Source: a virus
Strand: one strand, 5' to 3'
DNA: 64,000 nt
Virus record (IMG/VR): IMGVR_UViG_3300023174_004605
Span: 1 to 64,000 of that record
In this document: positions 1 through 64,000 of the stretch, in pieces
Numbering within the stretch: the stretch's first letter is position 1
Layout: the number at the start of each line of letters is the position of its first letter
The notes under the pieces: generated by a model
Database searches by the model: none
What the model was told of the DNA's origin: nothing
The model's input: only the letters and a program-made list of their open reading frames with translations
Made by a program: the position numbers and the translations under genes

Positions 1-10
1 CTTCCGATCT
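1..10. other. Illumina adapter remnant
   Basis: The ten bases equal the 3' end of the common Illumina adapter (…CTTCCGATCT). They are an assembly artefact, not biology, so the real contig begins at position 11 inside the polymerase gene. Confidence 0.9.
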
Positions 11-784
11 GTGCAGTTATACAACAGCATTGCCGATCAAGTCAATGAAAGTTTTCCTGGATTCATGGAACAAGCATTTCATGTGCCCAGATCCATGGGT
101 GAAGTTATACGAGGCGGTCGTGAGATTGTGGCTTCAAAGGGCTTGTTCATTACCAAGAAACGTTATGCTGTCATGTACTATGACAAAGAGAACAAGCGTG
201 TGGACACACATGGCGAGCCAGGCCGAGTCAAGGCCATGGGCTTGGATTTGAAGCGCAGTGATACACCCAAGGTCATACAAGACTTCCTCAGCGAGATTCT
301 CAACGATGTGTTAACGGGTCGAACCCGTGAGCAAGTCATTGAAAAAATACGTGAGTTCAAGTATGCTTTCAAAGAGCGTCCAGGTTGGGAGAAAGGTAGT
401 CCCAAGCGTGTGAACAACCTGACCAAATACGCCAAAGAAGAAGAACGCTTGGGCAAGGCCAACATGCCCGGACATGTGCGTGCAGCCATCAACTGGAACA
501 ATCTACGCAGGATGAACTCGGACAAATATAGTATGCAGATCGTGGATGGCATGAAGACCATTGTGTGCAAGCTCAAGTCCAATCCACTAGGGTGGACCAG
601 CATTGGTTATCCCACAGATGAAACTCACCTGCCACAGTGGTTCCGAGAACTGCCGTTTGACGATTCAGAGATGGAAGCAACTGTGGTAGATCAAAAAATC
701 GACAACTTGTTGGGTGTGTTGGGTTGGGACCTAGCCAGTGCTACCAACACAGAGAACACTTTCCAAACTCTATTCGAGTGGTGA
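11..784 (+). CDS. Family B DNA polymerase, C-terminal fragment (T4 gp43-like)
   Basis: This is the C-terminal 257 residues of a replicative family B polymerase; the reading frame is open at the contig edge, so the N-terminal exonuclease and palm are missing and the GTG at 11 is not a real start. The block KKRYAVMYYD, then KAMGLDLKRSDTPKVIQ, matches the T4/RB69 gp43 thumb region (KKRYA…YDMEG, IMGLETQ.SSTPKAVQ). The protein ends in TFQTLFEW, which resembles the short hydrophobic C-terminal peptide with which gp43 binds its sliding clamp. The clamp gene follows one gene later. The assignment rests on recalled family motifs, without a search. Confidence 0.9.
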   Translation: MQLYNSIADQVNESFPGFMEQAFHVPRSMGEVIRGGREIVASKGLFITKKRYAVMYYDKENKRVDTHGEPGRVKAMGLDLKRSDTPKVIQDFLSEILNDVLTGRTREQVIEKIREFKYAFKERPGWEKGSPKRVNNLTKYAKEEERLGKANMPGHVRAAINWNNLRRMNSDKYSMQIVDGMKTIVCKLKSNPLGWTSIGYPTDETHLPQWFRELPFDDSEMEATVVDQKIDNLLGVLGWDLASATNTENTFQTLFEW

Positions 785-785
785 T

Positions 786-1763
786 ATGAACTTTACAGAG
801 CTCATACGCCTTAACAATCAATTAGAAAATCTCACGTTTTCTGACATGCAACAGAACGCCGGCATGAGATTTAATTTGATAGAGCACAAGTCGGATGTTC
901 CATTGGCTGGTATCCCCACAAATTTTTATCAATCACTTGCTGACAAAAATCAAATTTTGCAGAAAGCGTTCGAGGATTTAGAACAAGCTGTGGATGATCT
1001 AAAAGGAGAAGTACAACGTAGGATCGAAGTAGAAGGTAGATCTTGGTTGCATAAAAGTTATACCTTGTATGAACAACAGCTAGAATCGAGAGACTCGCAA
1101 CGACCAGAAGCAGTTGGTATGCACCGTAACAAACCTGTAAAATTAGATGCAGAAGTCGAAAAAATGTTTAAAACCCGCGTGGCATCTTATAGTGATTGGC
1201 ATTATCCAGCTATGATAATACATCCTATGCAGGAATCTTTTGTACAGAACATGTTGGCCAGTGATCCTCTTTATCTTGTTGACGAAAGTCATTATCTGCT
1301 TGAACCGACACTGGCAAATTTCAATCCAGTTTATAAACATCGAGTGCGTCCTTATGTGATCGAAGAATCATTTGACCGTCCTATCTTGGTACAACTACCT
1401 GATCAACAAATAGGCTTTTGTCTGGCCTATAACTATTTTAACTATCGTCCTTTTGAAATTATCAAGATATATCTTAATGAAATATATGAAAAATTGTTAC
1501 CCGGGGGTGTTTTGGTCATGACATTTTATGACTGTGATCGTTATCAGGCCATGCAAGCTGTTGAGCAATATATCACTTGCTACACCCCAGGAACTTTGGT
1601 TCGAGGCTGGGCCAAATACATAGGATTTGAAGAAGTATTTTATCATCAGGATGATGGAGCCAGCACTTGGATAGAATTCCGCAAGCCCGGGAAGTTGAGT
1701 TCACTGCGTGGAGGCCAAGCCCTGGCAAAAATACTACCTAAACCTGTTGCAGAATCTAAATAA
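786..1763 (+). CDS. Putative SAM-dependent methyltransferase-like phage protein
   Basis: A 325-residue protein starting at ATG 786, which follows the polymerase stop by one base. The N-terminal third is predicted helical and rich in E, Q and K. The C-terminal half has a methyltransferase-like layout: a segment LAYNYFNYRPFEIIKIYL, then LLPGGVLVMTFYDCDR, which resembles the strand and loop after motif III of class I methyltransferases. A canonical GxGxG motif I is not obvious, so activity is uncertain. It lies between polymerase and clamp, suggesting co-expression with replication genes. Alternatively it is an inactive methyltransferase fold used as a scaffold. Confidence 0.5.
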   Translation: MNFTELIRLNNQLENLTFSDMQQNAGMRFNLIEHKSDVPLAGIPTNFYQSLADKNQILQKAFEDLEQAVDDLKGEVQRRIEVEGRSWLHKSYTLYEQQLESRDSQRPEAVGMHRNKPVKLDAEVEKMFKTRVASYSDWHYPAMIIHPMQESFVQNMLASDPLYLVDESHYLLEPTLANFNPVYKHRVRPYVIEESFDRPILVQLPDQQIGFCLAYNYFNYRPFEIIKIYLNEIYEKLLPGGVLVMTFYDCDRYQAMQAVEQYITCYTPGTLVRGWAKYIGFEEVFYHQDDGASTWIEFRKPGKLSSLRGGQALAKILPKPVAESK

Positions 1764-1775
1764 AACCTGTATAAT
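1747..1775 (+). promoter_or_regulatory. Composite sigma70-like and late-type promoter before the clamp gene
   Basis: TTGCAG (1747-1752), 17-nt spacer and a perfect TATAAT (1770-1775). Inside the spacer lies CTAAATA (1756-1762), a T4-like late-promoter variant that also contains the upstream gene's stop codon. The arrangement closely resembles the folE promoter at 11053-11080. An AAGGAG ribosome site follows at 1783-1788. Confidence 0.65.
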
Positions 1776-1796
1776 CAAACACAAGGAGAAACATCA

Positions 1797-2519
1797 ATGA
1801 GAGACCATTTATTAGACCTAGTAGAACATACACACGATCTGGGCGTTATCGACCTAGTTAAAATTACCGGTGATGACAAATCAACTGTTATCAACGGATT
1901 GGCCGAAGACCGTAGCGTGGTAGTAGAGGGCACATTTGCCCAGCCACACGCAGACTTTATTGGCAACTTTGGCATGCCCAACCTCAGCAAGTTGAAAATA
2001 CTGTTGAGTTTGCAGGAGTATAAAGAAAATGCACAGCTCGGCCTCACAAGAAAAGATACCGGAGCACCCGATGGCATCAACTTTGAAAATGCCACAGGCG
2101 ACTTTAAGAACAACTACAGATTCATGGCAAGTGAGATTGTCAACGAGAAACTGAAAACTGTAAAGTTCAAAGGTGTCAACTGGCATATTGAATTTGTGCC
2201 TACAGTAGCGGCTATCCAGCGTCTGAAGATGCAGGCACAGGCCAATGCTGAAGAGGTCAACTTCCAAGCCAAGACTGAAAACGGTGACTTGAAGTTTTTC
2301 TTTGGTGATCGTAGCACCCATGCAGGAAACTTTGTGTTCCATCCTGGTGTGACAGGCACGCTAAAACGTGCATGGTCGTGGCCAATCAAGACAGTTATTA
2401 GCATTCTGGATTTAACCGGTGACAAGACATTTAAAATCAGTGACGATGGTGCCGCCATGATCACCGTGGATTCAGGTCTTGCTGTTTATAACTATATCCT
2501 ACCAGCACAGAGCAAATAA
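1797..2519 (+). CDS. DNA polymerase sliding clamp (T4 gp45-like)
   Basis: A 240-residue protein, close to the 228 residues of T4 gp45, the trimeric ring that tethers the polymerase. The segment ADFIGNFGMPNLSKLKILLS matches the gp45 pattern (DFDVAIYDLNGFLGILSL) for the strand and helix of the first clamp subdomain. The C-terminal half alternates strands and short helices as in the second subdomain. It has its own promoter and an AAGGAG site 8 nt before ATG 1797. Its position just after the gp43-like gene, whose C-terminus carries a clamp-binding-like peptide, supports the call. Sequence identity to T4 is low, so the call leans on context. Confidence 0.75.
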   Translation: MRDHLLDLVEHTHDLGVIDLVKITGDDKSTVINGLAEDRSVVVEGTFAQPHADFIGNFGMPNLSKLKILLSLQEYKENAQLGLTRKDTGAPDGINFENATGDFKNNYRFMASEIVNEKLKTVKFKGVNWHIEFVPTVAAIQRLKMQAQANAEEVNFQAKTENGDLKFFFGDRSTHAGNFVFHPGVTGTLKRAWSWPIKTVISILDLTGDKTFKISDDGAAMITVDSGLAVYNYILPAQSK

Positions 2520-2635
2520 TGGACTTGTTGTTCGGAATCTTACTCAGCGTAGTTTTAATCTTTGGATTAATATTTCTCAGTGTAGGCCTTGGAAAGTTGG
2601 CCGGATGGTTTTCAGGACGCAATGACGCAAGATAA
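2519..2635 (+). CDS. Small single-pass membrane protein (38 aa)
   Basis: The start codon overlaps the clamp stop (TAATG at 2517-2521). The 38-residue product begins MDLLFGILLSVVLIFGLIF, one hydrophobic helix of about 22 residues, and ends with a short basic tail (GRNDAR). It overlaps the following dpdA-like gene by 14 nt. Function is unknown. Tight coupling on both sides argues that it is translated. Confidence 0.6.
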   Translation: MDLLFGILLSVVLIFGLIFLSVGLGKLAGWFSGRNDAR

Positions 2636-4172
2636 CTTAACTGCCAAGCAGAATGACTATGCAGTGTTTCTGCCGGCCATATCGGGCTTCTACGCCACAT
2701 TCATAGGCAAGCAACGTGATATTGTGGCGGGTCCTTATGTGGACCCTGCCAGGATGCCTGCGGGTATCCAGGACATGGAACAAATGAACTGGCTCAACAG
2801 CCAGAAGGCGTTGTTTCCATATCGGTGGAGTCTGTATTCGGGCGGACATGCCAACTTGGATCTCAACAAGCAAGACTGGTCGGAGGACATGGTGCGTAAC
2901 CGTGAGCCCGGTACTGTAATGCTAGGCGACTCGGGTGGATTCCAGATTGCCAAGGGCCTATGGGAAGGCGACTGGAAAGCCAACTCAGGTTGTCCCAAAG
3001 CACAGAAGAAGCGTGAAGCAGTGCTCAAGTGGCTGGATAGTATCGCTGACTATGGCATGATCTTGGATATCCCCACCTGGGTCATACATGACAAGAAGGC
3101 ATCGGCTGCATGCCAGATCACTACATTGGAAGAAGCAGTTGACGCTACCAAGTTCAACAACGACTATTTCATGCGGCATCGCAAAGGTGTTAAAAATGGC
3201 GGCGCCCGGTTCTTGAATGTGTTGCAGGGTGCCAATCATGCCGACGCCGATCGTTGGTATGAAACAATGAAGCACTATTGCGATCCTGCGGTATACCCAG
3301 ACACACACTTTGATGGTTGGAGTATGGGTGGCCAGAACATGTGTGATGTACATTTGGTCCTGAAACGCTTGGTAGCCTTGCGTCACGATGGTCTCTTACG
3401 TGAAGGCGTACATGATTGGATGCACTTCTTGGGCACAAGCAAACTGGAGTGGGCTGTATTGCTCACTGATATCCAACGTGCTGTAAGAAAATATGTGAAT
3501 CCTAGTTTCACTATCAGTTTTGATTGCGCCAGCCCGTTCCTGGCTACAGCCAATGGACAGGTGTATCATCACATTGACCTACCACACAATGACAAGTGGT
3601 GCTATCGCATGAGTCCCATCGTGGATGACAAAAAGTATGCCACTGACACACGTCAGTTTGGACCTGCGGTATTGGCTGACGGACTTATAAATCACTTTGA
3701 TGAAAGTCCAATTAGTCAACAGTTACAGATGAAAGACATCTGCATATACAAGCCCGGTGACCTAAACAAGATCGGCAAAGAAGGCAAAACGTCATGGGAC
3801 AGTTTCAGTTATGCCTTGCTCATGGGTCACAATGTGTGGATGCATATCGAAGCGGTACAACGTGCCAATCGCGAGTATGACTCGGGTTCATGGCCGGCCA
3901 TGATGTGGAATCAAAATGGTGATCATGCCCGATTCCGAGACATCGTTGATGCTATATTCGCTACTGACAGTCGTGAAGAATCAGAAGCCATAATCGAAAA
4001 TTATGATCGCTATTGGATGGACATCGTGGGCACACGTGGATTCAAAGGCAAGAAGGCCAAAAATGCACACAGCCAATTTAATACGCTTTTTGATGTTGAA
4101 AACGCTTCTGATGATTCAGACAATGAGTCAGAATTTGATCAATCAAAATTAGATGCACTAGAATCTCAATGA
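2622..4172 (+). CDS. dpdA: DpdA-like DNA 7-deazaguanine transglycosylase
   Basis: A 516-residue member of the tRNA-guanine transglycosylase (TGT) superfamily. Phage DpdA proteins exchange guanine in DNA for a 7-deazaguanine, which protects against restriction. DSGGFQIAKG near residue 106 matches the TGT substrate-binding motif (DSGGFQ). FDCASPFLATANG near residue 301 matches the TGT nucleophile motif (FDCVMPTRNARNG in E. coli), with the catalytic Asp kept. The usual TGT zinc site is not obvious. The start at 2622 is preceded by AGGA. folE, queD and queE occur in the same window, which supports a DNA role. DpdA versus another phage TGT homologue cannot be settled by eye. Confidence 0.8.
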   Translation: MTQDNLTAKQNDYAVFLPAISGFYATFIGKQRDIVAGPYVDPARMPAGIQDMEQMNWLNSQKALFPYRWSLYSGGHANLDLNKQDWSEDMVRNREPGTVMLGDSGGFQIAKGLWEGDWKANSGCPKAQKKREAVLKWLDSIADYGMILDIPTWVIHDKKASAACQITTLEEAVDATKFNNDYFMRHRKGVKNGGARFLNVLQGANHADADRWYETMKHYCDPAVYPDTHFDGWSMGGQNMCDVHLVLKRLVALRHDGLLREGVHDWMHFLGTSKLEWAVLLTDIQRAVRKYVNPSFTISFDCASPFLATANGQVYHHIDLPHNDKWCYRMSPIVDDKKYATDTRQFGPAVLADGLINHFDESPISQQLQMKDICIYKPGDLNKIGKEGKTSWDSFSYALLMGHNVWMHIEAVQRANREYDSGSWPAMMWNQNGDHARFRDIVDAIFATDSREESEAIIENYDRYWMDIVGTRGFKGKKAKNAHSQFNTLFDVENASDDSDNESEFDQSKLDALESQ

Positions 4173-5227
4173 GGAAAAACTTTTGTGCAGCACCATGGGC
4201 TGGACTTAGTTTGGATCCAGACGGTCAGGCCAAGATGTGCTGTATCAGTCAAAATCGTGTGTCATTGACTGAACTTGATAAAGCGAGCACTAATGCTGAT
4301 TTTATAGAAATTCGGCAAGCGTTTATACAAGATCAACAACATCCTAACTGTCAAACATGCTGGACTCGTGAGCAAGGTACATTAGAGTGGGAAAGTCGCA
4401 GAAGCATTTATCAATATGATTATTTTCATGACCTAACTGATAATTCTAAATTTAAACTTGAACATCTGGATCTAAGATGGAGCAATACCTGCAATCTAAA
4501 CTGTGTGTATTGTAATTCTACCTTCAGTAGCAAATGGGCAGAACTAGAAGATCTTAAAACCAAGTTCAGGATTTCTCCCACGATCACTGATGCTGATCTT
4601 GGGAATCTACGTGTGTTGCAATTGGCCGGCGGCGAACCCATGCTGATCAAAGAAAATTTAGACATTCTTACTCGGGTCAACAAAGTCAATCCCGACGTTG
4701 CAATTGAAATAACTACCAATCTTACACAAATACAAAACAACCCCATTTACAAAATGCTAAAAAATTTTGCCAATGTTAGATTTGTGGTCAGTTTTGAATC
4801 CACTGGTGCCAAGTTTGAATATATCCGTAACGGTGCCAAATGGAACTTGTTTCGGAAAAATTTAGATTTGTTGGCTATGGATTTTTTAGACATCCAATTC
4901 AACATGGTGTACTTTCCTTTGAGCAGTCTGGATATCGCCAGTGCCATGCATACCGCGTTGGATTACACTTTACCTGAAAATATTTTCGTGGTGACGCAAT
5001 CGGGTGGACATGGGTTTGACATGCTGAGTCAACATGTTGTACAATACATAAAGCAACTAAACTTAAATCAAGCCAAATCATTACCTAACATTTTACGACA
5101 AAGGTTTTTGGATCATGTCAACAAGATTGATTCTCAACTAAGGGATACTTTTTTGCCACAGTATGACAGATTTGATCAATTAACCAATCAGAATCACAAA
5201 CAGATATTTGCGGAATTATATCAATGA
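4169..5227 (+). CDS. Radical SAM protein, twitch/SPASM type
   Basis: A 352-residue protein beginning ATGA over the dpdA stop. The N-terminus FCAAPWAGLSLDPDG with MCC, and a later CQTCW, is the Cys-bearing leader common to twitch-type phage radical SAM proteins. CNLNCVYC near residue 109 is the canonical CxxxCxxC motif for the 4Fe-4S/SAM cluster, followed by LAGGEPML, the GGE motif. Overlap with dpdA suggests joint regulation and possibly a role in modifying DNA or a precursor; no substrate can be read from sequence. Three related proteins lie near the right end of the window (58.5 kb and 62.4-64 kb). Confidence 0.85.
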   Translation: MRKNFCAAPWAGLSLDPDGQAKMCCISQNRVSLTELDKASTNADFIEIRQAFIQDQQHPNCQTCWTREQGTLEWESRRSIYQYDYFHDLTDNSKFKLEHLDLRWSNTCNLNCVYCNSTFSSKWAELEDLKTKFRISPTITDADLGNLRVLQLAGGEPMLIKENLDILTRVNKVNPDVAIEITTNLTQIQNNPIYKMLKNFANVRFVVSFESTGAKFEYIRNGAKWNLFRKNLDLLAMDFLDIQFNMVYFPLSSLDIASAMHTALDYTLPENIFVVTQSGGHGFDMLSQHVVQYIKQLNLNQAKSLPNILRQRFLDHVNKIDSQLRDTFLPQYDRFDQLTNQNHKQIFAELYQ

Positions 5228-5739
5228 ACCGAGACGGACACGAAGCAGTAAGCTTCTTTCTAGGAACCGAAGTAGAACACTCTCCTGCATTTGGACAGAA
5301 AACCCTGTTTGTAGTGGGAGTTCAAGATCCAACCAAGATCATGCATCTAGCTCGACTTAATGTCTGCTCTCACATATACTTTGGAGCCAATCAAAGTTTT
5401 ACTAAATTGGATGTCAACGACGGAGATGGTTGGCACCCATGGGAACGCATGATCTCTGACTGTCTTGATGCAGGTTTTTGGTGCACCTTGGATCTAGATG
5501 TAAGCTGTGCCGAAGGCCTACTGGAAAGCAGTCTAGTCGAACTTGATCGCTTTATACCTATGATCAGTGTTAAACTACCTTATATACGTCAGTTTGGTTA
5601 CAATGCCACACTCAAATTGGATGATCGAGACTTCCAAGCCACCAATCCAGGAGTATGGTGCCACAGCTTACATGCTTTACAAAGCAGGTCGGTGTTCACC
5701 GACTGGTCTAAATATACTCAAGACGAGGTTATAAAATGA
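5224..5739 (+). CDS. Unknown protein coupled to the dpdA operon (171 aa)
   Basis: Not recognised. The protein has a mixed alpha/beta pattern, with strands such as TLFVVGVQ and IYFGANQ, and two short acidic segments (LDVNDGDGW, TLDLDVSC). It starts ATGA over the radical SAM stop, and the next gene starts ATGA over its own stop. Position makes it a candidate accessory factor for DNA base modification, but this is inference from linkage only. Confidence 0.6.
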   Translation: MNRDGHEAVSFFLGTEVEHSPAFGQKTLFVVGVQDPTKIMHLARLNVCSHIYFGANQSFTKLDVNDGDGWHPWERMISDCLDAGFWCTLDLDVSCAEGLLESSLVELDRFIPMISVKLPYIRQFGYNATLKLDDRDFQATNPGVWCHSLHALQSRSVFTDWSKYTQDEVIK

Positions 5740-5960
5740 ACGTAAAAGAATTAGCAGAACAAGCCATATATCGTGCTCAACATTTGCAGGAGTTTGAAGT
5801 CCTGCGTGACGAAAACGACATAATATTAGATGGTGTCATACGCTATGACATACATCATAGACCAGGTACACCATATCGCATCACAGTGCCAGCCATGGAC
5901 CAGGCCGAAGCCGAATCTCGTGTGGACGAGTGGATTGCGGAGATGAGGAACAAGTTATGA
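5736..5960 (+). CDS. Small unknown protein (74 aa)
   Basis: A soluble 74-residue protein with an N-terminal helix, a central strand pair (IILDGVIRYDIHH, PYRITVPA) and an acidic C-terminal helix. It overlaps both neighbours by four bases. A CTAAATA motif lies at 5708-5714, about 22 nt before the start and inside the upstream gene; it could be a late promoter. No family is recognised. Confidence 0.55.
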   Translation: MNVKELAEQAIYRAQHLQEFEVLRDENDIILDGVIRYDIHHRPGTPYRITVPAMDQAEAESRVDEWIAEMRNKL

Positions 5961-6277
5961 TACGTTGGTTATGGAGCCGTGTCATGAAGTGGGGTTGGGA
6001 CTACGGTCGCGACATTGATGAACCAATACGAGGCCGTAGTCGTAAAGGCAGGTATGATGTAGTGTCCGTTGGCATTGATGACATAGATTCGACGATTGAA
6101 CTGCCAGATCCTATCACATTCCGTGTGCAGGCCATCACTGGTGGCACCTTGGTAGAAACACGCTGGTATAATCCCAAAAATGATGAGCCCATTAGAAAAC
6201 TGCACATAGTCAATGACAATGACAACTTGGCAGAAGCCATTGGCCGAATTGTAACCATGGAGTTGTTAAAGAAATGA
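5957..6277 (+). CDS. Small unknown phage protein (106 aa)
   Basis: The start at ATG 5957 is chosen because it overlaps the previous stop (ATGA). The N-terminus is basic and aromatic (MIRWLWSRVMKWGWDYGRD). The rest looks beta-rich (TFRVQAITGG, LVETRWYNP), ending in a helix. Function is unknown. Confidence 0.55.
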   Translation: MIRWLWSRVMKWGWDYGRDIDEPIRGRSRKGRYDVVSVGIDDIDSTIELPDPITFRVQAITGGTLVETRWYNPKNDEPIRKLHIVNDNDNLAEAIGRIVTMELLKK

Positions 6278-6723
6278 TACAAGAACAAAGAGAAACCGTA
6301 GAAAGAATCAAAGAGCACGCAGAACGCAAGATCTGGGTGACCTTACGCCGCGAAGGCATACACTGCTATCCGGCAGCGGCCACAGATCCTAGATTAAATA
6401 CAGCAGGAGAGTATGATGTATCGTTTCTTGCTAGTCCTCATAGGCATATTTTTCATTTCCGGGTGTGGATCGATGTGTGGCACAATGACCGGGACATCGA
6501 GTTCATCCAGTTCAAACGATGGCTCGAGTCGTTGTATTCGGGTAACGATTCCGTTTTAGAACTAGATTTCAAATCCTGTGAAATGATCGCAGATGACCTG
6601 TACACTCAGATAGCCGATCGCTATCCCGAGCGTGCTGTATGGATTGAGGTGGCCGAAGATGGCGAGAACGGTTGCCTTATCAAGTATGAACTTTCTCGCC
6701 CTAATTTATTAATCAAATATTAA
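6274..6723 (+). CDS. Unknown protein (149 aa), faint T-fold/PTPS-like pattern
   Basis: The gene overlaps its upstream neighbour by four bases. The segment HRHIFHFRVWIDVW, then LELDFKSCEMIADDLY, loosely recalls 6-pyruvoyltetrahydropterin synthase proteins (HGHxY, strand, VDF, helix). The zinc-binding histidines are not convincing and a clear queD exists at 15886, so no such function is claimed. It could be an unrelated conserved phage protein. Confidence 0.5.
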   Translation: MIQEQRETVERIKEHAERKIWVTLRREGIHCYPAAATDPRLNTAGEYDVSFLASPHRHIFHFRVWIDVWHNDRDIEFIQFKRWLESLYSGNDSVLELDFKSCEMIADDLYTQIADRYPERAVWIEVAEDGENGCLIKYELSRPNLLIKY

Positions 6724-6732
6724 GGAAACAAA

Positions 6733-6960
6733 ATGGGCAAGCGTGAACATCGCCTCAATCCCCGCAACATCCAGTGCATGGAAGATTTGTCGAACTTCCT
6801 AGAATTCTGTAGAGATTATGGTTACAGATTCCGTGAGGAAGATTTGTATAATTTTAAAGCCTATGCCTGGCAACAATACAACAAGTTCAGCCAAGGTAAG
6901 AATGCCAAGAATATGTGGTCTGAAGATTCACGCAGATTTTCAGGTTACCGTCGCGACTAA
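6733..6960 (+). CDS. Small basic unknown protein (75 aa)
   Basis: It starts at ATG 6733 after an AAGGAAA ribosome site. The product is hydrophilic, rich in R, N, Y and F, and predicted mostly helical. The next gene starts 3 nt after its stop, in the same transcription unit. No family is recognised. Confidence 0.55.
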   Translation: MGKREHRLNPRNIQCMEDLSNFLEFCRDYGYRFREEDLYNFKAYAWQQYNKFSQGKNAKNMWSEDSRRFSGYRRD

Positions 6961-6963
6961 AAC

Positions 6964-7716
6964 ATGGACAAGTTGATAATTTTTGGATCTAGTTGGAGTG
7001 CAGGAGAATGGGCGATTGATGATTCCATTGGAACCGAGTTAAAATTAATACACCCTGGAATGTCAGAATATCTGTCCGACACTTTCAAAGTAGTGAATTT
7101 CAGCAAAGGGTCATCGAGCCTTTGGAAAATAATTTACTCTATCCACAATTATTGCGAAATGTCTTATGTTGATATAGAAAATACTGTTAATCCTGCCAAA
7201 ATTATTGTTTTTCAAAACGATCCGTTTATGTCAGCTCTAAGTGAAAAATTTAATGTAGATTATCAAAGAATTTTTTCAGAATGCACAGATCTAAAAAATC
7301 TATACCAAACTCTTACAGAAATATTTTATATTAAACTCAGTGAATTACAGCAAAAATATAAAATTGACATTTATCTCTGTGGCGGTGCATCTGACATAGA
7401 TATAAATTTACTTGCTCTTTATCCGAATCTCAAACTGCTTTGCGAAAGTTGGATTAAATTATTGGACGACTCTCATATTCCTAGCGTTATACCATTGCAG
7501 TGGTCTCGAGATAGTTTACCTATAACTAGAAAATATGGAAGATTAGATCTATGTGAACAAATCATTGATGCCAGTGACAATAATTTTGCATCATTACAAA
7601 AATTGCTTGAATCTAAATACATTGGTCCAGTTTTTGGTGATTATCATCCAAATCGTTTAGGACACGAAGTTATGGCAAATTACATTAAAAACTTTTTTAA
7701 AAAGACACAATTATGA
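6964..7716 (+). CDS. SGNH/GDSL-like hydrolase-fold protein
   Basis: A 250-residue protein with the outline of the SGNH fold: an N-terminal strand ending IIFGSSWSAGE (block I, nucleophile Ser), and DYHPNRLGHEVMANYI near the C-terminus, which supplies the Asp-x-x-His pair of block V. Such proteins de-esterify lipids or sugars, or serve as O-acyltransferase partners. The gene is visibly more AT-rich than its neighbours, which may indicate separate acquisition. Two further SGNH-like genes lie at 29243 and 29890. It overlaps the following glycosyltransferase by 4 nt, suggesting a role in glycan decoration. Confidence 0.65.
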   Translation: MDKLIIFGSSWSAGEWAIDDSIGTELKLIHPGMSEYLSDTFKVVNFSKGSSSLWKIIYSIHNYCEMSYVDIENTVNPAKIIVFQNDPFMSALSEKFNVDYQRIFSECTDLKNLYQTLTEIFYIKLSELQQKYKIDIYLCGGASDIDINLLALYPNLKLLCESWIKLLDDSHIPSVIPLQWSRDSLPITRKYGRLDLCEQIIDASDNNFASLQKLLESKYIGPVFGDYHPNRLGHEVMANYIKNFFKKTQL

Positions 7717-8918
7717 GAAAATTATATTACATGGGGCTCGAATCTTACGAAGCCCGCTATACTCTACAACTCACTGAGTGGAACCGTAGGGTATTTGAAC
7801 GACGTGGGTTGGAAGTTGTGTATGTTCCTGGAAGCACTATAGACAACACACAGAGTATCAGCGTTGGACAAGTGTTAGATGCACATGGTCGTAGTTATTT
7901 TTCAATGAGCCAAATGATGAATCTGGTGCAAATGATGAGGAATGGAGAAGTCACCTGTGAAGATATTATCTACTTTGAAGACATGTTTCAGCCCGGTATC
8001 GAGAGCTTACCTTATATTTTGGATCAAGTGCCTGAGTCTCAGCGTCCTCGCATTTATGTACGTTGTCTTGCTCAAGCCATTGATCCGGATGATTTCGTTC
8101 ATGTGTGGGGCATGGCGGAGTGGATGTCGACGTATGAAAAGATGGTTAACCAATTCGTGACAGGGGTCCTGGCCACCAACGAAGAAATGGTGGCTCATAT
8201 GCGTATTGCAGGTTGGACGGCTCCTATCTATAATATTTCTGGCTTGGCATTTGGCAAACAAGAAGTGTTAGAGCGTATAGGTGGCTCGCAAAATATTAAA
8301 CCGTTTGCAGAACGCAAGATGCGTGTGGGCTTTGCGGCCAGATTTGACCAAGAGAAGCAACCAGACTTTTACATGGACTTGATTGAAATGTATCTGGCTC
8401 AAGGACGACACAAGGATATCGAGTTCGCTGTGTTCCAGGGTGGTCCTTTACGCAGCAACAATGTGCGTTATATCCTGCGGGCCAGAGAGTTAGAATCACA
8501 AGGCCGACTTAAAATCTATGAGGACTTGAAGAAAAATGATTACTACAACCTTCTCAACGATACTCGTGTGTTGTTTAATTGTGCTTTACAAGACTGGGTA
8601 TCTAACACAGTATCAGAAGCTGATACTCTTGGTTGTAATGTGTTATATCCTGCTTATCGCAGTTTCCCTGAAACCTTTGCTGACGATCCTAATCGCCTGT
8701 ACGTTCCTTGGAGCATTGATGATGCCTTCCACAAGTTAGAAAACTTGTTGCAAGCCCCACATCATAACCAGGGCCTGATCTCGGACTGGACTGATGGTAC
8801 CGTGGATCGCATCGTGGACATCTTGGAAGGCAAAGGTGAATCTTGGAATCGTGCAGGAAATCGCTATCGTGACCATGTCAGTCAATCAAAGTATCCAGTA
8901 AGGAAGATCAACAGGTGA
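7713..8918 (+). CDS. GT-B fold glycosyltransferase
   Basis: A 401-residue protein. The C-terminal half begins MRVGFAARFDQEKQPDFYMDL, the nucleotide-sugar domain entry of GT4-like enzymes, and continues with KIYEDLKKNDYYNLLNDTRVLF and a Ser/Glu region (VSNTVSEADTLGCNVLYP) resembling the GT-B E-x7-E zone. It lies between an SGNH-like gene and two nucleotide-sugar reductases/epimerases, so it probably transfers a sugar onto phage DNA, a virion protein or host surface glycan. Acceptor and donor cannot be told. Confidence 0.75.
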   Translation: MRKLYYMGLESYEARYTLQLTEWNRRVFERRGLEVVYVPGSTIDNTQSISVGQVLDAHGRSYFSMSQMMNLVQMMRNGEVTCEDIIYFEDMFQPGIESLPYILDQVPESQRPRIYVRCLAQAIDPDDFVHVWGMAEWMSTYEKMVNQFVTGVLATNEEMVAHMRIAGWTAPIYNISGLAFGKQEVLERIGGSQNIKPFAERKMRVGFAARFDQEKQPDFYMDLIEMYLAQGRHKDIEFAVFQGGPLRSNNVRYILRARELESQGRLKIYEDLKKNDYYNLLNDTRVLFNCALQDWVSNTVSEADTLGCNVLYPAYRSFPETFADDPNRLYVPWSIDDAFHKLENLLQAPHHNQGLISDWTDGTVDRIVDILEGKGESWNRAGNRYRDHVSQSKYPVRKINR

Positions 8919-9535
8919 CCAAAAATATTTTGGTAATAGGAGCCACAGGTGGCATTGGATCATCTTGTTGTAAATTGTTGGAACAAAATCCTCAATACAA
9001 AACATGCTCTTGGAGTTCTAATGATTTAGATCTGAACCATCCTGACAGGATTTTTGAAACTGACTTGACTTCTTATGATCTGGTAATTAATTGTGCAGCA
9101 CATAATCAAGGCACCTATCTGGGATTTTTGAAAAATTCATGGCAAAATCAACTTAGTCAAATAATGGTAAATTATGTGTCAAATTTGTTTTTGCTCAAGC
9201 ACTATGCTAATTCAAGATCCAGTGGTCAATATGTTTGGTGTAGTACCGATCTTACTTCGGGCGTCACTCCCTACAAAAGTGTTTATTTGAGCACCAAGGT
9301 AGGCAGTCAGTTTGCTATAGATCTTATTAGACAAGAGGCCAGTCATATTTCTATACTAGAAGTGCAATTCAAATCAGTTCGCACAAATTTGAGATATCGC
9401 AACTTTGAAGGAACTCTTACCAAAGAACAGGTAGAAAAAACCTATAATGGAATTGAACCGTTGACTGCTGACTATGTATCTACTAAAATTATACAGGCGA
9501 TTGATAATAACTTAGAAAAGGTACTTATAGAATGA
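8915..9535 (+). CDS. Short-chain dehydrogenase/reductase
   Basis: A 206-residue SDR protein with GTG start overlapping the upstream stop. The N-terminus ILVIGATGGIGSSCC is the NAD(P)-binding glycine motif, VINCAAHNQG corresponds to the NNAG region, and YLSTK is the YxxxK catalytic pair. It is shorter than average SDRs (about 250), with a reduced C-terminus. Next to galE and a glycosyltransferase it probably acts on a nucleotide sugar. Confidence 0.75.
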   Translation: MTKNILVIGATGGIGSSCCKLLEQNPQYKTCSWSSNDLDLNHPDRIFETDLTSYDLVINCAAHNQGTYLGFLKNSWQNQLSQIMVNYVSNLFLLKHYANSRSSGQYVWCSTDLTSGVTPYKSVYLSTKVGSQFAIDLIRQEASHISILEVQFKSVRTNLRYRNFEGTLTKEQVEKTYNGIEPLTADYVSTKIIQAIDNNLEKVLIE

Positions 9536-10482
9536 GAGTGGTTGTTACCGGCGGTGCCGGATACATTGGTGGTCAGACTGTTTTACAACTGTTGGATGCT
9601 GGTCACAGCGTGTTTGCCATTGATCGCAATCTAGAGCCCAATCCTTTGTTTGATTGCGGTGCCAAGTGGTTGGTGGCGGATTTCGCCGGCGAAGTGGCCT
9701 TGGATGCTATACGAACATTCCAGCCGGATGCCATTATACACTGCGCTGGCACCAGTCTTGTGGGTCCCAGCATGACCGATCCTGACGACTATTACAACAA
9801 TAACTTTGTGAGGACCAAGATCCTGTGTGACTTCTTGGTCAAGCAAAATATCAAGACCAGACTGATTTTTAGTTCAAGTGCTGCTACCTATGGCAATCCT
9901 ATAATGACTCCTTGCCAAGAAGTAGATCCTGCAGAACCCATCAGTCCCTATGGCGAAAGCAAGCTCATGATCGAGTGGATGCTACGAGCCTATCAGCGTG
10001 CTTATGGCCTGGATTATGTGGCCTTCCGCTACTTCAATGCCTGCGGTGCAGACAGCCAGGCCCGACACGGACAACGTCCTGGTGCTACCCATATCATTGC
10101 TAGAGTGCTAGAAGCCTTGCGTGATAACTCGGGAGAGTTTGTACTCAATGGCACAGACTTTGAAACCGAAGATGGCACCTGCATCAGAGATTACATACAC
10201 GTAGAAGACCTGGCCGCAGCACACATACTGGCCACAGACTCTCGAATACTCGGCGGTGTATATAATCTTGGAACCAACACAGGCTACAGTAATCTACAGA
10301 TAATACATGGTGCTATTGGTGTGACCAAACGAGATTTGAGCTACATTACCGGACCAAAAAGAGAAGGGGATCCTGCCAGGCTTACTGCTGATGCCAGCAA
10401 GTTTATGACAACAAGTAGTTGGAAACCCAAGTATGGACTTGAAGATATCATACGTCACGCCTGGGCATGGTATACCAGATGA
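9532..10482 (+). CDS. galE: UDP-glucose 4-epimerase family protein
   Basis: A 316-residue extended SDR that interconverts UDP-glucose and UDP-galactose or the N-acetyl forms. Features: VVVTGGAGYIGGQT (NAD motif), FSSSAATYG, YGESK (catalytic YxxxK), FRYFNACGAD, and CIRDYIHVEDLAAAH, all diagnostic of GalE. It overlaps the SDR upstream and the mini-DegT downstream by four bases each, so the three are translated together. Confidence 0.88.
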   Translation: MRVVVTGGAGYIGGQTVLQLLDAGHSVFAIDRNLEPNPLFDCGAKWLVADFAGEVALDAIRTFQPDAIIHCAGTSLVGPSMTDPDDYYNNNFVRTKILCDFLVKQNIKTRLIFSSSAATYGNPIMTPCQEVDPAEPISPYGESKLMIEWMLRAYQRAYGLDYVAFRYFNACGADSQARHGQRPGATHIIARVLEALRDNSGEFVLNGTDFETEDGTCIRDYIHVEDLAAAHILATDSRILGGVYNLGTNTGYSNLQIIHGAIGVTKRDLSYITGPKREGDPARLTADASKFMTTSSWKPKYGLEDIIRHAWAWYTR

Positions 10483-11066
10483 GTTTCAAAGCACTTTTTG
10501 ACTTTGAGGCCGCATTGGCTGACTACACTGGAGCACCCTATGTGGTCCTTACAGATGGTTGCACTCATGCTCTTGAACTGTGTTTTAGATATGATGCTGT
10601 GCGTCAAACCAGCTTTACTGCTTACACCTATTTGAGTGTTCCCATGCTTATGCATCACTTGAGCATCAAGTTTGAATTCACCGACGAGACCTGGACAGGT
10701 GAATATCAGTTTGGCGATACTAGAATCTGGGATAGTGCCCGTAGATTACAACCCGGTATGTATAGACCAGGACAGTTCCAATGTTTGAGTTTTGGATGGA
10801 CCAAACCTTTGCAATTGGGCAAGGTCGGTGCTGTACTAACTGATGATGTCAACGCATACAGACATTTCAGTCGTCAACGGTCAGATGGACGTGATCTGAA
10901 TATTCCTTGGCAGGATGAAAAGGAATTGATCATTGGCTACCATTACTGTCCAACTTTGGAAAGTTGTGAATGTGGTCTTGAATTATTGCCCACCGTCACC
11001 CCCCAAAGCCAAGATGCGGTGTATCCAGACTTGAGAAAAATTCCATTTGATCTTGCAAAAATCTAA
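10479..11066 (+). CDS. Miniature DegT/DnrJ/EryC1-like aminotransferase-fold protein
   Basis: At 195 residues it is about half the usual ~370 of sugar aminotransferases. Kept landmarks are VVLTDGCTHALELC (phosphate-binding TxG/S..AL region) and SFGWTKPLQLGKVGAVLTDD, which matches the PLP-lysine segment with the Lys present. Much of the small C-terminal domain and the central Asp region are missing or shrunken. ATG 10479 overlaps the galE stop. It may be a reduced but active enzyme or a non-catalytic relic; the frame itself is intact. Confidence 0.65.
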   Translation: MSFKALFDFEAALADYTGAPYVVLTDGCTHALELCFRYDAVRQTSFTAYTYLSVPMLMHHLSIKFEFTDETWTGEYQFGDTRIWDSARRLQPGMYRPGQFQCLSFGWTKPLQLGKVGAVLTDDVNAYRHFSRQRSDGRDLNIPWQDEKELIIGYHYCPTLESCECGLELLPTVTPQSQDAVYPDLRKIPFDLAKI

Positions 11067-11080
11067 ATAACCTGTATAAT
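11053..11080 (+). promoter_or_regulatory. Composite sigma70-like and late-type promoter before folE
   Basis: TTGCAA (11053-11058), 16-nt spacer, TATAAT (11075-11080). TCTAAATAA (11062-11070) lies in the spacer and contains the upstream stop codon. The block is nearly the same as the clamp promoter at 1747-1775, including the CCTG before the -10 box. Confidence 0.65.
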
Positions 11081-11091
11081 TAAAGGAAAAT

Positions 11092-11925
11092 ATGACAACA
11101 TTTACTAGTGAAGATCTTAAAAACGCAATGAAAAATATAATCCCAGCAGTAGAAGTAGCGGATCACGCACAGTTGGTTCGTGAAGCACCGTATCACCCTG
11201 GCTATGAAGATGCTGTAGTAGACCCAGAATACGGAAGGCCCCTGAGCCAGGTTATCCGTGACAGCATGCGAGCATCGGGCAAACGTTTCTGGGCTGGAGA
11301 CAATATCAGTGAGTTTATTGAAACAGAACAAGAACGTGAGCAGTTGATCACGGAAGCCACTCAAGCATTTGAAAAAGTTTTAGATACATTATTAATTGAT
11401 AGAGAAACAGATCCTAATAGTAAAGGCACAGCACGCCGTCTTGCAAAAATGTATTTTAACGAGATCATGGCAGGTAGATATGAACCAAGACCCGACGCCA
11501 CTGCTTTTCCCAACGACTCGGAGGACAGATATGAAGGCATGCTTGTTGTTCGTAGCGAATTGCGTAGTATGTGCAGTCACCATCATCAGCCTGTATCTGG
11601 CGTTGCTTACATTGGTATCATTGCTGCCCAAAAACTTATTGGTTTATCTAAGTACACTAGGATTGCTCAGTGGTGTGCTCGTCGCGGTACTTTGCAAGAA
11701 GAACTAGCCAACGACATCGCCAGAGAGATTGCTAGAGCCACGGATTCAGAAAACATCGGGGTGTATATACAGGCCACACATGGTTGCTGTGAGAATCGAG
11801 GCATCATGGCACACAGTAGTTTGACCCAGACCACGGTGCTTAAAGGTGCGTTCCGTACTGATCCAGCAACTAAAAAAGAGTTCATGGACAATATCAAACT
11901 GCAACAAGAGTTTGCACCACGATGA
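11092..11925 (+). CDS. folE: GTP cyclohydrolase I
   Basis: Converts GTP to dihydroneopterin triphosphate, the first step to folate and to 7-deazaguanines. The 277-residue protein carries MCSHHHQP near residue 160 (zinc Cys and active-site His), GLSKYTRIAQWCARR, and GCCENRGI near residue 230 with the second zinc Cys. It is longer than E. coli FolE (222) through an N-terminal extension. Preceded by AAAGGAAAA and its own promoter. Together with queD and queE it supplies the precursor for DpdA. Confidence 0.95.
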   Translation: MTTFTSEDLKNAMKNIIPAVEVADHAQLVREAPYHPGYEDAVVDPEYGRPLSQVIRDSMRASGKRFWAGDNISEFIETEQEREQLITEATQAFEKVLDTLLIDRETDPNSKGTARRLAKMYFNEIMAGRYEPRPDATAFPNDSEDRYEGMLVVRSELRSMCSHHHQPVSGVAYIGIIAAQKLIGLSKYTRIAQWCARRGTLQEELANDIAREIARATDSENIGVYIQATHGCCENRGIMAHSSLTQTTVLKGAFRTDPATKKEFMDNIKLQQEFAPR

Positions 11926-12350
11926 TCCAGCCACTCCGTGATGATCTCATGGTGCAACAGCAGTTGCCTGATGGTTTCAACTATACTCACGGCGCCTGGC
12001 AACATATGACTGCCGTGATCATGTTGAACCAGACTGGCCGCAAGCCTGTCAAAAACGTAGCACCGGTATTTTGGAGCAAATGGCGTGGACCCCGAGCGTT
12101 CTATGGTGCCACTGAAAAAGAAGTCAAAGATGTGATCTGGAGCCTGGGCATGGTTAATGTGCGTTATGAACGATTACGAAGAATGACCTTGGACTTTGCT
12201 ACCTGGGATGGGGTGGATGCCACCAAGTTACATGGCATTGGAAAATACGGTTCGGACAGCTACGAAATCTTCTTCAAACAGAATTATACCGTAGAACCCA
12301 CAGACAAAGAGCTGATTCGCTATTTAGAACAAGAAGTTAGTGTGTACTAA
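11922..12350 (+). CDS. HhH-GPD DNA glycosylase, MBD4 catalytic-domain type
   Basis: A 142-residue protein matching the glycosylase domain of MBD4, which removes T or U from mismatches with G. AVIMLNQTGRK corresponds to MBD4 ATIFLNRTSGK; KLHGIGKYGSDSYEIFF matches its helix-hairpin-helix ELHGIGKYGNDSYRIFC; PTDKELIRYL supplies the catalytic Asp (PEDHKLNKY in MBD4). No iron-sulfur cysteines are present, as in MBD4. It overlaps folE by four bases. Removing uracil, thymine or a modified base from phage or host DNA are all possible; the substrate is inferred only from family. Confidence 0.8.
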   Translation: MIQPLRDDLMVQQQLPDGFNYTHGAWQHMTAVIMLNQTGRKPVKNVAPVFWSKWRGPRAFYGATEKEVKDVIWSLGMVNVRYERLRRMTLDFATWDGVDATKLHGIGKYGSDSYEIFFKQNYTVEPTDKELIRYLEQEVSVY

Positions 12351-12356
12351 CCTAGT

Positions 12357-12386
12357 TTGACATAAAAATACTCGTGGTATTATAAT
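12357..12386 (+). promoter_or_regulatory. Sigma70-type promoter for the lipoprotein gene
   Basis: TTGACA (12357-12362) and TATAAT (12381-12386), with an 18-nt spacer, located between the glycosylase stop and the lipoprotein start at 12420. Confidence 0.75.
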
Positions 12387-12419
12387 AGTTATATTATTAA
12401 TTACTCTCATGGGTGCTAT

Positions 12420-14861
12420 ATGCGTCGTAAACTGCTCTGGACAGCTCTTTTTGGTACAGTCGTAGTCATCACCGGTTGCGGTGGTGGCGGAGGCGGAGGT
12501 GGCGGAGGCGGTGGATATAATAGTCCATACAATAGCCCTAATCCTTATCTAAGAACTGAAGTTCCCTACAGCACACCGGTACGACAAGCCGTGGTTGATC
12601 CTTTGGTCAATGTCAACGATACTGGGTGGAAATGGGCAGTAGCCGATACCTTTGCCGCAGATGTGTCCGGCACAGGCAATCAAGACGTGCTGATAGCAGG
12701 ACGCATGACACAACCCACCGGCTCTGCCGATTGGGGCAACTTTCGACTCAGTATGTTTAGCTGGCAGAATGGCCGACTTGTAGACCGAACAGCTCAGTGG
12801 TTTCCTAATGACACAAACGTCATCATAGGCACCGAACCCGCTGTAAAATTTGCAGACTTTTTCAAGACAGGTCGCAACGACCTGTTTGTTGCTCCAGGCA
12901 CTGATACTACTATATATGGGCCTACTTATTTTTTCCGTAACACCGGCTCTAGTTTTGAACGTCAAACCTTGACTACAGCAAACATCTGGGCACACGATTC
13001 CGCGGTGGGTGACCTAGACGGTGACGGCTACAAAGACATTGCCATGGTTGGATATGGTGCCAACAGCATGACGTTTGCTATCAACAATCGAGTCAGCAGT
13101 TTCAATGTCTACTCCAGCAACAATGGTGGCGGCAGCGTGGCCATTGGCGACTTCATGCAAAACGGCCGTGGACAAATTATCGTCACAGATCAAAACAGAT
13201 CTGGCAACACTTCTCAAACCAATCTATATTCTTGGACCATTAATGCCAGCAACAATCTGGAATTTACCAAAATAAACACCTTGCCAACTCCTAGATTTGA
13301 ACTGCCCAAGTGGGCCGGATATGACTTTGGTGGCAATCACACTGTGAGATCTGTGGCCTATGACTTTAACAATGATAATGTTCCAGACGCTATCTTGTTC
13401 AGCAGACCGGCCAATTGGCAAAAATATCCCAACTACAGTGAAATACAGTTCTTGAAAAACAACGGTGGTGGCAACTTCGCTGATGTCACTGACACCACCT
13501 TGATCGGTTACAACAATCAGACAGCAGTGACTTACAATCCTAAGTTCCTGGATCTCAACGGTGACGGCTTGGAAGATATCTTGGTCAGTGGATCTGATTT
13601 TTCGGGCAAAAATACCAGCAATCAATTCTTGCTCAAAAGCCGAGACGGCAAGTATGTGGCTGCATACCAAAATATACTCACAGACTTCATGAACCAGGCC
13701 ACTGGACTACAAGGTGGCGACAATGGAGGCAATACAGTCAACGTTGTTAAGGGACCTGGAGGCAAACTATATTTGGTTACTGCTGTAAGCTTCATGAATG
13801 GTACAGACCGCCAATTAGCTCTATATATGAGTGAGATAGGCTCTCAAAGTACCACTACCGCACAAAACGCAGTAAACCTTATCCTGCAAAAGTGGCCTTA
13901 CATGACCGTGCCACAGGCCAATGCGGCTCTGGCACAGACTGCGGCTACATATTTCAACGGCGTGGCCATAATCAACGAAGAAGACATATTTAAACCCGTG
14001 GGCAGTTTGAGTTTGAGCACCATGGGTGGTTTCAAACCAATCTCGGGTTATTTGGCCGGTGTGAATCTCGGAGATGGAAATGTGGTGGCCTTGGACCAGT
14101 TGGGTCGCGGTTACAATCTTAATCTAGCTTCGATGAACGTAAACCGACTCAATGCATTTGGTTACAATACCGAACACAACGATCAATATGAGATGACCAG
14201 TCATGCAGAATACCTGGTCAACGGCGCACTGACCACGGTCAACGGCATGCGTGTGGGCACCGATTGGGCTGGCAGAGATAACGTAGGCATGGGCTTGAAC
14301 CGACCCACACAATACACCGTGGGAGTGCCAGGATGGTATAGAAAAGGTGCCTGGAGTCTGGGCACACAATATACCTATTTGAACACCAATCCTTGGATAG
14401 CGTTTGGTGGTGCCTGGGGTGAAGTAACCGGTTCTGGCATCATGGACAATGTAGTCTCATATCGCAATCGTGGATTCTTGGCACAGGCCAGTGCCATGTA
14501 TGTGAGCACCAACATTAATCCTGGGCTCATAACCCGAGTCAACAACATGTGGGGTACCTGGGCCGAAACTGGATATAGATTCGGCAATGTCAAACGCGAG
14601 GGAGATCTGGGTATTTTTGCCGGCATTAAACCTGTGGTTGTATCTGGATCGGTTGAAGCACGCATACCCACAGCCGTTGACATGTCAGGTAATGTAGTAT
14701 ATACTAACAAGAAGTTGATGGTGCAAAACCAAACCACTGGTTACGTTCGGGCACTATATACCAATCAATTGGACCGACGAACTCAGTTGAGACTGAGTGC
14801 TGTAAGTACTACCGCAGGACAGTATCGGGCCATGACTGAATTAAGATTTTGGGTTGATTAA
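12420..14861 (+). CDS. Large FG-GAP/VCBS-type lipoprotein
   Basis: An 813-residue protein with a lipoprotein signal: basic MRRK, hydrophobic core, lipobox ITGC with Cys20, then 12 consecutive glycines and an N/P/S-rich linker. Calcium-loop repeats typical of FG-GAP/VCBS propellers occur near residues 197 (DLDGDGYKD), 314 (DFNNDNVPD) and 377 (DLNGDGLED). The last ~200 residues alternate aromatic strands and look beta-barrel-like, ending LRFWVD. It should be exported and anchored in the host outer envelope, or incorporated in the virion. It has a dedicated promoter. Roles in adhesion or superinfection exclusion are guesses. Confidence 0.75.
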   Translation: MRRKLLWTALFGTVVVITGCGGGGGGGGGGGGYNSPYNSPNPYLRTEVPYSTPVRQAVVDPLVNVNDTGWKWAVADTFAADVSGTGNQDVLIAGRMTQPTGSADWGNFRLSMFSWQNGRLVDRTAQWFPNDTNVIIGTEPAVKFADFFKTGRNDLFVAPGTDTTIYGPTYFFRNTGSSFERQTLTTANIWAHDSAVGDLDGDGYKDIAMVGYGANSMTFAINNRVSSFNVYSSNNGGGSVAIGDFMQNGRGQIIVTDQNRSGNTSQTNLYSWTINASNNLEFTKINTLPTPRFELPKWAGYDFGGNHTVRSVAYDFNNDNVPDAILFSRPANWQKYPNYSEIQFLKNNGGGNFADVTDTTLIGYNNQTAVTYNPKFLDLNGDGLEDILVSGSDFSGKNTSNQFLLKSRDGKYVAAYQNILTDFMNQATGLQGGDNGGNTVNVVKGPGGKLYLVTAVSFMNGTDRQLALYMSEIGSQSTTTAQNAVNLILQKWPYMTVPQANAALAQTAATYFNGVAIINEEDIFKPVGSLSLSTMGGFKPISGYLAGVNLGDGNVVALDQLGRGYNLNLASMNVNRLNAFGYNTEHNDQYEMTSHAEYLVNGALTTVNGMRVGTDWAGRDNVGMGLNRPTQYTVGVPGWYRKGAWSLGTQYTYLNTNPWIAFGGAWGEVTGSGIMDNVVSYRNRGFLAQASAMYVSTNINPGLITRVNNMWGTWAETGYRFGNVKREGDLGIFAGIKPVVVSGSVEARIPTAVDMSGNVVYTNKKLMVQNQTTGYVRALYTNQLDRRTQLRLSAVSTTAGQYRAMTELRFWVD

Positions 14862-15233
14862 ATGAAACTAAAACAAGCACAAGACGCTGGCATAGCACCC
14901 TGGGACAATCAAATAGATGAAAAGACCACAACTGTGGTGTATCTCGACCGATATCCATGCACACCCGGTCATCGATTGTATGTGCCCAAAGACGACGACA
15001 ACGCCAACTGGATAGTCAGGGCCTTTGAAGATGCATTAGCCGATGGCATGCACATGGTTGTACAAGGTGAATGTGATGCTTTCAACATCGGCTACAACTC
15101 AGGACAAGCCGCTGGTCAAACTGTGATGTATCCACACATACATCTTATTCCACGCAGGACCGGAGATGTGGAAGATCCAGTGGGTGGTGTGCGTAACACA
15201 ATACCTGGCAAAGGTAATTACAGAAAATGGTAA
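14862..15233 (+). CDS. HIT-family nucleotide-binding protein
   Basis: The 123-residue product contains YPHIHLIPRRTGD near residue 90, the HIT motif (HxHxHxx) with the first His replaced by Tyr but the central, nucleophilic His kept. RYPCTPGHRLYVPK matches the upstream substrate strand (…P.SpGH.Lv.PK). HIT proteins hydrolyse nucleoside phosphoramidates or dinucleotides. It starts directly after the lipoprotein stop. Confidence 0.75.
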   Translation: MKLKQAQDAGIAPWDNQIDEKTTTVVYLDRYPCTPGHRLYVPKDDDNANWIVRAFEDALADGMHMVVQGECDAFNIGYNSGQAAGQTVMYPHIHLIPRRTGDVEDPVGGVRNTIPGKGNYRKW

Positions 15234-15406
15234 AATACATCAGCGAATTTGATCAGTGGTTAACACGGTATAAACAACAGCACCCCGACACCGAACAACA
15301 GCAGAGAGAAGGTCGCGCTAGACTTTGGGACAAACCCTCAAAAGAAATAGATCGACCTGGCGCAAACATAACTAATAAACAATCAGGATACGTTTACTAC
15401 GATTGA
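15227..15406 (+). CDS. DUF3460-like small protein (59 aa)
   Basis: ATG 15227 overlaps the HIT gene by 7 nt. The product contains FDQWLTRYKQQHPDTE, QREGRARLWDK and a YVYYD end. This is the pattern of DUF3460, a roughly 60-residue family I know mainly from Betaproteobacteria (…EFTQFL..LK...PE.E..QREGRALLWDK…YVYQ). It is useful evidence for the host lineage. Its function is not known. Confidence 0.7.
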   Translation: MVKYISEFDQWLTRYKQQHPDTEQQQREGRARLWDKPSKEIDRPGANITNKQSGYVYYD

Positions 15407-15414
15407 GGACACAC

Positions 15415-15624
15415 ATGAGTCAACAAAGAAAATTCCAACTCCAATTAAAAAATGATCAGATCATTGAACTAGAATTCACCAGCATTGAGGTAGCTAACAA
15501 TCAACTTTGGCAGATGTTTGCTACTACACAAGCTCTTGATACTGTGCAACAACTCATTGACATGTCAGATACCACTCAAACCAAATCTGCTAGAAAAATA
15601 CCGCCAAAGAAAAATACCAAATGA
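15415..15624 (+). CDS. Small unknown protein (69 aa)
   Basis: Start at ATG 15415 chosen for the GAGGA site eight bases upstream. The N-terminal half is a beta pair (FQLQLKNDQIIELEF), followed by a helix and a basic, lysine-rich tail. It overlaps the next gene by four bases. Not recognised. Confidence 0.5.
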   Translation: MSQQRKFQLQLKNDQIIELEFTSIEVANNQLWQMFATTQALDTVQQLIDMSDTTQTKSARKIPPKKNTK

Positions 15625-15806
15625 TTTTTCTAACTGCTCTCATGTGTGCGTTGTTAACCTATCAAGTTACCATGCCGGCGATTGACAATGCCAAATATAC
15701 TTTCACGGTACATAAAGATCAGATAGTTAGAATGAACACTCAAAACGGCACATTTGAACGTTGTAACGAACATCTCAAATGTGAGCCAGTCAAGCAAGAT
15801 AAGTAA
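15621..15806 (+). CDS. Small secreted or membrane-anchored protein (61 aa)
   Basis: An N-terminal hydrophobic stretch (MIFLTALMCALLTYQV) could be a signal or an anchor; the remainder is polar with two Cys (ERCNEHLKCEP), which could form a disulfide in the periplasm. Function is unknown. Confidence 0.5.
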   Translation: MIFLTALMCALLTYQVTMPAIDNAKYTFTVHKDQIVRMNTQNGTFERCNEHLKCEPVKQDK

Positions 15807-15838
15807 CAACTCAGCGGTCTTCTTCGGCGTCATCCCGC

Positions 15839-15867
15839 TTTACAAACTCTGCCGCCTATGCTAAACT
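15839..15867 (+). promoter_or_regulatory. Probable sigma70-type promoter for queD
   Basis: TTTACA (15839-15844), 17-nt spacer, TAAACT (15862-15867). An AGGAG ribosome site follows 8-10 nt before ATG 15886. Confidence 0.5.
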
Positions 15868-15885
15868 TAACATAGGAGATTTAAC

Positions 15886-16410
15886 ATGGCAACTTACGTA
15901 TCAACAAAAACATACGGCACCGATCGCGGACTCAGCTGTTGCTTTCGACAATGGCGCAGCACTCACAGCCATTGCAGTTTATTGCATGGTTATTCGATTG
16001 GTATCACGTTAGTGTTTGAAAGCGAAACACTAGATGACCGTAACTGGGTCATGGACTTTGGTGGACTCAAGGCCTTCAAAGAGTGGAGCGAATATATGTT
16101 CGATCACACTCTAGTAGTGGCCGAGGATGATCCTCATCGAGGCATGTTTGAACAAATGGCTCGCATGGGCTTACAAGATCAGGGCGGGGTATGTGACTTG
16201 AGAATTGTAGAAGCAGTGGGTTGTGAGAAGTTTAGCGAACTGGCCTACAAAGAAATGGAACACATCCTACGCACATTCCAGGCCGGTCGTGAATACGGCT
16301 TACCAAACGGAAAGACGTTTTCGGCACGCTATCCTGTGGGTCAAGGTGTGCGCCTACGCAGTGCCGAAGTGTTTGAACACACCGGTAATTCGGCCATCTA
16401 TGAAGGATAA
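15886..16410 (+). CDS. queD: 6-carboxytetrahydropterin synthase (QueD) family
   Basis: A 174-residue protein for the second step from GTP to preQ0. THSHCSLLHGYS (residues 26-37) corresponds to the zinc and catalytic Cys region; NWVMDFGGLKAFKEW matches the VDFxxLK block; FDHTLVV the LDH block; VEAVGCEKFSELA and a C-terminal EVFEHTGNSA the active-site Glu. The second His of the usual HGH is Tyr here, a deviation I recall in a branch of QueD proteins in proteobacteria and phages. It is longer than E. coli QueD (120) because of an insertion before EVFEH. Its own promoter lies upstream. Confidence 0.9.
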   Translation: MATYVSTKTYGTDRGLSCCFRQWRSTHSHCSLLHGYSIGITLVFESETLDDRNWVMDFGGLKAFKEWSEYMFDHTLVVAEDDPHRGMFEQMARMGLQDQGGVCDLRIVEAVGCEKFSELAYKEMEHILRTFQAGREYGLPNGKTFSARYPVGQGVRLRSAEVFEHTGNSAIYEG

Positions 16411-16436
16411 GATTTGTTTGCCAAATAAACGGCTAC

Positions 16437-16444
16437 TATAAATA
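16437..16444 (+). promoter_or_regulatory. T4-like late promoter TATAAATA
   Basis: A perfect T4 late consensus octamer, ending seven bases before ATG 16452 with no ribosome binding site in between. A transcript would start at or very near the ATG (leaderless). Confidence 0.6.
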
Positions 16445-16451
16445 TCAGCCT

Positions 16452-17297
16452 ATGGCAAACGAATATCGAATAGCAGTTCTTTTACCTACACGTGGCAGGA
16501 CAACTGCACTAGATCGCAGTGTACAAAGTCTGGTTGAGCAGGCACATGATATTGACAGCGTACAAATCCTGCTGGGCTTTGACAATGATGATGTAGTTGG
16601 GATCAAACACTTCACAGAGCATTTACAACCTTGGTTGGATAATCATGGCGTGAACTACACTGCCATAACATTTGAACCAATTGGTTATATCCGGCTCAAT
16701 GAATATGTCAACACTTTGGCCCTCAACAGCTCAGCAGATTGGTTGGTATTTTGGAACGACGATGCGGTCATGCATACCCAAGGCTGGGATAACATAATTG
16801 CTGGACATACCGGCGAATTTAAAATATTGGCATTCCGCACACACAACGACCATCCCTACAGCATATTTCCTATAGTGCCACGTGAATGGTTGGATCTACT
16901 AGGACATCTGAGTCCACACCAAATATCAGATGCCTGGATCAGCCAACAGGCCTATTGTATGAACATACTTGAACGCATCAACGTGCATGTGGAACACGAT
17001 CGTGCCGATCTTACAGGCAATAATTTAGATGCAACCTACAAGAACCGACCCATGTTGGAAGGCAATCCTAGCAATCCAGGAGATTTCCATCATATTTCCT
17101 GGACTGCCAAACGCATGCGAGAATGTGATGTAATCAGTGACTATATGAAAAGTCGCGGCATAGATACCAGCTTTTGGGAAAATGTTAAATTACAAAAACA
17201 AGATCCCTGGGAACAGCTAAGAGCCAACGATACTAACAAACAAATGCGCCAGTTCCAGATCAGTCACGCCGATCCAAAACCACTGAACCAATTATGA
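16452..17297 (+). CDS. GT2-like glycosyltransferase
   Basis: The 281-residue product starts RIAVLLPTRGRTTALDRSVQSL, the GT-A entry of GT2 enzymes. LVFWNDDAVMH near residue 97 supplies the DxD-like NDD metal site. It opens a long overlapping run of sugar genes (16.4-25.5 kb). No Shine-Dalgarno is present, so start choice rests on the GT2 N-terminus. Confidence 0.75.
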   Translation: MANEYRIAVLLPTRGRTTALDRSVQSLVEQAHDIDSVQILLGFDNDDVVGIKHFTEHLQPWLDNHGVNYTAITFEPIGYIRLNEYVNTLALNSSADWLVFWNDDAVMHTQGWDNIIAGHTGEFKILAFRTHNDHPYSIFPIVPREWLDLLGHLSPHQISDAWISQQAYCMNILERINVHVEHDRADLTGNNLDATYKNRPMLEGNPSNPGDFHHISWTAKRMRECDVISDYMKSRGIDTSFWENVKLQKQDPWEQLRANDTNKQMRQFQISHADPKPLNQL

Positions 17298-18073
17298 CCA
17301 AGACTCTAGAGCAACGCATACAAGACTACTGGAACAATCAACCCTGTAATATTCGCCATAGTCGAGCACCGGTAGGTACCCAAGCTTACTTTGACGAAGT
17401 TACTGCTAAACGATACCGAGCCGAACCGCACATATTAGACTTTGCTGGATTCCATCTCTGGCGAGGTCGTCGTGTTTTGGAAATAGGTTGTGGCATAGGT
17501 TCAGATGCCGAACAATTTGCTAGACATGGTGCCGAGTATGTGGGTATAGACATAAGTCAAGAAAGCTTAGATATCTGTCGTCAACGGTTTGGTGTGTACG
17601 AATTACATGGCGAATTCCATCAGGGCAGTGTGACCGATTTGGACTTTTTGCAAAGTTTAGGTAAATTCAATCTGGTTTACAGTTATGGGGTGTTGCATCA
17701 CTTTCCAGGAATGGGGTCACACTTGAGCAATATTACCAACGTTCTGCCCCAAGGTGGAGAATTAAGATTCATGGTATATGCACGCAATTCGTGGAAATAT
17801 GCCATGATACAAAAAGGGCTGGATCAGTTTGAGGCACAGGCCGATTGTCCGTATGCCGAAGCATTTACCAGAGAAGAAATCACCAAATTGCTAGAACCCG
17901 ATTATCATATTGAGCGTGTACGGCAAGAACATTGTTTCATGTACAACATCCCTGCCTATAAACAGGGTCGATTTGAACTAGAACCTTGGTTTGAGGCCAT
18001 GCCCGAAACCATGCGGGCTGCTGTGAGAGAATATCTAGGTTGGCATCTCTTGATCAAAGCGAGAAAACTTTGA
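17294..18073 (+). CDS. Class I SAM-dependent methyltransferase
   Basis: A 259-residue protein. GRRVLEIGCGIGSDAEQFA is motif I, EYVGIDISQESLDIC motif post-I, and FNLVYSYGVLHHFPGM motif II/III, as in small-molecule and sugar methyltransferases. The N-terminus (IQDYWNNQPCNIRHS) is common in O-antigen-linked methyltransferases. Overlap with GT genes suggests a sugar substrate. Confidence 0.85.
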   Translation: MTKTLEQRIQDYWNNQPCNIRHSRAPVGTQAYFDEVTAKRYRAEPHILDFAGFHLWRGRRVLEIGCGIGSDAEQFARHGAEYVGIDISQESLDICRQRFGVYELHGEFHQGSVTDLDFLQSLGKFNLVYSYGVLHHFPGMGSHLSNITNVLPQGGELRFMVYARNSWKYAMIQKGLDQFEAQADCPYAEAFTREEITKLLEPDYHIERVRQEHCFMYNIPAYKQGRFELEPWFEAMPETMRAAVREYLGWHLLIKARKL

Positions 18074-19020
18074 AAAAGATTGTATATGTAACCGGTTGTT
18101 TGGGATTTATAGGGGTTCATGTTACTCGCCAGTGCCTAGCACGTGGCTGGCACGTGATTGGTGTGGACAAAGGTACCTATGCCAGCAATTTTGATTTTTT
18201 AAATGAGTTTCAAAAATACGATACATTTAAGTTCATACACAAAGATATCAATGATCTTGATCGACTGTATGACTGCGATTATATAATAAACACAGCGGCT
18301 GAGACTCATGTGGATAACTCTATCATGAGTTCCGAAGTATTCCTGCGTAGCAACATCAACGGAGTGCACCGTCTGCTAGAACTGATCCGACAACAGCCTG
18401 TTCAAAAGCAACCAACATTGTTGCATTTTTCAACCGACGAAGTTTACGGCGACATTGATTTAGGCGCTCACACTGAAACTGATCTGTTAAAACCCAGCAA
18501 TCCTTATTCAGCATCCAAGGCAGCTGCCGACATGTTGATCCTGGCCTGGGCTAGGACCTATGGCATCAAATATGTGATTGTGCGCCCTACTAACAATTAT
18601 GGCATTGGTCAATATGTTGAAAAATTAATTCCCAAGTCAATCAAGTATCTTAAAATAGGAAAAAAAATTGACCTGCACGATCGTGGTGAGCCACAAAGAA
18701 CTTGGTTGCACGTTGAAGATACTGCTCGGGCAGTAATGACCGTGATTGATCACAACCGCATAAATGAAATCTATAACATTTCCGGCAATGCAGAAATGCC
18801 CAACAAAGAAGTTATTAAAAAGATTTTGCAACACTATCCCGGCGTCGGAGCCGGAGATCGTTGGGAAGATTACATCACTAGTAGCTACCGACAAGGCCAG
18901 GATGTGCGTTATGCAATCAACGACTCTAAACTCAAGGCCTTGGGGTGGCAACCCTTGGCCAACTTTGATCAAGAATTACAAAAAGTTATAGAGTATTACA
19001 TGTTAAATTTTATTTGGTGA
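18070..19020 (+). CDS. RfbB-like nucleotide-sugar 4,6-dehydratase/epimerase
   Basis: A TTG at 18070 overlaps the previous stop (TTGA) and gives the natural N-terminus KKIVYVTGCLGFIGVH; an upstream ATG at 18040 lies within the methyltransferase and would add ten residues. HFSTDEVYGDI is the dTDP-glucose 4,6-dehydratase signature (TDEVYG), with YSASK as the YxxxK pair and RTWLHVEDTARA later. It makes 4-keto-6-deoxy sugars. The nucleotide (dTDP, CDP or UDP) cannot be deduced. Confidence 0.85.
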   Translation: MKKIVYVTGCLGFIGVHVTRQCLARGWHVIGVDKGTYASNFDFLNEFQKYDTFKFIHKDINDLDRLYDCDYIINTAAETHVDNSIMSSEVFLRSNINGVHRLLELIRQQPVQKQPTLLHFSTDEVYGDIDLGAHTETDLLKPSNPYSASKAAADMLILAWARTYGIKYVIVRPTNNYGIGQYVEKLIPKSIKYLKIGKKIDLHDRGEPQRTWLHVEDTARAVMTVIDHNRINEIYNISGNAEMPNKEVIKKILQHYPGVGAGDRWEDYITSSYRQGQDVRYAINDSKLKALGWQPLANFDQELQKVIEYYMLNFIW

Positions 19021-19023
19021 TCT

Positions 19024-19710
19024 ATGGGAACATATTACAAAGAAGTAGCACAATTTATGGATGCAATTGATCCAACCGGTGCCTGGGTTGAGATTGGTGT
19101 TGATCGTGGCGAAGGTAGCACTAAATTTTTTGCTGATATAGCAAAAACAAAAGGCGTTAAGTTTTATGGGGTTGACGCAGATGAAAATCAAATCACACGG
19201 GCCAGAACAGTATTGTCATCACAAGGACAGGCAGTATTGGGTGCAGACGGACAATTTCGATTGGCCCAAGGGCCTTTGCCCGATCATATAGAACTGGTAC
19301 ATGCATTTGGTGAAAACTTTCTGGAACAATTCTCACGCGATAATCCTGGAAAGAAATTTTCGTTGGTGTACCTCGACAACTTTGATTGGGACTATTGGGT
19401 GGGCGGTCAAGAAGAATCTTTCGTTCCAGCAGTAAAACAACACTATAGAGATTATATGGGCACTGAAATGACCAACATCAACAGCCAAAAAACTCACCTG
19501 TTACAGGCCATGCGACTAATGCCATTGATGTGCAATAATAGCATTATTGTATGTGACGATACCTGGTATCATCCCAATGAAGGAGTGTTCATTGGCAAGT
19601 GTTCCGCGGCTATTCCTTACTTGCTGTTACAAGGATATGAAGTATTGAACAGCCAAGGCTACAGACAAAACAGTGGTGCTATATTAGGCAGATTTACTAA
19701 AGCGAGTTGA
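19024..19710 (+). CDS. Methyltransferase-fold protein, tandem copy 1
   Basis: A 228-residue protein with WVEIGVDRGEGSTKFFADI (motif I, D/E-rich variant) and FYGVDADENQITRA (motif post-I), characteristic of Methyltransf_24-type proteins. The second half contains YLDNFDWDYWV and IIVCDDTWY. It is a close paralogue of the next gene, with most of the C-terminal 120 residues the same in both. The substrate is unknown; the sugar context suggests a glycan. Confidence 0.75.
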   Translation: MGTYYKEVAQFMDAIDPTGAWVEIGVDRGEGSTKFFADIAKTKGVKFYGVDADENQITRARTVLSSQGQAVLGADGQFRLAQGPLPDHIELVHAFGENFLEQFSRDNPGKKFSLVYLDNFDWDYWVGGQEESFVPAVKQHYRDYMGTEMTNINSQKTHLLQAMRLMPLMCNNSIIVCDDTWYHPNEGVFIGKCSAAIPYLLLQGYEVLNSQGYRQNSGAILGRFTKAS

Positions 19711-19713
19711 TTG

Positions 19714-20334
19714 ATGGGCACCTACTATCGAAATGTAGAAAATTTTATACATCAAATTGATCCAGGTGTGTGGATTGAGATTGGTGTTGATCGCGGCGAA
19801 GGCAGTACCAAGTTCTTTGCAGACTTGGCCAAAAACCGTGCCACAAGATTTTATGCTGTGGACTATGACCAAGATCAAATTGACGGGCTCAAACAAACGT
19901 TTGTGAACATGCCCGATCATGTTCGAGCCATACAGGCCAAAGGTGAAGACTTCTTGGACAACTTTAGAAACTTGGAACCCACTGCTCAAGTGAGTTTGGT
20001 GTACTTAGATAATTTTGATTGGGACTATTGGGTCAATCGAAAAGCCAAACCTTTTGTGCCAGCAGTAAAAGAACGCTACTTACAAAAAATGGGAATCGAA
20101 ATGACCAATCTAAACAGTCAACAAGCCCATTTAAAACAAGCAATTCGGTTTATGCCATTGATGAGCGACAATAGTATTATTGTATGTGACGACACTTGGT
20201 ACGAACCAGATGAAGGTGTATTCATTGGCAAGTGCTCGGCGGCTATTCCTTATTTGTTATCCGAAGGTTATCGGTTATTGCACAGTGAGGGGCATCGTCA
20301 TAACAGTGGTGCTATATTAGGCAGATCGAAATGA
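19714..20334 (+). CDS. Methyltransferase-fold protein, tandem copy 2
   Basis: Start ATG 19714, three bases after the upstream stop (a TTG at 19711 would add one residue). It repeats the features of copy 1: WIEIGVDRGEGSTKFFADL, YAVDYDQDQIDG, YLDNFDWDYWV, IIVCDDTWYEPDEGVFIGKC and a shared NSGAILGR end. It lacks about 20 residues found in copy 1 around position 70-95. The pair arose by duplication and may act as a heterodimer or on two positions. Confidence 0.75.
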   Translation: MGTYYRNVENFIHQIDPGVWIEIGVDRGEGSTKFFADLAKNRATRFYAVDYDQDQIDGLKQTFVNMPDHVRAIQAKGEDFLDNFRNLEPTAQVSLVYLDNFDWDYWVNRKAKPFVPAVKERYLQKMGIEMTNLNSQQAHLKQAIRFMPLMSDNSIIVCDDTWYEPDEGVFIGKCSAAIPYLLSEGYRLLHSEGHRHNSGAILGRSK

Positions 20335-21068
20335 CCGTTAAAAATTATTTGGTATCGGCTGTGCGGCCAATCCAGAATGGATGGCACATGGAAAAGAATC
20401 AAGATCTGTACAAGGCCTACGGAGAAATGTACCAAATGAGGCTGGCCTCATTCCATAAATTTTGTCAAGAACCATTTGAGGCCGTGTTATGGACCGAACC
20501 CACCAACGACAATGACACTTATACAGAAGCCAACTGGAAAGCTATTAAAGAATTGTGGCATCAAGAACCCTGCAACATATTTTGGGCCGGGGCCGACACA
20601 TTTATGATCCGTCCTACCAGTCTATTCGGCGATCGTTTCAAAGAGTTCAGACTTTTCAACTACACTGAGCCCCGAAATCATAGAGAATTTCAACATCATT
20701 TTAACAACGACGTCATGTATTTCCCACATACCATGAAAAAAGAAATATGGGAACTGGGACAACAATACTGGGATGAACAACGAGAAACACACCCGGATCG
20801 CCATTGGGGGTTCGATCAACTAAGAAACAATGCCATGTTTTGGGCACAAGGTATACACGAAGATGATTGTTTACATCCTGAAATGAATTACATGTGTCAT
20901 AACTTGAGAAGTGATAGTCCAGCTGAACTAGAAGCTACCAGGATTTGGAATTCTGGATTGCCAATTGCAGATGCAAACATTTTGCATTTTTGTGCCAGCC
21001 GAGGCAGCATTCAAGTGGTCAATATGATGAAAGTATTATGTCAAGAACTGGAAGTCAAATATGGATGA
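20331..21068 (+). CDS. Putative GT-A glycosyltransferase
   Basis: A 245-residue protein resembling GT8/GT-A enzymes in outline: WAGADTFMIRPTSLF (a DxD-like site in front of the conserved 'P' loop), FNNDVMYFP (the N-x-G/D acceptor strand) and NILHFCASRG near the C-terminus (metal-binding His). Overlaps both neighbours. The family call is moderate; no exact donor can be given. Confidence 0.6.
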   Translation: MTVKNYLVSAVRPIQNGWHMEKNQDLYKAYGEMYQMRLASFHKFCQEPFEAVLWTEPTNDNDTYTEANWKAIKELWHQEPCNIFWAGADTFMIRPTSLFGDRFKEFRLFNYTEPRNHREFQHHFNNDVMYFPHTMKKEIWELGQQYWDEQRETHPDRHWGFDQLRNNAMFWAQGIHEDDCLHPEMNYMCHNLRSDSPAELEATRIWNSGLPIADANILHFCASRGSIQVVNMMKVLCQELEVKYG

Positions 21069-22380
21069 AATTTTAACACAAATCAAGCATTACATTGAAC
21101 AAAAACAAGCTGCCAAGACTTGGGTGGCTGGCAAGGATTTTGTAAACTACGCAGGGCCACATTTTGATTCAGATGAATATGTGGCTGCTGCCGAGACTTT
21201 GCTGAATGGCTGGTTGGTCATGGGCAACAAAAGCCTGCGCTTTGAACAAAAATTTCCAAAAGAATTTGGCAAATCACGCGGGGTGCTTACCAACAGTGGT
21301 AGTTCAGCCAACCTACTTATGATGACAGCAATGAAAAGCAAGCGTGGCCACAATTTTCCACCTGGCACCAAAGTACTGATGCCAATTGCAGGATTCCCAA
21401 CCACGCTTAATCCGACCTTGCAAAACGGATTCGTTCCTGTGTTCTGTGACATTGAAATCGATACCTTGAACATTGACTTGAATCAAGCAGAACACATACT
21501 TGCCAACGATCCTGACATCCGAATCATGACCTTTGCTCATGTGCTGGGTAACCCACCCAACATGGATCAAGTAATGGAATTGGTCCAACGACATAATTTG
21601 GTCTTGTTGGAAGATTGTTGTGATGGACTTGGAACTACCTATGATGGCAAACCTTTGGGCAGTTTTGGTGAAATGGCCTCGTGTAGTTTTTATCCAGCGC
21701 ATCACATGACCATGGGCGAAGGCGGTATTGTGGCCATGAATGATCCGCAACACGAAATAATTGTGCGCAGTCTGCGTGAGTGGGGTCGCGGTTGCTATTG
21801 TGTAGGACCCGAAGCCAACAAACTCAAATGTGGCACATGTGGCAAACGATTTCAAGAGTGGATTCCAGAGATGCCTGGCGAAATCTTTGATCACAAATAT
21901 GTTTATGACGAGATTGGTTACAACCTCAAGCCCATTGAACTGCAGGCAGCTATGGGTCTGGAACAGATCAAAAAATTGCCAGAGATACACGCACTACGCC
22001 AACGCAATTATAATCTACTGTTCAAGATCTATGAAAAGTATGAAGAGTTCTTCCACCTACCACGTGCAAGAGAAAAGGCAGATGTCAGCTGGTTTGCTTT
22101 TCCTCTTACCATACGTGAAGGGGCACCATTCTCACGCATGGACATTGTTGACTACCTAGAAGAAAATTTGATACAGACAAGACCATATTTTGCCGGCAAT
22201 ATCATGTTGCAACCAGCATATTCACATCTGATGGATACAGCACAGGCCCGGGACAATTTTCCTGTGGCCACATTCACCATGAAGAACACATTCTTTCATG
22301 GATGTAGTCCAGTTATCACGCCAGAACAGATTGCCTACATTGGCGAGAAAGTCGATGGCTTCATGAGTTTATTTAAATAA
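21061..22380 (+). CDS. RfbH-like PMP/[2Fe-2S] dehydratase of nucleotide 3,6-dideoxysugars
   Basis: The 439-residue product matches RfbH (E1, CDP-4-keto-6-deoxy-D-glucose-3-dehydrase). In SFYPAHHMTMGEGG the PLP lysine of DegT enzymes is replaced by His, the hallmark of the dehydratase branch. GRGCYCVGPEANKLKCGTC supplies the Cys cluster for [2Fe-2S]. LTNSGSSANLLMM and EDCCDGLG are the phosphate and ring-binding sites. It removes the C3 hydroxyl with an NADH-dependent reductase partner, which I do not see here. The next gene (TPP enzyme) fits a branched-sugar route. Confidence 0.88.
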   Translation: MDEILTQIKHYIEQKQAAKTWVAGKDFVNYAGPHFDSDEYVAAAETLLNGWLVMGNKSLRFEQKFPKEFGKSRGVLTNSGSSANLLMMTAMKSKRGHNFPPGTKVLMPIAGFPTTLNPTLQNGFVPVFCDIEIDTLNIDLNQAEHILANDPDIRIMTFAHVLGNPPNMDQVMELVQRHNLVLLEDCCDGLGTTYDGKPLGSFGEMASCSFYPAHHMTMGEGGIVAMNDPQHEIIVRSLREWGRGCYCVGPEANKLKCGTCGKRFQEWIPEMPGEIFDHKYVYDEIGYNLKPIELQAAMGLEQIKKLPEIHALRQRNYNLLFKIYEKYEEFFHLPRAREKADVSWFAFPLTIREGAPFSRMDIVDYLEENLIQTRPYFAGNIMLQPAYSHLMDTAQARDNFPVATFTMKNTFFHGCSPVITPEQIAYIGEKVDGFMSLFK

Positions 22381-22389
22381 GGAATCAAG

Positions 22390-24147
22390 ATGAAAGGCAG
22401 TCAATACGTAGCGCAGTTTCTCAAAGCCGTAGGAGCCACCAATGTGTTTGTGGTGCAGGGCGGTGCATGTGCATTCATGCTGGATGCCGTGGCGCTGGAA
22501 CCTGGCATGCGGTATACATGTTTTCAACACGAACAAGCAGCGGCCATGGCTGCAGATGCGTTGTGGCGCACCAACAAACAACTGGGTGTGACCTTTTGTA
22601 CTAGTGGTCCCGGGGCCAGCAACTTGATAACTGGCATCGCCTGTGGCTACTATGATTCCATACCCAGCCTGCACATCACCGGGCAGGTCAACTACGAAGA
22701 GCAAAAACTCTACAGGAATGCACCAGTACGCCAGGCCGGCTTCCAGCAGATGGACATAGTAAGCATGGTACGGCCAGTGAGCAAATATGCTGTAGCTGTT
22801 ACAACACATGACGAAATGCGTCGCGAACTCAAACGTGCAGTAGAAGAGGCCTACGCTGGTCGCATGGGACCAGTGGTAGTAGACATTCCCATGAATCTAC
22901 AAAATGCCGAAATGGACAACAGTGAACTGTTGTTGCCCAAAGCAGTGGTTCCGGTAGATACACAAGTTTCTATCACAGAATTGGCCAATCGTATAACAGA
23001 ATTTTTTTCCGAAGCACAAAGACCCTTGGTGATATTTGGTGCTGGTGTGGGCCTGGCAGGCACCGAGACAGCTCTGGAATCATGGTTGAACAAAAATCAT
23101 ATGCCCTTTGTGGCCACCTGGGCCAGCCTAAATTATTTCAATCATGATACAAGCAACTATATTGGACACTTTGGTGTGTATGGCAATCGTGGTGGAAATT
23201 TTGCTGTTCAAAATGCCGACCGTGTCTTGGTCTTGGGATCAAGGCTGGACAATCGTCAACGGTCTGGTAATCCCAACAACTTTGCACCGCAGGCGGACAT
23301 ATTTGTTGTAGATCTTGATCCTGCTGAACTAGAAAAACTTGATCCAGAAAAATATCAGTATCAGGCCTGCTTTGATCTAAGACGTCTTGCAAAGGTGTTG
23401 GATGGCGTGCAAGTACCCGAGATATCATCCACATGGGCAAGTTATCTATATTTAATGAAATCACGGTACTTCAACAAAGACACTAGTAGCTACAGTCTCA
23501 ACAAAGGCACCATGAGTCCTTATCTTGTAGTCGAACGGTTACAAGAGCTTGCTGATTCGGATGCCATCATCACCACAGATGCTGGTGCCAACCACTGCTG
23601 GGTGTATCAAACGTTTTATAAAAACAGTAATCAATTGCTTATGACCAGCAGTGGACACTATGCCATGGGCTATGCTTTGCCGGCCAGCATAGGAGCTGCC
23701 TTAGTAGAACCTGGCCGCCAACAGATCTGTTGCAATGGTGATGCAGGTATACAGATGAACCTACAGGAACTGCAAACCGTCAAAGAATATGATCTTGACA
23801 TCAAGGTTGTAATTTTTAACAATCATGGTCTGGGCATGATCAAACAATTCCAAGACACCTACATGGGTGGGCGTTATGCAGGAACTGATCAAGGGCCAGG
23901 TCGGCCTGATTTTGTCAAGATTGCTGGTGCCTTTGATTTTGATTATGCTCGAGTGGTCGGCTTGGACCAGGTTACTGCGGATTTGTTGAGACCCGGTCGC
24001 AGAATCATAGAAATCATGATCGACCCAGGTTGTCAGATTGAACCCAAATTAGAAATGGGTCGTCCTATCAATGATCAAAGCCCTTTGGTTTCTGACGAGG
24101 CATTTGCCGAGGGCAATCCTTTCTTCCACTACGAGCGACGCCGTTGA
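22390..24147 (+). CDS. Acetolactate synthase-like TPP enzyme (possibly YerE-type)
   Basis: A 585-residue thiamine-diphosphate enzyme with the three-domain IlvB layout. The catalytic Glu lies in CFQHEQAAAMAADA, FCTSGPGASNL follows, and the TPP motif CCNGDAGIQMN…VVIFNNHG lies near residue 450. Free-standing IlvB is possible, but the adjacent RfbH-like dehydratase recalls YerE, which adds an acetyl unit from pyruvate to C4 of a 3,6-dideoxy-4-ketosugar in yersiniose synthesis. An IlvN regulatory subunit is absent, favouring the sugar role. AAGGAA ribosome site before ATG 22390. Confidence 0.75.
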   Translation: MKGSQYVAQFLKAVGATNVFVVQGGACAFMLDAVALEPGMRYTCFQHEQAAAMAADALWRTNKQLGVTFCTSGPGASNLITGIACGYYDSIPSLHITGQVNYEEQKLYRNAPVRQAGFQQMDIVSMVRPVSKYAVAVTTHDEMRRELKRAVEEAYAGRMGPVVVDIPMNLQNAEMDNSELLLPKAVVPVDTQVSITELANRITEFFSEAQRPLVIFGAGVGLAGTETALESWLNKNHMPFVATWASLNYFNHDTSNYIGHFGVYGNRGGNFAVQNADRVLVLGSRLDNRQRSGNPNNFAPQADIFVVDLDPAELEKLDPEKYQYQACFDLRRLAKVLDGVQVPEISSTWASYLYLMKSRYFNKDTSSYSLNKGTMSPYLVVERLQELADSDAIITTDAGANHCWVYQTFYKNSNQLLMTSSGHYAMGYALPASIGAALVEPGRQQICCNGDAGIQMNLQELQTVKEYDLDIKVVIFNNHGLGMIKQFQDTYMGGRYAGTDQGPGRPDFVKIAGAFDFDYARVVGLDQVTADLLRPGRRIIEIMIDPGCQIEPKLEMGRPINDQSPLVSDEAFAEGNPFFHYERRR

Positions 24148-24953
24148 AGGTCCTGATCACAGGTGCTGGAGGATTCCTGGGCACTTATTTTGCCCAGCAT
24201 CTTGATCATGATGTTGATGCACCGAATCGGCAGGACTTGAATCTTACCAACAGTGCAGAGGTTGCCAAACAACTGAGATCAGGTCATTACGATGTCATAC
24301 TGCATTGTGCCAGTGCCGGGCGCAACACAGCTAAATCCATGGATGCAGATATTGCCACCAACAACCTTGTTGGTTTTTCCAACCTAGTAGCCAATCGGCA
24401 TGAATTTGGCATGTTGATCAATTTCGCAACAGGTGCCGAATTCGACATTGATACTGATATCAACTGTGTGAGCGAAACAGAGATTTGGTCACGTAACCCA
24501 ATACACAGTTATGGCCGTAGCAAAAATATCATAGCACGCCAGGCACAGATGTTGACTGACTTTTATAATTTAAGAATTTTTGGTTGTTTTGATTCCAGCG
24601 AGTCAAACCATCGTCCATTGAAGACATTTATAAACAAAGCCAAATTAGGACAAACATTTTCGATTCCTGCAGACAAAGAATTTGATATGATCAGTGTGCC
24701 AGACATTTTAACTGTGACACAGGCAGTTATGGCCAAACAAATCAGTGACAAAGACATAAATTTAGTTTATAATACAAAATATAAACTCAGCGATTTCATT
24801 ATCATGTTTGCAGAATTGCACAATCTGGATACAAAACTTGTGAGTGTTGGCGCAGTCGATCAAAACTGCTACACCGGCGACGGTTCCAAATTGTCTGCAC
24901 TTGGTCTTGAGTTATTGGGACTCGAAAAATCTTTGAAAAATTACCAAATATGA
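24144..24953 (+). CDS. RmlD-like NAD(P)-dependent sugar reductase/epimerase
   Basis: TTG start overlapping the TPP-enzyme stop (TTGA). The 269-residue product begins KVLITGAGGFLGTYFA (NAD(P) site), then CASAGRNTA, INFATGAEFD and YGRSK (YxxxK). It could reduce the branched ketosugar made upstream, in the role of YerF in Yersinia; this is inference from order only. Confidence 0.75.
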   Translation: MKVLITGAGGFLGTYFAQHLDHDVDAPNRQDLNLTNSAEVAKQLRSGHYDVILHCASAGRNTAKSMDADIATNNLVGFSNLVANRHEFGMLINFATGAEFDIDTDINCVSETEIWSRNPIHSYGRSKNIIARQAQMLTDFYNLRIFGCFDSSESNHRPLKTFINKAKLGQTFSIPADKEFDMISVPDILTVTQAVMAKQISDKDINLVYNTKYKLSDFIIMFAELHNLDTKLVSVGAVDQNCYTGDGSKLSALGLELLGLEKSLKNYQI

Positions 24954-25486
24954 AGAAAATTTATTATTCGTGGCAGGATACCGAACGTCAAACACACGAA
25001 TTATTGCGTCAAATAAATCTGGACAGATGGCGCCCTGACTATGTAGTAGGACTTACTCGTGGCGGCTTGGTTCCTGCTAACCTGATCAGCCAATACCTTG
25101 ATTGCAGGATGGAAACACTAAAGGTCAGTCTCAGAGATGGTAGTCAACAAGAAACCAACTGCTGGATGGCCGAAGATGCGTTTGGTTATGGCGGTGCAGA
25201 CGGTTACCCAGCCGACTCACTGAAAAAAAATATCCTAATCGTAGATGACATTAACGATTCGGGTGCTACCTTAAATTGGATCAGGAAAGATTGGATGAGC
25301 AGTTGTTTTGCTACCAGTCCAGTGTGGGACCACATCTGGGGCCACAATGTGCGTGTGGCAGTGTTGGTTGATAACGAATCAAGCAAGTCGGAAATTCCTG
25401 TCAGTTACAGTGCAGTTGATCTAAATAAAGCCGAAGAAGATTGTTGGATTGTTTTTCCATGGGAATCATGGTGGCAATCTAAATAA
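24950..25486 (+). CDS. Type I phosphoribosyltransferase
   Basis: The 178-residue product has VVGLTRGGLVPANLIS (PPi loop) and NILIVDDINDSGATL (PRPP-binding motif), as in xanthine/hypoxanthine phosphoribosyltransferases. Overlaps upstream by four bases. Nucleobase salvage for phage DNA synthesis is the simplest role. Confidence 0.8.
   Translation: MKKIYYSWQDTERQTHELLRQINLDRWRPDYVVGLTRGGLVPANLISQYLDCRMETLKVSLRDGSQQETNCWMAEDAFGYGGADGYPADSLKKNILIVDDINDSGATLNWIRKDWMSSCFATSPVWDHIWGHNVRVAVLVDNESSKSEIPVSYSAVDLNKAEEDCWIVFPWESWWQSK
25478..25486 (+). promoter_or_regulatory. TCTAAATAA late-type motif over a stop codon
   Basis: The motif encodes the last Ser-Lys and stop of the phosphoribosyltransferase and lies just before the next start at 25491. 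The same nonamer occurs at 1755, 11062, 33111 and 48587. Confidence 0.4.
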
Positions 25487-25490
25487 GCGT

Positions 25491-25688
25491 ATGAAAATAA
25501 AATATCGTAAACCCACTCTACAAGAACAAATGACCGAGGCTATAGAAACGGCCAAACAACCCATAGACTATTTTGAACTCACGCAAACAGAATTTCAATC
25601 TATCTTTCACAGTCTAGACAAGTCCAAATCCGGTAGCACAATAACATATTCTTACAAAGGTATCTCTATAAAGGTGTTAGATGAGTAA
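25491..25688 (+). CDS. Small unknown protein (65 aa)
   Basis: Start at ATG 25491, five bases after the upstream stop. Basic N-terminus, a central helix and a C-terminal beta pair (STITYSYKGISIKVL). It overlaps queE by eight bases. Not recognised. Confidence 0.5.
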   Translation: MKIKYRKPTLQEQMTEAIETAKQPIDYFELTQTEFQSIFHSLDKSKSGSTITYSYKGISIKVLDE

Positions 25689-26559
25689 AATAAAAGTTTC
25701 AGAAGTATTTTATAGTTTACAAGGCGAAGGTCGCTTTGTAGGTGTGCCAAGTGTGTTTTTACGCACATATGGTTGTAATTTTACCTGTGCAGGATTTGGT
25801 TGTGCTCCAGGAGAAAAATCAAAGGGCGCCGATGAAGTGGCTGAAGTAGTACATCTGTATAACAAATTTGAAGAGTTGCCTTTGGTGGAAACCGGCTGTG
25901 ACAGTTATGCGTCGTGGCATCCTGCATTCAAACACTTGAGTCCTACGCAGACCACAGAAGAGCTAGTCGAACGCATGTTAGCACTCACACCCAACAATCA
26001 ATGGATGCAGAACAATGGCAATGATGTACACTTGGTAATCACTGGTGGCGAACCATTGCTGGGTTGGCAACGTGCCTATGCAGAACTGCTGAGTCACCCA
26101 AGAATGGCAGACTTGAAAAACATCACGTTCGAGACAAATGGTACTCAAGAGTTGCACAAAGATTTCCAACATTTTTTGTTGGACTGGACCTTGAATCCCA
26201 GACTGGGCAAAAAAGGCCCGTCAGCTTTGACATTCAGTGTCAGTGCCAAACTCAGTGCGTCGGGCGAAAAGTGGGAAGAAGCCATATGTCCCGACGTCGT
26301 TATGAGCTATGCCAATATTGGACACACTTACTTGAAGTTTGTGGTAGAAACCGACGAGCATATTGCGGATGCCATACGTGCCACGGATGAGTATCGTCGT
26401 GCAGGATTTAAAGGAGTGATTTACTTGATGCCACAGGGCGGAGTTGTTGAGCCGTATGATCGCAACAAGTTACGAATCGCAGACATCTGTGTCAAGCATG
26501 GCTGGAACTACAGTCCACGCTTGCATGTGGATCTCTGGGGTAATGGCTGGGGCAAATGA
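25681..26559 (+). CDS. queE: 7-carboxy-7-deazaguanine synthase (QueE) family
   Basis: Radical SAM enzyme converting carboxytetrahydropterin to CDG. VSEVFYSLQGEGRFVGVPSV is the QueE N-terminus; VITGGEPLL is the GGE motif; FETNGT and YLMPQGG follow. The cluster motif is unusual: CNFTCAGFGC gives C-x3-C-x4-C instead of CxxxCxxC, and another Cys lies about 40 residues on (ETGCDSY), so the third ligand is ambiguous. At 292 residues it is longer than E. coli QueE (223) because of this insertion. Confidence 0.92.
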   Translation: MSKIKVSEVFYSLQGEGRFVGVPSVFLRTYGCNFTCAGFGCAPGEKSKGADEVAEVVHLYNKFEELPLVETGCDSYASWHPAFKHLSPTQTTEELVERMLALTPNNQWMQNNGNDVHLVITGGEPLLGWQRAYAELLSHPRMADLKNITFETNGTQELHKDFQHFLLDWTLNPRLGKKGPSALTFSVSAKLSASGEKWEEAICPDVVMSYANIGHTYLKFVVETDEHIADAIRATDEYRRAGFKGVIYLMPQGGVVEPYDRNKLRIADICVKHGWNYSPRLHVDLWGNGWGK

Positions 26560-26789
26560 GCCCGATACCCGAACGTATCGAGCGCCCCAATGGCAGTTTT
26601 TACATTCGAGCCGAATGGAAATTGTGCAGGGTTATATGGCCCAAGACCTGTGAGATCACAGGACGTAGATTATGGCCAGGAACTTTGGCCTATCGTGGAA
26701 TCGCTACCTGGACCGGTCCGGGTAAACCCGTGATTGAATACAAATGGCATGATCGACAGGAACATTTAATGTGGCAACTAAAGGAATAA
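26556..26789 (+). CDS. Small protein with the WxLK C-terminal motif (77 aa)
   Basis: ATGA overlap with queE. The product is rich in W and R. Its end, IEYKWHDRQEHLMWQLKE, fits the C-terminal pattern of the small-protein family clustered at 46.3-48.6 kb (strand, acidic turn, short helix, φ-x-φ-K/R-aromatic). Function is unknown. Confidence 0.55.
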   Translation: MSPIPERIERPNGSFYIRAEWKLCRVIWPKTCEITGRRLWPGTLAYRGIATWTGPGKPVIEYKWHDRQEHLMWQLKE

Positions 26790-26793
26790 AATT

Positions 26794-27549
26794 ATGAAAG
26801 AACTCGCAAACGACATATCCGCATGGATCAAAAACTACGCTTCCGAAAATAACATTGAATGGTTGGTAGTAGGTATTAGTGGGGGAATAGATTCTAGTGT
26901 GGTCAGCACCTTGTGTGCCAGAACCGGTATGCCAGTCACGGTTGTGTCCATGCCCATACGACAAAGACCCGAACTGCATGATCTCAGCATGAGACACGGT
27001 GTTTGGCTCACCAAAAAATTCAGCAATGTCAAACACGAAACAGTGGATCTCACACCTGTGTTTGATCAGTTCGAAATCACACTAGGACAGTATAACAACT
27101 TGTTGGGCATGGCCAACAGCCGTGCTCGACTGCGTATGGCATGCTTGTATCAGATAGCACAGCACAACCACGGCATTGTGGTGGGCACAGGCAACCGAGT
27201 CGAAGACTTTGGTGTGGGCTTTTATACCAAATACGGCGACGGTGGAGTGGATATCAGTCCCATTGGTGACTTGATGAAAACCGAAGTATGGGATCTGGGA
27301 CGCGAACTGGGTATTATACAGGATATCATTGATGCAGCGCCCACAGATGGACTCTGGACCGACGGTCGCACTGATCAAGATCAACTGGGCGGTCTTACTT
27401 ATACACAGTTAGAGCAGGCCATGCTTTGGGACGAACAGGGAGTTGACCCTGCTTATGACGCAGATTACAACCTGTTGTTGCAATATCGCAGAATCCGTGC
27501 CCGTAGTCTACACAAGATGTTGCCCATACCTGTGTTTAAAAAATCCTAA
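26794..27549 (+). CDS. nadE: NAD+ synthase (NadE) family
   Basis: A 251-residue ATP-pyrophosphatase-fold enzyme that amidates deamido-NAD. SGGIDSSVV near residue 30 is the PP-loop; GTGNRVEDFGVGFYTKYGDGG and SPIGDLMKTEVWDLGRELG are NadE blocks. The size fits the ammonia-dependent form. QueC is also a PP-loop protein and would suit this place after queE, but the NadE blocks are decisive. NAD supply during infection is the likely role. Confidence 0.9.
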   Translation: MKELANDISAWIKNYASENNIEWLVVGISGGIDSSVVSTLCARTGMPVTVVSMPIRQRPELHDLSMRHGVWLTKKFSNVKHETVDLTPVFDQFEITLGQYNNLLGMANSRARLRMACLYQIAQHNHGIVVGTGNRVEDFGVGFYTKYGDGGVDISPIGDLMKTEVWDLGRELGIIQDIIDAAPTDGLWTDGRTDQDQLGGLTYTQLEQAMLWDEQGVDPAYDADYNLLLQYRRIRARSLHKMLPIPVFKKS

Positions 27550-27606
27550 AGGCCACACAGATACCAGATAAATTAGTCTGTAGTACTCTAAGAATAAAGG
27601 ACTCGC

Positions 27607-28845
27607 ATGGCTAAAATAGGATTCATTGGTATAGGTAAACTTGGGCTAGATTGCGCCGAAGTATTTGCAGAAAAGCACGAAGTACGCGGTTACGACATTT
27701 ATCCACGCACCAGCGACAGTGTAAAAGTATGTGATATTCAAGAATTAGTCAACGAAAGCGAGTGGATCTTTATTGCTGTGCCCACTCCGCATGCCGAAGG
27801 CTACGATGGCAGTGTTCCGTCAAGCCATATGACTCCTCGAGATTTTGGTCATGATGCAGTTATTGACGCTATCGACAAAGTCAATGCTTATTCTCAAACC
27901 AGTAAAAAAGTCGTGCTGATCAGTACAGTATTGCCTGGCACCACACGCAAAAAATTCATAACACGTTTAGATCCTAAACACGAGTTTGTTTACAACCCTT
28001 ACTTGATTGCCATGGGTTCAGTCAAGTGGGACATGGTCAATCCAGAGATGATCATGTTGGGCACGGAGGATGGTAGTTTAACTGGTGTTGCTGGCGAACT
28101 CCGAGCACTGTACGAAACAATCATGCAAAACGATCCACGCTATGAAGTTGGTACCTGGGATGAGTGCGAAGCTATCAAGATTTTCTACAATACATTTATC
28201 AGTGCCAAGGTAGGTCTGGCCAACATGATCCAAGACTTTGCGCTGAAGATTGGCAACATCAATGTAGACGTGGTAACCAATGCCTTGGCCAAATCAACCA
28301 TGCGTATCATGGGACCCAAGTACATGACAGCAGGCATGGGAGATGCCGGAGCATGCCATCCCAGAGACAATATTGCCTTGCGTTGGTTGGCCGAGGAGTA
28401 TGATATTGGTTATGACTTGTTTGACACAATCATGCACGCTAGAGAAATCCAAGCAAAAAATCTGGCTCTGTTCTTAGTAGATCAGGCTCAACGTCATAAC
28501 TTGCCTATCGTCATACATGGCAAGGCCTACAAGCCAGATGTAGAATACTGCATTGGATCTTATTCAACCCTAGTTGGGTTTTATGTCCGAGAGGCCGGAT
28601 TGCCGGTGGTCTATGTTGATCCTTTGGCTGATGATCGCAACGGGTGTTTGGATTCCATTGATGGACCTGCGGTGTTCCTTTGGGCACACAATCGTAAAAT
28701 CACCTACGAATACACCGGAGATCAGGCCGACACACAACCTTACTGCCAAATCCAGCCCGGCAGCGTGATTGTGGATCCATGGCGCAAATTACCCATTGAC
28801 ATGCCAGGTATTTCTGTAGTACACTATGGTAATACCAGACTTTGA
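27607..28845 (+). CDS. UDP-glucose/GDP-mannose dehydrogenase family
   Basis: A 412-residue enzyme oxidising a nucleotide sugar to the uronate. KIGFIGIGKLGLDCAEVFA is the NAD site, GAGDAG-like MGDAGACHPRDN contains the catalytic Cys, and GKAYKPDVEYCIGS begins the C-terminal domain. It is preceded by AAAGGA and a 57-nt gap that may hold a weak promoter. It would supply an acidic sugar for the glycosyltransferases. Confidence 0.88.
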   Translation: MAKIGFIGIGKLGLDCAEVFAEKHEVRGYDIYPRTSDSVKVCDIQELVNESEWIFIAVPTPHAEGYDGSVPSSHMTPRDFGHDAVIDAIDKVNAYSQTSKKVVLISTVLPGTTRKKFITRLDPKHEFVYNPYLIAMGSVKWDMVNPEMIMLGTEDGSLTGVAGELRALYETIMQNDPRYEVGTWDECEAIKIFYNTFISAKVGLANMIQDFALKIGNINVDVVTNALAKSTMRIMGPKYMTAGMGDAGACHPRDNIALRWLAEEYDIGYDLFDTIMHAREIQAKNLALFLVDQAQRHNLPIVIHGKAYKPDVEYCIGSYSTLVGFYVREAGLPVVYVDPLADDRNGCLDSIDGPAVFLWAHNRKITYEYTGDQADTQPYCQIQPGSVIVDPWRKLPIDMPGISVVHYGNTRL

Positions 28846-28856
28846 TAAGGAACACT

Positions 28857-29246
28857 GTGGGATTATTTGATCGTTTTTTAAAAAAGAAAAAAACTGAACC
28901 CAAGGTCGATGCAAGGCCCAAAAAAGTTGAAAAAACTGAAAAGGAATTGGTCACCGAACGTGGCGAACCTTATGTGGCCGTAATCAGCATGGAGATCGAT
29001 CCCAACAACGTGCAAAATGGTGCCTTTGAATTAGACTGGAATGACAAATTTGTGGCCAATCTAATTCGTGCCGGATATCAGATGGATACCAAAGACACTG
29101 ACGCAGACATTGTAGATCGTTGGTTCACTGCGGTGTGTCGCAACGTGGTATTGGAAACCTTTGAGCAATATGAAGCCATGAATCCCGAACGAGATCGAGT
29201 TGTTAAAACTCGAGACCTCGGCGATGGCAGATCAGAAGTATCGTGA
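28857..29246 (+). CDS. Unknown phage protein (129 aa)
   Basis: GTG 28857 is chosen over an upstream TTG because AAGGAA lies just before it and because it gives GLFDRFLKKKKTEPK, a plausible N-terminus. The first 35 residues are Lys-rich and disordered; the rest is a compact alpha/beta domain (YVAVISMEIDP, LDWNDKFVANL). Not recognised. Confidence 0.55.
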   Translation: MGLFDRFLKKKKTEPKVDARPKKVEKTEKELVTERGEPYVAVISMEIDPNNVQNGAFELDWNDKFVANLIRAGYQMDTKDTDADIVDRWFTAVCRNVVLETFEQYEAMNPERDRVVKTRDLGDGRSEVS

Positions 29247-29893
29247 TCTTAGCCATTGGCGACAGCAACATGTACCCGGCCTGCACCGAAGTGCCGGACA
29301 CCCCGGACACCAACAACATGGTCCCGGTATTCAGCAATTACGTAGATCAACCTTTCCGCTGTTGGAGCAAAAATGGCGCCAGCAATTACTGGATTGAAAC
29401 TCATATAGAATATTTTTTGGCCGATACTAGCTGGCCTGCAGACACGTTTTTGTTTGTGGGTTGGACCAGTGCTGAGCGTGAAGAATGGCCTTGGTTATAT
29501 AGTAATATAAGCGTATGCGGCGGGCCCGACTTTGGCATCCCGGAACCTATAAAGGCCAAATACAAGCAATGGCAACAAACGCTTACTGAAGAATATCAAC
29601 AACAGTGTATTGATCTCTGGCACGATCGTATCTATGCCATGCATCTAAAACTCCAGGCTCGCAGTATCAGACACTTATTTTGGATGACCTATGACAATTT
29701 TAAATCCATCAAAGATTGTCGCGACTGGAATGGAAATTTTTTCCAACCCTATGACCAAGATGGTTGTATGGTCAGATTCTTAAATTCAAAAAGTATTAAA
29801 CCCATTGCAGGGGATCCTTTTCATTACGATGCTTCGGCTCACAAGTTCTGGGCGCAGACCTTGAGCAATTACGCAAAAGAAAAACAACTATGA
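29243..29893 (+). CDS. SGNH-like protein A
   Basis: GTG start overlapping the upstream stop. ILAIGDSNMYPA is the GDS nucleophile block and DPFHYDASAHKFWAQ the C-terminal Asp/His block. FVGWTSAEREEW is shared in form with the next gene (IQWSTWEREEW), showing that they are paralogues. Probably a hydrolase or acyl-transfer protein acting on sugars; substrate unknown. Confidence 0.65.
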   Translation: MILAIGDSNMYPACTEVPDTPDTNNMVPVFSNYVDQPFRCWSKNGASNYWIETHIEYFLADTSWPADTFLFVGWTSAEREEWPWLYSNISVCGGPDFGIPEPIKAKYKQWQQTLTEEYQQQCIDLWHDRIYAMHLKLQARSIRHLFWMTYDNFKSIKDCRDWNGNFFQPYDQDGCMVRFLNSKSIKPIAGDPFHYDASAHKFWAQTLSNYAKEKQL

Positions 29894-30594
29894 TCTTGTA
29901 TGTGAATGGTGACAGTCATGCTGCGGGCGCCGAAGCAGTGAACCCCCATGCGTTTGCTGAGGATGATTCACAGTATTTTTATTTAGGACGAGCTCCACAT
30001 CCTGAAAATCTAGAAGTAACCTGGGGGAAACAATTGAGCATGTCATTAAAAGCAGGATTAAAATGCGATGCTGAAAGCGCCAGCTCTAACACAAGAATAT
30101 TACGCACCACCCGAGAATGGTTGGCTGGATACGGACAAGATTACAACGACAAATTAATTATCATACAATGGAGCACCTGGGAGCGTGAAGAATGGTTGTA
30201 CAACGGAACCTATTATCAAGTAGGTGCCAGTGGAACTGATAGTGTTCCTGCAGAAGCTGCAGAGAGATATCGCAATTATATCGTTGGTGTCGATTGGAAA
30301 GTAAAAACCCAGGAAGCGCACCGTGAAATTTGGGAGTTCCATCAGGAATTAAATGATCAAGGTGTTGCCCATATTTTTTTTAACGGTAACAATGATTTTG
30401 GTAAAATTTTAGATAAAAAAGAGTGGGGGATCAATTACATTGGACCTTACGACAGCAAGTACACTTTTGATGCTATCATAAGATCAAAGGGCATAGAAAC
30501 GGTCATGCCTAATTCTTGGCATTTTGGACGGGATGGACATTCGGCATTCCATCGTTTTTTATTGAACTATATCATAACCAACAATTTTATTTGA
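29890..30594 (+). CDS. SGNH-like protein B
   Basis: A 234-residue paralogue of the preceding gene, overlapping it by four bases. ILYVNGDSHAAG is the nucleophile block; IIIQWSTWEREEW the central strand; SWHFGRDGHSAFHRF the His block. The role is unknown. Confidence 0.65.
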   Translation: MILYVNGDSHAAGAEAVNPHAFAEDDSQYFYLGRAPHPENLEVTWGKQLSMSLKAGLKCDAESASSNTRILRTTREWLAGYGQDYNDKLIIIQWSTWEREEWLYNGTYYQVGASGTDSVPAEAAERYRNYIVGVDWKVKTQEAHREIWEFHQELNDQGVAHIFFNGNNDFGKILDKKEWGINYIGPYDSKYTFDAIIRSKGIETVMPNSWHFGRDGHSAFHRFLLNYIITNNFI

Positions 30595-30619
30595 CTTTTG
30601 GTTGATTTAATGTTATACT
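30591..30619 (+). promoter_or_regulatory. Sigma70-type promoter for the exonuclease
   Basis: TTGACT (30591-30596), 17-nt spacer, TATACT (30614-30619). The -10 box ends six bases before ATG 30626, and no ribosome site is present, so the mRNA is probably leaderless. Confidence 0.7.
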
Positions 30620-30625
30620 AATAGC

Positions 30626-31642
30626 ATGAAATATGTTCTCATTGATACCGCCAATATGTTCTTTCGGGCCCGACACGGCGCTTTCCGTGCCGCAGACACC
30701 TGGGAAAAGCTGGGCTTTGCCTTGCATGTCACGCTGATGGCTGCCAACAAGGTGGCCCGTCGTTTTGAAGCTGATCACATGGTTTTTGCCCTGGAAGGGC
30801 GAAGCTGGCGCAAGGACATGTACAAACCCTACAAAAATAACCGCGCAGTAGCACGCCAGGCCCTTACAGAAAACGAACTGGAAGAGGACAAGCTGTTCTG
30901 GGAAACCTATGATAATCTGACTAAATACTTGTCTGAAAAGACCAATTGCTCAGTCATTAGGTGTCCAACAGCAGAGGGCGATGATATCATAGCCCGCTGG
31001 ATCGCATTACATCCCCAAGATGAACATGTTGTTATCAGCAGTGATACTGACTTTGTTCAACTAGTAGCACCCAATGTCAAGCAATACAATGGAATCACCG
31101 ACGAACTGATCACCATAGAAGGAATCTTTGATGCCAAAGGTAAACCAGTTATTGACAAGAAAAGCAAGGAGCCCAAGACGATACCTGATCCGCAATGGCT
31201 ACTGTTCGAGAAGTGTATGCGTGGCGACAGCTCAGATAACGTGTTCTCGGCATTCCCGGGCGTTCGGACCAAAGGCACCAAGAACAAGGTTGGCTTACAA
31301 GAAGCGTTTGCTGACAAGAATAAAAAGGGTTACAACTGGAACAACATGATGTTACAACGCTGGACGGATCCAGATGGTGTAGAGCATAGAGTGTTGGATG
31401 ACTATGAACGCAATAGAACCTTGATTGACTTGACAGCACAACCAGACGACATCAAGGCCAAAGTGGATGCGGCCATACGTGAACAGATCAGCCACAAGGA
31501 TGTGGGTCAGGTGGGTGTGCGATTCATGCAATTCTGTGGCAAATATGAATTAAACAAATGCAGTGAATCAGCCGAAAGTTTTGGACGCTGGATGAACGAA
31601 ACATACAAAGGCGTGTTAAATGACAACTCAAATGATAACTGA
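30626..31642 (+). CDS. FEN-family 5'-3' exonuclease (T4 RNase H-like)
   Basis: A 338-residue flap nuclease that removes RNA primers from Okazaki fragments. KYVLIDTANMFFRARH supplies the first acidic residue, AEGDDIIARW, SSDTDFVQL and MRGDSSDNV the other metal ligands, and the last begins the helix-3-turn motif. YKPYKNNR is the arch/bridge region. It fits with the gp43- and gp45-like replication proteins. The start is fixed by the leaderless promoter and by M-K-Y-V-L-I-D. Confidence 0.9.
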   Translation: MKYVLIDTANMFFRARHGAFRAADTWEKLGFALHVTLMAANKVARRFEADHMVFALEGRSWRKDMYKPYKNNRAVARQALTENELEEDKLFWETYDNLTKYLSEKTNCSVIRCPTAEGDDIIARWIALHPQDEHVVISSDTDFVQLVAPNVKQYNGITDELITIEGIFDAKGKPVIDKKSKEPKTIPDPQWLLFEKCMRGDSSDNVFSAFPGVRTKGTKNKVGLQEAFADKNKKGYNWNNMMLQRWTDPDGVEHRVLDDYERNRTLIDLTAQPDDIKAKVDAAIREQISHKDVGQVGVRFMQFCGKYELNKCSESAESFGRWMNETYKGVLNDNSNDN

Positions 31643-32648
31643 TAAGGCTAAATTTTTAAACTTAGTTTGTCAACAAAAAATTACTCCAGCATTGAAATCA
31701 TATGCTGACACAATTTTGTTTTATTATTTAGGATTCCTATCTGCAAACAAAAATAATGGTGAGATTTCGGAAATCGGAGTAGGTGGTAGCACCTATGTGT
31801 TGACAGAACTATCCGAACTCTTGGACAAAACATTTTTTATTTTTGATATTGATAAAGAATATACAGATATAGTCGTTAACAATGTTCACTTTTGGCCAGG
31901 CGCAAAGTTAAAAATTTGCATAGACAACAGCACGAATTTGCACAATTACCCAGATATTCCTAAATTATCATACTGTCATGTTGATGGTGCTAAAGAATTT
32001 GACATTACTGTATCTGATTTGCAATTTTATCTTGACCATCTGTCCGTAAACGGCTTGATATGTCAAGATGATTACGGTAACAATAAATGGCCCACAGTAA
32101 CTGATGCAATTAAACATTTAGAGCAAACAAACAAGATAAAGATTGTTATGATTGGTGACTCAAGTGCCTGGGTGACCAAACCAGAGTATTATGATTATTG
32201 GATGGACATTTTAAATAATGACTATGAATTTTCTTTATTAACAGCATTGTGTAGTGTTTCTAGTTCAGAAAAATTAAACAAAGTTCCAAAATATTTTTTT
32301 TTACAATCTATCTTTAACTATAGTTTATTGACTGGCTACACTGAATCAGAGAAAAAATATTTTAAAAATATTTTAGCGGCAAAGAATCATCAAAATTATC
32401 TAACAATGCCGTATTATGCACAAAGTGAAATAGGCTTTGCTTTAGATAATAATGTTGACGATGGATATATTTTAACTGTGGCATGGGATAGCATCAAAGG
32501 ACCAGACTGGCCACAAGAAGCTCCGGTTCTCAGAGAAGAAATTGAAAGATTGCCTGATTGGATAAAACATGAACTTTTTCATGTTCACAACTTCAATGAT
32601 CTTTTTAAATGTGTTGTAAAAAAAACAAATTTTGAAATAAAGGAATAA
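31620..32648 (+). CDS. Methyltransferase-fold protein (342 aa)
   Basis: Overlaps the exonuclease by 23 nt. EIGVGGSTYVLTELSE near residue 49 is a motif I variant, and FIFDIDKEY follows as post-I; YCHVDGAKEFD and ICQDDYG match the acidic region of Methyltransf_24 proteins. The C-terminal 130 residues have no recognised relation. The gene is strikingly AT-rich relative to its neighbours. Confidence 0.6.
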   Translation: MTTQMITDKAKFLNLVCQQKITPALKSYADTILFYYLGFLSANKNNGEISEIGVGGSTYVLTELSELLDKTFFIFDIDKEYTDIVVNNVHFWPGAKLKICIDNSTNLHNYPDIPKLSYCHVDGAKEFDITVSDLQFYLDHLSVNGLICQDDYGNNKWPTVTDAIKHLEQTNKIKIVMIGDSSAWVTKPEYYDYWMDILNNDYEFSLLTALCSVSSSEKLNKVPKYFFLQSIFNYSLLTGYTESEKKYFKNILAAKNHQNYLTMPYYAQSEIGFALDNNVDDGYILTVAWDSIKGPDWPQEAPVLREEIERLPDWIKHELFHVHNFNDLFKCVVKKTNFEIKE

Positions 32649-32660
32649 TAAACAAATAAA

Positions 32661-33119
32661 ATGACACTAATAGCCAAACCAGTAATAGACAAACAGTTTT
32701 GGATCTTACAAGAAAACGATCGCAAGATCGGTAATATCGAAGCCTGCAACGGAGGGTATCAAGTCAAGATCAACAATCAAGTAGCACAATTCCGAACAAT
32801 CAAACTGGCAGCAAAATATATTAATATTGAATTCGAAGCTCCAGTGAAAAAAATCAAGTCCAAGATCCACTCAGATCATGTGCATGGATATCCGGTATCG
32901 GGGCGTATGCATAATCCCATGTGGGACGTGCCACAACAGTTACCAGTGTACACTAAATCAGTCAAGAGCAAATCGTGGTTTGCCGCAGGATGGTACAATG
33001 TGCGCCGGGGACGGCATTGGCGCACAGTGCAGTGCCCAAAATTAATCGTTCTACAGCGATATGCCTACCAAGGTCCTTTCTATACCGAACAAGAAGCCCA
33101 TGACCATACATCTAAATAA
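32661..33119 (+). CDS. Conserved-looking small phage protein (152 aa)
   Basis: Beta-rich, basic protein (WILQENDRKIGNIEACNGGY, YPVSGRMHNPMWDVPQQLP, WFAAGWYNVRRGRHWR), with G/W/R content suggesting nucleic-acid or DNA-template association. The stop overlaps a TCTAAATAA motif (33111-33119). Not recognised. Confidence 0.55.
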   Translation: MTLIAKPVIDKQFWILQENDRKIGNIEACNGGYQVKINNQVAQFRTIKLAAKYINIEFEAPVKKIKSKIHSDHVHGYPVSGRMHNPMWDVPQQLPVYTKSVKSKSWFAAGWYNVRRGRHWRTVQCPKLIVLQRYAYQGPFYTEQEAHDHTSK

Positions 33120-33309
33120 ATTCATAGAACGTGTACTGGGACACGAAGCACGTGGTGCTCGTGATTTTGTCATGAGCATGAAAGACGCACGAGACCTACA
33201 TGCAGATATTACCAGATTATTGCTGGAATTGAACAATCTGCGTGAACAAGACACCAAACACAGCCAAGAAGAAGTGATCACTGTACAGGTCACCGGAGGC
33301 ACATTCTAA
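33100..33309 (+). CDS. Small unknown protein (69 aa)
   Basis: ATG 33100 lies inside the end of the upstream gene (20-nt overlap) and gives TIHLNKFIERVLGHE; an earlier in-frame start at 33061 is less likely. The body is one long amphipathic helix (ADITRLLLELNNLREQ), with a short beta tail. Not recognised. Confidence 0.5.
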   Translation: MTIHLNKFIERVLGHEARGARDFVMSMKDARDLHADITRLLLELNNLREQDTKHSQEEVITVQVTGGTF

Positions 33310-33326
33310 AACTACCTATATTTTCT

Positions 33327-33334
33327 GATAAATA
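33327..33334 (+). promoter_or_regulatory. Late-type motif GATAAATA
   Basis: Near-consensus T4-like late -10 box 20 nt before ATG 33355, in the only intergenic gap of this run. A TAGGAG ribosome site follows. Confidence 0.5.
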
Positions 33335-33354
33335 AAATATAGGAGTTTAATGAC

Positions 33355-33642
33355 ATGAGTCGCCCAAAACCCAGCGTATTAATTGAGCATATCAACAAGA
33401 CCACCTACAAAACCGAGCAGGTCTTGGCCAGTGAAGGTGTGTGGGCCGTGTTCTATGATGCCAAACCCATCAACTTAAAAACATCAAACATGTTGGTGCA
33501 GTATCCTGGCCCAAAATACAAAAAGGTTTCATTTAGCAATCCGGGGCATGCCAAAAATCTGGCCAAAAAACTCAACACGCAATTTAAAACAGATCGATTC
33601 ACAGTGGTGTTGTTAAGAGCCGGGGATCAGGTCTATCCCTGA
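33355..33642 (+). CDS. Small basic unknown protein (95 aa)
   Basis: The product is Lys-rich with a beta-alpha-beta look (WAVFYDAKPINLK, AKNLAKKLNTQF, FTVVLLRAGDQVYP). Late-type promoter and TAGGAG site upstream. Not recognised. Confidence 0.55.
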   Translation: MSRPKPSVLIEHINKTTYKTEQVLASEGVWAVFYDAKPINLKTSNMLVQYPGPKYKKVSFSNPGHAKNLAKKLNTQFKTDRFTVVLLRAGDQVYP

Positions 33643-33646
33643 TGAT

Positions 33647-34018
33647 GTGCGTGACAAACATCTACTGACACAACAACTCATCGAGCTCTTGCCCGAGGCC
33701 GATCGTGTGCCTATAGATGCGGCCTTGCCAGCCTGGTGGTTCAACATCCGACGTACCGGTGGCATGCGATTGACAGGCATTGGATATGATGTATTGTCTC
33801 GTCGGTTGGACCTCGAAAACTACGAGTATGCCATCACAGATCCTTTGACTTTCAACAAGCGTCTCATGCTCAAATTGGATAGGAAAATGCAGATGCCCTA
33901 CTATATTTCGGCCACCAAAGGCATACCCAAAAAGATCGTGTTTTTTGGAAGCCGAGAAGCGGTCATGGTCAATCTCTACGGTAATTTGGAACAATTTCTT
34001 GACAACTACGGGCCTTGA
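33647..34018 (+). CDS. Unknown phage protein (123 aa)
   Basis: GTG 33647 is the earliest reasonable start; the gene follows the previous stop by four bases. MRLTGIGYDVLSRRLDLENY looks like a winged-helix-type or helix pair, followed by FNKRLMLKLDRKMQMPYYI and a strand (KIVFFG). Small T4-like phage proteins of this outline are known to me without firm function. Its last codons contain the promoter of the tRNA downstream. Confidence 0.5.
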   Translation: MRDKHLLTQQLIELLPEADRVPIDAALPAWWFNIRRTGGMRLTGIGYDVLSRRLDLENYEYAITDPLTFNKRLMLKLDRKMQMPYYISATKGIPKKIVFFGSREAVMVNLYGNLEQFLDNYGP

Positions 34019-34027
34019 TGCTATACT
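33999..34027 (+). promoter_or_regulatory. Consensus sigma70 promoter for the first tRNA
   Basis: Perfect TTGACA (33999-34004), 17-nt spacer and TATACT (34022-34027), nine bases before the tRNA 5' end. Confidence 0.8.
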
Positions 34028-34035
34028 GTAATCAA

Positions 34036-34123
34036 GGGCCGAACGCCGTATTGGTTGCAGGCAGCGGACTCATAATCCGCCTCAGAAATGACACTGTGGG
34101 TTCAAATCCCTCTCGGCCCACCA
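34036..34123 (+). tRNA. tRNA with CAT anticodon and a long (class II) variable arm
   Basis: Acceptor GGGCCGA (34036-34042) pairs with TCGGCCC (34113-34119), discriminator A, encoded CCA. Anticodon stem GCGGA/TCCGC with loop CTCATAA, as in elongator tRNA-Met. The variable region 34081-34095 is 15 nt and can form TCA-GAAA-TGA, a class II arm seen in Leu, Ser and Tyr tRNAs but not in Met or Ile2. One T·T mismatch sits in the T stem. Amino-acid identity is therefore uncertain (Met, Ile2 if lysidinylated, or Leu-like). Confidence 0.85.
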
Positions 34124-34140
34124 GTTAAAAGGTAAATATC

Positions 34141-34320
34141 ATGACCGTGGAACAGCAAAAGAAACCGCCTGTAGAACGCTATTACTACTCGGAAGACGAG
34201 TGGGCAAGACTGGGTTGTGGTCCGTTGCCACCCGAAAGAGATCGTGCTCGGCAACTAGAAAATGTTATGGCAAAAGGAAATCCCCGGATTGACGGCAAAA
34301 ACATCAAAGGGTATAATTAA
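34141..34320 (+). CDS. Small basic protein (59 aa)
   Basis: ATG 34141 follows the tRNA by 17 nt, with AAAGG upstream. Product: Y-rich N-terminal part (ERYYYSEDEWARLGCGPLPP) and a basic C-terminus. Not recognised. It starts a run of five very short genes. Confidence 0.55.
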   Translation: MTVEQQKKPPVERYYYSEDEWARLGCGPLPPERDRARQLENVMAKGNPRIDGKNIKGYN

Positions 34321-34321
34321 C

Positions 34322-34405
34322 ATGTGGTTGATATTTTTTGCATTCATGGCCATAGTGATTTGCTATGGTATTATGTGGTTGAATGAACATCAGGACGAAC
34401 AATGA
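34322..34405 (+). CDS. Membrane microprotein 1 (27 aa)
   Basis: One hydrophobic helix (LIFFAFMAIVICYGIMW) followed by an acidic tail (NEHQDEQ). It starts two bases after the upstream stop and overlaps the next gene by four bases (ATGA). The overlaps are the main evidence for translation. Confidence 0.5.
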   Translation: MWLIFFAFMAIVICYGIMWLNEHQDEQ

Positions 34406-34494
34406 ACATATTGAAAAACATTCCCTGGGCAGCTATAGCTGCCCTGGCAGTATTTGTGGCCATGGGAATAGTGGCTCACTTGTTTGGTAAATGA
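34402..34494 (+). CDS. Membrane microprotein 2 (30 aa)
   Basis: A single helix (AAIAALAVFVAMGIVAHLF) after a short polar start (MNILKNIPW). ATGA overlap with microprotein 1; microprotein 3 starts two bases after its stop. Confidence 0.5.
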   Translation: MNILKNIPWAAIAALAVFVAMGIVAHLFGK

Positions 34495-34495
34495 C

Positions 34496-34564
34496 ATGAA
34501 TCAAGACTACAGTTTTGCCATTGGTGTAGTAGTAGTGGCTATTGTGTTTTTATTGCTTTTTTAG
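34496..34564 (+). CDS. Membrane microprotein 3 (22 aa)
   Basis: MNQDYS followed by AIGVVVVAIVFLLLF, a bare transmembrane helix. The shortest of the set, so the least certain. It is followed at once by a 20-bp palindrome. Confidence 0.4.
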   Translation: MNQDYSFAIGVVVVAIVFLLLF

Positions 34565-34567
34565 TTT

Positions 34568-34587
34568 CCAATTTTGATCAAAATTGG
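34568..34587. promoter_or_regulatory. Perfect 20-bp palindrome, possible operator
   Basis: CCAATTTTGATCAAAATTGG is self-complementary over all 20 bases. It lies between two microprotein genes, 15 nt before ATG 34603. It suits a dimeric repressor site; as an RNA hairpin it would have no proper loop and no T-tract, so a terminator is unlikely. Confidence 0.5.
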
Positions 34588-34602
34588 TGGTAGGACGGGT
34601 CT

Positions 34603-34710
34603 ATGAATAAAATACAAGTTTTCACACTGGGCACAGGACTAGTGATCATGTGGTTGTTTTACAAATTAACTTTGGAAATTTGGTGCTGGATTTATGGTCT
34701 ATTCTATTGA
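34603..34710 (+). CDS. Membrane microprotein 4 (35 aa)
   Basis: MNKIQVFTLGTGLVIMWLFY begins a hydrophobic helix, continued by a second aromatic stretch (LEIWCWIYGLFY). No strong ribosome site. The function is unknown. Confidence 0.45.
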   Translation: MNKIQVFTLGTGLVIMWLFYKLTLEIWCWIYGLFY

Positions 34711-34759
34711 CAACGAACTTGAAAAATATCATCTAACCGGTGGCCTATGTCGTTTTTAT

Positions 34760-34767
34760 TATAAATA
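34760..34767 (+). promoter_or_regulatory. T4-like late promoter TATAAATA
   Basis: Perfect late consensus 28 nt upstream of ATG 34796, in an otherwise non-coding gap, followed by AAAAGGAAAAA as ribosome site. Confidence 0.65.
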
Positions 34768-34795
34768 ACACTATTAACCAAAAAAGGAAAAAAAT

Positions 34796-35068
34796 ATGGC
34801 ATTCGACACTTTAACAAGTTTTGCTCGACAGCTAACAACTGCAGAAGAGACTTCAGTCCAAAACTATGTGACGACTCAAATGGGGTCAGGAACAACCAAT
34901 GGTATATCGTATAGTGTTCAACGAACCGGAGTAACCACCGCAGAAGGTCAACCCTTAGCACTCATTCTTCGCGGGTGGGTTGATGAAAGCTCAGCCAACG
35001 CCTATATAGCATTTTTGAATACTTTTAGCCCGGCGCCGGTTTATGCACAGACGGTGCAATCTGTATAA
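34796..35068 (+). CDS. Unknown protein under a late promoter (90 aa)
   Basis: Soluble, Thr/Ser-rich protein with a helix (TLTSFARQLTTAEETSVQNYV) and then beta strands (GISYSVQRTGVT, LALILRGWV). It has its own late promoter and strong ribosome site, as expected for an abundant late or virion-associated protein. Not recognised. Confidence 0.6.
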   Translation: MAFDTLTSFARQLTTAEETSVQNYVTTQMGSGTTNGISYSVQRTGVTTAEGQPLALILRGWVDESSANAYIAFLNTFSPAPVYAQTVQSV

Positions 35069-35072
35069 TACC

Positions 35073-35102
35073 TAGACTGGCAAAGTAAAATTGTAGTATA
35101 AT
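35073..35102 (+). promoter_or_regulatory. Probable promoter of the tmRNA
   Basis: A perfect TATAAT (35097-35102) with a weak -35 candidate TAGACT (35073-35078, 18-nt spacer). Confidence 0.5.
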
Positions 35103-35108
35103 GCCTTG

Positions 35109-35420
35109 AAAGAAAGGTGTTGCGGACCTGGGGGCAGAACCCAGCAGGTCCACCATAAAGAAATTACATAGACATTGATCATAGTTGTAATTGCATTGGT
35201 CTTCCATGTATTGAACAATTAGTTTCTTTATGATGGGCCTGACACAGTTTCGACGTGGCAACAAGTATGGACAGGATCTACACGGCAAAGCAGAAGCCGT
35301 AGGACTGGGGATTCCTGGTCGTAGAAGCAACCTTATTAAATGCAAACGCATCTAATGACGAGGTTTTTGCCTTAGCGGCATGATCTCCGGGGCAACTATG
35401 CCTTGTCACCCAAACTAGTC
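35109..35420 (+). ncRNA. ssrA: Circularly permuted (two-piece) tmRNA
   Basis: The acceptor piece comes first: T stem CTGGG/CCCAG (35128-35132, 35140-35144), then CAGGTCC and ACCA ending at 35155. The coding piece starts GGGCCTG (35235-35241), which pairs with CAGGTCC, and continues GACACAGTTTCGACG. The 79-nt spacer is closed by ATAAAGAAA/TTTCTTTAT (35155-35163, 35223-35231). GCAACA (35258-35263) pairs with TGTTGC (35118-35123) as helix P2. The tag frame 35342-35383 encodes ANASNDEVFALAA and stop, a proper ClpXP-type tag. Outer ends are approximate. It would release stalled ribosomes during infection. Confidence 0.93.
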
Positions 35421-35422
35421 TA

Positions 35423-35448
35423 AAAAGCCTGAGAAATCAGGCTTTTTT
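35423..35448 (+). terminator. Rho-independent terminator after the tmRNA
   Basis: Stem AAAGCCTGA/TCAGGCTTT with GAAA loop, followed by a T run. Confidence 0.9.
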
Positions 35449-35470
35449 GTTGGCCACTAAGTAAAAACCA

Positions 35471-35477
35471 CTAAATA
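35471..35477 (+). promoter_or_regulatory. Late-type motif CTAAATA before the porin
   Basis: Located about 50 nt before the porin start, in the intergenic gap, with AAAGGAAAA as ribosome site at about 35510. Confidence 0.45.
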
Positions 35478-35525
35478 AAGAGTTGGGTGATCACCCAGCA
35501 TTCTTTTAAAAGGAAAATCTCAAGC

Positions 35526-36266
35526 ATGAAAAAATTATTAATCGCATTAGCCTTGTCCGCTGGCTTGGTTGCCTCGGCTCAAGCTCAACTCACCGGCAAT
35601 TTAGGTTTGACCAGCGACTACCGTTTCCGCGGTGTTAGCCAAACTCAAAATGCTCCTGCAGTTCAGGGCGGCATCGACTATGCACACAAGAGTGGCTTCT
35701 ATGTTGGTAACTGGAACAGCTCGGTCTCTAGCCAAGTCTACACCTCAGGTGCAGGTTTAGAAAGTGACTTGTATGCTGGTTACAAGAAAGAAATCTTCAA
35801 GGGCATTAGTATTGACGTTGGTAGCTACAATTATTTCTATCCACGTGCAACCACTTCCGCAAAAACTGGTTCAAACTTTGACACCTATGAAGGCTATGTC
35901 GGATTGGGTTACAAAGATATCATCTCTGCCAAGTATAGCAGAACCTTAGGCGAAGGCTACTTTGGTACAGCCAATGCACAAGGCACAACTTACATGCAAG
36001 CAGATGGCAAGTTGCCAGTTCCTGTAGTAAAAAATCTAGCTGTTGTTGCGCACTATGGTCGCACCAATGTGGCCAACAGCACAGCATATGATTACAATGA
36101 CATCAATGCTGGTTTTGTTTACAGCTTACCAAAAGACTTTGACTTGAGCGTGAAGTATTTTACCAATACTGGCACAACAAGAACTTTCGAAACTGCAAAC
36201 ACTGTGAGCGGTCAAAAGCTATACAAAAACGCAGTGGTAGTTGGCTTGACAAAAACTTTCAATTAA
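35526..36266 (+). CDS. TorF-type outer-membrane porin-like protein
   Basis: The start at ATG 35526 gives a classical signal peptide (MKKLLIALALSAGLVASAQA, cut before QLTGN). The mature part of about 226 residues begins LTGNLGLTSDYRFRGVSQTQ, the signature of the 'TorF family putative porin' of Proteobacteria, and is built of aromatic-ended beta strands, ending VVVGLTKTFN with the C-terminal Phe/Asn of barrel proteins. A phage copy of an outer-membrane protein could alter host permeability or receptor access; host acquisition is likely. Terminator follows directly. Confidence 0.85.
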   Translation: MKKLLIALALSAGLVASAQAQLTGNLGLTSDYRFRGVSQTQNAPAVQGGIDYAHKSGFYVGNWNSSVSSQVYTSGAGLESDLYAGYKKEIFKGISIDVGSYNYFYPRATTSAKTGSNFDTYEGYVGLGYKDIISAKYSRTLGEGYFGTANAQGTTYMQADGKLPVPVVKNLAVVAHYGRTNVANSTAYDYNDINAGFVYSLPKDFDLSVKYFTNTGTTRTFETANTVSGQKLYKNAVVVGLTKTFN

Positions 36267-36281
36267 TTCCGAAAGTGATAC

Positions 36282-36309
36282 AAAAAAAGCTCCTTCGGGG
36301 GCTTTTTTT
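36282..36309 (+). terminator. Rho-independent terminator after the porin
   Basis: Stem AAAAAAAGC-CC / GG-GCTTTTTTT around a TTCG tetraloop. Confidence 0.9.
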
Positions 36310-36324
36310 GTTGACCCAACCCGG

Positions 36325-36353
36325 TTGACAAGATATAAATAGATCTATATAAT
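36325..36353 (+). promoter_or_regulatory. Perfect consensus sigma70 promoter with embedded TATAAATA
   Basis: TTGACA (36325-36330), exactly 17 nt, TATAAT (36348-36353). The spacer contains TATAAATA (36334-36341), a perfect T4 late box. This is the strongest promoter seen in the window. Confidence 0.85.
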
Positions 36354-36359
36354 ACTATT

Positions 36360-36461
36360 ATGTTGAATCGCAAAGTCGACCATCTCGTACCACAGCCCAA
36401 TTTTGCAGGGAGCGTGGTTCTATGGACAATTTGTAAAGAAGGAATTCAGGGTATTGAATAG
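36360..36461 (+). CDS. Leaderless 33-aa mini-gene or small RNA
   Basis: ATG lies six bases after the -10 box, as in the two other probable leaderless genes. The 33-residue product begins MLNRKVDHLVPQPNF and ends WTICKEGIQGIE. A terminator follows at 36484-36516, so the unit is a self-contained transcript of about 155 nt. It may be a non-coding RNA whose ORF is fortuitous; the perfect promoter argues that something is expressed. Confidence 0.5.
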   Translation: MLNRKVDHLVPQPNFAGSVVLWTICKEGIQGIE

Positions 36462-36483
36462 TATAAAACATCATACAATATTC

Positions 36484-36516
36484 AAAAACCCTGGAACTAA
36501 ACACTCCGGGGTTTTT
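36484..36516 (+). terminator. Rho-independent terminator
   Basis: Stem AAAAACCCTGGA / TCCGGGGTTTTTT with one T·G pair and loop ACTAAACAC. Confidence 0.88.
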
Positions 36517-36538
36517 TGTTTAGAAAGAAAGGAAAAAG

Positions 36539-36712
36539 ATGTCAATTGATTATGAAAAATTAAACGATCAAATCGTAAAACAGGCCTGGGACCACACTTC
36601 GGTATTTTTGAACGAGGCACAAAAGCAACGGCTGTTTCAGAACAAGATCGATCGTGCGGCCGCAATGATCCGGGCGCAGGAGCAGTTCCGTATGATGCAA
36701 CAAGAACAGTGA
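36539..36712 (+). CDS. Small helical protein (57 aa)
   Basis: AAAGGAAAAAG before ATG 36539. The product is almost entirely helical and Q/R/K-rich (FLNEAQKQRLFQNKIDRAAAMIRAQEQF). It ends seven bases before a tRNA. Not recognised. Confidence 0.55.
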   Translation: MSIDYEKLNDQIVKQAWDHTSVFLNEAQKQRLFQNKIDRAAAMIRAQEQFRMMQQEQ

Positions 36713-36718
36713 AACAAT

Positions 36719-36794
36719 CGCGGGGTGGAAAAGTTGGCATTTCGTCAGTCTCATAAGCTGAAGGTCGTCGGTTCGAATCCGACCCCCGCAACCA
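36719..36794 (+). tRNA. Initiator-derived tRNA-Met (CAT)
   Basis: Acceptor TGCGGGG pairs fully with CCCCGCA, discriminator A, encoded CCA. The body closely follows E. coli tRNA-fMet (…GGGGTGGA…, CTCATAA loop, GAAGGTCGTCGGTTC, CCCCCGCAACCA). But the diagnostic C1·A72 mismatch is a U1-A72 pair, and the three G:C pairs of the anticodon stem (GGG/CCC) are replaced by AGT/GCT. It may act as an altered initiator or an elongator. Confidence 0.9.
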
Positions 36795-36795
36795 A

Positions 36796-36957
36796 TTATG
36801 ATCTGGGACGGCAAGCGGCAAAGGCTGTCACAGCAGGATCTCGAAAGTTGAGGCCGTTGCTGAGTTGTTGACATACAGCCGCAGAGGCCACTGGTTGTTC
36901 CAGTTTACGGATAAGATCTCCGTTGAGGTAAACGAATAAGGTCAAAATGTATTCCAT
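36796..36957 (-). CDS. Small minus-strand protein between tRNAs (53 aa)
   Basis: Read on the minus strand, AGGAG lies 8 nt before ATG (36957). The 53-residue product begins MEYILTLFVYLNGDLIRKLE. It ends just beyond the initiator-like tRNA and is the only minus-strand gene found before 54.8 kb. Not recognised; the good ribosome site and position in a 240-nt gap support it. Confidence 0.45.
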   Translation of the reverse strand: MEYILTLFVYLNGDLIRKLEQPVASAAVCQQLSNGLNFRDPAVTAFAACRPRS

Positions 36958-36978
36958 GTGTATAACTCCTAGTAATAT

Positions 36979-36999
36979 ATATCGCAGTTTATATGCGAT
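36979..36999 (+). terminator. Weak hairpin with T-tract
   Basis: ATCGCA-GTTTATA-TGCGAT followed by TTTT on the plus strand; it may end plus-strand transcripts upstream of tRNA-Cys, or shield the minus-strand gene. Confidence 0.35.
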
Positions 37000-37040
37000 T
37001 TTTCAAGGGATCCAATACATTTTTGTTATGAGCTTATTAC

Positions 37041-37118
37041 AGTGAGGTGGCAGAGTGGCCCAATGCAAGGGACTGCAAATCCCTAAAGCCGTGAGTTCGA
37101 ATCTCACCCTCACTTCCA
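37041..37118 (+). tRNA. tRNA-Cys (GCA)
   Basis: Acceptor AGTGAGG/CCTCACT, U73 discriminator typical for Cys, CCA encoded; anticodon stem AGGGA/TCCCT, loop CTGCAAA; T stem GTGAG/CTCAC. Confidence 0.95.
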
Positions 37119-37124
37119 AGTTTG

Positions 37125-37198
37125 GTCGGTCTGGTATAATGGCATTACAGCGGTCTCCAAAACCGTTAATTGAGGTTCGATTCCTTAGACCGGCGCCA
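37125..37198 (+). tRNA. tRNA-Trp (CCA)
   Basis: Acceptor GTCGGTC/GACCGGC (one T·G), discriminator G, CCA encoded; anticodon loop CTCCAAA; T arm TGAGG/CCTTA. Six bases separate it from tRNA-Cys. Confidence 0.93.
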
Positions 37199-37223
37199 TG
37201 TTTAGAAAAGAAAGGAGGCACGT

Positions 37224-37814
37224 ATGCCAGCAGTATTTTTAGTCAGCGACACACACTTTGGTCACGCAGGTGTATGTCGCTTTACCCGTAACGATGGTGT
37301 GACCAAACTCAGACCATGGACTGATCCAGATGAAATGGACGAGGCCATGGTAGCAGCGTGGAATGATCGTGTGCGTCCAAATGACAAGGTTTACCACTTG
37401 GGCGATGTTGTTATCAACCGCAAGGCCTTGGGCATCATGCGCAGGCTCAACGGTGAAAAGGTCTTGATCCGCGGCAACCACGATATTTTTAAAGACGAGG
37501 ATTATACACCTTATTTCCGTAGCCTACGTGCCTACCATGTGATGAATGGCATGATCTTGAGTCACATGCCTATTCACAGTGAAAGCCTGGGTCGCTTTGG
37601 TGTCAACATCCATGGACATTTGCACGCCAATCGTGTGATGTTGCCCGGATTCAATGGCAAGATCACCGACATCGTTGATACTAGGTATCATTGTGTGTGC
37701 GTGGAGCAGACCGACTTTGCGCCAATCCTGTTTGAAGATGTGGTCAAAAGAATCGAAGCAGAAGGTGGTGTAATAGGTTTCAAGAATGGCAATGGAACCA
37801 CGCAAGCGACCTAG
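37224..37814 (+). CDS. Calcineurin-like metallophosphoesterase
   Basis: A 196-residue enzyme with all family motifs in order: SDTHFGH (D-x-H), HLGDVV (GD), RGNHD (GNH), LSHMPIH and NIHGHLHAN (GHxH). The strong ribosome site AAAGGAGG lies before ATG 37224. Small phosphoesterases of this kind hydrolyse nucleotide or phosphoester substrates; the exact one is unknown. Confidence 0.9.
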   Translation: MPAVFLVSDTHFGHAGVCRFTRNDGVTKLRPWTDPDEMDEAMVAAWNDRVRPNDKVYHLGDVVINRKALGIMRRLNGEKVLIRGNHDIFKDEDYTPYFRSLRAYHVMNGMILSHMPIHSESLGRFGVNIHGHLHANRVMLPGFNGKITDIVDTRYHCVCVEQTDFAPILFEDVVKRIEAEGGVIGFKNGNGTTQAT

Positions 37815-37821
37815 TAGTTCG

Positions 37822-37898
37822 ACCCCGGTGGCGCAACAGGCAGACGCACTCTCCTCAGAAGGGAGCTGTTGAAGGTTCGAATCCTTCCCGGGGGACCA
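37822..37898 (+). tRNA. tRNA-Leu (CAG) with a short variable loop
   Basis: Anticodon stem CTCTC/GGGAG with loop CTCAGAA, anticodon CAG. T arm GAAGG/CCTTC. The acceptor pairs over six bases (CCCCGG/CCGGGG) with an A·G mismatch at 1:72; discriminator A and CCA. The variable loop is only five nt (37866-37870), although Leu tRNAs are class II. The D arm (GCGCAACAGGCAGACGC) is Leu-like. Confidence 0.85.
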
Positions 37899-37927
37899 TT
37901 GACATCATTGATCTTTTGTAGTATAAT
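37899..37927 (+). promoter_or_regulatory. Perfect consensus sigma70 promoter
   Basis: TTGACA (37899-37904), 17 nt, TATAAT (37922-37927), starting at the base after the tRNA CCA; drives the omega-like gene. Confidence 0.85.
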
Positions 37928-37948
37928 TGTTGTTCACAAGGAGAAGCC

Positions 37949-38170
37949 ATGAGTGTAAGAATTGAAAGTCGTAGCAGTGAAATTGATACCGAACGCTGTG
38001 TAGAGCATGCTGGTGGCCGTTATGATCTTGTGATCGCCGCCGCACAACGCTTAAGAGAAATGAAACGCCGAGCCAGAGAAACCAACTCTTGGGTCACGCC
38101 CATTGATGCACTCAAAGAAGTACAGAGTGGAACTTTTAATATGACTGATTATTTGGTAAAGGTAAAATAA
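37949..38170 (+). CDS. RNA polymerase omega subunit-like protein
   Basis: A 73-residue protein with the RpoZ pattern: ERCVEHAGGRYDLVIAAAQRLREM corresponds to EDCLEHIPNRFxLVLAAxxRARxL of betaproteobacterial omega, followed by PIDALKEVQSG for AVTALREIAEG. The C-terminus is shorter than in E. coli (91). AAGGAG site and perfect promoter. It could bind host beta' subunit and redirect transcription, or replace host omega. The match is by eye but covers nearly the whole protein. Confidence 0.75.
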   Translation: MSVRIESRSSEIDTERCVEHAGGRYDLVIAAAQRLREMKRRARETNSWVTPIDALKEVQSGTFNMTDYLVKVK

Positions 38171-38172
38171 AC

Positions 38173-38331
38173 ATGGCAAAACGTCAAAGTGCAGGTGAAC
38201 TAAGTCGAACCATTGCTGGACAATGGTCAAAAAGCGAAAAGCGTTCAGCGGCCAGTAGAAGCATCACAGAAGCCAACAAGAAAGCACATCAAACTCTCAA
38301 AAAAATTGCTCAACAAATGAGAATGAAGTAA
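38173..38331 (+). CDS. Small basic protein (52 aa)
   Basis: ATG 38173 two bases after the omega-like stop. Very basic, Ser/Ala/Lys-rich, helical C-terminus (ANKKAHQTLKKIAQQMRMK); may bind nucleic acid. Co-transcribed with the omega-like gene and followed by tRNA-Glu. Confidence 0.5.
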   Translation: MAKRQSAGELSRTIAGQWSKSEKRSAASRSITEANKKAHQTLKKIAQQMRMK

Positions 38332-38334
38332 CAT

Positions 38335-38410
38335 GCACCCATCGTCTAGAGGCCCAGGACTCGGCCCTTTCACGGCTGCAACAGGGGTTCGAATCCCCTT
38401 GGGTGTACCA
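38335..38410 (+). tRNA. tRNA-Glu (TTC)
   Basis: Acceptor GCACCCA/TGGGTGT, encoded CCA; anticodon stem CGGCC/GGCTG with loop CTTTCAC; D arm and T arm follow bacterial tRNA-Glu. Confidence 0.95.
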
Positions 38411-38421
38411 ACATTTTGAAT

Positions 38422-39009
38422 ATGTCAACATCAGTTTTAGTCACCGGAGGTAATCAAGGGCTTGGCATAGACTTGGCTCAATACTTTGATGCTCATAGTG
38501 TCAGCAGAAGCACAGGGCACGACATCTTGGCAGGTCGTGAAGCCATCGCCGAACTCAGTGCCAATTATGATGTGTTCATTAACAATGCATATGATGGGTT
38601 GTTTGGGCAAAGCAGAACAGCATATGGCCAGGCACAGTTGTTGACCGAAGTGGCCATGCTGTGGCGTGATCAGGGCAAAGCCGGGCACATCATAAACATT
38701 GGTGGAGTAGGCAGTGAAGACACTGGTGTACCGTATCCAGGCTGGGAAAGTTACAATGCCAACAAGGCCGCACTCAAACATGTGAGTCTACAGTGGACGC
38801 AGGCCTTCCGTGCCAATCAGGTCTTATTCCGTACTAGCTTGATCACTGTGGACAGATTGGACACACCAGCAGGTCGTGCCAGACCTACCTGGACTGGCAA
38901 TGGAGTTGCGTCTCAAGATATCATTGGCATGATCAAACTCTGCCTAAACACTCAACCAAATACCTGTATAGGCGAAATAACTAGCTGGGTTAATCTTGAT
39001 TATAAGTAG
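38422..39009 (+). CDS. Short-chain dehydrogenase/reductase
   Basis: 195 residues from ATG 38422. SVLVTGGNQGLGIDLA is the cofactor motif, FINNAYDG the NNAG motif, INIGGVGS the Ser strand and YNANK the YxxxK pair. The substrate is unknown. Confidence 0.8.
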   Translation: MSTSVLVTGGNQGLGIDLAQYFDAHSVSRSTGHDILAGREAIAELSANYDVFINNAYDGLFGQSRTAYGQAQLLTEVAMLWRDQGKAGHIINIGGVGSEDTGVPYPGWESYNANKAALKHVSLQWTQAFRANQVLFRTSLITVDRLDTPAGRARPTWTGNGVASQDIIGMIKLCLNTQPNTCIGEITSWVNLDYK

Positions 39010-39033
39010 ACATACAAAATCAGGATCACAATC

Positions 39034-39249
39034 ATGTCAAACAAACTCATCCGCAAAAAACCTGGCTACACCCGAAGTGGCGAAGTCAAGATCATCAGTC
39101 TCGGCATCAAGCAGTTGATGGATCTCAAAGAAAAAACACAAACCAATAAAAAACGGGCCAAGATACAGCGTCGCATAGACTTGCTGAAACGTAGATCTGG
39201 ATATGTGGAACCTGTGGTCGAAGTCACAGAAGAAACACAGCCGGTTTAG
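39034..39249 (+). CDS. Small basic protein (71 aa), overlaps tRNA-Thr
   Basis: Lys/Arg-rich, helical (KKRAKIQRRIDLLKRRSG) with an acidic tail. The last ten bases, including the TAG stop, are the first ten bases of tRNA-Thr, so the mRNA and tRNA must be processed from one precursor or transcribed separately. Not recognised. Confidence 0.55.
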   Translation: MSNKLIRKKPGYTRSGEVKIISLGIKQLMDLKEKTQTNKKRAKIQRRIDLLKRRSGYVEPVVEVTEETQPV

Positions 39250-39314
39250 CTCAGCGGTAGAGCAGTGGTTTTGTAAACCAAAGGTCGGGAGTTCAATCCT
39301 CTCAACCGGCACCA
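39240..39314 (+). tRNA. tRNA-Thr (TGT)
   Basis: Acceptor GCCGGTT/AACCGGC, discriminator A, CCA encoded; D stem GCTC/GAGC; anticodon loop TTTGTAA; T arm GGGAG/CTCTC. Confidence 0.95.
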
Positions 39315-39331
39315 TTAACAAGGAAATAACT

Positions 39332-39496
39332 ATGAGCAAAATGAGCGATTTCTTAAAGAAAGCCGCAGACAAGAAAAAAGGCATCCATCACATTGAAAAT
39401 GAAGATGCGCCTGTGGTAGAACGAAAAACAGCCAAACAACGTGCACCGGTAATTGGAAAAAAACCACCCACACGATCGGCTGGCAGGGGAAGATAG
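39332..39496 (+). CDS. Small basic protein (54 aa)
   Basis: AAGGAAATA before ATG 39332. Lys-rich N-terminal helix (MSKMSDFLKKAADKKKG) and basic tail ending RSAGRGR; probably disordered. Function is unknown. Confidence 0.5.
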   Translation: MSKMSDFLKKAADKKKGIHHIENEDAPVVERKTAKQRAPVIGKKPPTRSAGRGR

Positions 39497-39529
39497 ATTA
39501 CTAAAAAAATTATTTGGCCTATCTGGGCA

Positions 39530-40450
39530 GTGGCAGTACTGAGCACTTGGCTGTACTTGATCTTGACCGGTCCAGGGTTTGAGTTGTATGAAACACATTG
39601 GCTCTATGCTCTAATGATGGTGTTTGGTTCGGCTGTAGCCGGCTTTACTCCCGAAGGCGGCGGCGCTGTGGCGTTCCCTATCTTGAGCTTGTATTTTAAC
39701 ATACCACCAACAGCGGCCAGAGACTTTAGCTTGGCCATACAAAGCATTGGAATGGTATCAGCGGCCATATGGATCCTAACAAGGAAAGCACATGCCCTAA
39801 GAACATTTAGACACATACCGTTTTATGCGGCTGTGAACATGATTGGTTTTGTGCTCATGACTGCTGTAGCAGGAGCCTTTGCTTTCAAAACCATACAGAT
39901 GTTGTTTGTGGGCTTGGCCCTGGCATTTATTGTAGCTTACCTAGTCAGCCGTGGGCGTGGAACGGTAGATGACGTGGAACTTTCTGGAACTAGATTTGTG
40001 ACTTTTGCTGTGTTTTCATTCATAGGTGGCTGTGCCTCTGCCATGTTTGGAACTGGAAGTGACATGTTGATCTACATAGCCTTGACCTGCTACTATGGTA
40101 TGAAAGAAAAGATCAGCACCGACATCAGCATTGTCCTCATGGCAGTGGTCACAGTGTTTGGTATTGCTTATCGTAGTTTGTTTTTAGACGCGGTGCATCC
40201 AGATGTTTATTTGATGTGGTTAGCGGCCGCACCGGTGGTGTTGTTCTTTGCTCCATTTGGTAATATCTTGTTAGGCTGGGCACGCAAAGAAACTATGCTT
40301 TACACCGTGCTGGCCATGAATGCAGTGAACTATTTTTATTTTATAAGTAAAAATATGAATTTGATTGTGCCAACCTTGATTACACTTGTTGTGTTTACAG
40401 CAATGTTTGTTTCAAGTTTTTATGTCAAAAACAAACTAAAACATGATTAA
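39530..40450 (+). CDS. TauE/SafE-family membrane permease
   Basis: A roughly 306-residue protein with about eight hydrophobic helices. GSAVAGFTPEGGGAVAFPIL is the N-terminal TauE/SafE signature, repeated in degenerate form as FIGGCASAMFGTGSDMLIYI, as expected for the internal duplication. The family exports sulfite or organosulfur anions. GTG 39530 is the first standard start but cuts into the first helix and lacks a ribosome site; ATT 39497, right after the upstream stop, would give TKKIIWPIWAV and has GGGGA upstream, so the true start may be there. Confidence 0.85.
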   Translation: MAVLSTWLYLILTGPGFELYETHWLYALMMVFGSAVAGFTPEGGGAVAFPILSLYFNIPPTAARDFSLAIQSIGMVSAAIWILTRKAHALRTFRHIPFYAAVNMIGFVLMTAVAGAFAFKTIQMLFVGLALAFIVAYLVSRGRGTVDDVELSGTRFVTFAVFSFIGGCASAMFGTGSDMLIYIALTCYYGMKEKISTDISIVLMAVVTVFGIAYRSLFLDAVHPDVYLMWLAAAPVVLFFAPFGNILLGWARKETMLYTVLAMNAVNYFYFISKNMNLIVPTLITLVVFTAMFVSSFYVKNKLKHD

Positions 40451-42077
40451 AAAAATTGTGATAGTAGGTGGCGGATTTGCTGGGTGGTATACAGCAGTTT
40501 CGTTGCAATACAACCTTCCAGAATTAGAAATCATTATCGTCGACAGCGAAAAGCATCCTACCATTGGAGTTGGAGAAACTGTGGGCTGGGATGCCCCGCT
40601 CAACTTACAAAGATTATGCGGCTTATCAGACGACCGACTTTTTATGTACGAGACCGGAGCCGTATACAAGTTCGGTGTAAGAGGCATTAACTTTTTTTCT
40701 GATAATTCGATTCACCGATGGGGGAAATTCCTAAACCTCAAAACATCAGCGTTGTGCAATTACTATAACGAATTTGATTATTCTGATTTTGATGAACCTT
40801 GGAATCGATCTCCCAATGACATTGGCACAATGAAAGCATGGTTGATTCGGTATCATGCCATGAAAAATTATGAAGATTTGTGTCTTGACTTAGGAGAATT
40901 AAATCATTTTTTAACCGAACCGGTGGCTCCTTTCAATCGCAACAACAAATACGTTTTGCGATCAGCACCAGGTCATGCATTTGGATATCATATTGACGCA
41001 GAAAAGTCAGGGGTTTTCTTGAAAAAAATAGCCTATCAAAGAAACACTGGTAAACTTAAACACATCACCAGCAGTGTTGTCAATGTTGCACTTGCAGATA
41101 ATGGTTCAATAGAAAAAATACAATTAGAAAACGGAGAAAATATCACCGGCGATTTATTCATTGATGCCTCTGGACTGCAACGAGTGATTGTGAGTCGCAG
41201 CACAAACTACAGTTGGACCGGCAAGGACCATAGATATTCTAATGCAGCATGGGTATGTCCTAGTCGCTACACTGATCCAACCAAAGAATTAATAGGTGCC
41301 ACTGAATTTATCGGCGACACATGGGGATGGCGATTCAAAATTCGATTGTTTCATCGTATAGGCAATGGTTATGTTTTCAATTCCGATCAAGTTGATCCAG
41401 AGAAACCATTGGCCACTATAAACGCCGCAACTAAAACAACACAACTCAAGGAGCCTAAACTTATAAGATGGTCTCCTGGCGAGTATGTGCATCATTGGCA
41501 TAAAAATCTTATTCCCGTAGGTATGGCAGCGAGTTTTATTGATCCTTATGATGCTCCAACTTTTGATGCGCACAGTCGATCACTTGATGATTTGTTAGAT
41601 TTGTTAAAAAATCCAAACAAATATAAAAACCCTGCAGAAGAATACAACAAACGCAGATCTTATACCGCAGAAGAAAGGAATCTACGTTTAGATATAACAT
41701 TCGGTATATCTCAACGTTCCGGTCCATATTGGGATTTACGTCGACAAATAGCACAGGAAAAAAATTGTTTGCGTGAACTAAAAAACATTATTTTAGAAAA
41801 AAGACTAGACCTCGAATCAAGGATGACCTGGCACTGGCATCAACAATATATTAGATCCGCTATGGCGGCCAAAGTAGACATGACCGATTGGGAGTTTCCT
41901 AAAGTGCCCGATAAAGACCTCGACATGCTGACAGCATTTTATAATTTCAATAGGCAACGCAACAAACACATTACACAACAAGAATGGCCAAATTACTCAA
42001 CATGGTTGCAACAAAACCGATTTAATGATCAGACCAACCAACAGGTTTTGCAAAGACTACAACCACAGCTTTGTTAA
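40443..42077 (+). CDS. Tryptophan-halogenase-like flavoprotein
   Basis: A 544-residue protein of the FAD-dependent halogenase family. IVGGGFAGWYTA is the FAD site; PTIGVGETVG the next block; YKFGVRGINF near residue 82 contains the Lys equivalent to PrnA Lys79; WGWRFKIRL resembles the WxWxIP motif with the Ile-Pro altered; GMAASFIDPYDAP is the flavin loop. Chlorination or bromination of an indole-like compound is typical, but the altered motif makes the reaction uncertain. Markedly AT-rich; overlaps the permease by 8 nt. Confidence 0.85.
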   Translation: MIKKIVIVGGGFAGWYTAVSLQYNLPELEIIIVDSEKHPTIGVGETVGWDAPLNLQRLCGLSDDRLFMYETGAVYKFGVRGINFFSDNSIHRWGKFLNLKTSALCNYYNEFDYSDFDEPWNRSPNDIGTMKAWLIRYHAMKNYEDLCLDLGELNHFLTEPVAPFNRNNKYVLRSAPGHAFGYHIDAEKSGVFLKKIAYQRNTGKLKHITSSVVNVALADNGSIEKIQLENGENITGDLFIDASGLQRVIVSRSTNYSWTGKDHRYSNAAWVCPSRYTDPTKELIGATEFIGDTWGWRFKIRLFHRIGNGYVFNSDQVDPEKPLATINAATKTTQLKEPKLIRWSPGEYVHHWHKNLIPVGMAASFIDPYDAPTFDAHSRSLDDLLDLLKNPNKYKNPAEEYNKRRSYTAEERNLRLDITFGISQRSGPYWDLRRQIAQEKNCLRELKNIILEKRLDLESRMTWHWHQQYIRSAMAAKVDMTDWEFPKVPDKDLDMLTAFYNFNRQRNKHITQQEWPNYSTWLQQNRFNDQTNQQVLQRLQPQLC

Positions 42078-42099
42078 TTAATTTTGATTTTAATCAGCA

Positions 42100-42183
42100 C
42101 ATAAATACCTTTCGCAACGCCGGGTTCTTCCGACGTCGGCATTCAAATCGACGCTTGACATTGTGATGTCTTTACTGTATTAT
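42100..42183 (+). promoter_or_regulatory. Double promoter region for the TctC-like gene
   Basis: CATAAATA late-type box (42100-42107), a CCGACGTCGG palindrome (42130-42139) and a sigma70 promoter: TTGACA (42155-42160), 17 nt, TATTAT (42178-42183), with TATAAT at 42181 as a second choice. The 178-bp intergenic gap is the longest in this half. Confidence 0.65.
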
Positions 42184-42196
42184 AATACATAACGCC

Positions 42197-42225
42197 GAGC
42201 CGTAGCAGAGTTCTTCTGCAAGCTC
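42197..42225 (+). promoter_or_regulatory. 5' leader hairpin of the TctC-like mRNA
   Basis: GAGC-cgta-GCAGA-loop-TCTGC-aa-GCTC forms a two-part stem in the leader, upstream of TTAGGAGA and the GTG start. It may stabilise the mRNA or regulate translation. Confidence 0.4.
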
Positions 42226-42254
42226 TTAAAAATTAAAAATTTAGGAGATCTAAC

Positions 42255-43181
42255 GTGATCAAAAAAATAGCCTCTCTGTTGGTTGTTCTGGCTGTTTGCA
42301 CCAGTGCCAGTGCCCGAGAAATAATTACTGTATATTCCCCTTACAGTCCCAGCCATGCTGGAACCACAGCCACTAGAAAAGTGTTTGAAGTGGCCAATGC
42401 CGCTCAAAACAAGTATCAATTTATTTTGGAATTCAAAGCCGGTGCACAAGGTGTATTGGCCTTGAAGGAAATCGAAGACAATCCTGCAAACAAACTGGCC
42501 ATTATCTTTGCGGCCTTTGTTGACAATGTTGAAAAGAAATTGATCAACGAGTCAGATTATGTGCCAGTACATGCACTGGGAGACGCTTGCTGGGCTGTGG
42601 TCAGCCTTGAAGGTGATCCCAGACAGGGAATAGCCAGTCTGGCCAGTGCCCGTGAAATAGTAGTGGGCAGCGTGGGATTTGGCAATGCCACCCATCTTAC
42701 GGCCTTGCAGATTGGATCCAGGTACAACGTACCAGTGCGTTTTGTGCCATTCAAGTCTAACTATGACAGCATGATGGCCATGGTGGGCGGGCACGGGATA
42801 ACCTTTAATTTAGAACGTGTCAGTGTGATTGAACAGTTCCGAGACAAAAATCCCAATCTCAAAATCTTGGCCATGAGTTGTCCTGTGCGCCATCCAGATG
42901 CTCCCGGTATAAAAACTTTAAAAGAACAAGGCATCACAGCTCCTTATGTGTTTAACACCATAGTGGCACACCAACGCATGTCTAGAGAGCGAGCCAAAGA
43001 GCTAGGTGCCATCTTGGATCAAGCCACGCTGACAGTGGGTGTTGACGAACTACGACGACTAAGCGATTTCCGCCCTGCTGTTTTTGACAAGATTTCTGCT
43101 GAAGAATTTACACGTAGCAGAATATCCATGGTCAAGCAGTTGAGACAGCAACATCGCAGTGCCATCGAAGAAAGCCGCTAG
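42255..43181 (+). CDS. Bug/TctC-type periplasmic substrate-binding protein
   Basis: GTG start with AGGAG seven bases upstream. Signal peptide (IKKIASLLVVLAVCTSASA, cut before REIIT). The mature 290 residues have the TctC outline: ITVYSPYSPSHAGTTATR at the N-terminus, FKAGAQGVLAL (ligand loop), IVVGSVGFGNATHLTAL (β strand and helix binding the carboxylate) and ITAPYVFNTIVAH. The family is hugely expanded in Burkholderiales, so host capture is likely. No TctA/TctB membrane subunits are nearby. Confidence 0.85.
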   Translation: MIKKIASLLVVLAVCTSASAREIITVYSPYSPSHAGTTATRKVFEVANAAQNKYQFILEFKAGAQGVLALKEIEDNPANKLAIIFAAFVDNVEKKLINESDYVPVHALGDACWAVVSLEGDPRQGIASLASAREIVVGSVGFGNATHLTALQIGSRYNVPVRFVPFKSNYDSMMAMVGGHGITFNLERVSVIEQFRDKNPNLKILAMSCPVRHPDAPGIKTLKEQGITAPYVFNTIVAHQRMSRERAKELGAILDQATLTVGVDELRRLSDFRPAVFDKISAEEFTRSRISMVKQLRQQHRSAIEESR

Positions 43182-44335
43182 TGAGCCAATATCTCTATCA
43201 CAACAAAGGTATCTACACCTGTAATGGTCGACATTTCCACAACAAGATAGATGCCATATTTGAAGCCAACACGTCCGGACGTCACGTGGAATGGGATTAT
43301 CATCATGCAATTTTTGATCAGCATCAATGGCATGTAGATCCACCAGTAGAGCTGGAAGAATTGTACAAACAACGTGCCCTTCAATTGAGAGAGGCCTATG
43401 ATCACTTGGTGCTGTTCTACAGCGGTGGCGTGGATTCCTGGTACATTCTCAAAATGTTTATCAAGTACAACATTCGCTTGGATGAAATCTACATGTACGG
43501 ACCTTTCAAGGCCGAGGAAAAAATGTATGATCAACTGGGATTGGATCGCAGTCCAGGGTACTACACCAGAGAAATCCGACAAAGTTTGCCACTGTTAAAA
43601 AAACTAGTGGCCGAGTACCAAATCAAAATCAATGTTTTTGATTGGACCGAACACATAATCAAAGCAGCCGATGATCGCGACTGGTTTTACACGGCCGGAG
43701 TGCGGTTTGATCCCACCTGCATGGTTCGCTCAAAATTCCATAAAATTTTTAGAGAACACAGTGAGCTTAGACACCGAGGTAAAAAAGTTGGATTTGTGTA
43801 TGGTATCGACAAGCCCAGATTGATCAGAGATGACAACGCCATCTACTTTGCATTTTTAGATGTAATCTTTACTACCAGTGTTTTGCCAACCAATGACATC
43901 CAGGGTGAGTTTTATGAAAATGATGAGTTTTTTTATTGGACTCCAAACATGCCCGAACTGTCAATCAAAATGAGTCACGAAGTCGTCAAGTATTTGACCT
44001 CGATCAATCAAATCAATTTGATCAAACACGTAAAAAATATCGCAGCCTTTCATGATGAGTCCTACTACCGCCAGGTCAATCGTGCAATTTATCCACTCTG
44101 GGATCACAATATCTGGCAGGTCAAAAAACCAACCAGTGCCATTTACAATGAACAGAGCAAATGGTTTTTAGACAGTGATCTTGAAGCCAAACTCAAATGG
44201 GAATCCAGTATCTATGAACTAGAAAGACTGTGCGGCAAACAATGGTTCAATGAAAATTCTGTCAGAAATGGGCTTAAAGGTCATCTCAGTCCAATGTATA
44301 AAATCGCTAATTATCAGGAGAAAATAATATCATGA
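43181..44335 (+). CDS. PP-loop ATP-pyrophosphatase (asparagine-synthase-like)
   Basis: GTG start sharing the G of the upstream TAG stop. LVLFYSGGVDSWYIL near residue 75 is a PP-loop (SGGxDS), the mark of enzymes that adenylate carboxyl or carbonyl groups for amide or C-N/C-S bond formation. An asparagine-synthetase glutaminase domain is absent; the first 65 residues are a short beta domain. The reaction is unknown; the neighbours (halogenase, oxygenase) suggest small-molecule or peptide tailoring. Confidence 0.75.
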   Translation: MSQYLYHNKGIYTCNGRHFHNKIDAIFEANTSGRHVEWDYHHAIFDQHQWHVDPPVELEELYKQRALQLREAYDHLVLFYSGGVDSWYILKMFIKYNIRLDEIYMYGPFKAEEKMYDQLGLDRSPGYYTREIRQSLPLLKKLVAEYQIKINVFDWTEHIIKAADDRDWFYTAGVRFDPTCMVRSKFHKIFREHSELRHRGKKVGFVYGIDKPRLIRDDNAIYFAFLDVIFTTSVLPTNDIQGEFYENDEFFYWTPNMPELSIKMSHEVVKYLTSINQINLIKHVKNIAAFHDESYYRQVNRAIYPLWDHNIWQVKKPTSAIYNEQSKWFLDSDLEAKLKWESSIYELERLCGKQWFNENSVRNGLKGHLSPMYKIANYQEKIIS

Positions 44336-45108
44336 GCAAGACAATCAAACAAGGCAGTTACAAATTAACAGTGTATGACAACGAAATAGATCCTGCGTTG
44401 CAATCTCTAGTATCTAATTTTTTAATGGACAGTGAATATTGTGTGAATTTTTACGATCACAGCCACAGCCTTTGGTATCCTAGAGAAGATAAATTAGTAA
44501 CTCCAAGGCACTTTCCCAGCCAACCCAGATTACCAATAGCCTGGGATGAGGAAAGTCTGTCTCACCGGGCACCAGTGATCAATGAATTGTGGACCACGAT
44601 CAACAATTTGCTGGACAATCAATTTGAAATACAAGGAGTTCCCGAAGGAATGCCTCGTTATATGACTGGAATTAGCCCTGTGGCTGGTTTAGATAAACCC
44701 AACGGCAACCCCGGCACTCCTGGCATAGGCTGGAGAGTTTATGGCAGTGGCAACGAGCGTGAACTTCAACAAGCAAGAACCAAAAGCATACATAGAGACA
44801 GTCCGTTGTTGGATCAAGAACAATACTTCAATTTGGTTTATTTTGCCAATCCAGAATGGCATCCGCAATTTTACGGAGAAACATTATTTCACAGTGATCA
44901 TGCAGACACCGGCGACTATACCGGCAAATTTGAGAACGATCAGGCCCGAAATTTTCCTATCGGCGATGTAGAAAACGTAGTGGCTCCAAGACCGGGGAGA
45001 TTTATGTTGTTTGATGCCAGATACATGCATCAAGTCAAACCCAGTGCGCATTATGCCATGCCCATCATGGGTGTGGTATTTAGATTACGGTTAAAAACAG
45101 CTGGTTGA
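44332..45108 (+). CDS. 2OG-Fe(II) oxygenase-like protein
   Basis: 258 residues; overlaps the PP-loop gene by four bases and has AGGAGA upstream. IHRDSPLL gives the H-x-D pair, YMHQVKPS the distal His, and MGVVFRLRL the Arg strand of prolyl-4-hydroxylase-type dioxygenases; FNLVYFANPEWHPQFYGETLFH matches the central strands. It probably hydroxylates a protein or small molecule, with 2-oxoglutarate and O2. Confidence 0.75.
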   Translation: MSKTIKQGSYKLTVYDNEIDPALQSLVSNFLMDSEYCVNFYDHSHSLWYPREDKLVTPRHFPSQPRLPIAWDEESLSHRAPVINELWTTINNLLDNQFEIQGVPEGMPRYMTGISPVAGLDKPNGNPGTPGIGWRVYGSGNERELQQARTKSIHRDSPLLDQEQYFNLVYFANPEWHPQFYGETLFHSDHADTGDYTGKFENDQARNFPIGDVENVVAPRPGRFMLFDARYMHQVKPSAHYAMPIMGVVFRLRLKTAG

Positions 45109-45133
45109 CCATTAATTCATCATGTTGTAAAAT
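45105..45133 (+). promoter_or_regulatory. Sigma70-type promoter for the MoxR gene
   Basis: TTGACC (45105-45110), 17 nt, TAAAAT (45128-45133). The -35 region (GGTTGACCATTAA) nearly repeats that of the VWA gene at 48604 (GGTTGACCAATAA). Confidence 0.7.
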
Positions 45134-45176
45134 GTAGTTTAGTAGTTATTTTTAATCATAATTCAAGGACACAGCC

Positions 45177-46262
45177 ATGTCAGATACAAGAACAGTAACC
45201 TCGGTGCAGGCCCGCAAGAGCTTGCTCAAAGCATTTGCAAAAAAACGCCCGTTATTTCTCTGGGGTCCTCCTGGTATCGGCAAAAGTGAATTGGTAGCAG
45301 ATATTGCCCAAGAACTTGGTGGCCACATGATCGACCTCCGACTTGGTCAGATGGAGCCCACCGACATTCGTGGTATTCCGTTCTACAACAAAGATTCAGG
45401 CAAAATGGACTGGGCCGAACCAGTTGATCTGCCAACTGCGGAATTCGCCAAGCAGTATCCCATCGTGGTCTTGTTCTTGGACGAGATGAACTCGGCAGCT
45501 CCGTCGGTGCAGGCCGCGGCCTATCAGTTGATCCTGAATCGCAGAGTAGGCAAATACTTCTTGCCCGACAACGTGGTCTTGGTTGCCGCCGGTAATCGCG
45601 AGTCAGACAAAGGTGTGACCTATCGCATGCCCACGCCCTTGGCCAATCGTTTCATACACCAAGAAATGCGTGTGGACTTTGCCAGCTACCAAGAATGGGC
45701 AGTCAACAACAACATCCACAAGGACGTGGTTGGTTATTTGAGTTTTGCCAAGCAAGATCTCTATGACTTTGATCCTAAATCAGCGAGCCGTGCCTTTGCT
45801 ACACCTCGTTCATGGACATTCGTCAGCCAGATTCTTGAAGATGAAGACGGCGATGATGACACCATCATGAACTTGATTGCAGGTACTGTGGGCGAAGGTC
45901 TTGCTGTGAAATTCATGGCTCACCGCAAGATTGCTGGTCGCATGCCCCGGCCCGAAGATATTTTAAGTGGCAAGGTCAAGGACCTGGATGTCAAAGAAGT
46001 GTCGGCCATGTATTCATTGGTCATTGGCATGTGCTACGAACTCAAGGCGGCCATTGAGAAGAAGGTGCCGGACAAACAGTTCCATGAAATGGCTGATCAT
46101 TTCTTCAAATACATGATGCAGAATTTTGAAACTGAGCTTGTGGTCATGGGTGCTCGTATTGCACTTACTACCTACAACTTACCGTTCCAGCCTACCAAGC
46201 TCAAGAACTTTGATGAGTTCCACAACCGCTACGGCAAGTATATCTTGCAAGCTTCGGCCTAG
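45177..46262 (+). CDS. MoxR-type AAA+ ATPase
   Basis: 361 residues. Walker A GPPGIGKS (about 31-38), Walker B VVLFLDEMN (about 97-105), sensor 1 VAAGN and the MoxR-type RMPTPLANRF arginine region. MoxR ATPases remodel protein complexes together with a VWA-domain partner, which lies 2.4 kb downstream under a similar promoter. RBS AAGGA. The function in the phage may be metal insertion, assembly or host-protein remodelling. Confidence 0.9.
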   Translation: MSDTRTVTSVQARKSLLKAFAKKRPLFLWGPPGIGKSELVADIAQELGGHMIDLRLGQMEPTDIRGIPFYNKDSGKMDWAEPVDLPTAEFAKQYPIVVLFLDEMNSAAPSVQAAAYQLILNRRVGKYFLPDNVVLVAAGNRESDKGVTYRMPTPLANRFIHQEMRVDFASYQEWAVNNNIHKDVVGYLSFAKQDLYDFDPKSASRAFATPRSWTFVSQILEDEDGDDDTIMNLIAGTVGEGLAVKFMAHRKIAGRMPRPEDILSGKVKDLDVKEVSAMYSLVIGMCYELKAAIEKKVPDKQFHEMADHFFKYMMQNFETELVVMGARIALTTYNLPFQPTKLKNFDEFHNRYGKYILQASA

Positions 46263-46272
46263 AAATAGGCCC

Positions 46273-46315
46273 GGAAGGCTGTGGTCATCACAGGCTGTGT
46301 CCATCACAGCCTTCC
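46273..46315 (+). other. Strong nested inverted repeat after moxR
   Basis: GGAAGGCTGTG (46273-46283) pairs with CACAGCCTTCC (46305-46315); inside lie CTGTG-gtcat-CACAG and GCTGTG-tccat-CACAGC as alternatives. No T-tract follows, so it is more probably an RNA-stability or processing element than a simple terminator. Confidence 0.6.
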
Positions 46316-46332
46316 ACCTTTATTGAGATAAT

Positions 46333-46677
46333 ATGAACTATACTGTTACCCGACTGGATCGTAGATACGCTTACTGGGAAGAATTTAACTACATGATTGA
46401 GTTTCATAAAAATCGTGAGTGGGGCATGGGCACAGGTGTGCTAGACTTTGACCGTGCTAGAAAATGGTTCAATGAGACCTATGGGTGGAGCCAGGAAGTG
46501 GACACCCGCAGAGAAATGGTTGCCAGCAAGGTGCGTATGAACATAGACATACACGATTTCAGTTACCTCAACACTGACTGGGCCTGGAGTTGTAGATATC
46601 AAGAATACAGGATCTATGTCAGCGATTCAGCCCTGACCATGTTTGAACTCCGTTGGAGACAGCATGCGCCTGCCTGA
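46333..46677 (+). CDS. φRW-tail small protein 1 (114 aa)
   Basis: First of the small genes between moxR and the VWA gene. The N-terminus is aromatic (YAYWEEFNYMIEFHKNREWG); its helix 'FDRARKWFNETYGW' is reminiscent of a recognition helix. It ends IYVSDSALTMFELRWR, the shared tail of the group (strand, acidic turn, helix, φ-x-φ-R/K-W). Function is unknown. Confidence 0.6.
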   Translation: MNYTVTRLDRRYAYWEEFNYMIEFHKNREWGMGTGVLDFDRARKWFNETYGWSQEVDTRREMVASKVRMNIDIHDFSYLNTDWAWSCRYQEYRIYVSDSALTMFELRWRQHAPA

Positions 46678-46882
46678 TCCAGAATGGCCCTACATCTGTT
46701 ACACCAGCCATGACTGGCAGGAAGTGTGTGACTGGTGTGACAAGACCATTGGTGTATTTGATCAGGATTGGTATAAACTGGGTGAGGACATCGCGGCACA
46801 GAGCATCAATCCTGACTACAAGAGCACCTACATGTTCCGTGACGAGCGACATGCTGTGCTGTTCCGGTTGAGGTGGGAATGA
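46664..46882 (+). CDS. φRW-tail small protein 2 (72 aa)
   Basis: ATG 46664 overlaps copy 1 by 14 nt. W/C/D-rich start (PDPEWPYICYTSHDWQEVCDW), tail YMFRDERHAVLFRLRWE. Only the tail is common to the group; the front half differs from copy to copy. Confidence 0.6.
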   Translation: MRLPDPEWPYICYTSHDWQEVCDWCDKTIGVFDQDWYKLGEDIAAQSINPDYKSTYMFRDERHAVLFRLRWE

Positions 46883-47049
46883 GAGTGGCCAGTGTGATGG
46901 CGCCAGGAAACATCCGGTATGTGGGCTGGTTGCCATGTATCAAGTGGTGTGATCAACACTGTGAAGGCGCCTGGCGCTTTGTCAGCGAAGGTGTGTTTGA
47001 GTTTGCTTTGGATTCGGACTACACCATGTTTATGTTGAAGTGGGCATGA
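46879..47049 (+). CDS. φRW-tail small protein 3 (56 aa)
   Basis: ATGA overlap with copy 2. Short member with IRYVGWLPCIKWCDQHCEGAW in front, which resembles the W-C-D-x motif of copy 2, and tail FALDSDYTMFMLKWA. Confidence 0.55.
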   Translation: MRVASVMAPGNIRYVGWLPCIKWCDQHCEGAWRFVSEGVFEFALDSDYTMFMLKWA

Positions 47050-47258
47050 TCAGGATCTTGGTTCAAAACGCACAACAGGCTTTAGAGCTCAAGGAGCAGA
47101 TCTTGACAGCTGGATTACGACTCAATGAAGATTTTACCTGGGAATATAGACCAGATCCTTACGATGGGTGGGATGACAGCTCACATGCACATCCTGAAGT
47201 CAGATTTATATTCCGTGACCCTGCTCAAGAAACTTTTTTCCGCATGCGGTTTGAATGA
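47046..47258 (+). CDS. φRW-tail small protein 4 (70 aa)
   Basis: ATGA overlap with copy 3. Helical start (IRILVQNAQQALELKEQIL), acidic middle (YDGWDDSSHAH), tail FIFRDPAQETFFRMRFE. Confidence 0.6.
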   Translation: MIRILVQNAQQALELKEQILTAGLRLNEDFTWEYRPDPYDGWDDSSHAHPEVRFIFRDPAQETFFRMRFE

Positions 47259-47485
47259 CTCAGTTAGAAACATGGCCGCCACCTGACTGGACAGAAGTTG
47301 TGATTTCCTGGGATACCATGTTAAACAACGCTGACCGAAGCCCCAACACTATAACCAAGTGGTGCGATCATTATCCTGGTCATGGTCGTTGGCACTTGCA
47401 TGGCTGGAAGAAAACTGAAGGATTTGCGTTTCGTTTTGAAGATGCCCGAGACGCTACTACATTTAAATTGGTCTGGGATCGATGA
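47255..47485 (+). CDS. φRW-tail small protein 5 (76 aa)
   Basis: ATGA overlap. W-rich (PPPDWTEVVISWD, KWCDHYPGHGRWHLHGW), with the tail FRFEDARDATTFKLVWD followed by Arg. Confidence 0.6.
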   Translation: MTQLETWPPPDWTEVVISWDTMLNNADRSPNTITKWCDHYPGHGRWHLHGWKKTEGFAFRFEDARDATTFKLVWDR

Positions 47486-47763
47486 ACTACTACTACGAAC
47501 TTGATGAACGCACACAAAAGGCCAACTTGGAACAGTGGCACCTGTGGTGCATGCCCAACTGCTCGCCGGCAGAAGGTGGCAGGATGTGTTTCAAGACCCA
47601 CGATGACTTCATGTCCAACAGCCGTAGAGTTTGGTTGGAAAATGCCAATGGGGTTTACTTGGTCAAACCGCACTGGGGTATATACAGGGGTCGTGTGGAT
47701 GATCGTGAGTTTATCATGATCAAACTGCGTGCCCGGACTATCAAATGGTGGGAAGATGAGTAA
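47482..47763 (+). CDS. φRW-tail small protein 6 (93 aa)
   Basis: ATGA overlap. Contains LEQWHLWCMPNC and, near the end, RGRVDDREFIMIKLRA, the tail in degenerate form, extended by TIKWWEDE. Confidence 0.55.
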   Translation: MNYYYELDERTQKANLEQWHLWCMPNCSPAEGGRMCFKTHDDFMSNSRRVWLENANGVYLVKPHWGIYRGRVDDREFIMIKLRARTIKWWEDE

Positions 47764-48079
47764 AGACGATATTCGAACTCGTGTGTATGAATTTGGCCAA
47801 CGCTTGGTGGACAAGGCCAAGGATGAATACTACGCCACACCCGAAGCCAGGATTGATACCATATTGGGTGAAAATCAAGATATCTACCGACGTCTAATGA
47901 AAGTCAAACAGGAATGGGATCAGCGTTGGAAGTCTGGTGTTCATGACATGAGTTTTCCGGGATACCTGCGTGAAGTTTATGGCATAGAAATGACCATACA
48001 GCCCGAAGGTGTGGATTTACGCTATAAAATATTGGATGAACAGAGGCACACCTTGTTCTTGTTGAAGTTTGGCACATGA
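47756..48079 (+). CDS. φRW-tail small protein 7 (107 aa)
   Basis: ATG 47756 overlaps copy 6 by 8 nt. The front is helical (RVYEFGQRLVDKAKDEYY…DIYRRLMKVKQEWDQRW); tail YKILDEQRHTLFLLKFG. Confidence 0.6.
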   Translation: MSKDDIRTRVYEFGQRLVDKAKDEYYATPEARIDTILGENQDIYRRLMKVKQEWDQRWKSGVHDMSFPGYLREVYGIEMTIQPEGVDLRYKILDEQRHTLFLLKFGT

Positions 48080-48285
48080 TCAACTGGGCCTACATTGTCG
48101 CTAGATTGGTTGGTGCTATTGGATCATGGATCGAAGCCAGCAACTTGCGAAACCGTTGCTTCAAGATGGCCGAGGAAGCCGAAATCATGATGACAGCATT
48201 GGAAGATATAGAACGCATGAGTCAAGAACCTCGGATTAAACAGTATGCTCGCAGGGCCATTGACACCGTGAAGGGCTTGCCATGA
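48076..48285 (+). CDS. Small helical protein within the array (69 aa)
   Basis: ATGA overlap on both sides, yet without the shared tail. An N-terminal amphipathic or membrane-associated helix (WAYIVARLVGAIGSWIEA) followed by long helices. Not recognised; possibly a membrane-peripheral partner of the others. Confidence 0.5.
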   Translation: MINWAYIVARLVGAIGSWIEASNLRNRCFKMAEEAEIMMTALEDIERMSQEPRIKQYARRAIDTVKGLP

Positions 48286-48614
48286 AAGTAACCATCAAAC
48301 CTGGCCTGATCATATTCCATAATCCTAAGGATTGGGAACCCATACAATACCGACTTGGAATTGACCACGGAACCCGTGTGTTGATCAGTTATGTTTGCAA
48401 GCGAGAGTTGGGATTCACTGTGCGCAGACACAAGGCCTGGGTACCCTGTAGTGAAAAATACAGCGATGACGAAAATGAGTTTCTTTCCAGCATTGGTCGG
48501 GATTTGTATGGTCGTTATACCCATCAGATGGAAATACACCTGGATTTCTATGATCAAGCCCAACAAACTTGGTTTGTGCTAAAATATCTAAATAACTGCA
48601 CGGTTGACCAATAA
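48282..48614 (+). CDS. φRW-tail small protein 8 (110 aa)
   Basis: ATGA overlap. Beta-rich front (KVTIKPGLIIFHNPKDWEP), then HLDFYDQAQQTWFVLKYL and a ten-residue extension. Its last codons contain TCTAAATAA (48587-48595). Confidence 0.6.
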   Translation: MKVTIKPGLIIFHNPKDWEPIQYRLGIDHGTRVLISYVCKRELGFTVRRHKAWVPCSEKYSDDENEFLSSIGRDLYGRYTHQMEIHLDFYDQAQQTWFVLKYLNNCTVDQ

Positions 48615-48632
48615 ATCCGTTTTTGCTATAAT
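48587..48632 (+). promoter_or_regulatory. Late-type motif plus sigma70 promoter for the VWA gene
   Basis: TCTAAATAA (48587-48595), then TTGACC (48604-48609), 17 nt, TATAAT (48627-48632). TAGGAG precedes ATG 48662. Confidence 0.7.
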
Positions 48633-48661
48633 ATTATATACAGTCAGATAATAGGAGCAGT

Positions 48662-49954
48662 ATGAGCACAGCCGCTACAAGTCAGAACAAGAAAGAAGCC
48701 GACAAGTTCAAAGACTTGATTGGACCCATGGATCCTAAACTGGATCGCGAGGTGCGTGAAAAACTGATCACAGCTCGTGTGGGATTATTGCTCCGTGCCA
48801 GTTTTTTTGGTAACTTGGCTACTCGACTCAAACTAGTCAATGCCGACGAATGGTGTGGCACAGCTGCCACAGATGGCCGAAACTTCTATTATAACAGCAG
48901 ATTCATTGACATGCTCCGACCCAAAGAGATCGAGTTCTTGTTTGGTCATGAGGTCTTGCATTGTGTGTATGATCATTTTGGTCGCAGAGGAGACCGTGAT
49001 CCCATGTTGTTCAACGTGGCCAATGACTATGCTGTCAATGGTGACTTGAAAAAACATAGAGTGGGTGAGTTTATTACGTCGGTACCTTGCCTGTACGATT
49101 CCAAGTTCGAAGGCAAGAGCAGTGAGGAAATCTATGACATCCTGTATGAAAATGCTGAAAAAATCAACCTGTCAGATCTTGTAGACAAGCTCCTAGATGA
49201 TCATCTGGATGGCGAAGGTGACAGTGATAGCGATGATGATGGTGATGAAAAGGATGGCAAGGGCAAGAAGCCCAAGCTGAGTGCCGAAGAGCGTCAAAAG
49301 ATCCGCGATGAAATCAAAGAAGCAGTGCTATCAGCAGCCGCAGCGTCGGATGGTGCTGGCAACTTGCCTGCAGGTGTCCGACGCCTGATCCAAGACATGA
49401 CTGCACCCAAGATGAACTGGCGTGAGTTGTTGCGTATGCAGTTGGAAAGTACCATCAAGAGTGACTTTACTTGGATGCGAGCCAGCCGACGTGGCTGGCA
49501 CATGGATGCAGTAATGCCAGGTATGAAGAATGACGAGCTGATCGATATTGCCATAGGCATTGATGCATCAGGGTCGATCGATGAACGCATGCTCCGAGAC
49601 TTCTTGGCAGAAACCCAGGGTATCATGGATCAGTTCCAGAGCTACAGGATCCATATCTTTACCTTTGATACTAGGGTGTATAATCCTGCACAATACAATT
49701 CAGACAATCTAGACACTATCTGCGATTATGAAGTCAAGGGCGGTGGTGGCACAGACTTTGACGCTATCTTTAACTATTTAAAAGAAGAACAGATCGAGCC
49801 CAAGCGGCTGATCGTGTTCACAGACGGTTACCCATTTGGATCCTGGGGTGATGAAAACTATGCCGACACGGTATGGATTATTCATGGTAACACGACTGTA
49901 GTTCCGCCCTGGGGTCAGTATGCTTACTATGAAAAGGAAACAGCACATGCTTGA
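48662..49954 (+). CDS. DUF2201/VWA-domain protein, MoxR partner
   Basis: 430 residues. The N-terminal DUF2201-like metallopeptidase-like domain has GHEVLHCVYDH near residues 95-105 (HExxH-related). A highly acidic linker (DSDSDDDGDEKDGKG, about 182-196) follows. The VWA-like C-terminal domain has IGIDASGSID near 299 (MIDAS DxSxS) and a later TDG. Such proteins work with MoxR ATPases. Whether the HEVLH site binds zinc is uncertain. Confidence 0.85.
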   Translation: MSTAATSQNKKEADKFKDLIGPMDPKLDREVREKLITARVGLLLRASFFGNLATRLKLVNADEWCGTAATDGRNFYYNSRFIDMLRPKEIEFLFGHEVLHCVYDHFGRRGDRDPMLFNVANDYAVNGDLKKHRVGEFITSVPCLYDSKFEGKSSEEIYDILYENAEKINLSDLVDKLLDDHLDGEGDSDSDDDGDEKDGKGKKPKLSAEERQKIRDEIKEAVLSAAAASDGAGNLPAGVRRLIQDMTAPKMNWRELLRMQLESTIKSDFTWMRASRRGWHMDAVMPGMKNDELIDIAIGIDASGSIDERMLRDFLAETQGIMDQFQSYRIHIFTFDTRVYNPAQYNSDNLDTICDYEVKGGGGTDFDAIFNYLKEEQIEPKRLIVFTDGYPFGSWGDENYADTVWIIHGNTTVVPPWGQYAYYEKETAHA

Positions 49955-50117
49955 ACGTTTTAGACATTGGTATTTGGCCAACGCCACAGAAATCACTTGG
50001 TTTATTATCGGGGCCATGATCATGAGTGGCATGATCTTCTTTGGTCAGGAGCAGTACGTAAATGCAGTACTTTGCTGGTTTGTAGCTGCGGCCAACTACT
50101 GGTTCCGCAACAAATAA
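49947..50117 (+). CDS. Two-helix membrane protein (56 aa)
   Basis: ATG 49947 is chosen for the AAAGGAAAC upstream; it overlaps the VWA gene by 8 nt. Two transmembrane helices (EITWFIIGAMIMSGMIFFG and AVLCWFVAAANYWF). Coupling with the VWA gene suggests it could anchor that complex; inference only. Confidence 0.6.
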   Translation: MLERFRHWYLANATEITWFIIGAMIMSGMIFFGQEQYVNAVLCWFVAAANYWFRNK

Positions 50118-50133
50118 GCCCGTCAGTTTAGCC

Positions 50134-50160
50134 AAAACACCCCACTTTGGGGTGTTTTTT
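50134..50160 (+). terminator. Rho-independent terminator
   Basis: AAAACACCCC-ACTTT-GGGGTGTTTTTT closes the MoxR/VWA region. Confidence 0.92.
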
Positions 50161-50192
50161 ACGGCAAAAATAAATCATTGGCTGTGCCTAGT

Positions 50193-50200
50193 CGTAAATA
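50193..50200 (+). promoter_or_regulatory. Late-type motif CGTAAATA, possible leaderless start
   Basis: Ends five bases before ATG 50206, with no ribosome site in between; resembles the 16437 site (TAAATATC… before ATG). Confidence 0.45.
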
Positions 50201-50205
50201 TCTGC

Positions 50206-50415
50206 ATGGACAACTCACAAATAACAATCGCAGATCTTGATACCATCAAGAACATTATAGACCTGGCCTGCACTCGCGGAGCCTTCCGTGGTGCAGAAAT
50301 CAGTCAGGTAGGTGCCGTTTATGACAAGCTATCAGCATTTTTAGAAGCAGTCATAACTCAGGCTCAAGAACAAGAAGCAAACAACGCTGGTAACAACGAA
50401 CCCAAAGGAGAATAA
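50206..50415 (+). CDS. Small unknown protein (69 aa)
   Basis: Helical, acidic (DNSQITIADLDTIKNIIDLA, AFLEAVITQAQEQEANN). The start at 50206 is supported by the late motif; an upstream in-frame start would lie in the terminator. Similar small proteins occur in T4-like marine phages as far as I recall, without function. Confidence 0.55.
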   Translation: MDNSQITIADLDTIKNIIDLACTRGAFRGAEISQVGAVYDKLSAFLEAVITQAQEQEANNAGNNEPKGE

Positions 50416-50416
50416 C

Positions 50417-51148
50417 ATGGCATTTATGAAACACGTAGGCAAACACGGAGACCGCAAGGTTTGTATCCTGTTCCGTCAGGTACCCGGTGAAGATCACATG
50501 TGTTTGTGCATTTATCCTGAAGTCATGCCAGCACATTGGCAAGACAGCGTACAGAAGGCCCTGGAAAGCGAAGTGGCACAGCAGAGTGAAGAGTTGGCCG
50601 ATGCCCTACATAGAACCTTCCTGCCCGACGGTCGTCCCGTGTTGGAAACCTTGCATCAAGAGCGCATGATCAAGAAACTACGCACTGCCGATGTGATTGT
50701 AACACCCACATCAACAGCTACCATTCGTCTTGATGAACTTAACAAAATGCTAAATGAGATGAAAACTGGCGAAGCTGCCATCAAGAAAATGGCTGAGAAT
50801 GATGCTAGCCGCGGCCTAGTTGCTCCTGAAGTCAAGCGTAAAGCTGAAGCCGAATTCAAAGCAACACAGGCAAAGAAAGATTCTGCAGTCACAGCACCTG
50901 TCTTGCGTGCTGGACAAGATGGCGCACTTTCAGATCGTGATATTGCCGCAAACATGTTGTCACAGGCCAAGGCCATGGAAGCCAATGCACGTTCTATGAT
51001 AGCTGAAGCTGGTCGCATGAAGAAGGAAGCTGAGAAATTGGATCCTACTGTGTCAGCCAAAGCCGCAGTTCCAGTCACTGAAGACGCACCTGCCGCCAAG
51101 GCACGCGGTCGTAAACCCAAGTCAGTGATGGCCGATGTTGCACAATGA
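50417..51148 (+). CDS. Unknown phage protein with coiled-coil tail (243 aa)
   Basis: AAAGGAG before ATG 50417. N-terminal globular part (KVCILFRQVPGEDHMCLCIYP), then a long Ala/Lys/Glu helix (about 90-200, MLSQAKAMEANARSMIAEAG) and a basic end (KARGRKPKSVM). Possibly a scaffold or DNA-associated protein. Not recognised. Confidence 0.6.
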   Translation: MAFMKHVGKHGDRKVCILFRQVPGEDHMCLCIYPEVMPAHWQDSVQKALESEVAQQSEELADALHRTFLPDGRPVLETLHQERMIKKLRTADVIVTPTSTATIRLDELNKMLNEMKTGEAAIKKMAENDASRGLVAPEVKRKAEAEFKATQAKKDSAVTAPVLRAGQDGALSDRDIAANMLSQAKAMEANARSMIAEAGRMKKEAEKLDPTVSAKAAVPVTEDAPAAKARGRKPKSVMADVAQ

Positions 51149-51437
51149 TGAATTTTTGACACACTGGGAACGCATAGTAGCAGAAGTAAACAAGACCGAT
51201 GTTCCCTTGGAGTGTATAAAAAAGGTTGTTGTTAAACTGGCAGGCGGTCGTCAAAAGACCATAAATGTTCATACTTTATTAAAACAAGGTCTTGAATTAG
51301 AAGAAGTCGAATCCATGTTGACTAGATTCTTCAACGACAACAACGAGCAGATACGTGACGTAGACTTTGTAGTTGATGTTACCTCTGTGGCTAATCTAGT
51401 ACAACCCGAGACAGATAAATTACTAGGTAAACTGTGA
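51135..51437 (+). CDS. Unknown protein (100 aa)
   Basis: Overlaps upstream by 14 nt. CIKKVVVKLAGGRQKTINVHTL is a beta hairpin, then LEEVESMLTRFFND and VDFVVDVTSVANLVQPET. The AGGRxKTINV pattern is reminiscent of small phage regulators, but no name is claimed. Its end overlaps thyX by four bases. Confidence 0.55.
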   Translation: MLHNDEFLTHWERIVAEVNKTDVPLECIKKVVVKLAGGRQKTINVHTLLKQGLELEEVESMLTRFFNDNNEQIRDVDFVVDVTSVANLVQPETDKLLGKL

Positions 51438-52096
51438 AAGTAACATTGGTAAGCAGTAGTGAGCCAAGCAAGGAACTGGTAGAACAGGGCATAGTTAATG
51501 CCCAAGAACTAGTTGCTTACTGCGCTAGGGTTAGCAATCCATCTAACCAAACCAACACAGACACTAGCGAGAAGCTGATCCGCTATCTTATCAAGCACCA
51601 GCATTGGTCACCACTTGAAATGGTATCAGCTTGTTTGGAAATTGAAACCACACGCGATATTGCCAGACAGATTCTACGTCATCGTAGTTTCAGCTTCCAA
51701 GAGTTCAGCCAGCGTTATGCTGTAGCTGACTTAGGTATAGAGTACAAAGAAGCTCGACTACAAGACGTTAAGAATCGCCAGAACAGTATTGAAGTTGACA
51801 ATCCTTACTTACAAGAGTTGTGGGAAGAAAAACAGGCACAGGTTGTATCAGCTAGTAATCAAGCATACAAATGGGCACTAGATAACGGTATTGCCAAAGA
51901 GCAGGCACGTGCTGTATTACCCGAAGGTATTACCACTAGTCGCTTGTACATGCAAGGTACACTTCGCAGTTGGGTACACTATATCGAATTGCGTAGTGGG
52001 CCAGAAACGCAAAAAGAACATAGAGAAATTGCACAGGCCTGTGCTGTCGCACTTGAATCTATCTTTCCAATGGTCTCCGAATTCCTTGTAACCTAA
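51434..52096 (+). CDS. thyX: Flavin-dependent thymidylate synthase
   Basis: GTG start overlapping upstream. 220 residues; LRHRSFSFQEFSQRYA is the ThyX motif (RHRxxSxxxxSxRY), LEIETTRDIARQIL precedes it, and RSWVHYIELR with GPETQKEHREIA gives the FAD/dUMP site. It makes dTMP with CH2-THF and FADH2 for phage DNA synthesis. Confidence 0.95.
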   Translation: MKVTLVSSSEPSKELVEQGIVNAQELVAYCARVSNPSNQTNTDTSEKLIRYLIKHQHWSPLEMVSACLEIETTRDIARQILRHRSFSFQEFSQRYAVADLGIEYKEARLQDVKNRQNSIEVDNPYLQELWEEKQAQVVSASNQAYKWALDNGIAKEQARAVLPEGITTSRLYMQGTLRSWVHYIELRSGPETQKEHREIAQACAVALESIFPMVSEFLVT

Positions 52097-52114
52097 TAGA
52101 CTTTCTGTTATAAT
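52086..52114 (+). promoter_or_regulatory. Sigma70-like promoter, leaderless downstream gene
   Basis: TTGTAA (52086-52091), 17 nt, TATAAT (52109-52114), ending six bases before ATG 52121, the same spacing as at 30619 and 36353. Confidence 0.65.
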
Positions 52115-52120
52115 AGCAGT

Positions 52121-52588
52121 ATGATATTCAATCACATTCGAAAATTAAAAGCCGAAGGCAAGACCATAGGTATTACCTTCTCGACATTTGATATGTTACA
52201 TGCCGGTCACATTGCCATGTTGGCCGAAGCCAAGAATCATTGCGATTACTTGATTGCTGGCTTACAAACAGATCCAACCATTGATCGTCCTGATACCAAG
52301 AACAAACCTGTTCAAAGTATTGTAGAACGTCAGATACAATTGGCCGCGTGTCGGTATGTAGACGAAGTAGTAGTGTATCAAACAGAACAAGACTTAATTG
52401 ACTTGCTACTAATACTTCCATTGGATATTCGTGTGCTAGGTGTTGAATACGAAAGTAAAGAATACACTGGTAAAAAAGAAGGCGCAGTTCGAGGTATTGT
52501 ACCAATTTTCAATGGGCGTGACCATTCATTCAGTAGTTCTGGATTACGTCAGCGTGTAGTCTCAGCAGAAGCACACAAAAAGAAATAA
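52121..52588 (+). CDS. Cytidylyltransferase-fold nucleotidyltransferase (TagD/RfaE2-like)
   Basis: 155 residues. TFSTFDMLHAGHIAML contains the HxGH motif and SSSGLRQRV the ISTTxIR-like motif of glycerol-3-phosphate or ADP/CDP-heptose nucleotidyltransferases. It makes a CDP- or ADP-linked building block, in line with the nearby sugar genes. Confidence 0.88.
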   Translation: MIFNHIRKLKAEGKTIGITFSTFDMLHAGHIAMLAEAKNHCDYLIAGLQTDPTIDRPDTKNKPVQSIVERQIQLAACRYVDEVVVYQTEQDLIDLLLILPLDIRVLGVEYESKEYTGKKEGAVRGIVPIFNGRDHSFSSSGLRQRVVSAEAHKKK

Positions 52589-52828
52589 GTGCGAAAAATC
52601 GACTTCCACTCTTTTCGTATGGGCGATGTGGAGGATCCAGAAATCTATGCCACACAACCGTTGTATGAGTGGCAACAAACAGAACAAGGGCAGTGGGTCA
52701 TGGAGAATTGCCAAGACCCACGATATATTGTGCGACCCGATGAACAAAATTGGGGTCACAAAATCATTGTCTACGGTGAAGTAGATGATAAGTTGGCAAC
52801 AGAATACTTATTAAGGTGGGGCAAATGA
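52589..52828 (+). CDS. Outlying φRW-tail small protein (79 aa)
   Basis: GTG start, directly after the upstream stop. The end VYGEVDDKLATEYLLRWG matches the C-terminal tail of the 46.3-48.6 kb group. The front carries YEWQQTEQGQWVMENC. It overlaps the epimerase by four bases. Confidence 0.6.
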   Translation: MRKIDFHSFRMGDVEDPEIYATQPLYEWQQTEQGQWVMENCQDPRYIVRPDEQNWGHKIIVYGEVDDKLATEYLLRWGK

Positions 52829-53790
52829 AAATATTAGTAACCGGCGGATTGGGTCTTATTGGACATAACATTGTGCAACGTCTTGAAGAGCAAGGACATG
52901 AAGTTTATATCACAGATATTCGAACCAACTACGGACTAGTTCCTCAGGCGGAATTAGATTACCTGCTGGCGGAACGTCGTAAAAAAATTAAAACAAGTCG
53001 CATACACGCTATTGATATCGCAGATCGCGAAGGCGTAGACTGGTTGATAAAAACATATCAACCCGATACTATCTTACACTTGGCTAGCTTTCCTAGACAA
53101 AAGGTAGTCAATGTAAATCCACAGCTTGGTAGCAAAACCATGAGTGAAGGCTTGCTTAATCTATTAGAATCTGCAAAAAATAATCAGGTGGGCAAATTTG
53201 TTTATATTAGTAGTTCAATGGTCTACGGCGACTTTGACGATGATGTCTGTGAAGATGCGGAATGTCGACCACAAGGGCAGTACGGTATTATGAAACTGGC
53301 CGGTGAATGGTTGGTTAAAGACTATGCTCGTAGGATCGGAATGAGTTACATCATTATTCGACCCAGTGCTGTGTATGGACCGTTGGATGTTGAGGATCGT
53401 GTTATTAGTAAATTCATTCTTACAGCCATGCGTGGTGGTGTTATTAAAGTAAACGGTGCAAACGAAACCTTGGACTTTACCTATGTTGACGATGCCGCCG
53501 ACGGTATTGTTGCTGCTACACTGAGTGAACATCAAAACAAAATATATAACATTACAAAGAGTCATTCTAAGACCCTACTTGAAGCAGCTAAATTAGCTGT
53601 ACAAATTGTCGGTCAAGGAACTATAGAAGTTCGCGACAAAGATGCAGACTTTCCTAGTCGCGGTGCACTGAATATCGATGCAGCACGTAGAGACTTGGGA
53701 TTTGATCCCAAGGTGGACATAGATGAAGGGTTTCAACGCTATTATGAATGGCTTAACAATTCCGTTTACTGGGCTAAAAAAACAGTATAA
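52825..53790 (+). CDS. NAD-dependent sugar epimerase/dehydratase
   Basis: 321 residues from ATG 52825. KILVTGGLGLIGHNIV is the NAD motif, YISSSMVYGD the Ser strand, and YGIMK the YxxxK pair. It acts on a nucleotide sugar, possibly together with the next aminotransferase. Confidence 0.85.
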   Translation: MKILVTGGLGLIGHNIVQRLEEQGHEVYITDIRTNYGLVPQAELDYLLAERRKKIKTSRIHAIDIADREGVDWLIKTYQPDTILHLASFPRQKVVNVNPQLGSKTMSEGLLNLLESAKNNQVGKFVYISSSMVYGDFDDDVCEDAECRPQGQYGIMKLAGEWLVKDYARRIGMSYIIIRPSAVYGPLDVEDRVISKFILTAMRGGVIKVNGANETLDFTYVDDAADGIVAATLSEHQNKIYNITKSHSKTLLEAAKLAVQIVGQGTIEVRDKDADFPSRGALNIDAARRDLGFDPKVDIDEGFQRYYEWLNNSVYWAKKTV

Positions 53791-54823
53791 CAATCTCCGC
53801 ACCGAGATACTAGATGCCACTGATGTGGTCCTAAGGTCTGGCCATCTCATGGATGGCAACTACACAGCCGAGTTCGAAAGCTGGTTGGCCAAAAAGAACG
53901 GCGTCAAATATGCGGCCACTTGTCACTCGGGCACACATGCCTTGGAGATCATTGCCGAATACTATGCGTCACAGAAATTCTGGCCCAACCCTCCCCGAGT
54001 GCTGGTTCCTGCCATGACCTATCCGGCCACTATCAATGCTTTCATGCGTGTGGGTTGGGATGTCGTTATCGTTGATACCGACTACTACGGCATCATGGAT
54101 CTGCGTAAAATTGATCGCAACATGAGTGTACAGGCCTTGGTGGCCGTGGGCTTGTATGGACATGCACTCAACAAGCATGAGTGGCTCAACAACAATGGAT
54201 CTGTGGTCATAGAAGATGCTGCACAGCACTGGTTGGGTTATGGATGCAGGCGTGTGGCCAATTCAGCCGCTATCAGCTTCGATCCCATGAAGAACTTGAA
54301 CAACTACGGCAACGGTGGTGCCATTGTGACCGACGATGTAAACTTGTTAGAGTACGCTAGAACCACACGCAACAATGGCAAACCCACACACATGGACACC
54401 GGATCAAATAGCCGTATGAGTGAAATAGATTGTGCGCAAATGTTGGTCAAGGCCAATCACATTGATGCCTGGCAGGCTCGTAGAGCCAAGATCAGTGCCT
54501 ACTGGATGCAACGACTACAAGGCACTGCGGCACGTAGTTTGATCGATGAAGGCAATCATAAGTATCATGCCTACCACAAGTTTGTGATCGAAGTGTCAAA
54601 TCGTGATATCCTACAACGTAATCTGGCCTTGCACGGCATAGAAACACGGATACACTACAGAGAACCTTTGCACGAGTTACCGGCCTATCAGCACTTGACA
54701 GGACCCGACATTCTAAGTGCGGCATCGGCCATGGCACGTAGAGTGCTGACCTTGCCCTTGTACCCTGAACTAACTGATTTAGAAGTTGAATATATCGTGG
54801 ATCAAGTGTTGGACAACATTTAA
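53744..54823 (+). CDS. DegT/DnrJ/EryC1 sugar aminotransferase family
   Basis: The start at ATG 53744 (47-nt overlap) gives NGLTIPFTGLKKQYNNLRTE, the usual N-terminus. ATCHSGTHALEII is the phosphate site, VIEDAAQHWLG the ring Asp site, and SFDPMKNLNNYGNGGAIVTD the PLP segment with Lys. Full length (359), unlike the miniature copy at 10479. Confidence 0.88.
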   Translation: MNGLTIPFTGLKKQYNNLRTEILDATDVVLRSGHLMDGNYTAEFESWLAKKNGVKYAATCHSGTHALEIIAEYYASQKFWPNPPRVLVPAMTYPATINAFMRVGWDVVIVDTDYYGIMDLRKIDRNMSVQALVAVGLYGHALNKHEWLNNNGSVVIEDAAQHWLGYGCRRVANSAAISFDPMKNLNNYGNGGAIVTDDVNLLEYARTTRNNGKPTHMDTGSNSRMSEIDCAQMLVKANHIDAWQARRAKISAYWMQRLQGTAARSLIDEGNHKYHAYHKFVIEVSNRDILQRNLALHGIETRIHYREPLHELPAYQHLTGPDILSAASAMARRVLTLPLYPELTDLEVEYIVDQVLDNI

Positions 54824-56418
54824 TCTGCCACAAGATTCCTTTTTAACAACGCATACGAGGCTAACCAAGCCCAGTCATAACTCTTGCGTAGTTCTGCCCG
54901 GTCCCCATTGACTGCCTCGTAGTATTCCACAGCATCTTCGGCGCCCCAACGACTCCATTCCGAGTTGATCAAGGCCTCGGGTACTGGTCCAAGCCACTTG
55001 TCTAATCTATACTGACTTTCCACATCGGTTTGTCCACGCAGTTTCACACACTCACGGAATGCAGTGCGCCAGGCCATCCATGGTGTGTAGGCATAGTCAG
55101 CTGTGCCTGATAGGACGGGAACAACTTCATGAGCACTATCTAATGTAAAGTCTAGACCTTGACCTGGATTCTCTAACACCAGACGACGGTTGTATGCTAT
55201 CATAGCTTGATGTCCATACGTCAATCTGTTTATAGGGTTGAACGCATGGAAGATATAGTGCTTGGGTTCTTGTAGTCGATCAGGTTGCCAAGCCCAATCA
55301 AATTTTTCATTGACTCGGAGCTTGGCAAACACAGCAAAGAACCAGGGTGTGGTGCTCATTTCCGCTGCGGCATGATATGCGGCCACACGTCCAGTTACGC
55401 CGCGGCTGACAAACACTTGATTGTCTAAACTGGCTGTGGCCGCTGACAATGCACGCAAGTTATCTAACGCATTGGGCTCGCCATTTTCTATAAACACTAT
55501 ATCCAACAAAGGGTCCTGCCCATGGCGCCAGGTTTTGTCTATGTAGGGATAATCATATACCTGCCGACTTATGTGATTTTTTGCTTCTCTAGGCACAATC
55601 ACAACACTAGCGCCTGGTGTTAGTGGTGTCACGGTCTTGGTTTTTTCTCTCCACAAGGCCACAGTGGGCTCAAAGGCTGTGCGGCCACCGGTGCTGAACA
55701 TAACCAAAGGATCGCGAAATTCGTATTCTCGTATGGCCGCCACATGAGTGTCATGAGCATGATCGACCACGGGCATAGGCAATCTTGGCACAGAGACGTC
55801 TTCTACAAAGTGTATGGTTTCAAACCATTCCAACAATTTTATGTCTTTGGATTTTTCCAAGAACGTGGGCACATGCACGTAGAATGTGTCCCCAAACTTT
55901 TGTGTGCCACTTGCAAATACATGCAACATGTCGGCTTGCCATTCCGACGGATGCCAGGTAAAGTCAAAGTTGGTGTAATTGCACACACTACTCACTACCC
56001 ACACATATTCATGATCAACTTTAGCTAGAATTCTACGCAGGGTACCTAGATAGTCACTGATGTATCTAGTAGACAGTTCACACTCTACACTTACTCCGGT
56101 TCCATGGTCAATGCCTATGCATGGTACCGAAGATTTTCTTGGTAACACAGTATGAGTTCGATTTACATCAAATCCACCTTGTCTAGGAACCAAAAGAGTT
56201 CCGCCGTTGTCTTGATGTTGGCTAGGCCAAGCATGCGTTTGATTGGCTTCCCATGGAACCGGCTCCCAAAGAAAATCATGATCACTATAGTCAGTTAAAT
56301 AGTTCGTCCACCAAAAATATCTTGTTTTCGAAAGTTGCCGTGCCTGTTCCACAGATTCCGCTGCCTGTTCATGGGCAAATAGATTTGGTTTTGTTCCAGA
56401 ATAAAAAACGTCAAACAT
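54820..56418 (-). CDS. Glycosyltransferase-like protein with a three-fold repeat
   Basis: 532 residues, minus strand, ending tail to tail over the DegT stop (4-nt overlap). Three copies of a ~45-residue module can be seen: DHDFLWEPVPWEANQTHAW, NFDFTWHPSEWQADMLHVF and KFDWAWQPDRLQEPKHYIF, each followed by a strand. LDIVFIENGEPNALDNLRAL precedes the third, as in a family of T4-like cyanophage proteins near glycosyltransferases that I recall. Function unproven. Its start codon shares bases with the next plus-strand gene. Confidence 0.65.
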   Translation of the reverse strand: MFDVFYSGTKPNLFAHEQAAESVEQARQLSKTRYFWWTNYLTDYSDHDFLWEPVPWEANQTHAWPSQHQDNGGTLLVPRQGGFDVNRTHTVLPRKSSVPCIGIDHGTGVSVECELSTRYISDYLGTLRRILAKVDHEYVWVVSSVCNYTNFDFTWHPSEWQADMLHVFASGTQKFGDTFYVHVPTFLEKSKDIKLLEWFETIHFVEDVSVPRLPMPVVDHAHDTHVAAIREYEFRDPLVMFSTGGRTAFEPTVALWREKTKTVTPLTPGASVVIVPREAKNHISRQVYDYPYIDKTWRHGQDPLLDIVFIENGEPNALDNLRALSAATASLDNQVFVSRGVTGRVAAYHAAAEMSTTPWFFAVFAKLRVNEKFDWAWQPDRLQEPKHYIFHAFNPINRLTYGHQAMIAYNRRLVLENPGQGLDFTLDSAHEVVPVLSGTADYAYTPWMAWRTAFRECVKLRGQTDVESQYRLDKWLGPVPEALINSEWSRWGAEDAVEYYEAVNGDRAELRKSYDWAWLASYALLKRNLVAD

Positions 56419-57529
56419 GATTAGAATAGATGAAATTTATAATAACACATTTTGGCCCTGGTTGCAACACAATCGGCCAGGCACAAGATTGTTTTTCTGT
56501 GATCCATTTGGTCATACTGATCCAGAACATCTATTTAATCTAAGCACCGGCACCGGAAAAGAAACCAACTACGTTTTTATGCATGATCAAGAACCGGCGG
56601 ATGCTGACCTGTTTGATGCTTTGTTCCAAGACGTGCTTAGGAGAAATACCGATGTATGGTGGCCCAACAAACCCAATCCGTTTGGACATGTTATAGTCAG
56701 CGAACAAGGTGAACAAGTACAACAGTTGTGTGCAAAATATGATTGGACTGCTCACTATTATTTCTTTCATGGATGGGCCTGTCTAGATTGGTTCCGCGGA
56801 TATGATCGAACATTTTTAATTCCACGTGCCCAAGATAGAACACCAACAAAAACTTTTATGAGTCCCAACAGGATCATAGGAGGCCAACGTGATCACAGGG
56901 TGTTATTCCTTTACCATATATTTAAAAATCAAATATCCAATATGAATATCAGTGCCCCACGTGTGTGTCCTTGCGAAGATATAGACATCTCTGTGATAGC
57001 AAGAAAGTATTGTAATCAATATCCTGACATTGCAAATGTATTAGACAACGCCGGACTACCTCGACTGTTCGACGGTGAGGCCCAACAACAGATGTCATCG
57101 TGCTGGCTAACTAATTTTGCAGAAGCTGCAGACAGCTTAGTTTATGTGCCAACTGAAACTGTGTACTTTGGACGTAGGTTGCACATCACAGAAAAAACTT
57201 TCAAGGCTATAGCTTTAGAAATGCCTTTTGTATTGGTAGCTCCCGGGGGCAGTTTAGAATACATGAAACGTTACGGGTTTCAAACTTTCGACTCGGTGTT
57301 TGACGAAAGTTATGATACTGAGTCCAATGACTTGTTACGTGTAGAACAAGTAGCAAAACTCTTAAAAGATCTAGACAACTTGACCGAAAAAGAACGACAA
57401 CAAATACACCGAGCATGCTTGCCAATGGTTGAACACAACTATAATCATTTCTATCGTGGTGGCTTTGCTGACATTTTGTGGCACGAATTGAATACCATGT
57501 TAAATAATCTGAAAACCAAATTACAATGA
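56417..57529 (+). CDS. Glycosyltransferase-like protein (GT10-like C-terminus)
   Basis: 370 residues. RRLHITEKTFKAIALEMPFV with APGGSLEYMKRYGFQTF resembles the GT-B donor domain of alpha-fucosyltransferases (…YITEKL..AL..G.VPVV). The N-terminal part is aromatic and less typical. It starts within the CATG shared with the divergent minus-strand gene. Sugar transfer is likely; the donor is unknown. Confidence 0.65.
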   Translation: MIRIDEIYNNTFWPWLQHNRPGTRLFFCDPFGHTDPEHLFNLSTGTGKETNYVFMHDQEPADADLFDALFQDVLRRNTDVWWPNKPNPFGHVIVSEQGEQVQQLCAKYDWTAHYYFFHGWACLDWFRGYDRTFLIPRAQDRTPTKTFMSPNRIIGGQRDHRVLFLYHIFKNQISNMNISAPRVCPCEDIDISVIARKYCNQYPDIANVLDNAGLPRLFDGEAQQQMSSCWLTNFAEAADSLVYVPTETVYFGRRLHITEKTFKAIALEMPFVLVAPGGSLEYMKRYGFQTFDSVFDESYDTESNDLLRVEQVAKLLKDLDNLTEKERQQIHRACLPMVEHNYNHFYRGGFADILWHELNTMLNNLKTKLQ

Positions 57530-58545
57530 TAAATTCTTATACCAGCTGGCAACCACTTGAAGAGGTCATAGTAGGACGAGCCTTTCCGCCTGACTACTTT
57601 GATTTTATTGACAACGCACAGGTGCGAAATCAATTACAACAAATCTTGGCAGAAACCGAAGAAGATTTATTAAATCTACAACGCATCATCGAACAATATG
57701 GTGCTCGGGTGCGACGACCAGATCTACCCAACAAAGACAATTTTACTCAACAACAAATATATAATAATGGTGCATCTTTGCCACCACTGACTCCAAGAGA
57801 TTGGCAAATTACCTTGGGTCAAAAATTATTGCGTGTATTACCTATTCCTGAATTAGATCAAATTTGTTCTGAGTATAAAACTCAAGTAATCAATCCACAC
57901 GGAGAAACCTGGAGTCCAGACTGTGTGTTAAATGGTGCAAGTGCATCATGCATCGTGCGTGTAGGGCGTGACATATTCTTTGATAATAGTGATTTTTTAC
58001 GCCCAGAGCAAACACGCTGGATCGTGGACAATGTGTTGGGGTCGGAATACAGAATACATGAAGCTGTAACTGATGGCCATGGCGATGCTGTATTTGCTAT
58101 ATTGAAACCCGGGGTTATACTAAGCAGCAAACATGACATGCATCTGCATCTAGCCCAGGATTTTCCAGGATGGGAAGTTTTAAAAATTTGGGACAGCTCA
58201 ATTTGGGCTGCTATGGAAGTTGGAAAATTTAAATGGGAAGCGAATCCAGGTGCATGGTATGTACAAGGACAAACACCTACACCCGAATTTACTGAATTTG
58301 TAGATTTATATCTTAATAAGTGGACAGGGTTTGTGGCCGAAACAGTATTTGATGTGAACTGCTTGGTGCTGGACGAAGAGAATGTGATCTTCAGTGCCTA
58401 CAATCGAGATGTTTTTGATTTTTGTAAAAAGCATAGAATCAATCCTATTATTTCAGAATTACGTCACAGTTATTTTTGGGATGGTGGAATCAGTTGTTGC
58501 ACCCAAGATCTTAGAAGACGTGGAGGATTGGAAACTTATCTATGA
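57526..58545 (+). CDS. Amidinotransferase-family enzyme (StrB/GATM-like)
   Basis: 339 residues; the N-terminus SWQPLEEVIVGRAFPPDYF fits the guanidino-group-modifying superfamily, followed by GASASCIVRVGRDIFFDNSD, GHGDAVF (Asp/His), and the catalytic Cys in WDGGISCCTQDLRRRGG (HC-T-D-RRRG in family members). It transfers an amidino group from Arg to an amine, for example on an aminosugar. Next to radical SAM and carbamoyltransferase genes. Confidence 0.85.
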   Translation: MINSYTSWQPLEEVIVGRAFPPDYFDFIDNAQVRNQLQQILAETEEDLLNLQRIIEQYGARVRRPDLPNKDNFTQQQIYNNGASLPPLTPRDWQITLGQKLLRVLPIPELDQICSEYKTQVINPHGETWSPDCVLNGASASCIVRVGRDIFFDNSDFLRPEQTRWIVDNVLGSEYRIHEAVTDGHGDAVFAILKPGVILSSKHDMHLHLAQDFPGWEVLKIWDSSIWAAMEVGKFKWEANPGAWYVQGQTPTPEFTEFVDLYLNKWTGFVAETVFDVNCLVLDEENVIFSAYNRDVFDFCKKHRINPIISELRHSYFWDGGISCCTQDLRRRGGLETYL

Positions 58546-59801
58546 ATAAAAAATTGCAAGTCAAAAAACTTTATGACAAATATGGAGATAAAATTTGTTT
58601 GGCTCCATTTCTTAATAATTTTTACACTACAAGTCACATAGTTGGAAAAGATCAGACAGCTATAAATCAGATAAAACCTTGCACAGTTATAAAATCAAAT
58701 AACGAATGGAACATACAGAATTCAAGTATCAGTGACTCAAGAAATAATATTCACTGGAAAAATCTTCGGTCAGCAATGTTAAATGGACAATTAGATCAGC
58801 TACACGGTTGTCGAGATTGTAGTGGTGCTGAAAAACTTGGAGCTTCCAGTTCACGTCAACTCAATAATGAATATCTATTCGAGCATCTTGACCTAGATAT
58901 CATGGCCGAAATAGAAAAAATTATCAACAATGGACTAACTGTAGATAGTGTTCATGCATTAGACTACATGCCCAGCAATTATTGTAACTATGCCTGTGTT
59001 ATGTGTATTGCCGGTGCCAGTAGCCAACGCCATGTATTTGAAATAAAAAATGGTGCGAAAACAAAAAATGTAACAAATCCAGTTGAGTCTGATTTTTTTG
59101 ACCTACTAAAAGATGTAAAAATATTGGGTTTTACCGGCGGAGAAACTATATTGCAACCCGAGGTTCATAAAGTAATAGATCAAATAATTGAAAAAGATCT
59201 TGCTAAAAATATGATAATAACCATGCTAACCAATGCAAGTGATTTTCCCGACGAGATGGTTGAGAAGTTTAAACATTTTAAAAAAGTTTTATATACAGTT
59301 AGCATTGACGGAATTGGTGAGATTATTGAATATCAGCGCCGTGGAGCTGATTGGAACACTGTAGAAAAAAATACAATAAAGATACATCAAACTCCGGTGG
59401 TTCATGAGATTGTTAATCATGTGGTATCTGCTATTAATATTTTACATGCCATGGATTTCGTCGATTGGTGTCATGCCAATGACATGAAATTTATTGCCAT
59501 AAGCCCAGTCTATCAACAAAATACCTTGGGCGTAGCTGCGTTGCCTCCTGAATTGAGAACCGTGGCCCTTGAAAGATTAAAAAATGGTAGAAAAAGATAC
59601 GAGCATTACAGAACTGGATACACCAACCATGAAAAAAACTGGTTAGATACTATAGACCGTTTAATAAGTAGTGTTGAAAATGTAGAATTTAGTCCAGATG
59701 CTTTGCAAAAATTTATTAAACATATTGAACTAGAAGATATGTTTAGTAAAAGACCGCTCAGAGAAGTGGTTCCAGAATGGGCTCCTTGGTTTGTTAACTA
59801 A
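58542..59801 (+). CDS. Radical SAM protein, twitch type
   Basis: 419 residues; ATGA overlap. CLAPFLNNFYT and LHGCRDCSGAEKLG are the Cys-leader elements; YCNYACVMCIAG holds CxxxCxxC near residue 155, GFTGGETIL the GGE motif. AT-rich. It converges on the minus-strand carbamoyltransferase with an 8-nt overlap. Confidence 0.85.
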   Translation: MNKKLQVKKLYDKYGDKICLAPFLNNFYTTSHIVGKDQTAINQIKPCTVIKSNNEWNIQNSSISDSRNNIHWKNLRSAMLNGQLDQLHGCRDCSGAEKLGASSSRQLNNEYLFEHLDLDIMAEIEKIINNGLTVDSVHALDYMPSNYCNYACVMCIAGASSQRHVFEIKNGAKTKNVTNPVESDFFDLLKDVKILGFTGGETILQPEVHKVIDQIIEKDLAKNMIITMLTNASDFPDEMVEKFKHFKKVLYTVSIDGIGEIIEYQRRGADWNTVEKNTIKIHQTPVVHEIVNHVVSAINILHAMDFVDWCHANDMKFIAISPVYQQNTLGVAALPPELRTVALERLKNGRKRYEHYRTGYTNHEKNWLDTIDRLISSVENVEFSPDALQKFIKHIELEDMFSKRPLREVVPEWAPWFVN

Positions 59802-61269
59802 ACACTTTTACATTATACTTCTGTTCAAATCTATTGGCATCTGCACGATCATTGACCATGGGTTCGCCACGTATGTTTAATGAAGTATTCAGCAACATAG
59901 GACAACCTGTACGTGCATACCAAGCTTCTAAGAGTGCTCTAATGCCGCTTCCGTCAGCTTCGACAGTCTGTACTCGGCTAGTGTTATCCACATGACAGAT
60001 AGCAGGGTATAAGTCAGGACTGCGACAAGTTGCGATTGACTGCATATAAGGACTGCTACTCCAACCCCGGGGCATATCAAAAAATTCATCCACATGCTCT
60101 GCCAGGATAACCGGCGCAAACGGTCTAAACTTTTGCCTACGTTTGATCTCATTGACTTGATCCTTTATATCTGATCCTCGGGGATCGGCAAGGAGACTTC
60201 GATTTCCAAGGGCTCGGGGTCCAAATTCTGCTCGACCGCTAGCGACACCGACGATTCTATCACTTTGTAAATGATCAACGAGGGCGCGAACAGGATATTC
60301 TCCTGGGATTTCGTGGCCAAGGTACGCATCTGTCCAGCGTAGACGTCTTCCATGGGCCAGTGCGGCAGCACCAATGCTATTGCCAGCATCGCCAGGACAA
60401 GGCATGATCCAAATGTTTTCAAAATATTCACCGAGTTTTCTATTTGCAAGACAGTTCAAAGCCACGCCGCCCTGGTAAACTAGATTTGAGCTCCAGTCAA
60501 ATTCCTGGGCACGACGCATAACACTATATATCAATTCTTCTGTTAAAACCTGAGCACTGGCCGCAATATCTTCATTGTCGGCCAGCCACAGCCAATCTGG
60601 ATCAATGCCTATGTGCAGGTTGTCTTCCAACAAGGCCCGGCATTCTTCAACGTACAGTGGCTTGCCCCAAGCTGCCATGCCCATGGTGATGTATTCTTCA
60701 TCTAGCGGGTGTAGGCCAATTCGCTGAGTAATTGCACTATAAAAGAGCCCGATACTCCGCGGATAACTTTGGCTCCAAAGTTTTTTATACGTTGCTTTAT
60801 TTTTTGTATCATATTCTGCTCCCCAGATGCTGACAGTGTCAAACTCACCAATGGCATCTATGATCACACAGGTGGCTCGATCGTATGGGCTTGTTTGAAA
60901 ACCTGCAGCCGCGTGGCACAGGTGATGACTGTAAGTTTTTATCTGTCTAGGCGGATGTTGCAACCATGCGCCCAATTGATTCCTTAGAACTTGATTGACC
61001 GTAACATTTCGCCAGTCTATGCCTTGCCCTGACACAAAATTGCGGGCTTGTTTCAACCAAGGACGTTCATAGTAGGCAATGGTATCTATGTGGTAATCAC
61101 AAAATTCTTCCAAAAGACCCTGACACAGATTGGCATCATTTTTGCGGCCACTGTAGCGTTCACTGTGACCAGCAAAAACTATTTCCCCATCACTGCGTAT
61201 CAGTGTGGCGGCTGCATCATGAAATCCGGCACTGATACCCAGTATATGTTTAGTTGGTTCCAACTTCAT
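59794..61269 (-). CDS. NodU/CmcH-family O-carbamoyltransferase
   Basis: 491 residues. ILGISAGFHDAAATLI starts the Kae1-like domain; SHHLCHAAAGF supplies metal His residues; SGRAEFGPRALGNRSLLADPR and MLLNTSLNIRGEPMV are signature blocks of TobZ/NodU/CmcH enzymes. It carbamoylates a sugar or antibiotic-like hydroxyl from carbamoyl phosphate and ATP. Somewhat shorter than TobZ (about 570). Confidence 0.93.
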   Translation of the reverse strand: MKLEPTKHILGISAGFHDAAATLIRSDGEIVFAGHSERYSGRKNDANLCQGLLEEFCDYHIDTIAYYERPWLKQARNFVSGQGIDWRNVTVNQVLRNQLGAWLQHPPRQIKTYSHHLCHAAAGFQTSPYDRATCVIIDAIGEFDTVSIWGAEYDTKNKATYKKLWSQSYPRSIGLFYSAITQRIGLHPLDEEYITMGMAAWGKPLYVEECRALLEDNLHIGIDPDWLWLADNEDIAASAQVLTEELIYSVMRRAQEFDWSSNLVYQGGVALNCLANRKLGEYFENIWIMPCPGDAGNSIGAAALAHGRRLRWTDAYLGHEIPGEYPVRALVDHLQSDRIVGVASGRAEFGPRALGNRSLLADPRGSDIKDQVNEIKRRQKFRPFAPVILAEHVDEFFDMPRGWSSSPYMQSIATCRSPDLYPAICHVDNTSRVQTVEADGSGIRALLEAWYARTGCPMLLNTSLNIRGEPMVNDRADANRFEQKYNVKVFS

Positions 61270-61367
61270 TTGTAGATAAACGGATCTCGTTTACGCAGTT
61301 CTTTAAGCTTCTTACGATAACGTAGCTCTAGTCGTATGCGACTGATTATGTTTTTTATCCAAGACAT
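61266..61367 (-). CDS. Very small basic protein (33 aa)
   Basis: Minus strand; its TGA overlaps the ATG of the carbamoyltransferase, and its start overlaps the upstream gene by 13 nt. The product MSWIKNIISRIRLELRYRKK continues basic (LKELRKRDPFIYK). The coupling supports it; function unknown. Confidence 0.5.
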   Translation of the reverse strand: MSWIKNIISRIRLELRYRKKLKELRKRDPFIYK

Positions 61368-62410
61368 TTGATTTGTTTCTCCATGTAATCTGAATCTGCC
61401 CATGAGTAAGTGTACTCAGCACTGGCTGTGCTGGTTCTAACTGCTGTCACATCAAGATGGGTATTTAACTGAGCCCATATCTCTCGGTAATCTTCTGTGC
61501 CAAAACTACGAACTAGATCTACTTGTCCAATTTGTGGGTGCCCAATGGTCAATGTTTTGTCATTGGGATCAAAATTGTTAGCCGCTAACCATTCTCTAAA
61601 TTCTTTTAATCTTATTTTTTGCCAATGAAATTCTCCTGGATTGTTGCCCCATTCAATGTCGAAATCACCAGCGGCTTCGGTCTGTGCTTTGAGACTGGTT
61701 GTAGTTAGTTCACCAAGTCTTGACTCACGTCCTTCGTCCTGGAATACTTCCCAATGGTGTTTGCCCACTGCTTTGTTCACACCTATATAAACTCCGCCTA
61801 AACTGCGATTGATAGTTTCTATGCCGAACAGCTCATAGTCTTCCTCGTCCAAAACAAATCTTGGGGCCCTTAGCCAACACATGAGTTGGCTTGGACGTTG
61901 CCATTCAGGGGCGGTGTATTTTTTCCTCCAGCTCAGTTGCCAGCTTTCGAATTCATGGCACAAGAGATTCAATTGGCGGATATGCCATCGTGTGACATTA
62001 TCTGCCCGCCAGTAGTAATCACTGATATGGCCGCTGCCGCCTTGTAGGTCTTCAAAGTATCTGTGCAACTGATTGAAATGAGCATGATTGATACCTCCGC
62101 TATCGTTTACACTATTGCTCATGTCAAAATGATCATTGATACGATATCCTAGATTGCTGTCATTGATAGCCTGTATACTACGATTTATTTGATCAAGCAA
62201 ATAGTTTCCATTCCTCGGACCATCTGGAAATCCAAAAAAACAGTAATTTTTTTCTAGATGATATTGGTTGGCCAACAGGTTGTTCAAGGACGTCAACCAT
62301 TTGCGACTGAGACTGTTATCGTAGATGTTGGCATATACACGCAAGGTATCATCTGGCGTGCCTAGATCTATTTCCACTACATCAAGTAGATATTTTCTGG
62401 TACCAATCAT
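61355..62410 (-). CDS. Unknown protein coupled to radical SAM genes (351 aa)
   Basis: The start at 62410 (MIGTRKYLLDVVEIDLGT) is preferred to an upstream in-frame ATG because it leaves a short overlap (29 nt) with the radical SAM gene. Mixed alpha/beta, with several W/H-rich stretches (HFNQLHRYFEDLQGG, DNVTRWHIRQLNLL). It lies between a radical SAM protein and a carbamoyltransferase, so it may be a substrate-handling partner. Not recognised. Confidence 0.6.
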   Translation of the reverse strand: MIGTRKYLLDVVEIDLGTPDDTLRVYANIYDNSLSRKWLTSLNNLLANQYHLEKNYCFFGFPDGPRNGNYLLDQINRSIQAINDSNLGYRINDHFDMSNSVNDSGGINHAHFNQLHRYFEDLQGGSGHISDYYWRADNVTRWHIRQLNLLCHEFESWQLSWRKKYTAPEWQRPSQLMCWLRAPRFVLDEEDYELFGIETINRSLGGVYIGVNKAVGKHHWEVFQDEGRESRLGELTTTSLKAQTEAAGDFDIEWGNNPGEFHWQKIRLKEFREWLAANNFDPNDKTLTIGHPQIGQVDLVRSFGTEDYREIWAQLNTHLDVTAVRTSTASAEYTYSWADSDYMEKQIKCLG

Positions 62411-63695
62411 ATATGTCCGGGTCTTTTTTGAGTATTTGATCCATGGTAAATGTGTCACCTCGGATGTTTTCTAATTTTAACATACGTTGTTTGCCTTTTG
62501 CAAGACCTTCCTGATAAGTTTCTGGCCATTGTTCGGCAAAAGTTGGGCGAGATTTCAATTGCAATAGAACGTCTTGTAAGGCACCCGCTGGTAAATTGGA
62601 AATTATAAGATCTACAGTTTTGTTTAATAATTCTCTGGGCAAGGCCAGGGGACTCATTATGATGTCTGGGCCAAAACTGAACACAACCTTGGCCAAGATG
62701 TCTACGCCCAACTCGCTGGCCAGTTTTTGTATCGATTCAACTTCAAATAGCCCGGGCAAGGTCAAAGTAAAATCGATACGCATCTGACGACGATGGCGGG
62801 CAATATCCACGCCCTGTTGAAAATTTATCAACCAAGAGTTATAGTTTAAACCAGTTCTTATGTATTCTCCTACAGCACCAGTGCCGTCTAGGCTGGCACA
62901 AATCTGCCAGTCACGCATGTGTGCCAAAATGTCCTTGTAGAGATTTATTCCTTTGTACTCGATTCGGCTAAGATTGGTGTTATATCGGGCATACACACGT
63001 GGCCCATCACCCAACTCAATGATACGTTTCATGTAGCGCCAATGTTGTTCGTACATTAGAGGTTCGCCGCCTACCCAATAAACTTCTTCCACACGATGTT
63101 GTTCCACAGCCAAGGCAAATTCAGCTTCAATCTGGCTGTCTTGATAGGCCGAAATCTGTTCACGTACTTCCGGAAGCATCCAGGTGTTCTTGGAATTTGA
63201 CCAGTCGATCATGTTGTGTTGCCGTTGTTCCGTTTCCCAACTACTGCTGAGCATGTCTCCACACATACGACATTTGAAGTTACAAAGATTGCTGAATCTA
63301 TAATCCCAACTCACAGGGCGTACCTTGGTAAATCCATAGCGGTCTGTGGCTCTTACACATTCTTCGTACTTGTGGGCAAACAATCTATTGAAATAGTCTC
63401 TATATACGTCGGTGTTCAATAGTTTGTTGTTGCAGACTTCACATTCTGGCAAGATTTCGCCTTTCATCATACGCAGTCGCACGCTTCGCATGTGAGGACT
63501 ATTCCAGTGTTCATCCAGGCTCACAGGTTTGTATTGCCCAGAACCAGTGGCAGTGTCTATGTATTGCTCAAAGTTTTGAGCAGGTTCACGGCTGGCACAA
63601 CACATTCGCCGTTCAGTTTGTGGGCTGAGATAGGTATGTGTCCAAGGTGCCATGCACAGGGTATCTGGTCGTTCAGGTGGGGCCGGCATAATCAA
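62382..63695 (-). CDS. Radical SAM protein, twitch type
   Basis: 437 residues. TLCMAPWTHTYLSPQTERRMCC and ILPECEVCNN are the leader Cys elements; LCNFKCRMCGDML holds CxxxCxxC near residue 138; WVGGEPLM is the GGE motif; SLDGTG the next strand. Overlaps the genes on both sides. Confidence 0.87.
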   Translation of the reverse strand: MIMPAPPERPDTLCMAPWTHTYLSPQTERRMCCASREPAQNFEQYIDTATGSGQYKPVSLDEHWNSPHMRSVRLRMMKGEILPECEVCNNKLLNTDVYRDYFNRLFAHKYEECVRATDRYGFTKVRPVSWDYRFSNLCNFKCRMCGDMLSSSWETEQRQHNMIDWSNSKNTWMLPEVREQISAYQDSQIEAEFALAVEQHRVEEVYWVGGEPLMYEQHWRYMKRIIELGDGPRVYARYNTNLSRIEYKGINLYKDILAHMRDWQICASLDGTGAVGEYIRTGLNYNSWLINFQQGVDIARHRRQMRIDFTLTLPGLFEVESIQKLASELGVDILAKVVFSFGPDIIMSPLALPRELLNKTVDLIISNLPAGALQDVLLQLKSRPTFAEQWPETYQEGLAKGKQRMLKLENIRGDTFTMDQILKKDPDIYDWYQKIST

Positions 63696-64000
63696 TCAGT
63701 TGTGCAAATTCTGGTTCTACCACTGCTAGATTTTGATTGCGTTTACGATCCAAATCTGCCACTCTCATGCGCAGAATAAAACCATCTAGGCTGGTTCCGT
63801 TATTCATAAAATCTGCAATTTGATCAAATTCTTTTCTGGTTGCTGGATCCACTTGAGCCGAGCAAAGTTTTTGCGTGATAGCTTTTTTGGCCGATTCTGG
63901 AAGAGTAGCTATACTAAAATAATAGGCATCATGCATCATGTTCCAGTATACAAAATCAAAATTTTGTTGTCTAATCCATTCAGCCACGTGTTGCAGGTAA
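63673..64000 (-). CDS. C-terminal part of another protein, probably twitch radical SAM
   Basis: The frame stays open to the window edge; the GTG at 63987 is not the real start. FVYWNMMHDAYYFSIATLPESA resembles the C-terminal region of twitch-type radical SAM proteins (VYWN.L..P.YFS...LP). No cysteine motif is visible because the N-terminal part lies outside. Confidence 0.6.
   Translation of the reverse strand, partial: YLQHVAEWIRQQNFDFVYWNMMHDAYYFSIATLPESAKKAITQKLCSAQVDPATRKEFDQIADFMNNGTSLDGFILRMRVADLDRKRNQNLAVVEPEFAQLIDYAGPT

Follow-up and report, generated by a model that had tools for sequence, protein, structure and literature searches.

The DNA analysed here contains a phage-borne gene that most probably encodes tRNA-Ile2, the decoder of AUA codons, with a class II variable arm. 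From sequence comparisons, we put the probability of this reading at roughly 90%. Textbooks confine the long variable arm to Leu, Ser and Tyr (and Sec) tRNAs. A preliminary description of the gene likewise took the arm to be normally limited to Leu, Ser and Tyr. This is the accepted rule, stated for Leu, Ser and bacterial Tyr, with the nev-tRNAs of nematodes as a known exception (PMC4033280). Hence, the exception posed by the gene is real. The gene, its fold, its family, its slot and its promoter are directly visible in the DNA. Judging from the sequences compared, the class II arm is a lineage trait of this type of tRNA-Ile2, and no mark of Leu, Ser or Tyr identity.

A class II tRNA gene with its own promoter

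The window, meaning the whole stretch of DNA analysed, takes in positions 1-64000 of a viral record that is 95,736 bp long and belongs to a metagenome collection. ARAGORN finds an 88-nt tRNA with anticodon CAT, and the Rfam tRNA model (RF00005) matches the same positions (44.2 bits, E 4e-6 over the window). Coordinates of the gene and its parts are in Table 1. Read as a cloverleaf, the 5' half is GGGCCGA / ACGCCGTATTGGTTGCAGGCA / GCGGA CTCATAA TCCGC, and the 3' half is C-UCA-GAAA-UGA-CACU / GTGGG TTCAAAT CCCTC / TCGGCCC A CCA. The acceptor and anticodon stems are fully paired (7/7 and 5/5, respectively) and the T stem has one mismatch, U50.U64. As proposed earlier, a consensus promoter of its own precedes the gene. 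This promoter ends 8 bases 5' of the tRNA, and its -35 box falls within the end of an upstream ORF (33647-34018).

Table 1. Features of the tRNA gene and its surroundings (window coordinates)
Feature	Coordinates	Strand	Basis
5'-3' exonuclease gene, synteny anchor, 2.4 kb upstream of the tRNA	30626..31642	+	PF02739, phrog_107
Sigma-70 promoter TTGACA-N17-TATACT, 11/12 consensus matches	33999..34027	+	Same promoter ahead of sister-phage class I tRNA-Ile2
Class II tRNA, anticodon CAT, read as tRNA-Ile2 (AUA decoder), 3' CCA encoded	34036..34123	+	ARAGORN, RF00005, family alignment
G3, C4 and C5, paired with G68, G69 and C70 (34115-34117); TilS identity pairs	34038..34040	+	Alignment; determinants from PMC12514573
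Anticodon CAT in loop CTCATAA (34069-34075); C34 is the presumed lysidine site	34071..34073	+	ARAGORN, alignment
15-nt variable region: C, stem UCA (34082-34084), GAAA loop (34085-34088), stem UGA (34089-34091), CACU	34081..34095	+	Compensatory changes, 43 sequences
Discriminator A73	34120..34120	+	Alignment

Other genes in the window are of separate interest. There is a tmRNA gene at 35062-35474 (Rfam permuted tmRNA, RF04321, 106.5 bits; ARAGORN tag ANASNDEVFALAA). A class I initiator-like tRNA, with a C1.A72 mismatch and A11:U24, lies in the phage tRNA cluster at 36719-36794. Metabolic-type genes are found at 22390-24147, 27607-28845, 35487-36266 and 40443-42077; their products are a thiamine pyrophosphate enzyme, a UDP-glucose dehydrogenase, a Gcw_chp protein and a tryptophan halogenase.

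The long variable arm is conserved

We collected the family by searching with a degenerate pattern that covers D arm and anticodon loop. The pattern recovered class II CAT genes in 23 viral contigs and 115 stretches of bacterial genomes. The bacterial carriers that can be named are Paraburkholderia, Ralstonia, Cupriavidus, Trinickia and a few records titled Burkholderia sp. All three pairs of the variable stem form in each of the 43 distinct 88-nt family members (column shuffles gave a mean of 20-22 and a maximum of 28-31). Each pair occurs in two or three forms (U-A, G-C and A-U; C-G, G-C and A-U; C-G and A-U) and the loop is mostly GAAA. The tertiary pair 15:48 also covaries, as G-C or A-U, in 43/43. 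Pair 8:14 is A-U in every one of the 43; the usual tRNA pair is U8-A14.

Two objections had been anticipated. The first, that a better fold might have a normal variable loop, is not borne out. The minimum-energy fold of the window tRNA keeps four arms but has a different variable hairpin (CAG/CUG), and we prefer the UCA/UGA stem because covariation across the 43 members decides for it. The second, an assembly error, is dismissed because independent phage contigs (L211, L217 and L033) and more than 100 bacterial stretches carry nearly the same gene. The long arm is a conserved class II arm, and neither an insertion nor an assembly slip. The class II CAT tRNA first described, with a 15-nt variable region and a TCA-GAAA-TGA hairpin, is thus confirmed by ARAGORN, RF00005 and covariation.

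Class II and class I genes share a slot in related phages

We compared 80 related phage loci, anchored on the exonuclease gene. In ten loci, the exonuclease is followed at 1.3-2.7 kb by a class I CAT tRNA (L122, L123, L125, L133, L136, L142, L145, L146, L163 and L166). All ten tRNAs have the loop YTCATAA and A73, and most have the acceptor GGGCCNN. The exonucleases of the sister phages with class I tRNA-Ile2 are about 81-92% identical. In the window, and in L140, the class II gene occupies the slot where sister phages hold class I tRNA-Ile2. Furthermore, the window promoter also precedes the class I gene in L122, L123, L125, L136, L142, L163 and L166. The flanks agree: the window has GGAACAATTTCTTGACAACTACGGGCCTTGATGCTATACTG before the class II gene, L122 has CAACAATTTCTTGACAACTACAAGCCTTGATGTTACAATG before the class I gene, and the upstream gene end is shared. 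Hence, we regard the phage class II gene as a swap within one slot. Note that L140 also encodes a separate elongator-Met-like tRNA, with loop TTCATAC. A few phage class II relatives have A4:U69, or U5, instead of C4 or C5, a point against the tRNA-Ile2 reading.

The class II gene lies behind rpoD in bacteria

A single conserved gene precedes the class II gene in 97 bacterial loci, and we read it as rpoD from inspection of two rpoD-linked loci. This arrangement behind rpoD, found in Paraburkholderia, Ralstonia and Trinickia, accounts for most of the 115 stretches. The same slot can hold class I tRNA-Ile2. Such genes occur in L472-L480 (GGGCCGG AAGCTTAATTGGTATAAGCT GTCGA CTCATAA TCGAC CGAYA GTGGG TTCGARTCCCACCCGGCCCACCA) and in Cupriavidus G003 (GGGCCTC...GAGGCCC). 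Beyond the upstream rpoD in bacteria, we found no conserved partner gene that might be the sign of a special tRNA system; plasmid neighbours vary.

In Ralstonia G001, the CAT genes found besides the class II gene were two initiators and a single elongator Met (GGCGAAT, C3:G70). A UAT tRNA was not found in this genome. The census is not proof, because G001 is a draft in which some expected tRNAs (Tyr and Gly-TCC) are also missing. With a widened pattern, we then checked 12 class II genomes (G001, G002 and ten more, including P. xenovorans LB400), a UAT tRNA being excluded for the draft G001 alone. All class I tRNAs with a CTCATAA loop that turned up were initiators. Hence, no candidate for the essential AUA reader is visible in the 12 genomes apart from the class II gene. 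Cupriavidus has class II tRNA-Ile2 as an additional copy, located on plasmids or a plasmid-like contig (L281 and L337-L339, for example megaplasmid pHG1). Cupriavidus G003 has the class II gene on a plasmid-like contig, together with the chromosomal class I tRNA-Ile2 behind rpoD. The only-candidate claim is therefore confined to rpoD-linked genomes. The tilS gene is present in G003 and in both class II genomes tested for it (G001 and G002). Separately, two isolate-type viral contigs (L206 and L212) have a bacterial-form class II gene near the contig end, possibly marking a site of prophage attachment.

Identity determinants point to tRNA-Ile2

The pairs C4:G69 and C5:G68 were shown biochemically to be TilS identity elements for E. 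coli, with G3:C70 in addition for B. cenocepacia (PMC12514573). DETERMINANTS All three pairs are present in the window tRNA, in the acceptor GGGCCGA/UCGGCCC. As in tRNA-Ile2, the anticodon is CAU, with C34, in a CUCAUAA loop. The tRNA is of elongator type, with a paired 1:72, Y11:R24 and A73. The short class I variable loop usual for tRNA-Ile2 is absent (15 nt with a hairpin), a feature that we do not treat as defining. The elements U12:A23 and C29:G41, which we take to be minor determinants for E. coli IleRS, are also absent, and this counts against the tRNA-Ile2 assignment.

Other isotypes were considered and rejected. Initiator tRNA-fMet requires a 1:72 mismatch and A11:U24, whereas the window tRNA has G1:C72 and C11:G24. 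Elongator tRNA-Met is rejected by the tRNA-Ile2 slot, and by G3:C70 as opposed to C3:G70 in the host gene described above. For tRNA-Ser, the D stem GCC/GGC is similar. However, the window tRNA has A73 and a 3-bp arm, while Ralstonia tRNA-Ser has G73 and arms of 18-22 nt. A tRNA-Tyr body is rejected by determinant and identity tests. For tRNA-Leu, we took the LeuRS determinants as A20a, A15-U48, G18G19 and A73 (E. coli), with A14 for mitochondrial and E. coli tRNA-Leu. The window tRNA has A73, but U14 and U20a replace A14 and A20a. Between the variable arm and T stem, it has 4 unpaired nucleotides; most Ralstonia tRNA-Leu have 2. Its nearest relative is the host (Ralstonia) class II CAT gene, identical at 79/88 positions, compared with 60-61/88 for Ralstonia tRNA-Leu. 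A Leu body is rejected on these three grounds. They also speak against the earlier suggestion that a Leu-type body reads Met codons as Leu.

Predicted function and alternative explanations

We suggest that the consensus promoter in front of the window tRNA, which sister phages conserve, would drive its transcription. Host TilS would then convert C34 to lysidine; tilS was not found in the 95.7 kb phage record. Host IleRS would charge the tRNA with isoleucine. We infer both lysidine formation and isoleucine charging, for class II tRNA-Ile2, from the sequence features set out above. The product could supply AUA decoding to a phage that is rich in AUA relative to Burkholderiaceae-type hosts. Briefly, AUA occurs 19.0 times per 1000 codons in the phage and 2.3 times in Burkholderiaceae loci, and makes up 32% and 5% of Ile codons, respectively, a comparison that assumes a related host. 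The phage G+C content is 44%. AUA reading by way of lysidine, one of two options first put forward, thus gains support from phage synteny, bacterial rpoD synteny, TilS determinants and codon usage.

Alternatively, the tRNA might escape TilS and be charged by MetRS, adding to the elongator tRNA-Met that reads AUG. MetRS recognises its tRNAs mainly by CAU. Moreover, methionine can be attached to tRNA-Ile2 that lacks the modification, against which MetRS orthologs discriminate by only 2- to 2000-fold (PMC12514573). We nevertheless consider this very unlikely. The slot and lineage of the gene are those of tRNA-Ile2, the host elongator Met is a different gene, and B. cenocepacia MetRS favours tRNA-Met over tRNA-Ile2 about 600-fold. 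Furthermore, AUG use is equal in the phage and the Burkholderiaceae loci (20.3 and 21.6 per 1000 codons).

Phage tRNAs that evade anticodon nucleases have been reported. The window tRNA could similarly be a decoy, a nuclease-resistant tRNA or a non-translational substrate, with the arm as a shield from host tRNA-cutting defences. Unusual class II tRNAs of other isotypes, in the phage contigs sampled, would fit. Yet the same form is an ordinary rpoD-linked tRNA in many bacteria, and a translation-competent cloverleaf and CCA end are conserved; this explanation is highly improbable. Note that nuclease protection could be an added benefit, and is no alternative to decoding.

We give almost no credence to a Leu-type tRNA with a shifted anticodon that inserts leucine at AUG or AUA, like the nematode nev-tRNAs; A73, the long arm, A15-U48 and the leucylated nev-tRNA-Gly(CCC) (PMC4033280) would favour it, but U14 and U20a stand where E. 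coli LeuRS requires adenines, arm geometry and identity point away from host tRNA-Leu, and the class II gene takes the place of an essential Ile tRNA in Paraburkholderia and Ralstonia.

Comparison with known tRNAs

Class II tRNA-Ile2 resembles the TilS-modified bacterial tRNA-Ile2(CAU) in CUCAUAA, C4:G69, C5:G68, the Burkholderia-type G3:C70, A73, the elongator 1:72 pair and its gene slots. It differs in the variable arm (15 nt, where the rule is 4-5 nt) and in the D arm (GCC/GGC, with A8 and U14 instead of the usual U8:A14). The L472-type class I genes have an acceptor and T arm in common with class II genes, but a 5-nt variable loop and an 11-nt D loop, compared with a 12-nt D loop in class II. 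They also fit the published B. cenocepacia tRNA-Ile2 (G3:C70, C4:G69, C5:G68, G51:C63 and an 11-nt D loop), and the class II form has the same four pairs. The published B. cenocepacia tRNA is lysidinylated in vitro by TilS of both B. cenocepacia and E. coli (PMC12514573). The published assay looks to concern the class I relative, a limit on its weight for the class II form.

Other unusual tRNAs are known. The nematode nev-tRNA-Ile(UAU) and nev-tRNA-Gly(CCC) also have a class II arm on the anticodon of a class I isotype (PMC4033280). However, nev-tRNAs are poorly expressed and nev-tRNA-Gly is leucylated, whereas the class II gene here replaces tRNA-Ile2 and is without Leu determinants. Group I introns interrupt tRNA-Ile2 of Acidovorax and Burkholderia, the same gene family in the same bacterial order, and equally hard for tRNA finders (PMC8450103). 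In that case an intron lies in the gene; here, the arm belongs permanently to the tRNA and its pairs covary. The tRNAscan-SE 2.0 paper describes these introns and mentions no class II arm. We found no description of class II tRNA-Ile2 in the open-access literature searched; specialists browsing tRNA databases may already be aware of it.

Annotation tools label the class II CAT gene tRNA-Met, a likely misannotation that the tRNA-Ile2 reading corrects. If this reading is right, an essential isoleucine tRNA of whole bacterial genera has a class II form, and phages carry an AUA reader demanded by their own codon usage. TilS, IleRS, MetRS and the ribosome would therefore accept or reject the class II form there by other marks. 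The natural exchange of class I and class II tRNA-Ile2 at one position, on acceptor stems that match, makes it possible to test what the arm contributes to identity.

Origin of the gene and other phage tRNAs

In a quick tree, bacterial class II genes are nested inside phage ones, although with only 88 columns the tree does not settle the direction of transfer. Class II tRNA-Ile2 might have arisen in phages. A phage copy would then have displaced the essential class I gene at the rpoD slot in bacteria ancestral to Paraburkholderia, Trinickia and Ralstonia. We hold this idea, which the tree allows, to be rather doubtful. If true, an essential host tRNA was taken over by a phage-shaped one.

In phages, variable-arm length appears to be loosened from isotype. 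Among the class II CAT tRNAs of viral contigs L002-L121, at least 22 distinct ones have the marks of initiators (a 1:72 mismatch and A11:U24), for example in L048, L052 and L098. Class II arms also occur on phage tRNAs of Asn (GTT), Ile (TAT), Cys (GCA), Thr (TGT) and Lys type (L005, L021, L023, L037, L041, L043, L069, L080 and others), in a sample biased by the choice of contigs, which were picked for having a class II CAT tRNA. Their discriminator is mostly as the anticodon predicts. The reverse case is seen in the window at 37822-37898, where a tRNA-Leu(CAG) has a Leu-like D arm, yet a 5-nt variable loop and an A1.G72 mismatch. Short-loop tRNAs with Leu anticodons are also present in L047, L018, L032, L044, L053 and L062.

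Follow-up and report, generated by a model that had tools for sequence, protein, structure and literature searches.

The window analysed here is a 64,000-nucleotide stretch that forms part of a 95,736-base IMG/VR virus record. On its plus strand, an open reading frame at positions 37,949 to 38,170 begins with ATG and encodes a 73-residue protein that matches the omega subunit of RNA polymerase (RpoZ) in profile and PDB sequence comparisons. The gene sits inside a tRNA gene cluster that also contains a permuted tmRNA. Upstream on the same strand are a calcineurin-like phosphoesterase gene (37,224 to 37,814) and a tRNA-Leu(CAG) gene (37,822 to 37,898). At the very next base after this tRNA begins a -35 element, TTGACA (37,899 to 37,904, plus strand), which a 17-base spacer separates from the -10 element TATAAT (37,922 to 37,927, plus strand). 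The perfect sigma-70 promoter described in the earlier note is indeed present, and so is its strong ribosome-binding site, AAGGAGA (37,938 to 37,944, plus strand), which is alike in relatives. A gene for a basic protein of 52 residues starts 2 nucleotides past omega on the plus strand (38,173 to 38,331), and the pair is followed on that strand by tRNA-Glu(TTC) (38,335 to 38,410). The permuted tmRNA gene lies at 35,062 to 35,474 (RF04321, 106.5 bits), with the tag ANASNDEVFALAA.

Searches for close relatives of the protein returned 14, then 16 viral stretches and one Legionella MAG contig, which together with the window make 18 window-type sequences. The promoter is conserved among them: the -35 element contains TTGAC in 18/18 and the full TTGACA in 15/18, the -10 element reads TATAAT in 17/18 and TACAAT in 1/18, and the spacer is 17 bases in every case. 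The omega gene itself is under purifying selection (pN/pS 0.25, 105 pairs). An ORF that appears by eye to be related to the 52-residue protein lies behind omega in 16 of the 18 loci; one locus differs, and one loses the region to the contig end. Pfam, NCBIfam and PHROGs contained nothing that matched the 52-residue protein at E ≤ 0.01.

Comparison with RpoZ models found similarity, as the earlier note had proposed for this phage protein. It scored 23.7 bits against the NCBIfam model TIGR00690 (cut-off 23.6) and 23.9 bits against Pfam RNA_pol_Rpb6 (PF01192, E = 4.3e-5), the latter below the gathering score of 26. All 20 of its 20 PDB sequence matches were omega (E from 5e-4 to 0.9), and a PHROGs search matched phrog_20828 at E = 0.03. 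An HMM was made from the best 30 bacterial omegas, taken from the class of the bacterial genome G009, in which 70/75 genomes matched. With this HMM the window protein scored 20.1 bits, whereas 2000 shuffled versions of it reached no more than 13.8, and 17 of the 18 window-type sequences came out above the best shuffle, with L058 below. When the phage and bacterial alignments were compared with hhalign, they matched over 52 columns with a probability of 95.8 and an E-value of 7.6e-9. In the reverse search, with E ≤ 0.001 as the limit, the phage profile matched 83/299 genomes from the phylum, and the 12 loci fetched comprised 11 omegas starting with MAR and one phage-like Legionella MAG contig. 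Conserved core residues of omega are in register in the window-type proteins, and several other conserved residues differ. The likeness to RpoZ, which had been described as nearly full-length, holds for residues 12 to 65 but not for the first 11, and a specifically betaproteobacterial affinity is not borne out, as the sequence alone points to no single clade.

We also compared predicted folds, using AlphaFold2 models with a mean pLDDT of 74.5 (medium confidence). The top Foldseek match of the window model, a mycobacterial polymerase chain, was non-significant. All of the structure comparisons fell below Z = 8, the tool's telling level, and are not decisive alone: on realignment of the window model, 9/11 chains reached Z ≥ 2 (best 4.1), all from entries containing RNA polymerase, and for the model of a relative, L057, 53 of 81 aligned chains reached Z ≥ 5 (best 7.0). 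All 50 of the 50 entries listed for the latter are RNA polymerase complexes, the matched chains being taken as omega from chain letter and length.

Far clearer omegas emerged in sister phages when relatives of the phage's DNA polymerase were followed up. In viral contigs, at least 600 stretches are related to this polymerase, and the best 80 of them were kept. Among 13 large records that bear it and were searched with the window-type profile, two encode an omega, both near-canonical; the other 11, which may be fragments, gave none with that profile. Searches with these two omegas confirmed 217 and 7 stretches, and a third query 188; the three sets overlap, and at most 80 of each were kept. Omega is encoded in more than 200 environmental viral stretches. 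All four sister-phage omegas tested scored above the Pfam cut-off (47 to 59 bits) and well above that of TIGR00690. A DNA polymerase homologue (57 to 82% identity) is present in 10 of 23 further omega-bearing records. Like the window type, the sister jumbo-phage omegas (L198-L199, L200-L285 and L286-L365) are viral and carry E29, a residue found in all 90 distinct phage omegas, and in many of these phages, with their other omega types, the same phosphoesterase gene adjoins omega. Unlike the window type, most retain A-R-x-T and show A as residue 9, and a consensus-type promoter lies within 220 nucleotides upstream in only 3/85 of them, as against 18/18. In L198, a structured-looking non-coding stretch at about 1200 to 1440, between omega and the phosphoesterase, had no Rfam match. 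One viral record of 524,565 bases (G395) holds two DNA polymerase copies on opposite strands (18,719 to 21,427 and 508,485 to 511,193), which may reflect an assembly that is inverted or chimeric.

Of the polymerase subunits, omega is the smallest and the least well understood, and how much ppGpp site 1 matters is a subject of debate. Passages of one study (PMC7676912) report that omega residues 2 to 5 coordinate ppGpp at site 1; that polymerase with an omega lacking these residues has, without DksA, a Kd for ppGpp above 100 uM; that the polymerase M7, with this omega and three beta' changes, binds ppGpp only about 2-fold worse; and that site 2 (DksA) has a larger effect than site 1. A passage elsewhere names the MAR motif as a (p)ppGpp contact (PMC6416229). 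All 30 of the sampled bacterial omegas have A2, R3 and T5. The window protein lacks the A-R-x-T of ppGpp-responsive omegas at residues 2 to 5: codons 9 to 13 (37,973 to 37,987, plus strand) encode S-S-E-I-D at the place of the bacterial M-A-R-V-T, behind an 8-codon N-terminal extension (37,949 to 37,972, plus strand) that is not found in the sampled bacterial omegas. The same holds across a clade of 28 distinct sequences, namely the 18 of the window type and 10 further ones. In this clade R3 occurs in 0/28 and position 5 is D in 28/28, position 3 being E, Q, N, P, L, I or M. Most of the 28 have an N-terminal extension, and its residues S7 and R8 are invariant in 18/18 window-type sequences. 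Among 62 distinct omegas of other phage groups, 60 have R3 and 61 have T or S as residue 5, in some cases behind an extension of their own (for example M-T-E-S-R-A-R-Y-T). Position 9 is C both in the clade lacking the site-1 residues and in the sampled bacteria, and A in the other phage omegas; because of this common residue, the clade may stem from a second uptake of omega from bacteria.

To relate these groups to one another, we constructed a tree of 118 sequences, which with positions 1 to 5 left out rests on only 69 columns and leaves many forks open. The 27 rows without site-1 residues form one branch (98/94), as do the window-type rows (100/100) and the bacterial omegas (100/100), the last apart from the phage omegas. 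Intermediates such as L363 and L259 bridge the group without site-1 residues and the group that keeps R3. The score under the Pfam gathering score and the position of L058 below the best shuffle would fit a protein that is no omega at all and has a chance or very distant likeness to one. We regard this as extremely improbable in view of the reciprocal profile searches, the fold, the tree and the intermediate sequences, the last of which largely refute it; we rejected chance likeness on the strength of the shuffles, the reverse profile search, the intermediates and the tree. There is good support for placing the ORF at 37,949 to 38,170, diverged as it is, in the RNA polymerase omega (RpoZ) family, and the gene is a real, conserved, phage-borne omega.

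Phage omegas were also sought elsewhere. None was found in nine named phage genomes (including Phosso, Atu_ph07, PA5oct, 121Q and T4). When one bacterial and three phage omegas were compared by tblastn with 50,697 phage records, significant matches occurred only where there is host-like DNA: equal-scoring omegas of the E. coli/Salmonella type in several records, two Salmonella contigs, and an Acinetobacter record annotated rpoZ. We judge these matches, short of proof, to be host DNA. Open PubMed Central text, as covered by titles, abstract starts and passages, yielded no description of a phage omega. A bacterial source was considered and set aside, as the scan of species genomes gave a single match, L060, a contig of 3.3 kb that was binned with a Legionella MAG but has the gene order of this phage, which we take to be a phage contig. 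The bacterial gmk/spoT neighborhood was likewise rejected: ORFs flanking 30 bacterial rpoZ genes match only 9/86 phage omega loci, in five through a SpoT-like HD gene and in four through a weak match that overlaps omega itself.

The phage that carries the window's omega belongs to a group of jumbo T4-like phages. G002, a relative of 337 kb, has genes for homologues of T4 DNA polymerase, UvsX, gp44, gp46 and gp47 and for a gp55-like late sigma, and its DNA polymerase is nearest to those of Sinorhizobium phage Phosso (49.9%) and Agrobacterium phage Atu_ph07 (46.3%). The gp55-like sigma is found in 6/9 window-type records (E about 1e-62); it had no match in the other three, which are pieces of 71 to 96 kb and include the window's own 95.7-kb fragment. 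In G002, sigma-70-like promoters number 31, with a mean of 0.55 expected from 20 resampled sequences, and heptamers of the ATAAATA/CTAAATA type are 12 to 15 times enriched upstream of ORFs. The beta' domain PF00623 was found in 0/9 window-type and 0/23 further omega-bearing records, some of which may be fragments. We accordingly rejected the idea that omega is part of a phage-encoded polymerase, and since no beta' was found, any partner of the phage omega must be the host polymerase. Together with the sigma-70-like promoters, the TAAATA-type motifs and the gp55-like sigma, this means that the phage appears to rely on the host polymerase and to switch to late transcription in a T4-like manner. 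A phage DksA/TraR partner was also looked for and rejected (0/9 phage records; the sole match lay in the bacterial genome G009).

Our leading reading, held tentatively, is that the phage omega occupies the omega seat of the host polymerase, where ppGpp site 1 then does not function; membership of the family is observed, and binding and ppGpp blindness we infer. The gene would be transcribed from its host-type sigma-70 promoter and for that reason is probably expressed early. Its product is predicted to take the omega position on host beta', whether the polymerase is newly made, lacks omega or has exchanged it, and we infer that host omega is displaced. Polymerase carrying the phage omega would be unable to form site 1, because residues 2 to 5 are not A-R-x-T, and middle and late phage transcription by the host core with the gp55-like sigma would be less exposed to the stringent response. 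In short, the phage may alter the host enzyme so that it disregards the starvation alarm. Judged from sequence, this ppGpp mechanism is plausible, but site 2 (DksA), which is untouched by the phage omega, argues against blindness, as does the only about 2-fold weaker ppGpp binding of M7. The invariant S7-R8 of the extension could substitute for A2-R3, and the clade's loss of N15, K25 and K44, which the sampled bacteria keep, could mean weaker or different beta' binding.

The earlier note had suggested that the protein counters (p)ppGpp control. For the clade of the window this idea has a concrete basis, because the omega-side residues of site 1 are exactly those lost there (R3 in none, D5 throughout), but it does not carry over to the other phage omegas, nearly all of which keep R3. 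Because most of them retain the site-1 residues, evasion of ppGpp fails to account for the presence of omega in phages, and the general reason for omega in jumbo phages must be something else or something more. It is possible, if on the doubtful side, that there is a jumbo-phage omega lineage in which one clade swaps the host subunit and abolishes site 1 while its sisters keep a ppGpp-sensing omega. If true, the clade and its sisters would be a natural experiment on the purpose of omega and of site 1, and the replacement of a host polymerase subunit by a viral version would be an unusual form of host takeover. Viral omegas with and without the site-1 residues offer matched natural variants with which to test both.

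The coexistence in sister phages of omegas with and without site-1 residues would also fit a structural role, in which the phage omega maintains or assembles the host core during a long infection, the N-terminus has drifted neutrally, and site-1 ppGpp control is not met. Omega is reported, in a passage of PMC7700224, to aid beta' folding and assembly. The invariant D5 of the 28 sequences and S7-R8 of the 18, which look like a fixed new state, argue against drift, and we consider this explanation somewhat unlikely. Less probable still, in our estimation, is a docking subunit, whose N-terminal extension would recruit a phage factor such as the 52-residue protein or the late sigma machinery and so favor phage promoters. 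The extension is conserved, an ORF for a related 52-residue protein usually follows omega, and there is a precedent in the activator GafA, which according to a passage of PMC9638019 acts by direct omega contact; yet the partner is only putative, the 52-residue protein lacks a database match, and L015 lacks that protein. The clade's loss of several residues that the sampled bacteria keep would suit a decoy, a diverged omega that binds beta' and impairs host transcription, but a poisoned host enzyme would harm a phage in whose records no polymerase of its own was found, and sister phages carry near-canonical omegas; we think a decoy very improbable.

In 5/86 loci omega is followed, at a distance of about 2.5 kb, by a SpoT-like HD gene. 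The one tested matched HD_4 with an E-value of 3e-17, and its likeness to the RelA/SpoT model was confined to the HD part. HD_4 occurs in 7/38 records of the wider group (5 above the cut-off) and in 0/9 window-type records, and two records with an N-terminus lacking the site-1 residues also carry the SpoT-like HD domain; HD_4 therefore neither replaces nor regularly accompanies the loss of site 1. Stand-alone SpoT-like HD_4 genes near omega are found at L366:251-787 and near the ends of L220, L231, L235, L238 and L247. From their sequence, the products of these stand-alone genes in sister phages are possibly (p)ppGpp hydrolases.

Set against known systems, the window omega shares with bacterial RpoZ (PF01192, TIGR00690) the core E-x-C, R-[FY]-x-L-V, A, R-x-R, A-L-x-E and G and, in models of medium confidence, a helical fold. 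It differs in being phage-borne and not beside gmk/spoT, and in its N-terminus, a shorter loop, Y for F17, E for Q29 and the missing K44. As in T4-type takeover (gp55, gp33, RpbA, AsiA), a gp55-like late sigma stands beside gp47/gp46 homologues, and TAAATA-type motifs lie upstream of genes in the window's phage group. In contrast to the window's phage, T4 has no PF01192 match, and the 337-kb relative had no homologue of T4 RpbA at a telling E-value. RpbA is not known to be an omega homologue; gp33 and AsiA are parts of the T4-type takeover of the host polymerase. Large eukaryotic viruses carry Rpb6 homologues and are similar in this respect, but they carry their own multisubunit polymerase, whereas here no beta' was found.

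Other genes of these phages were noted in passing. The 337-kb phage encodes an isocitrate lyase (G002, 128,987 to 130,282, equivalent to L029:8987-10282; PF00463, E = 6e-106). In the window, TauE-like exporter, tryptophan-halogenase-like and TctC-like genes lie at 39,530 to 43,181, and an 813-residue protein, whose lipoprotein-like start precedes a glycine run, is encoded at 12,420 to 14,861, with a sigma-70-like promoter ahead of it. From window position 58,542 to record position 71,809, several radical-SAM/SPASM-like protein starts were seen by eye, mostly on the minus strand. A 4771-residue ORF occupies 78,420 to 92,735 of the phage record G000 and has a 4992-residue counterpart in G002.
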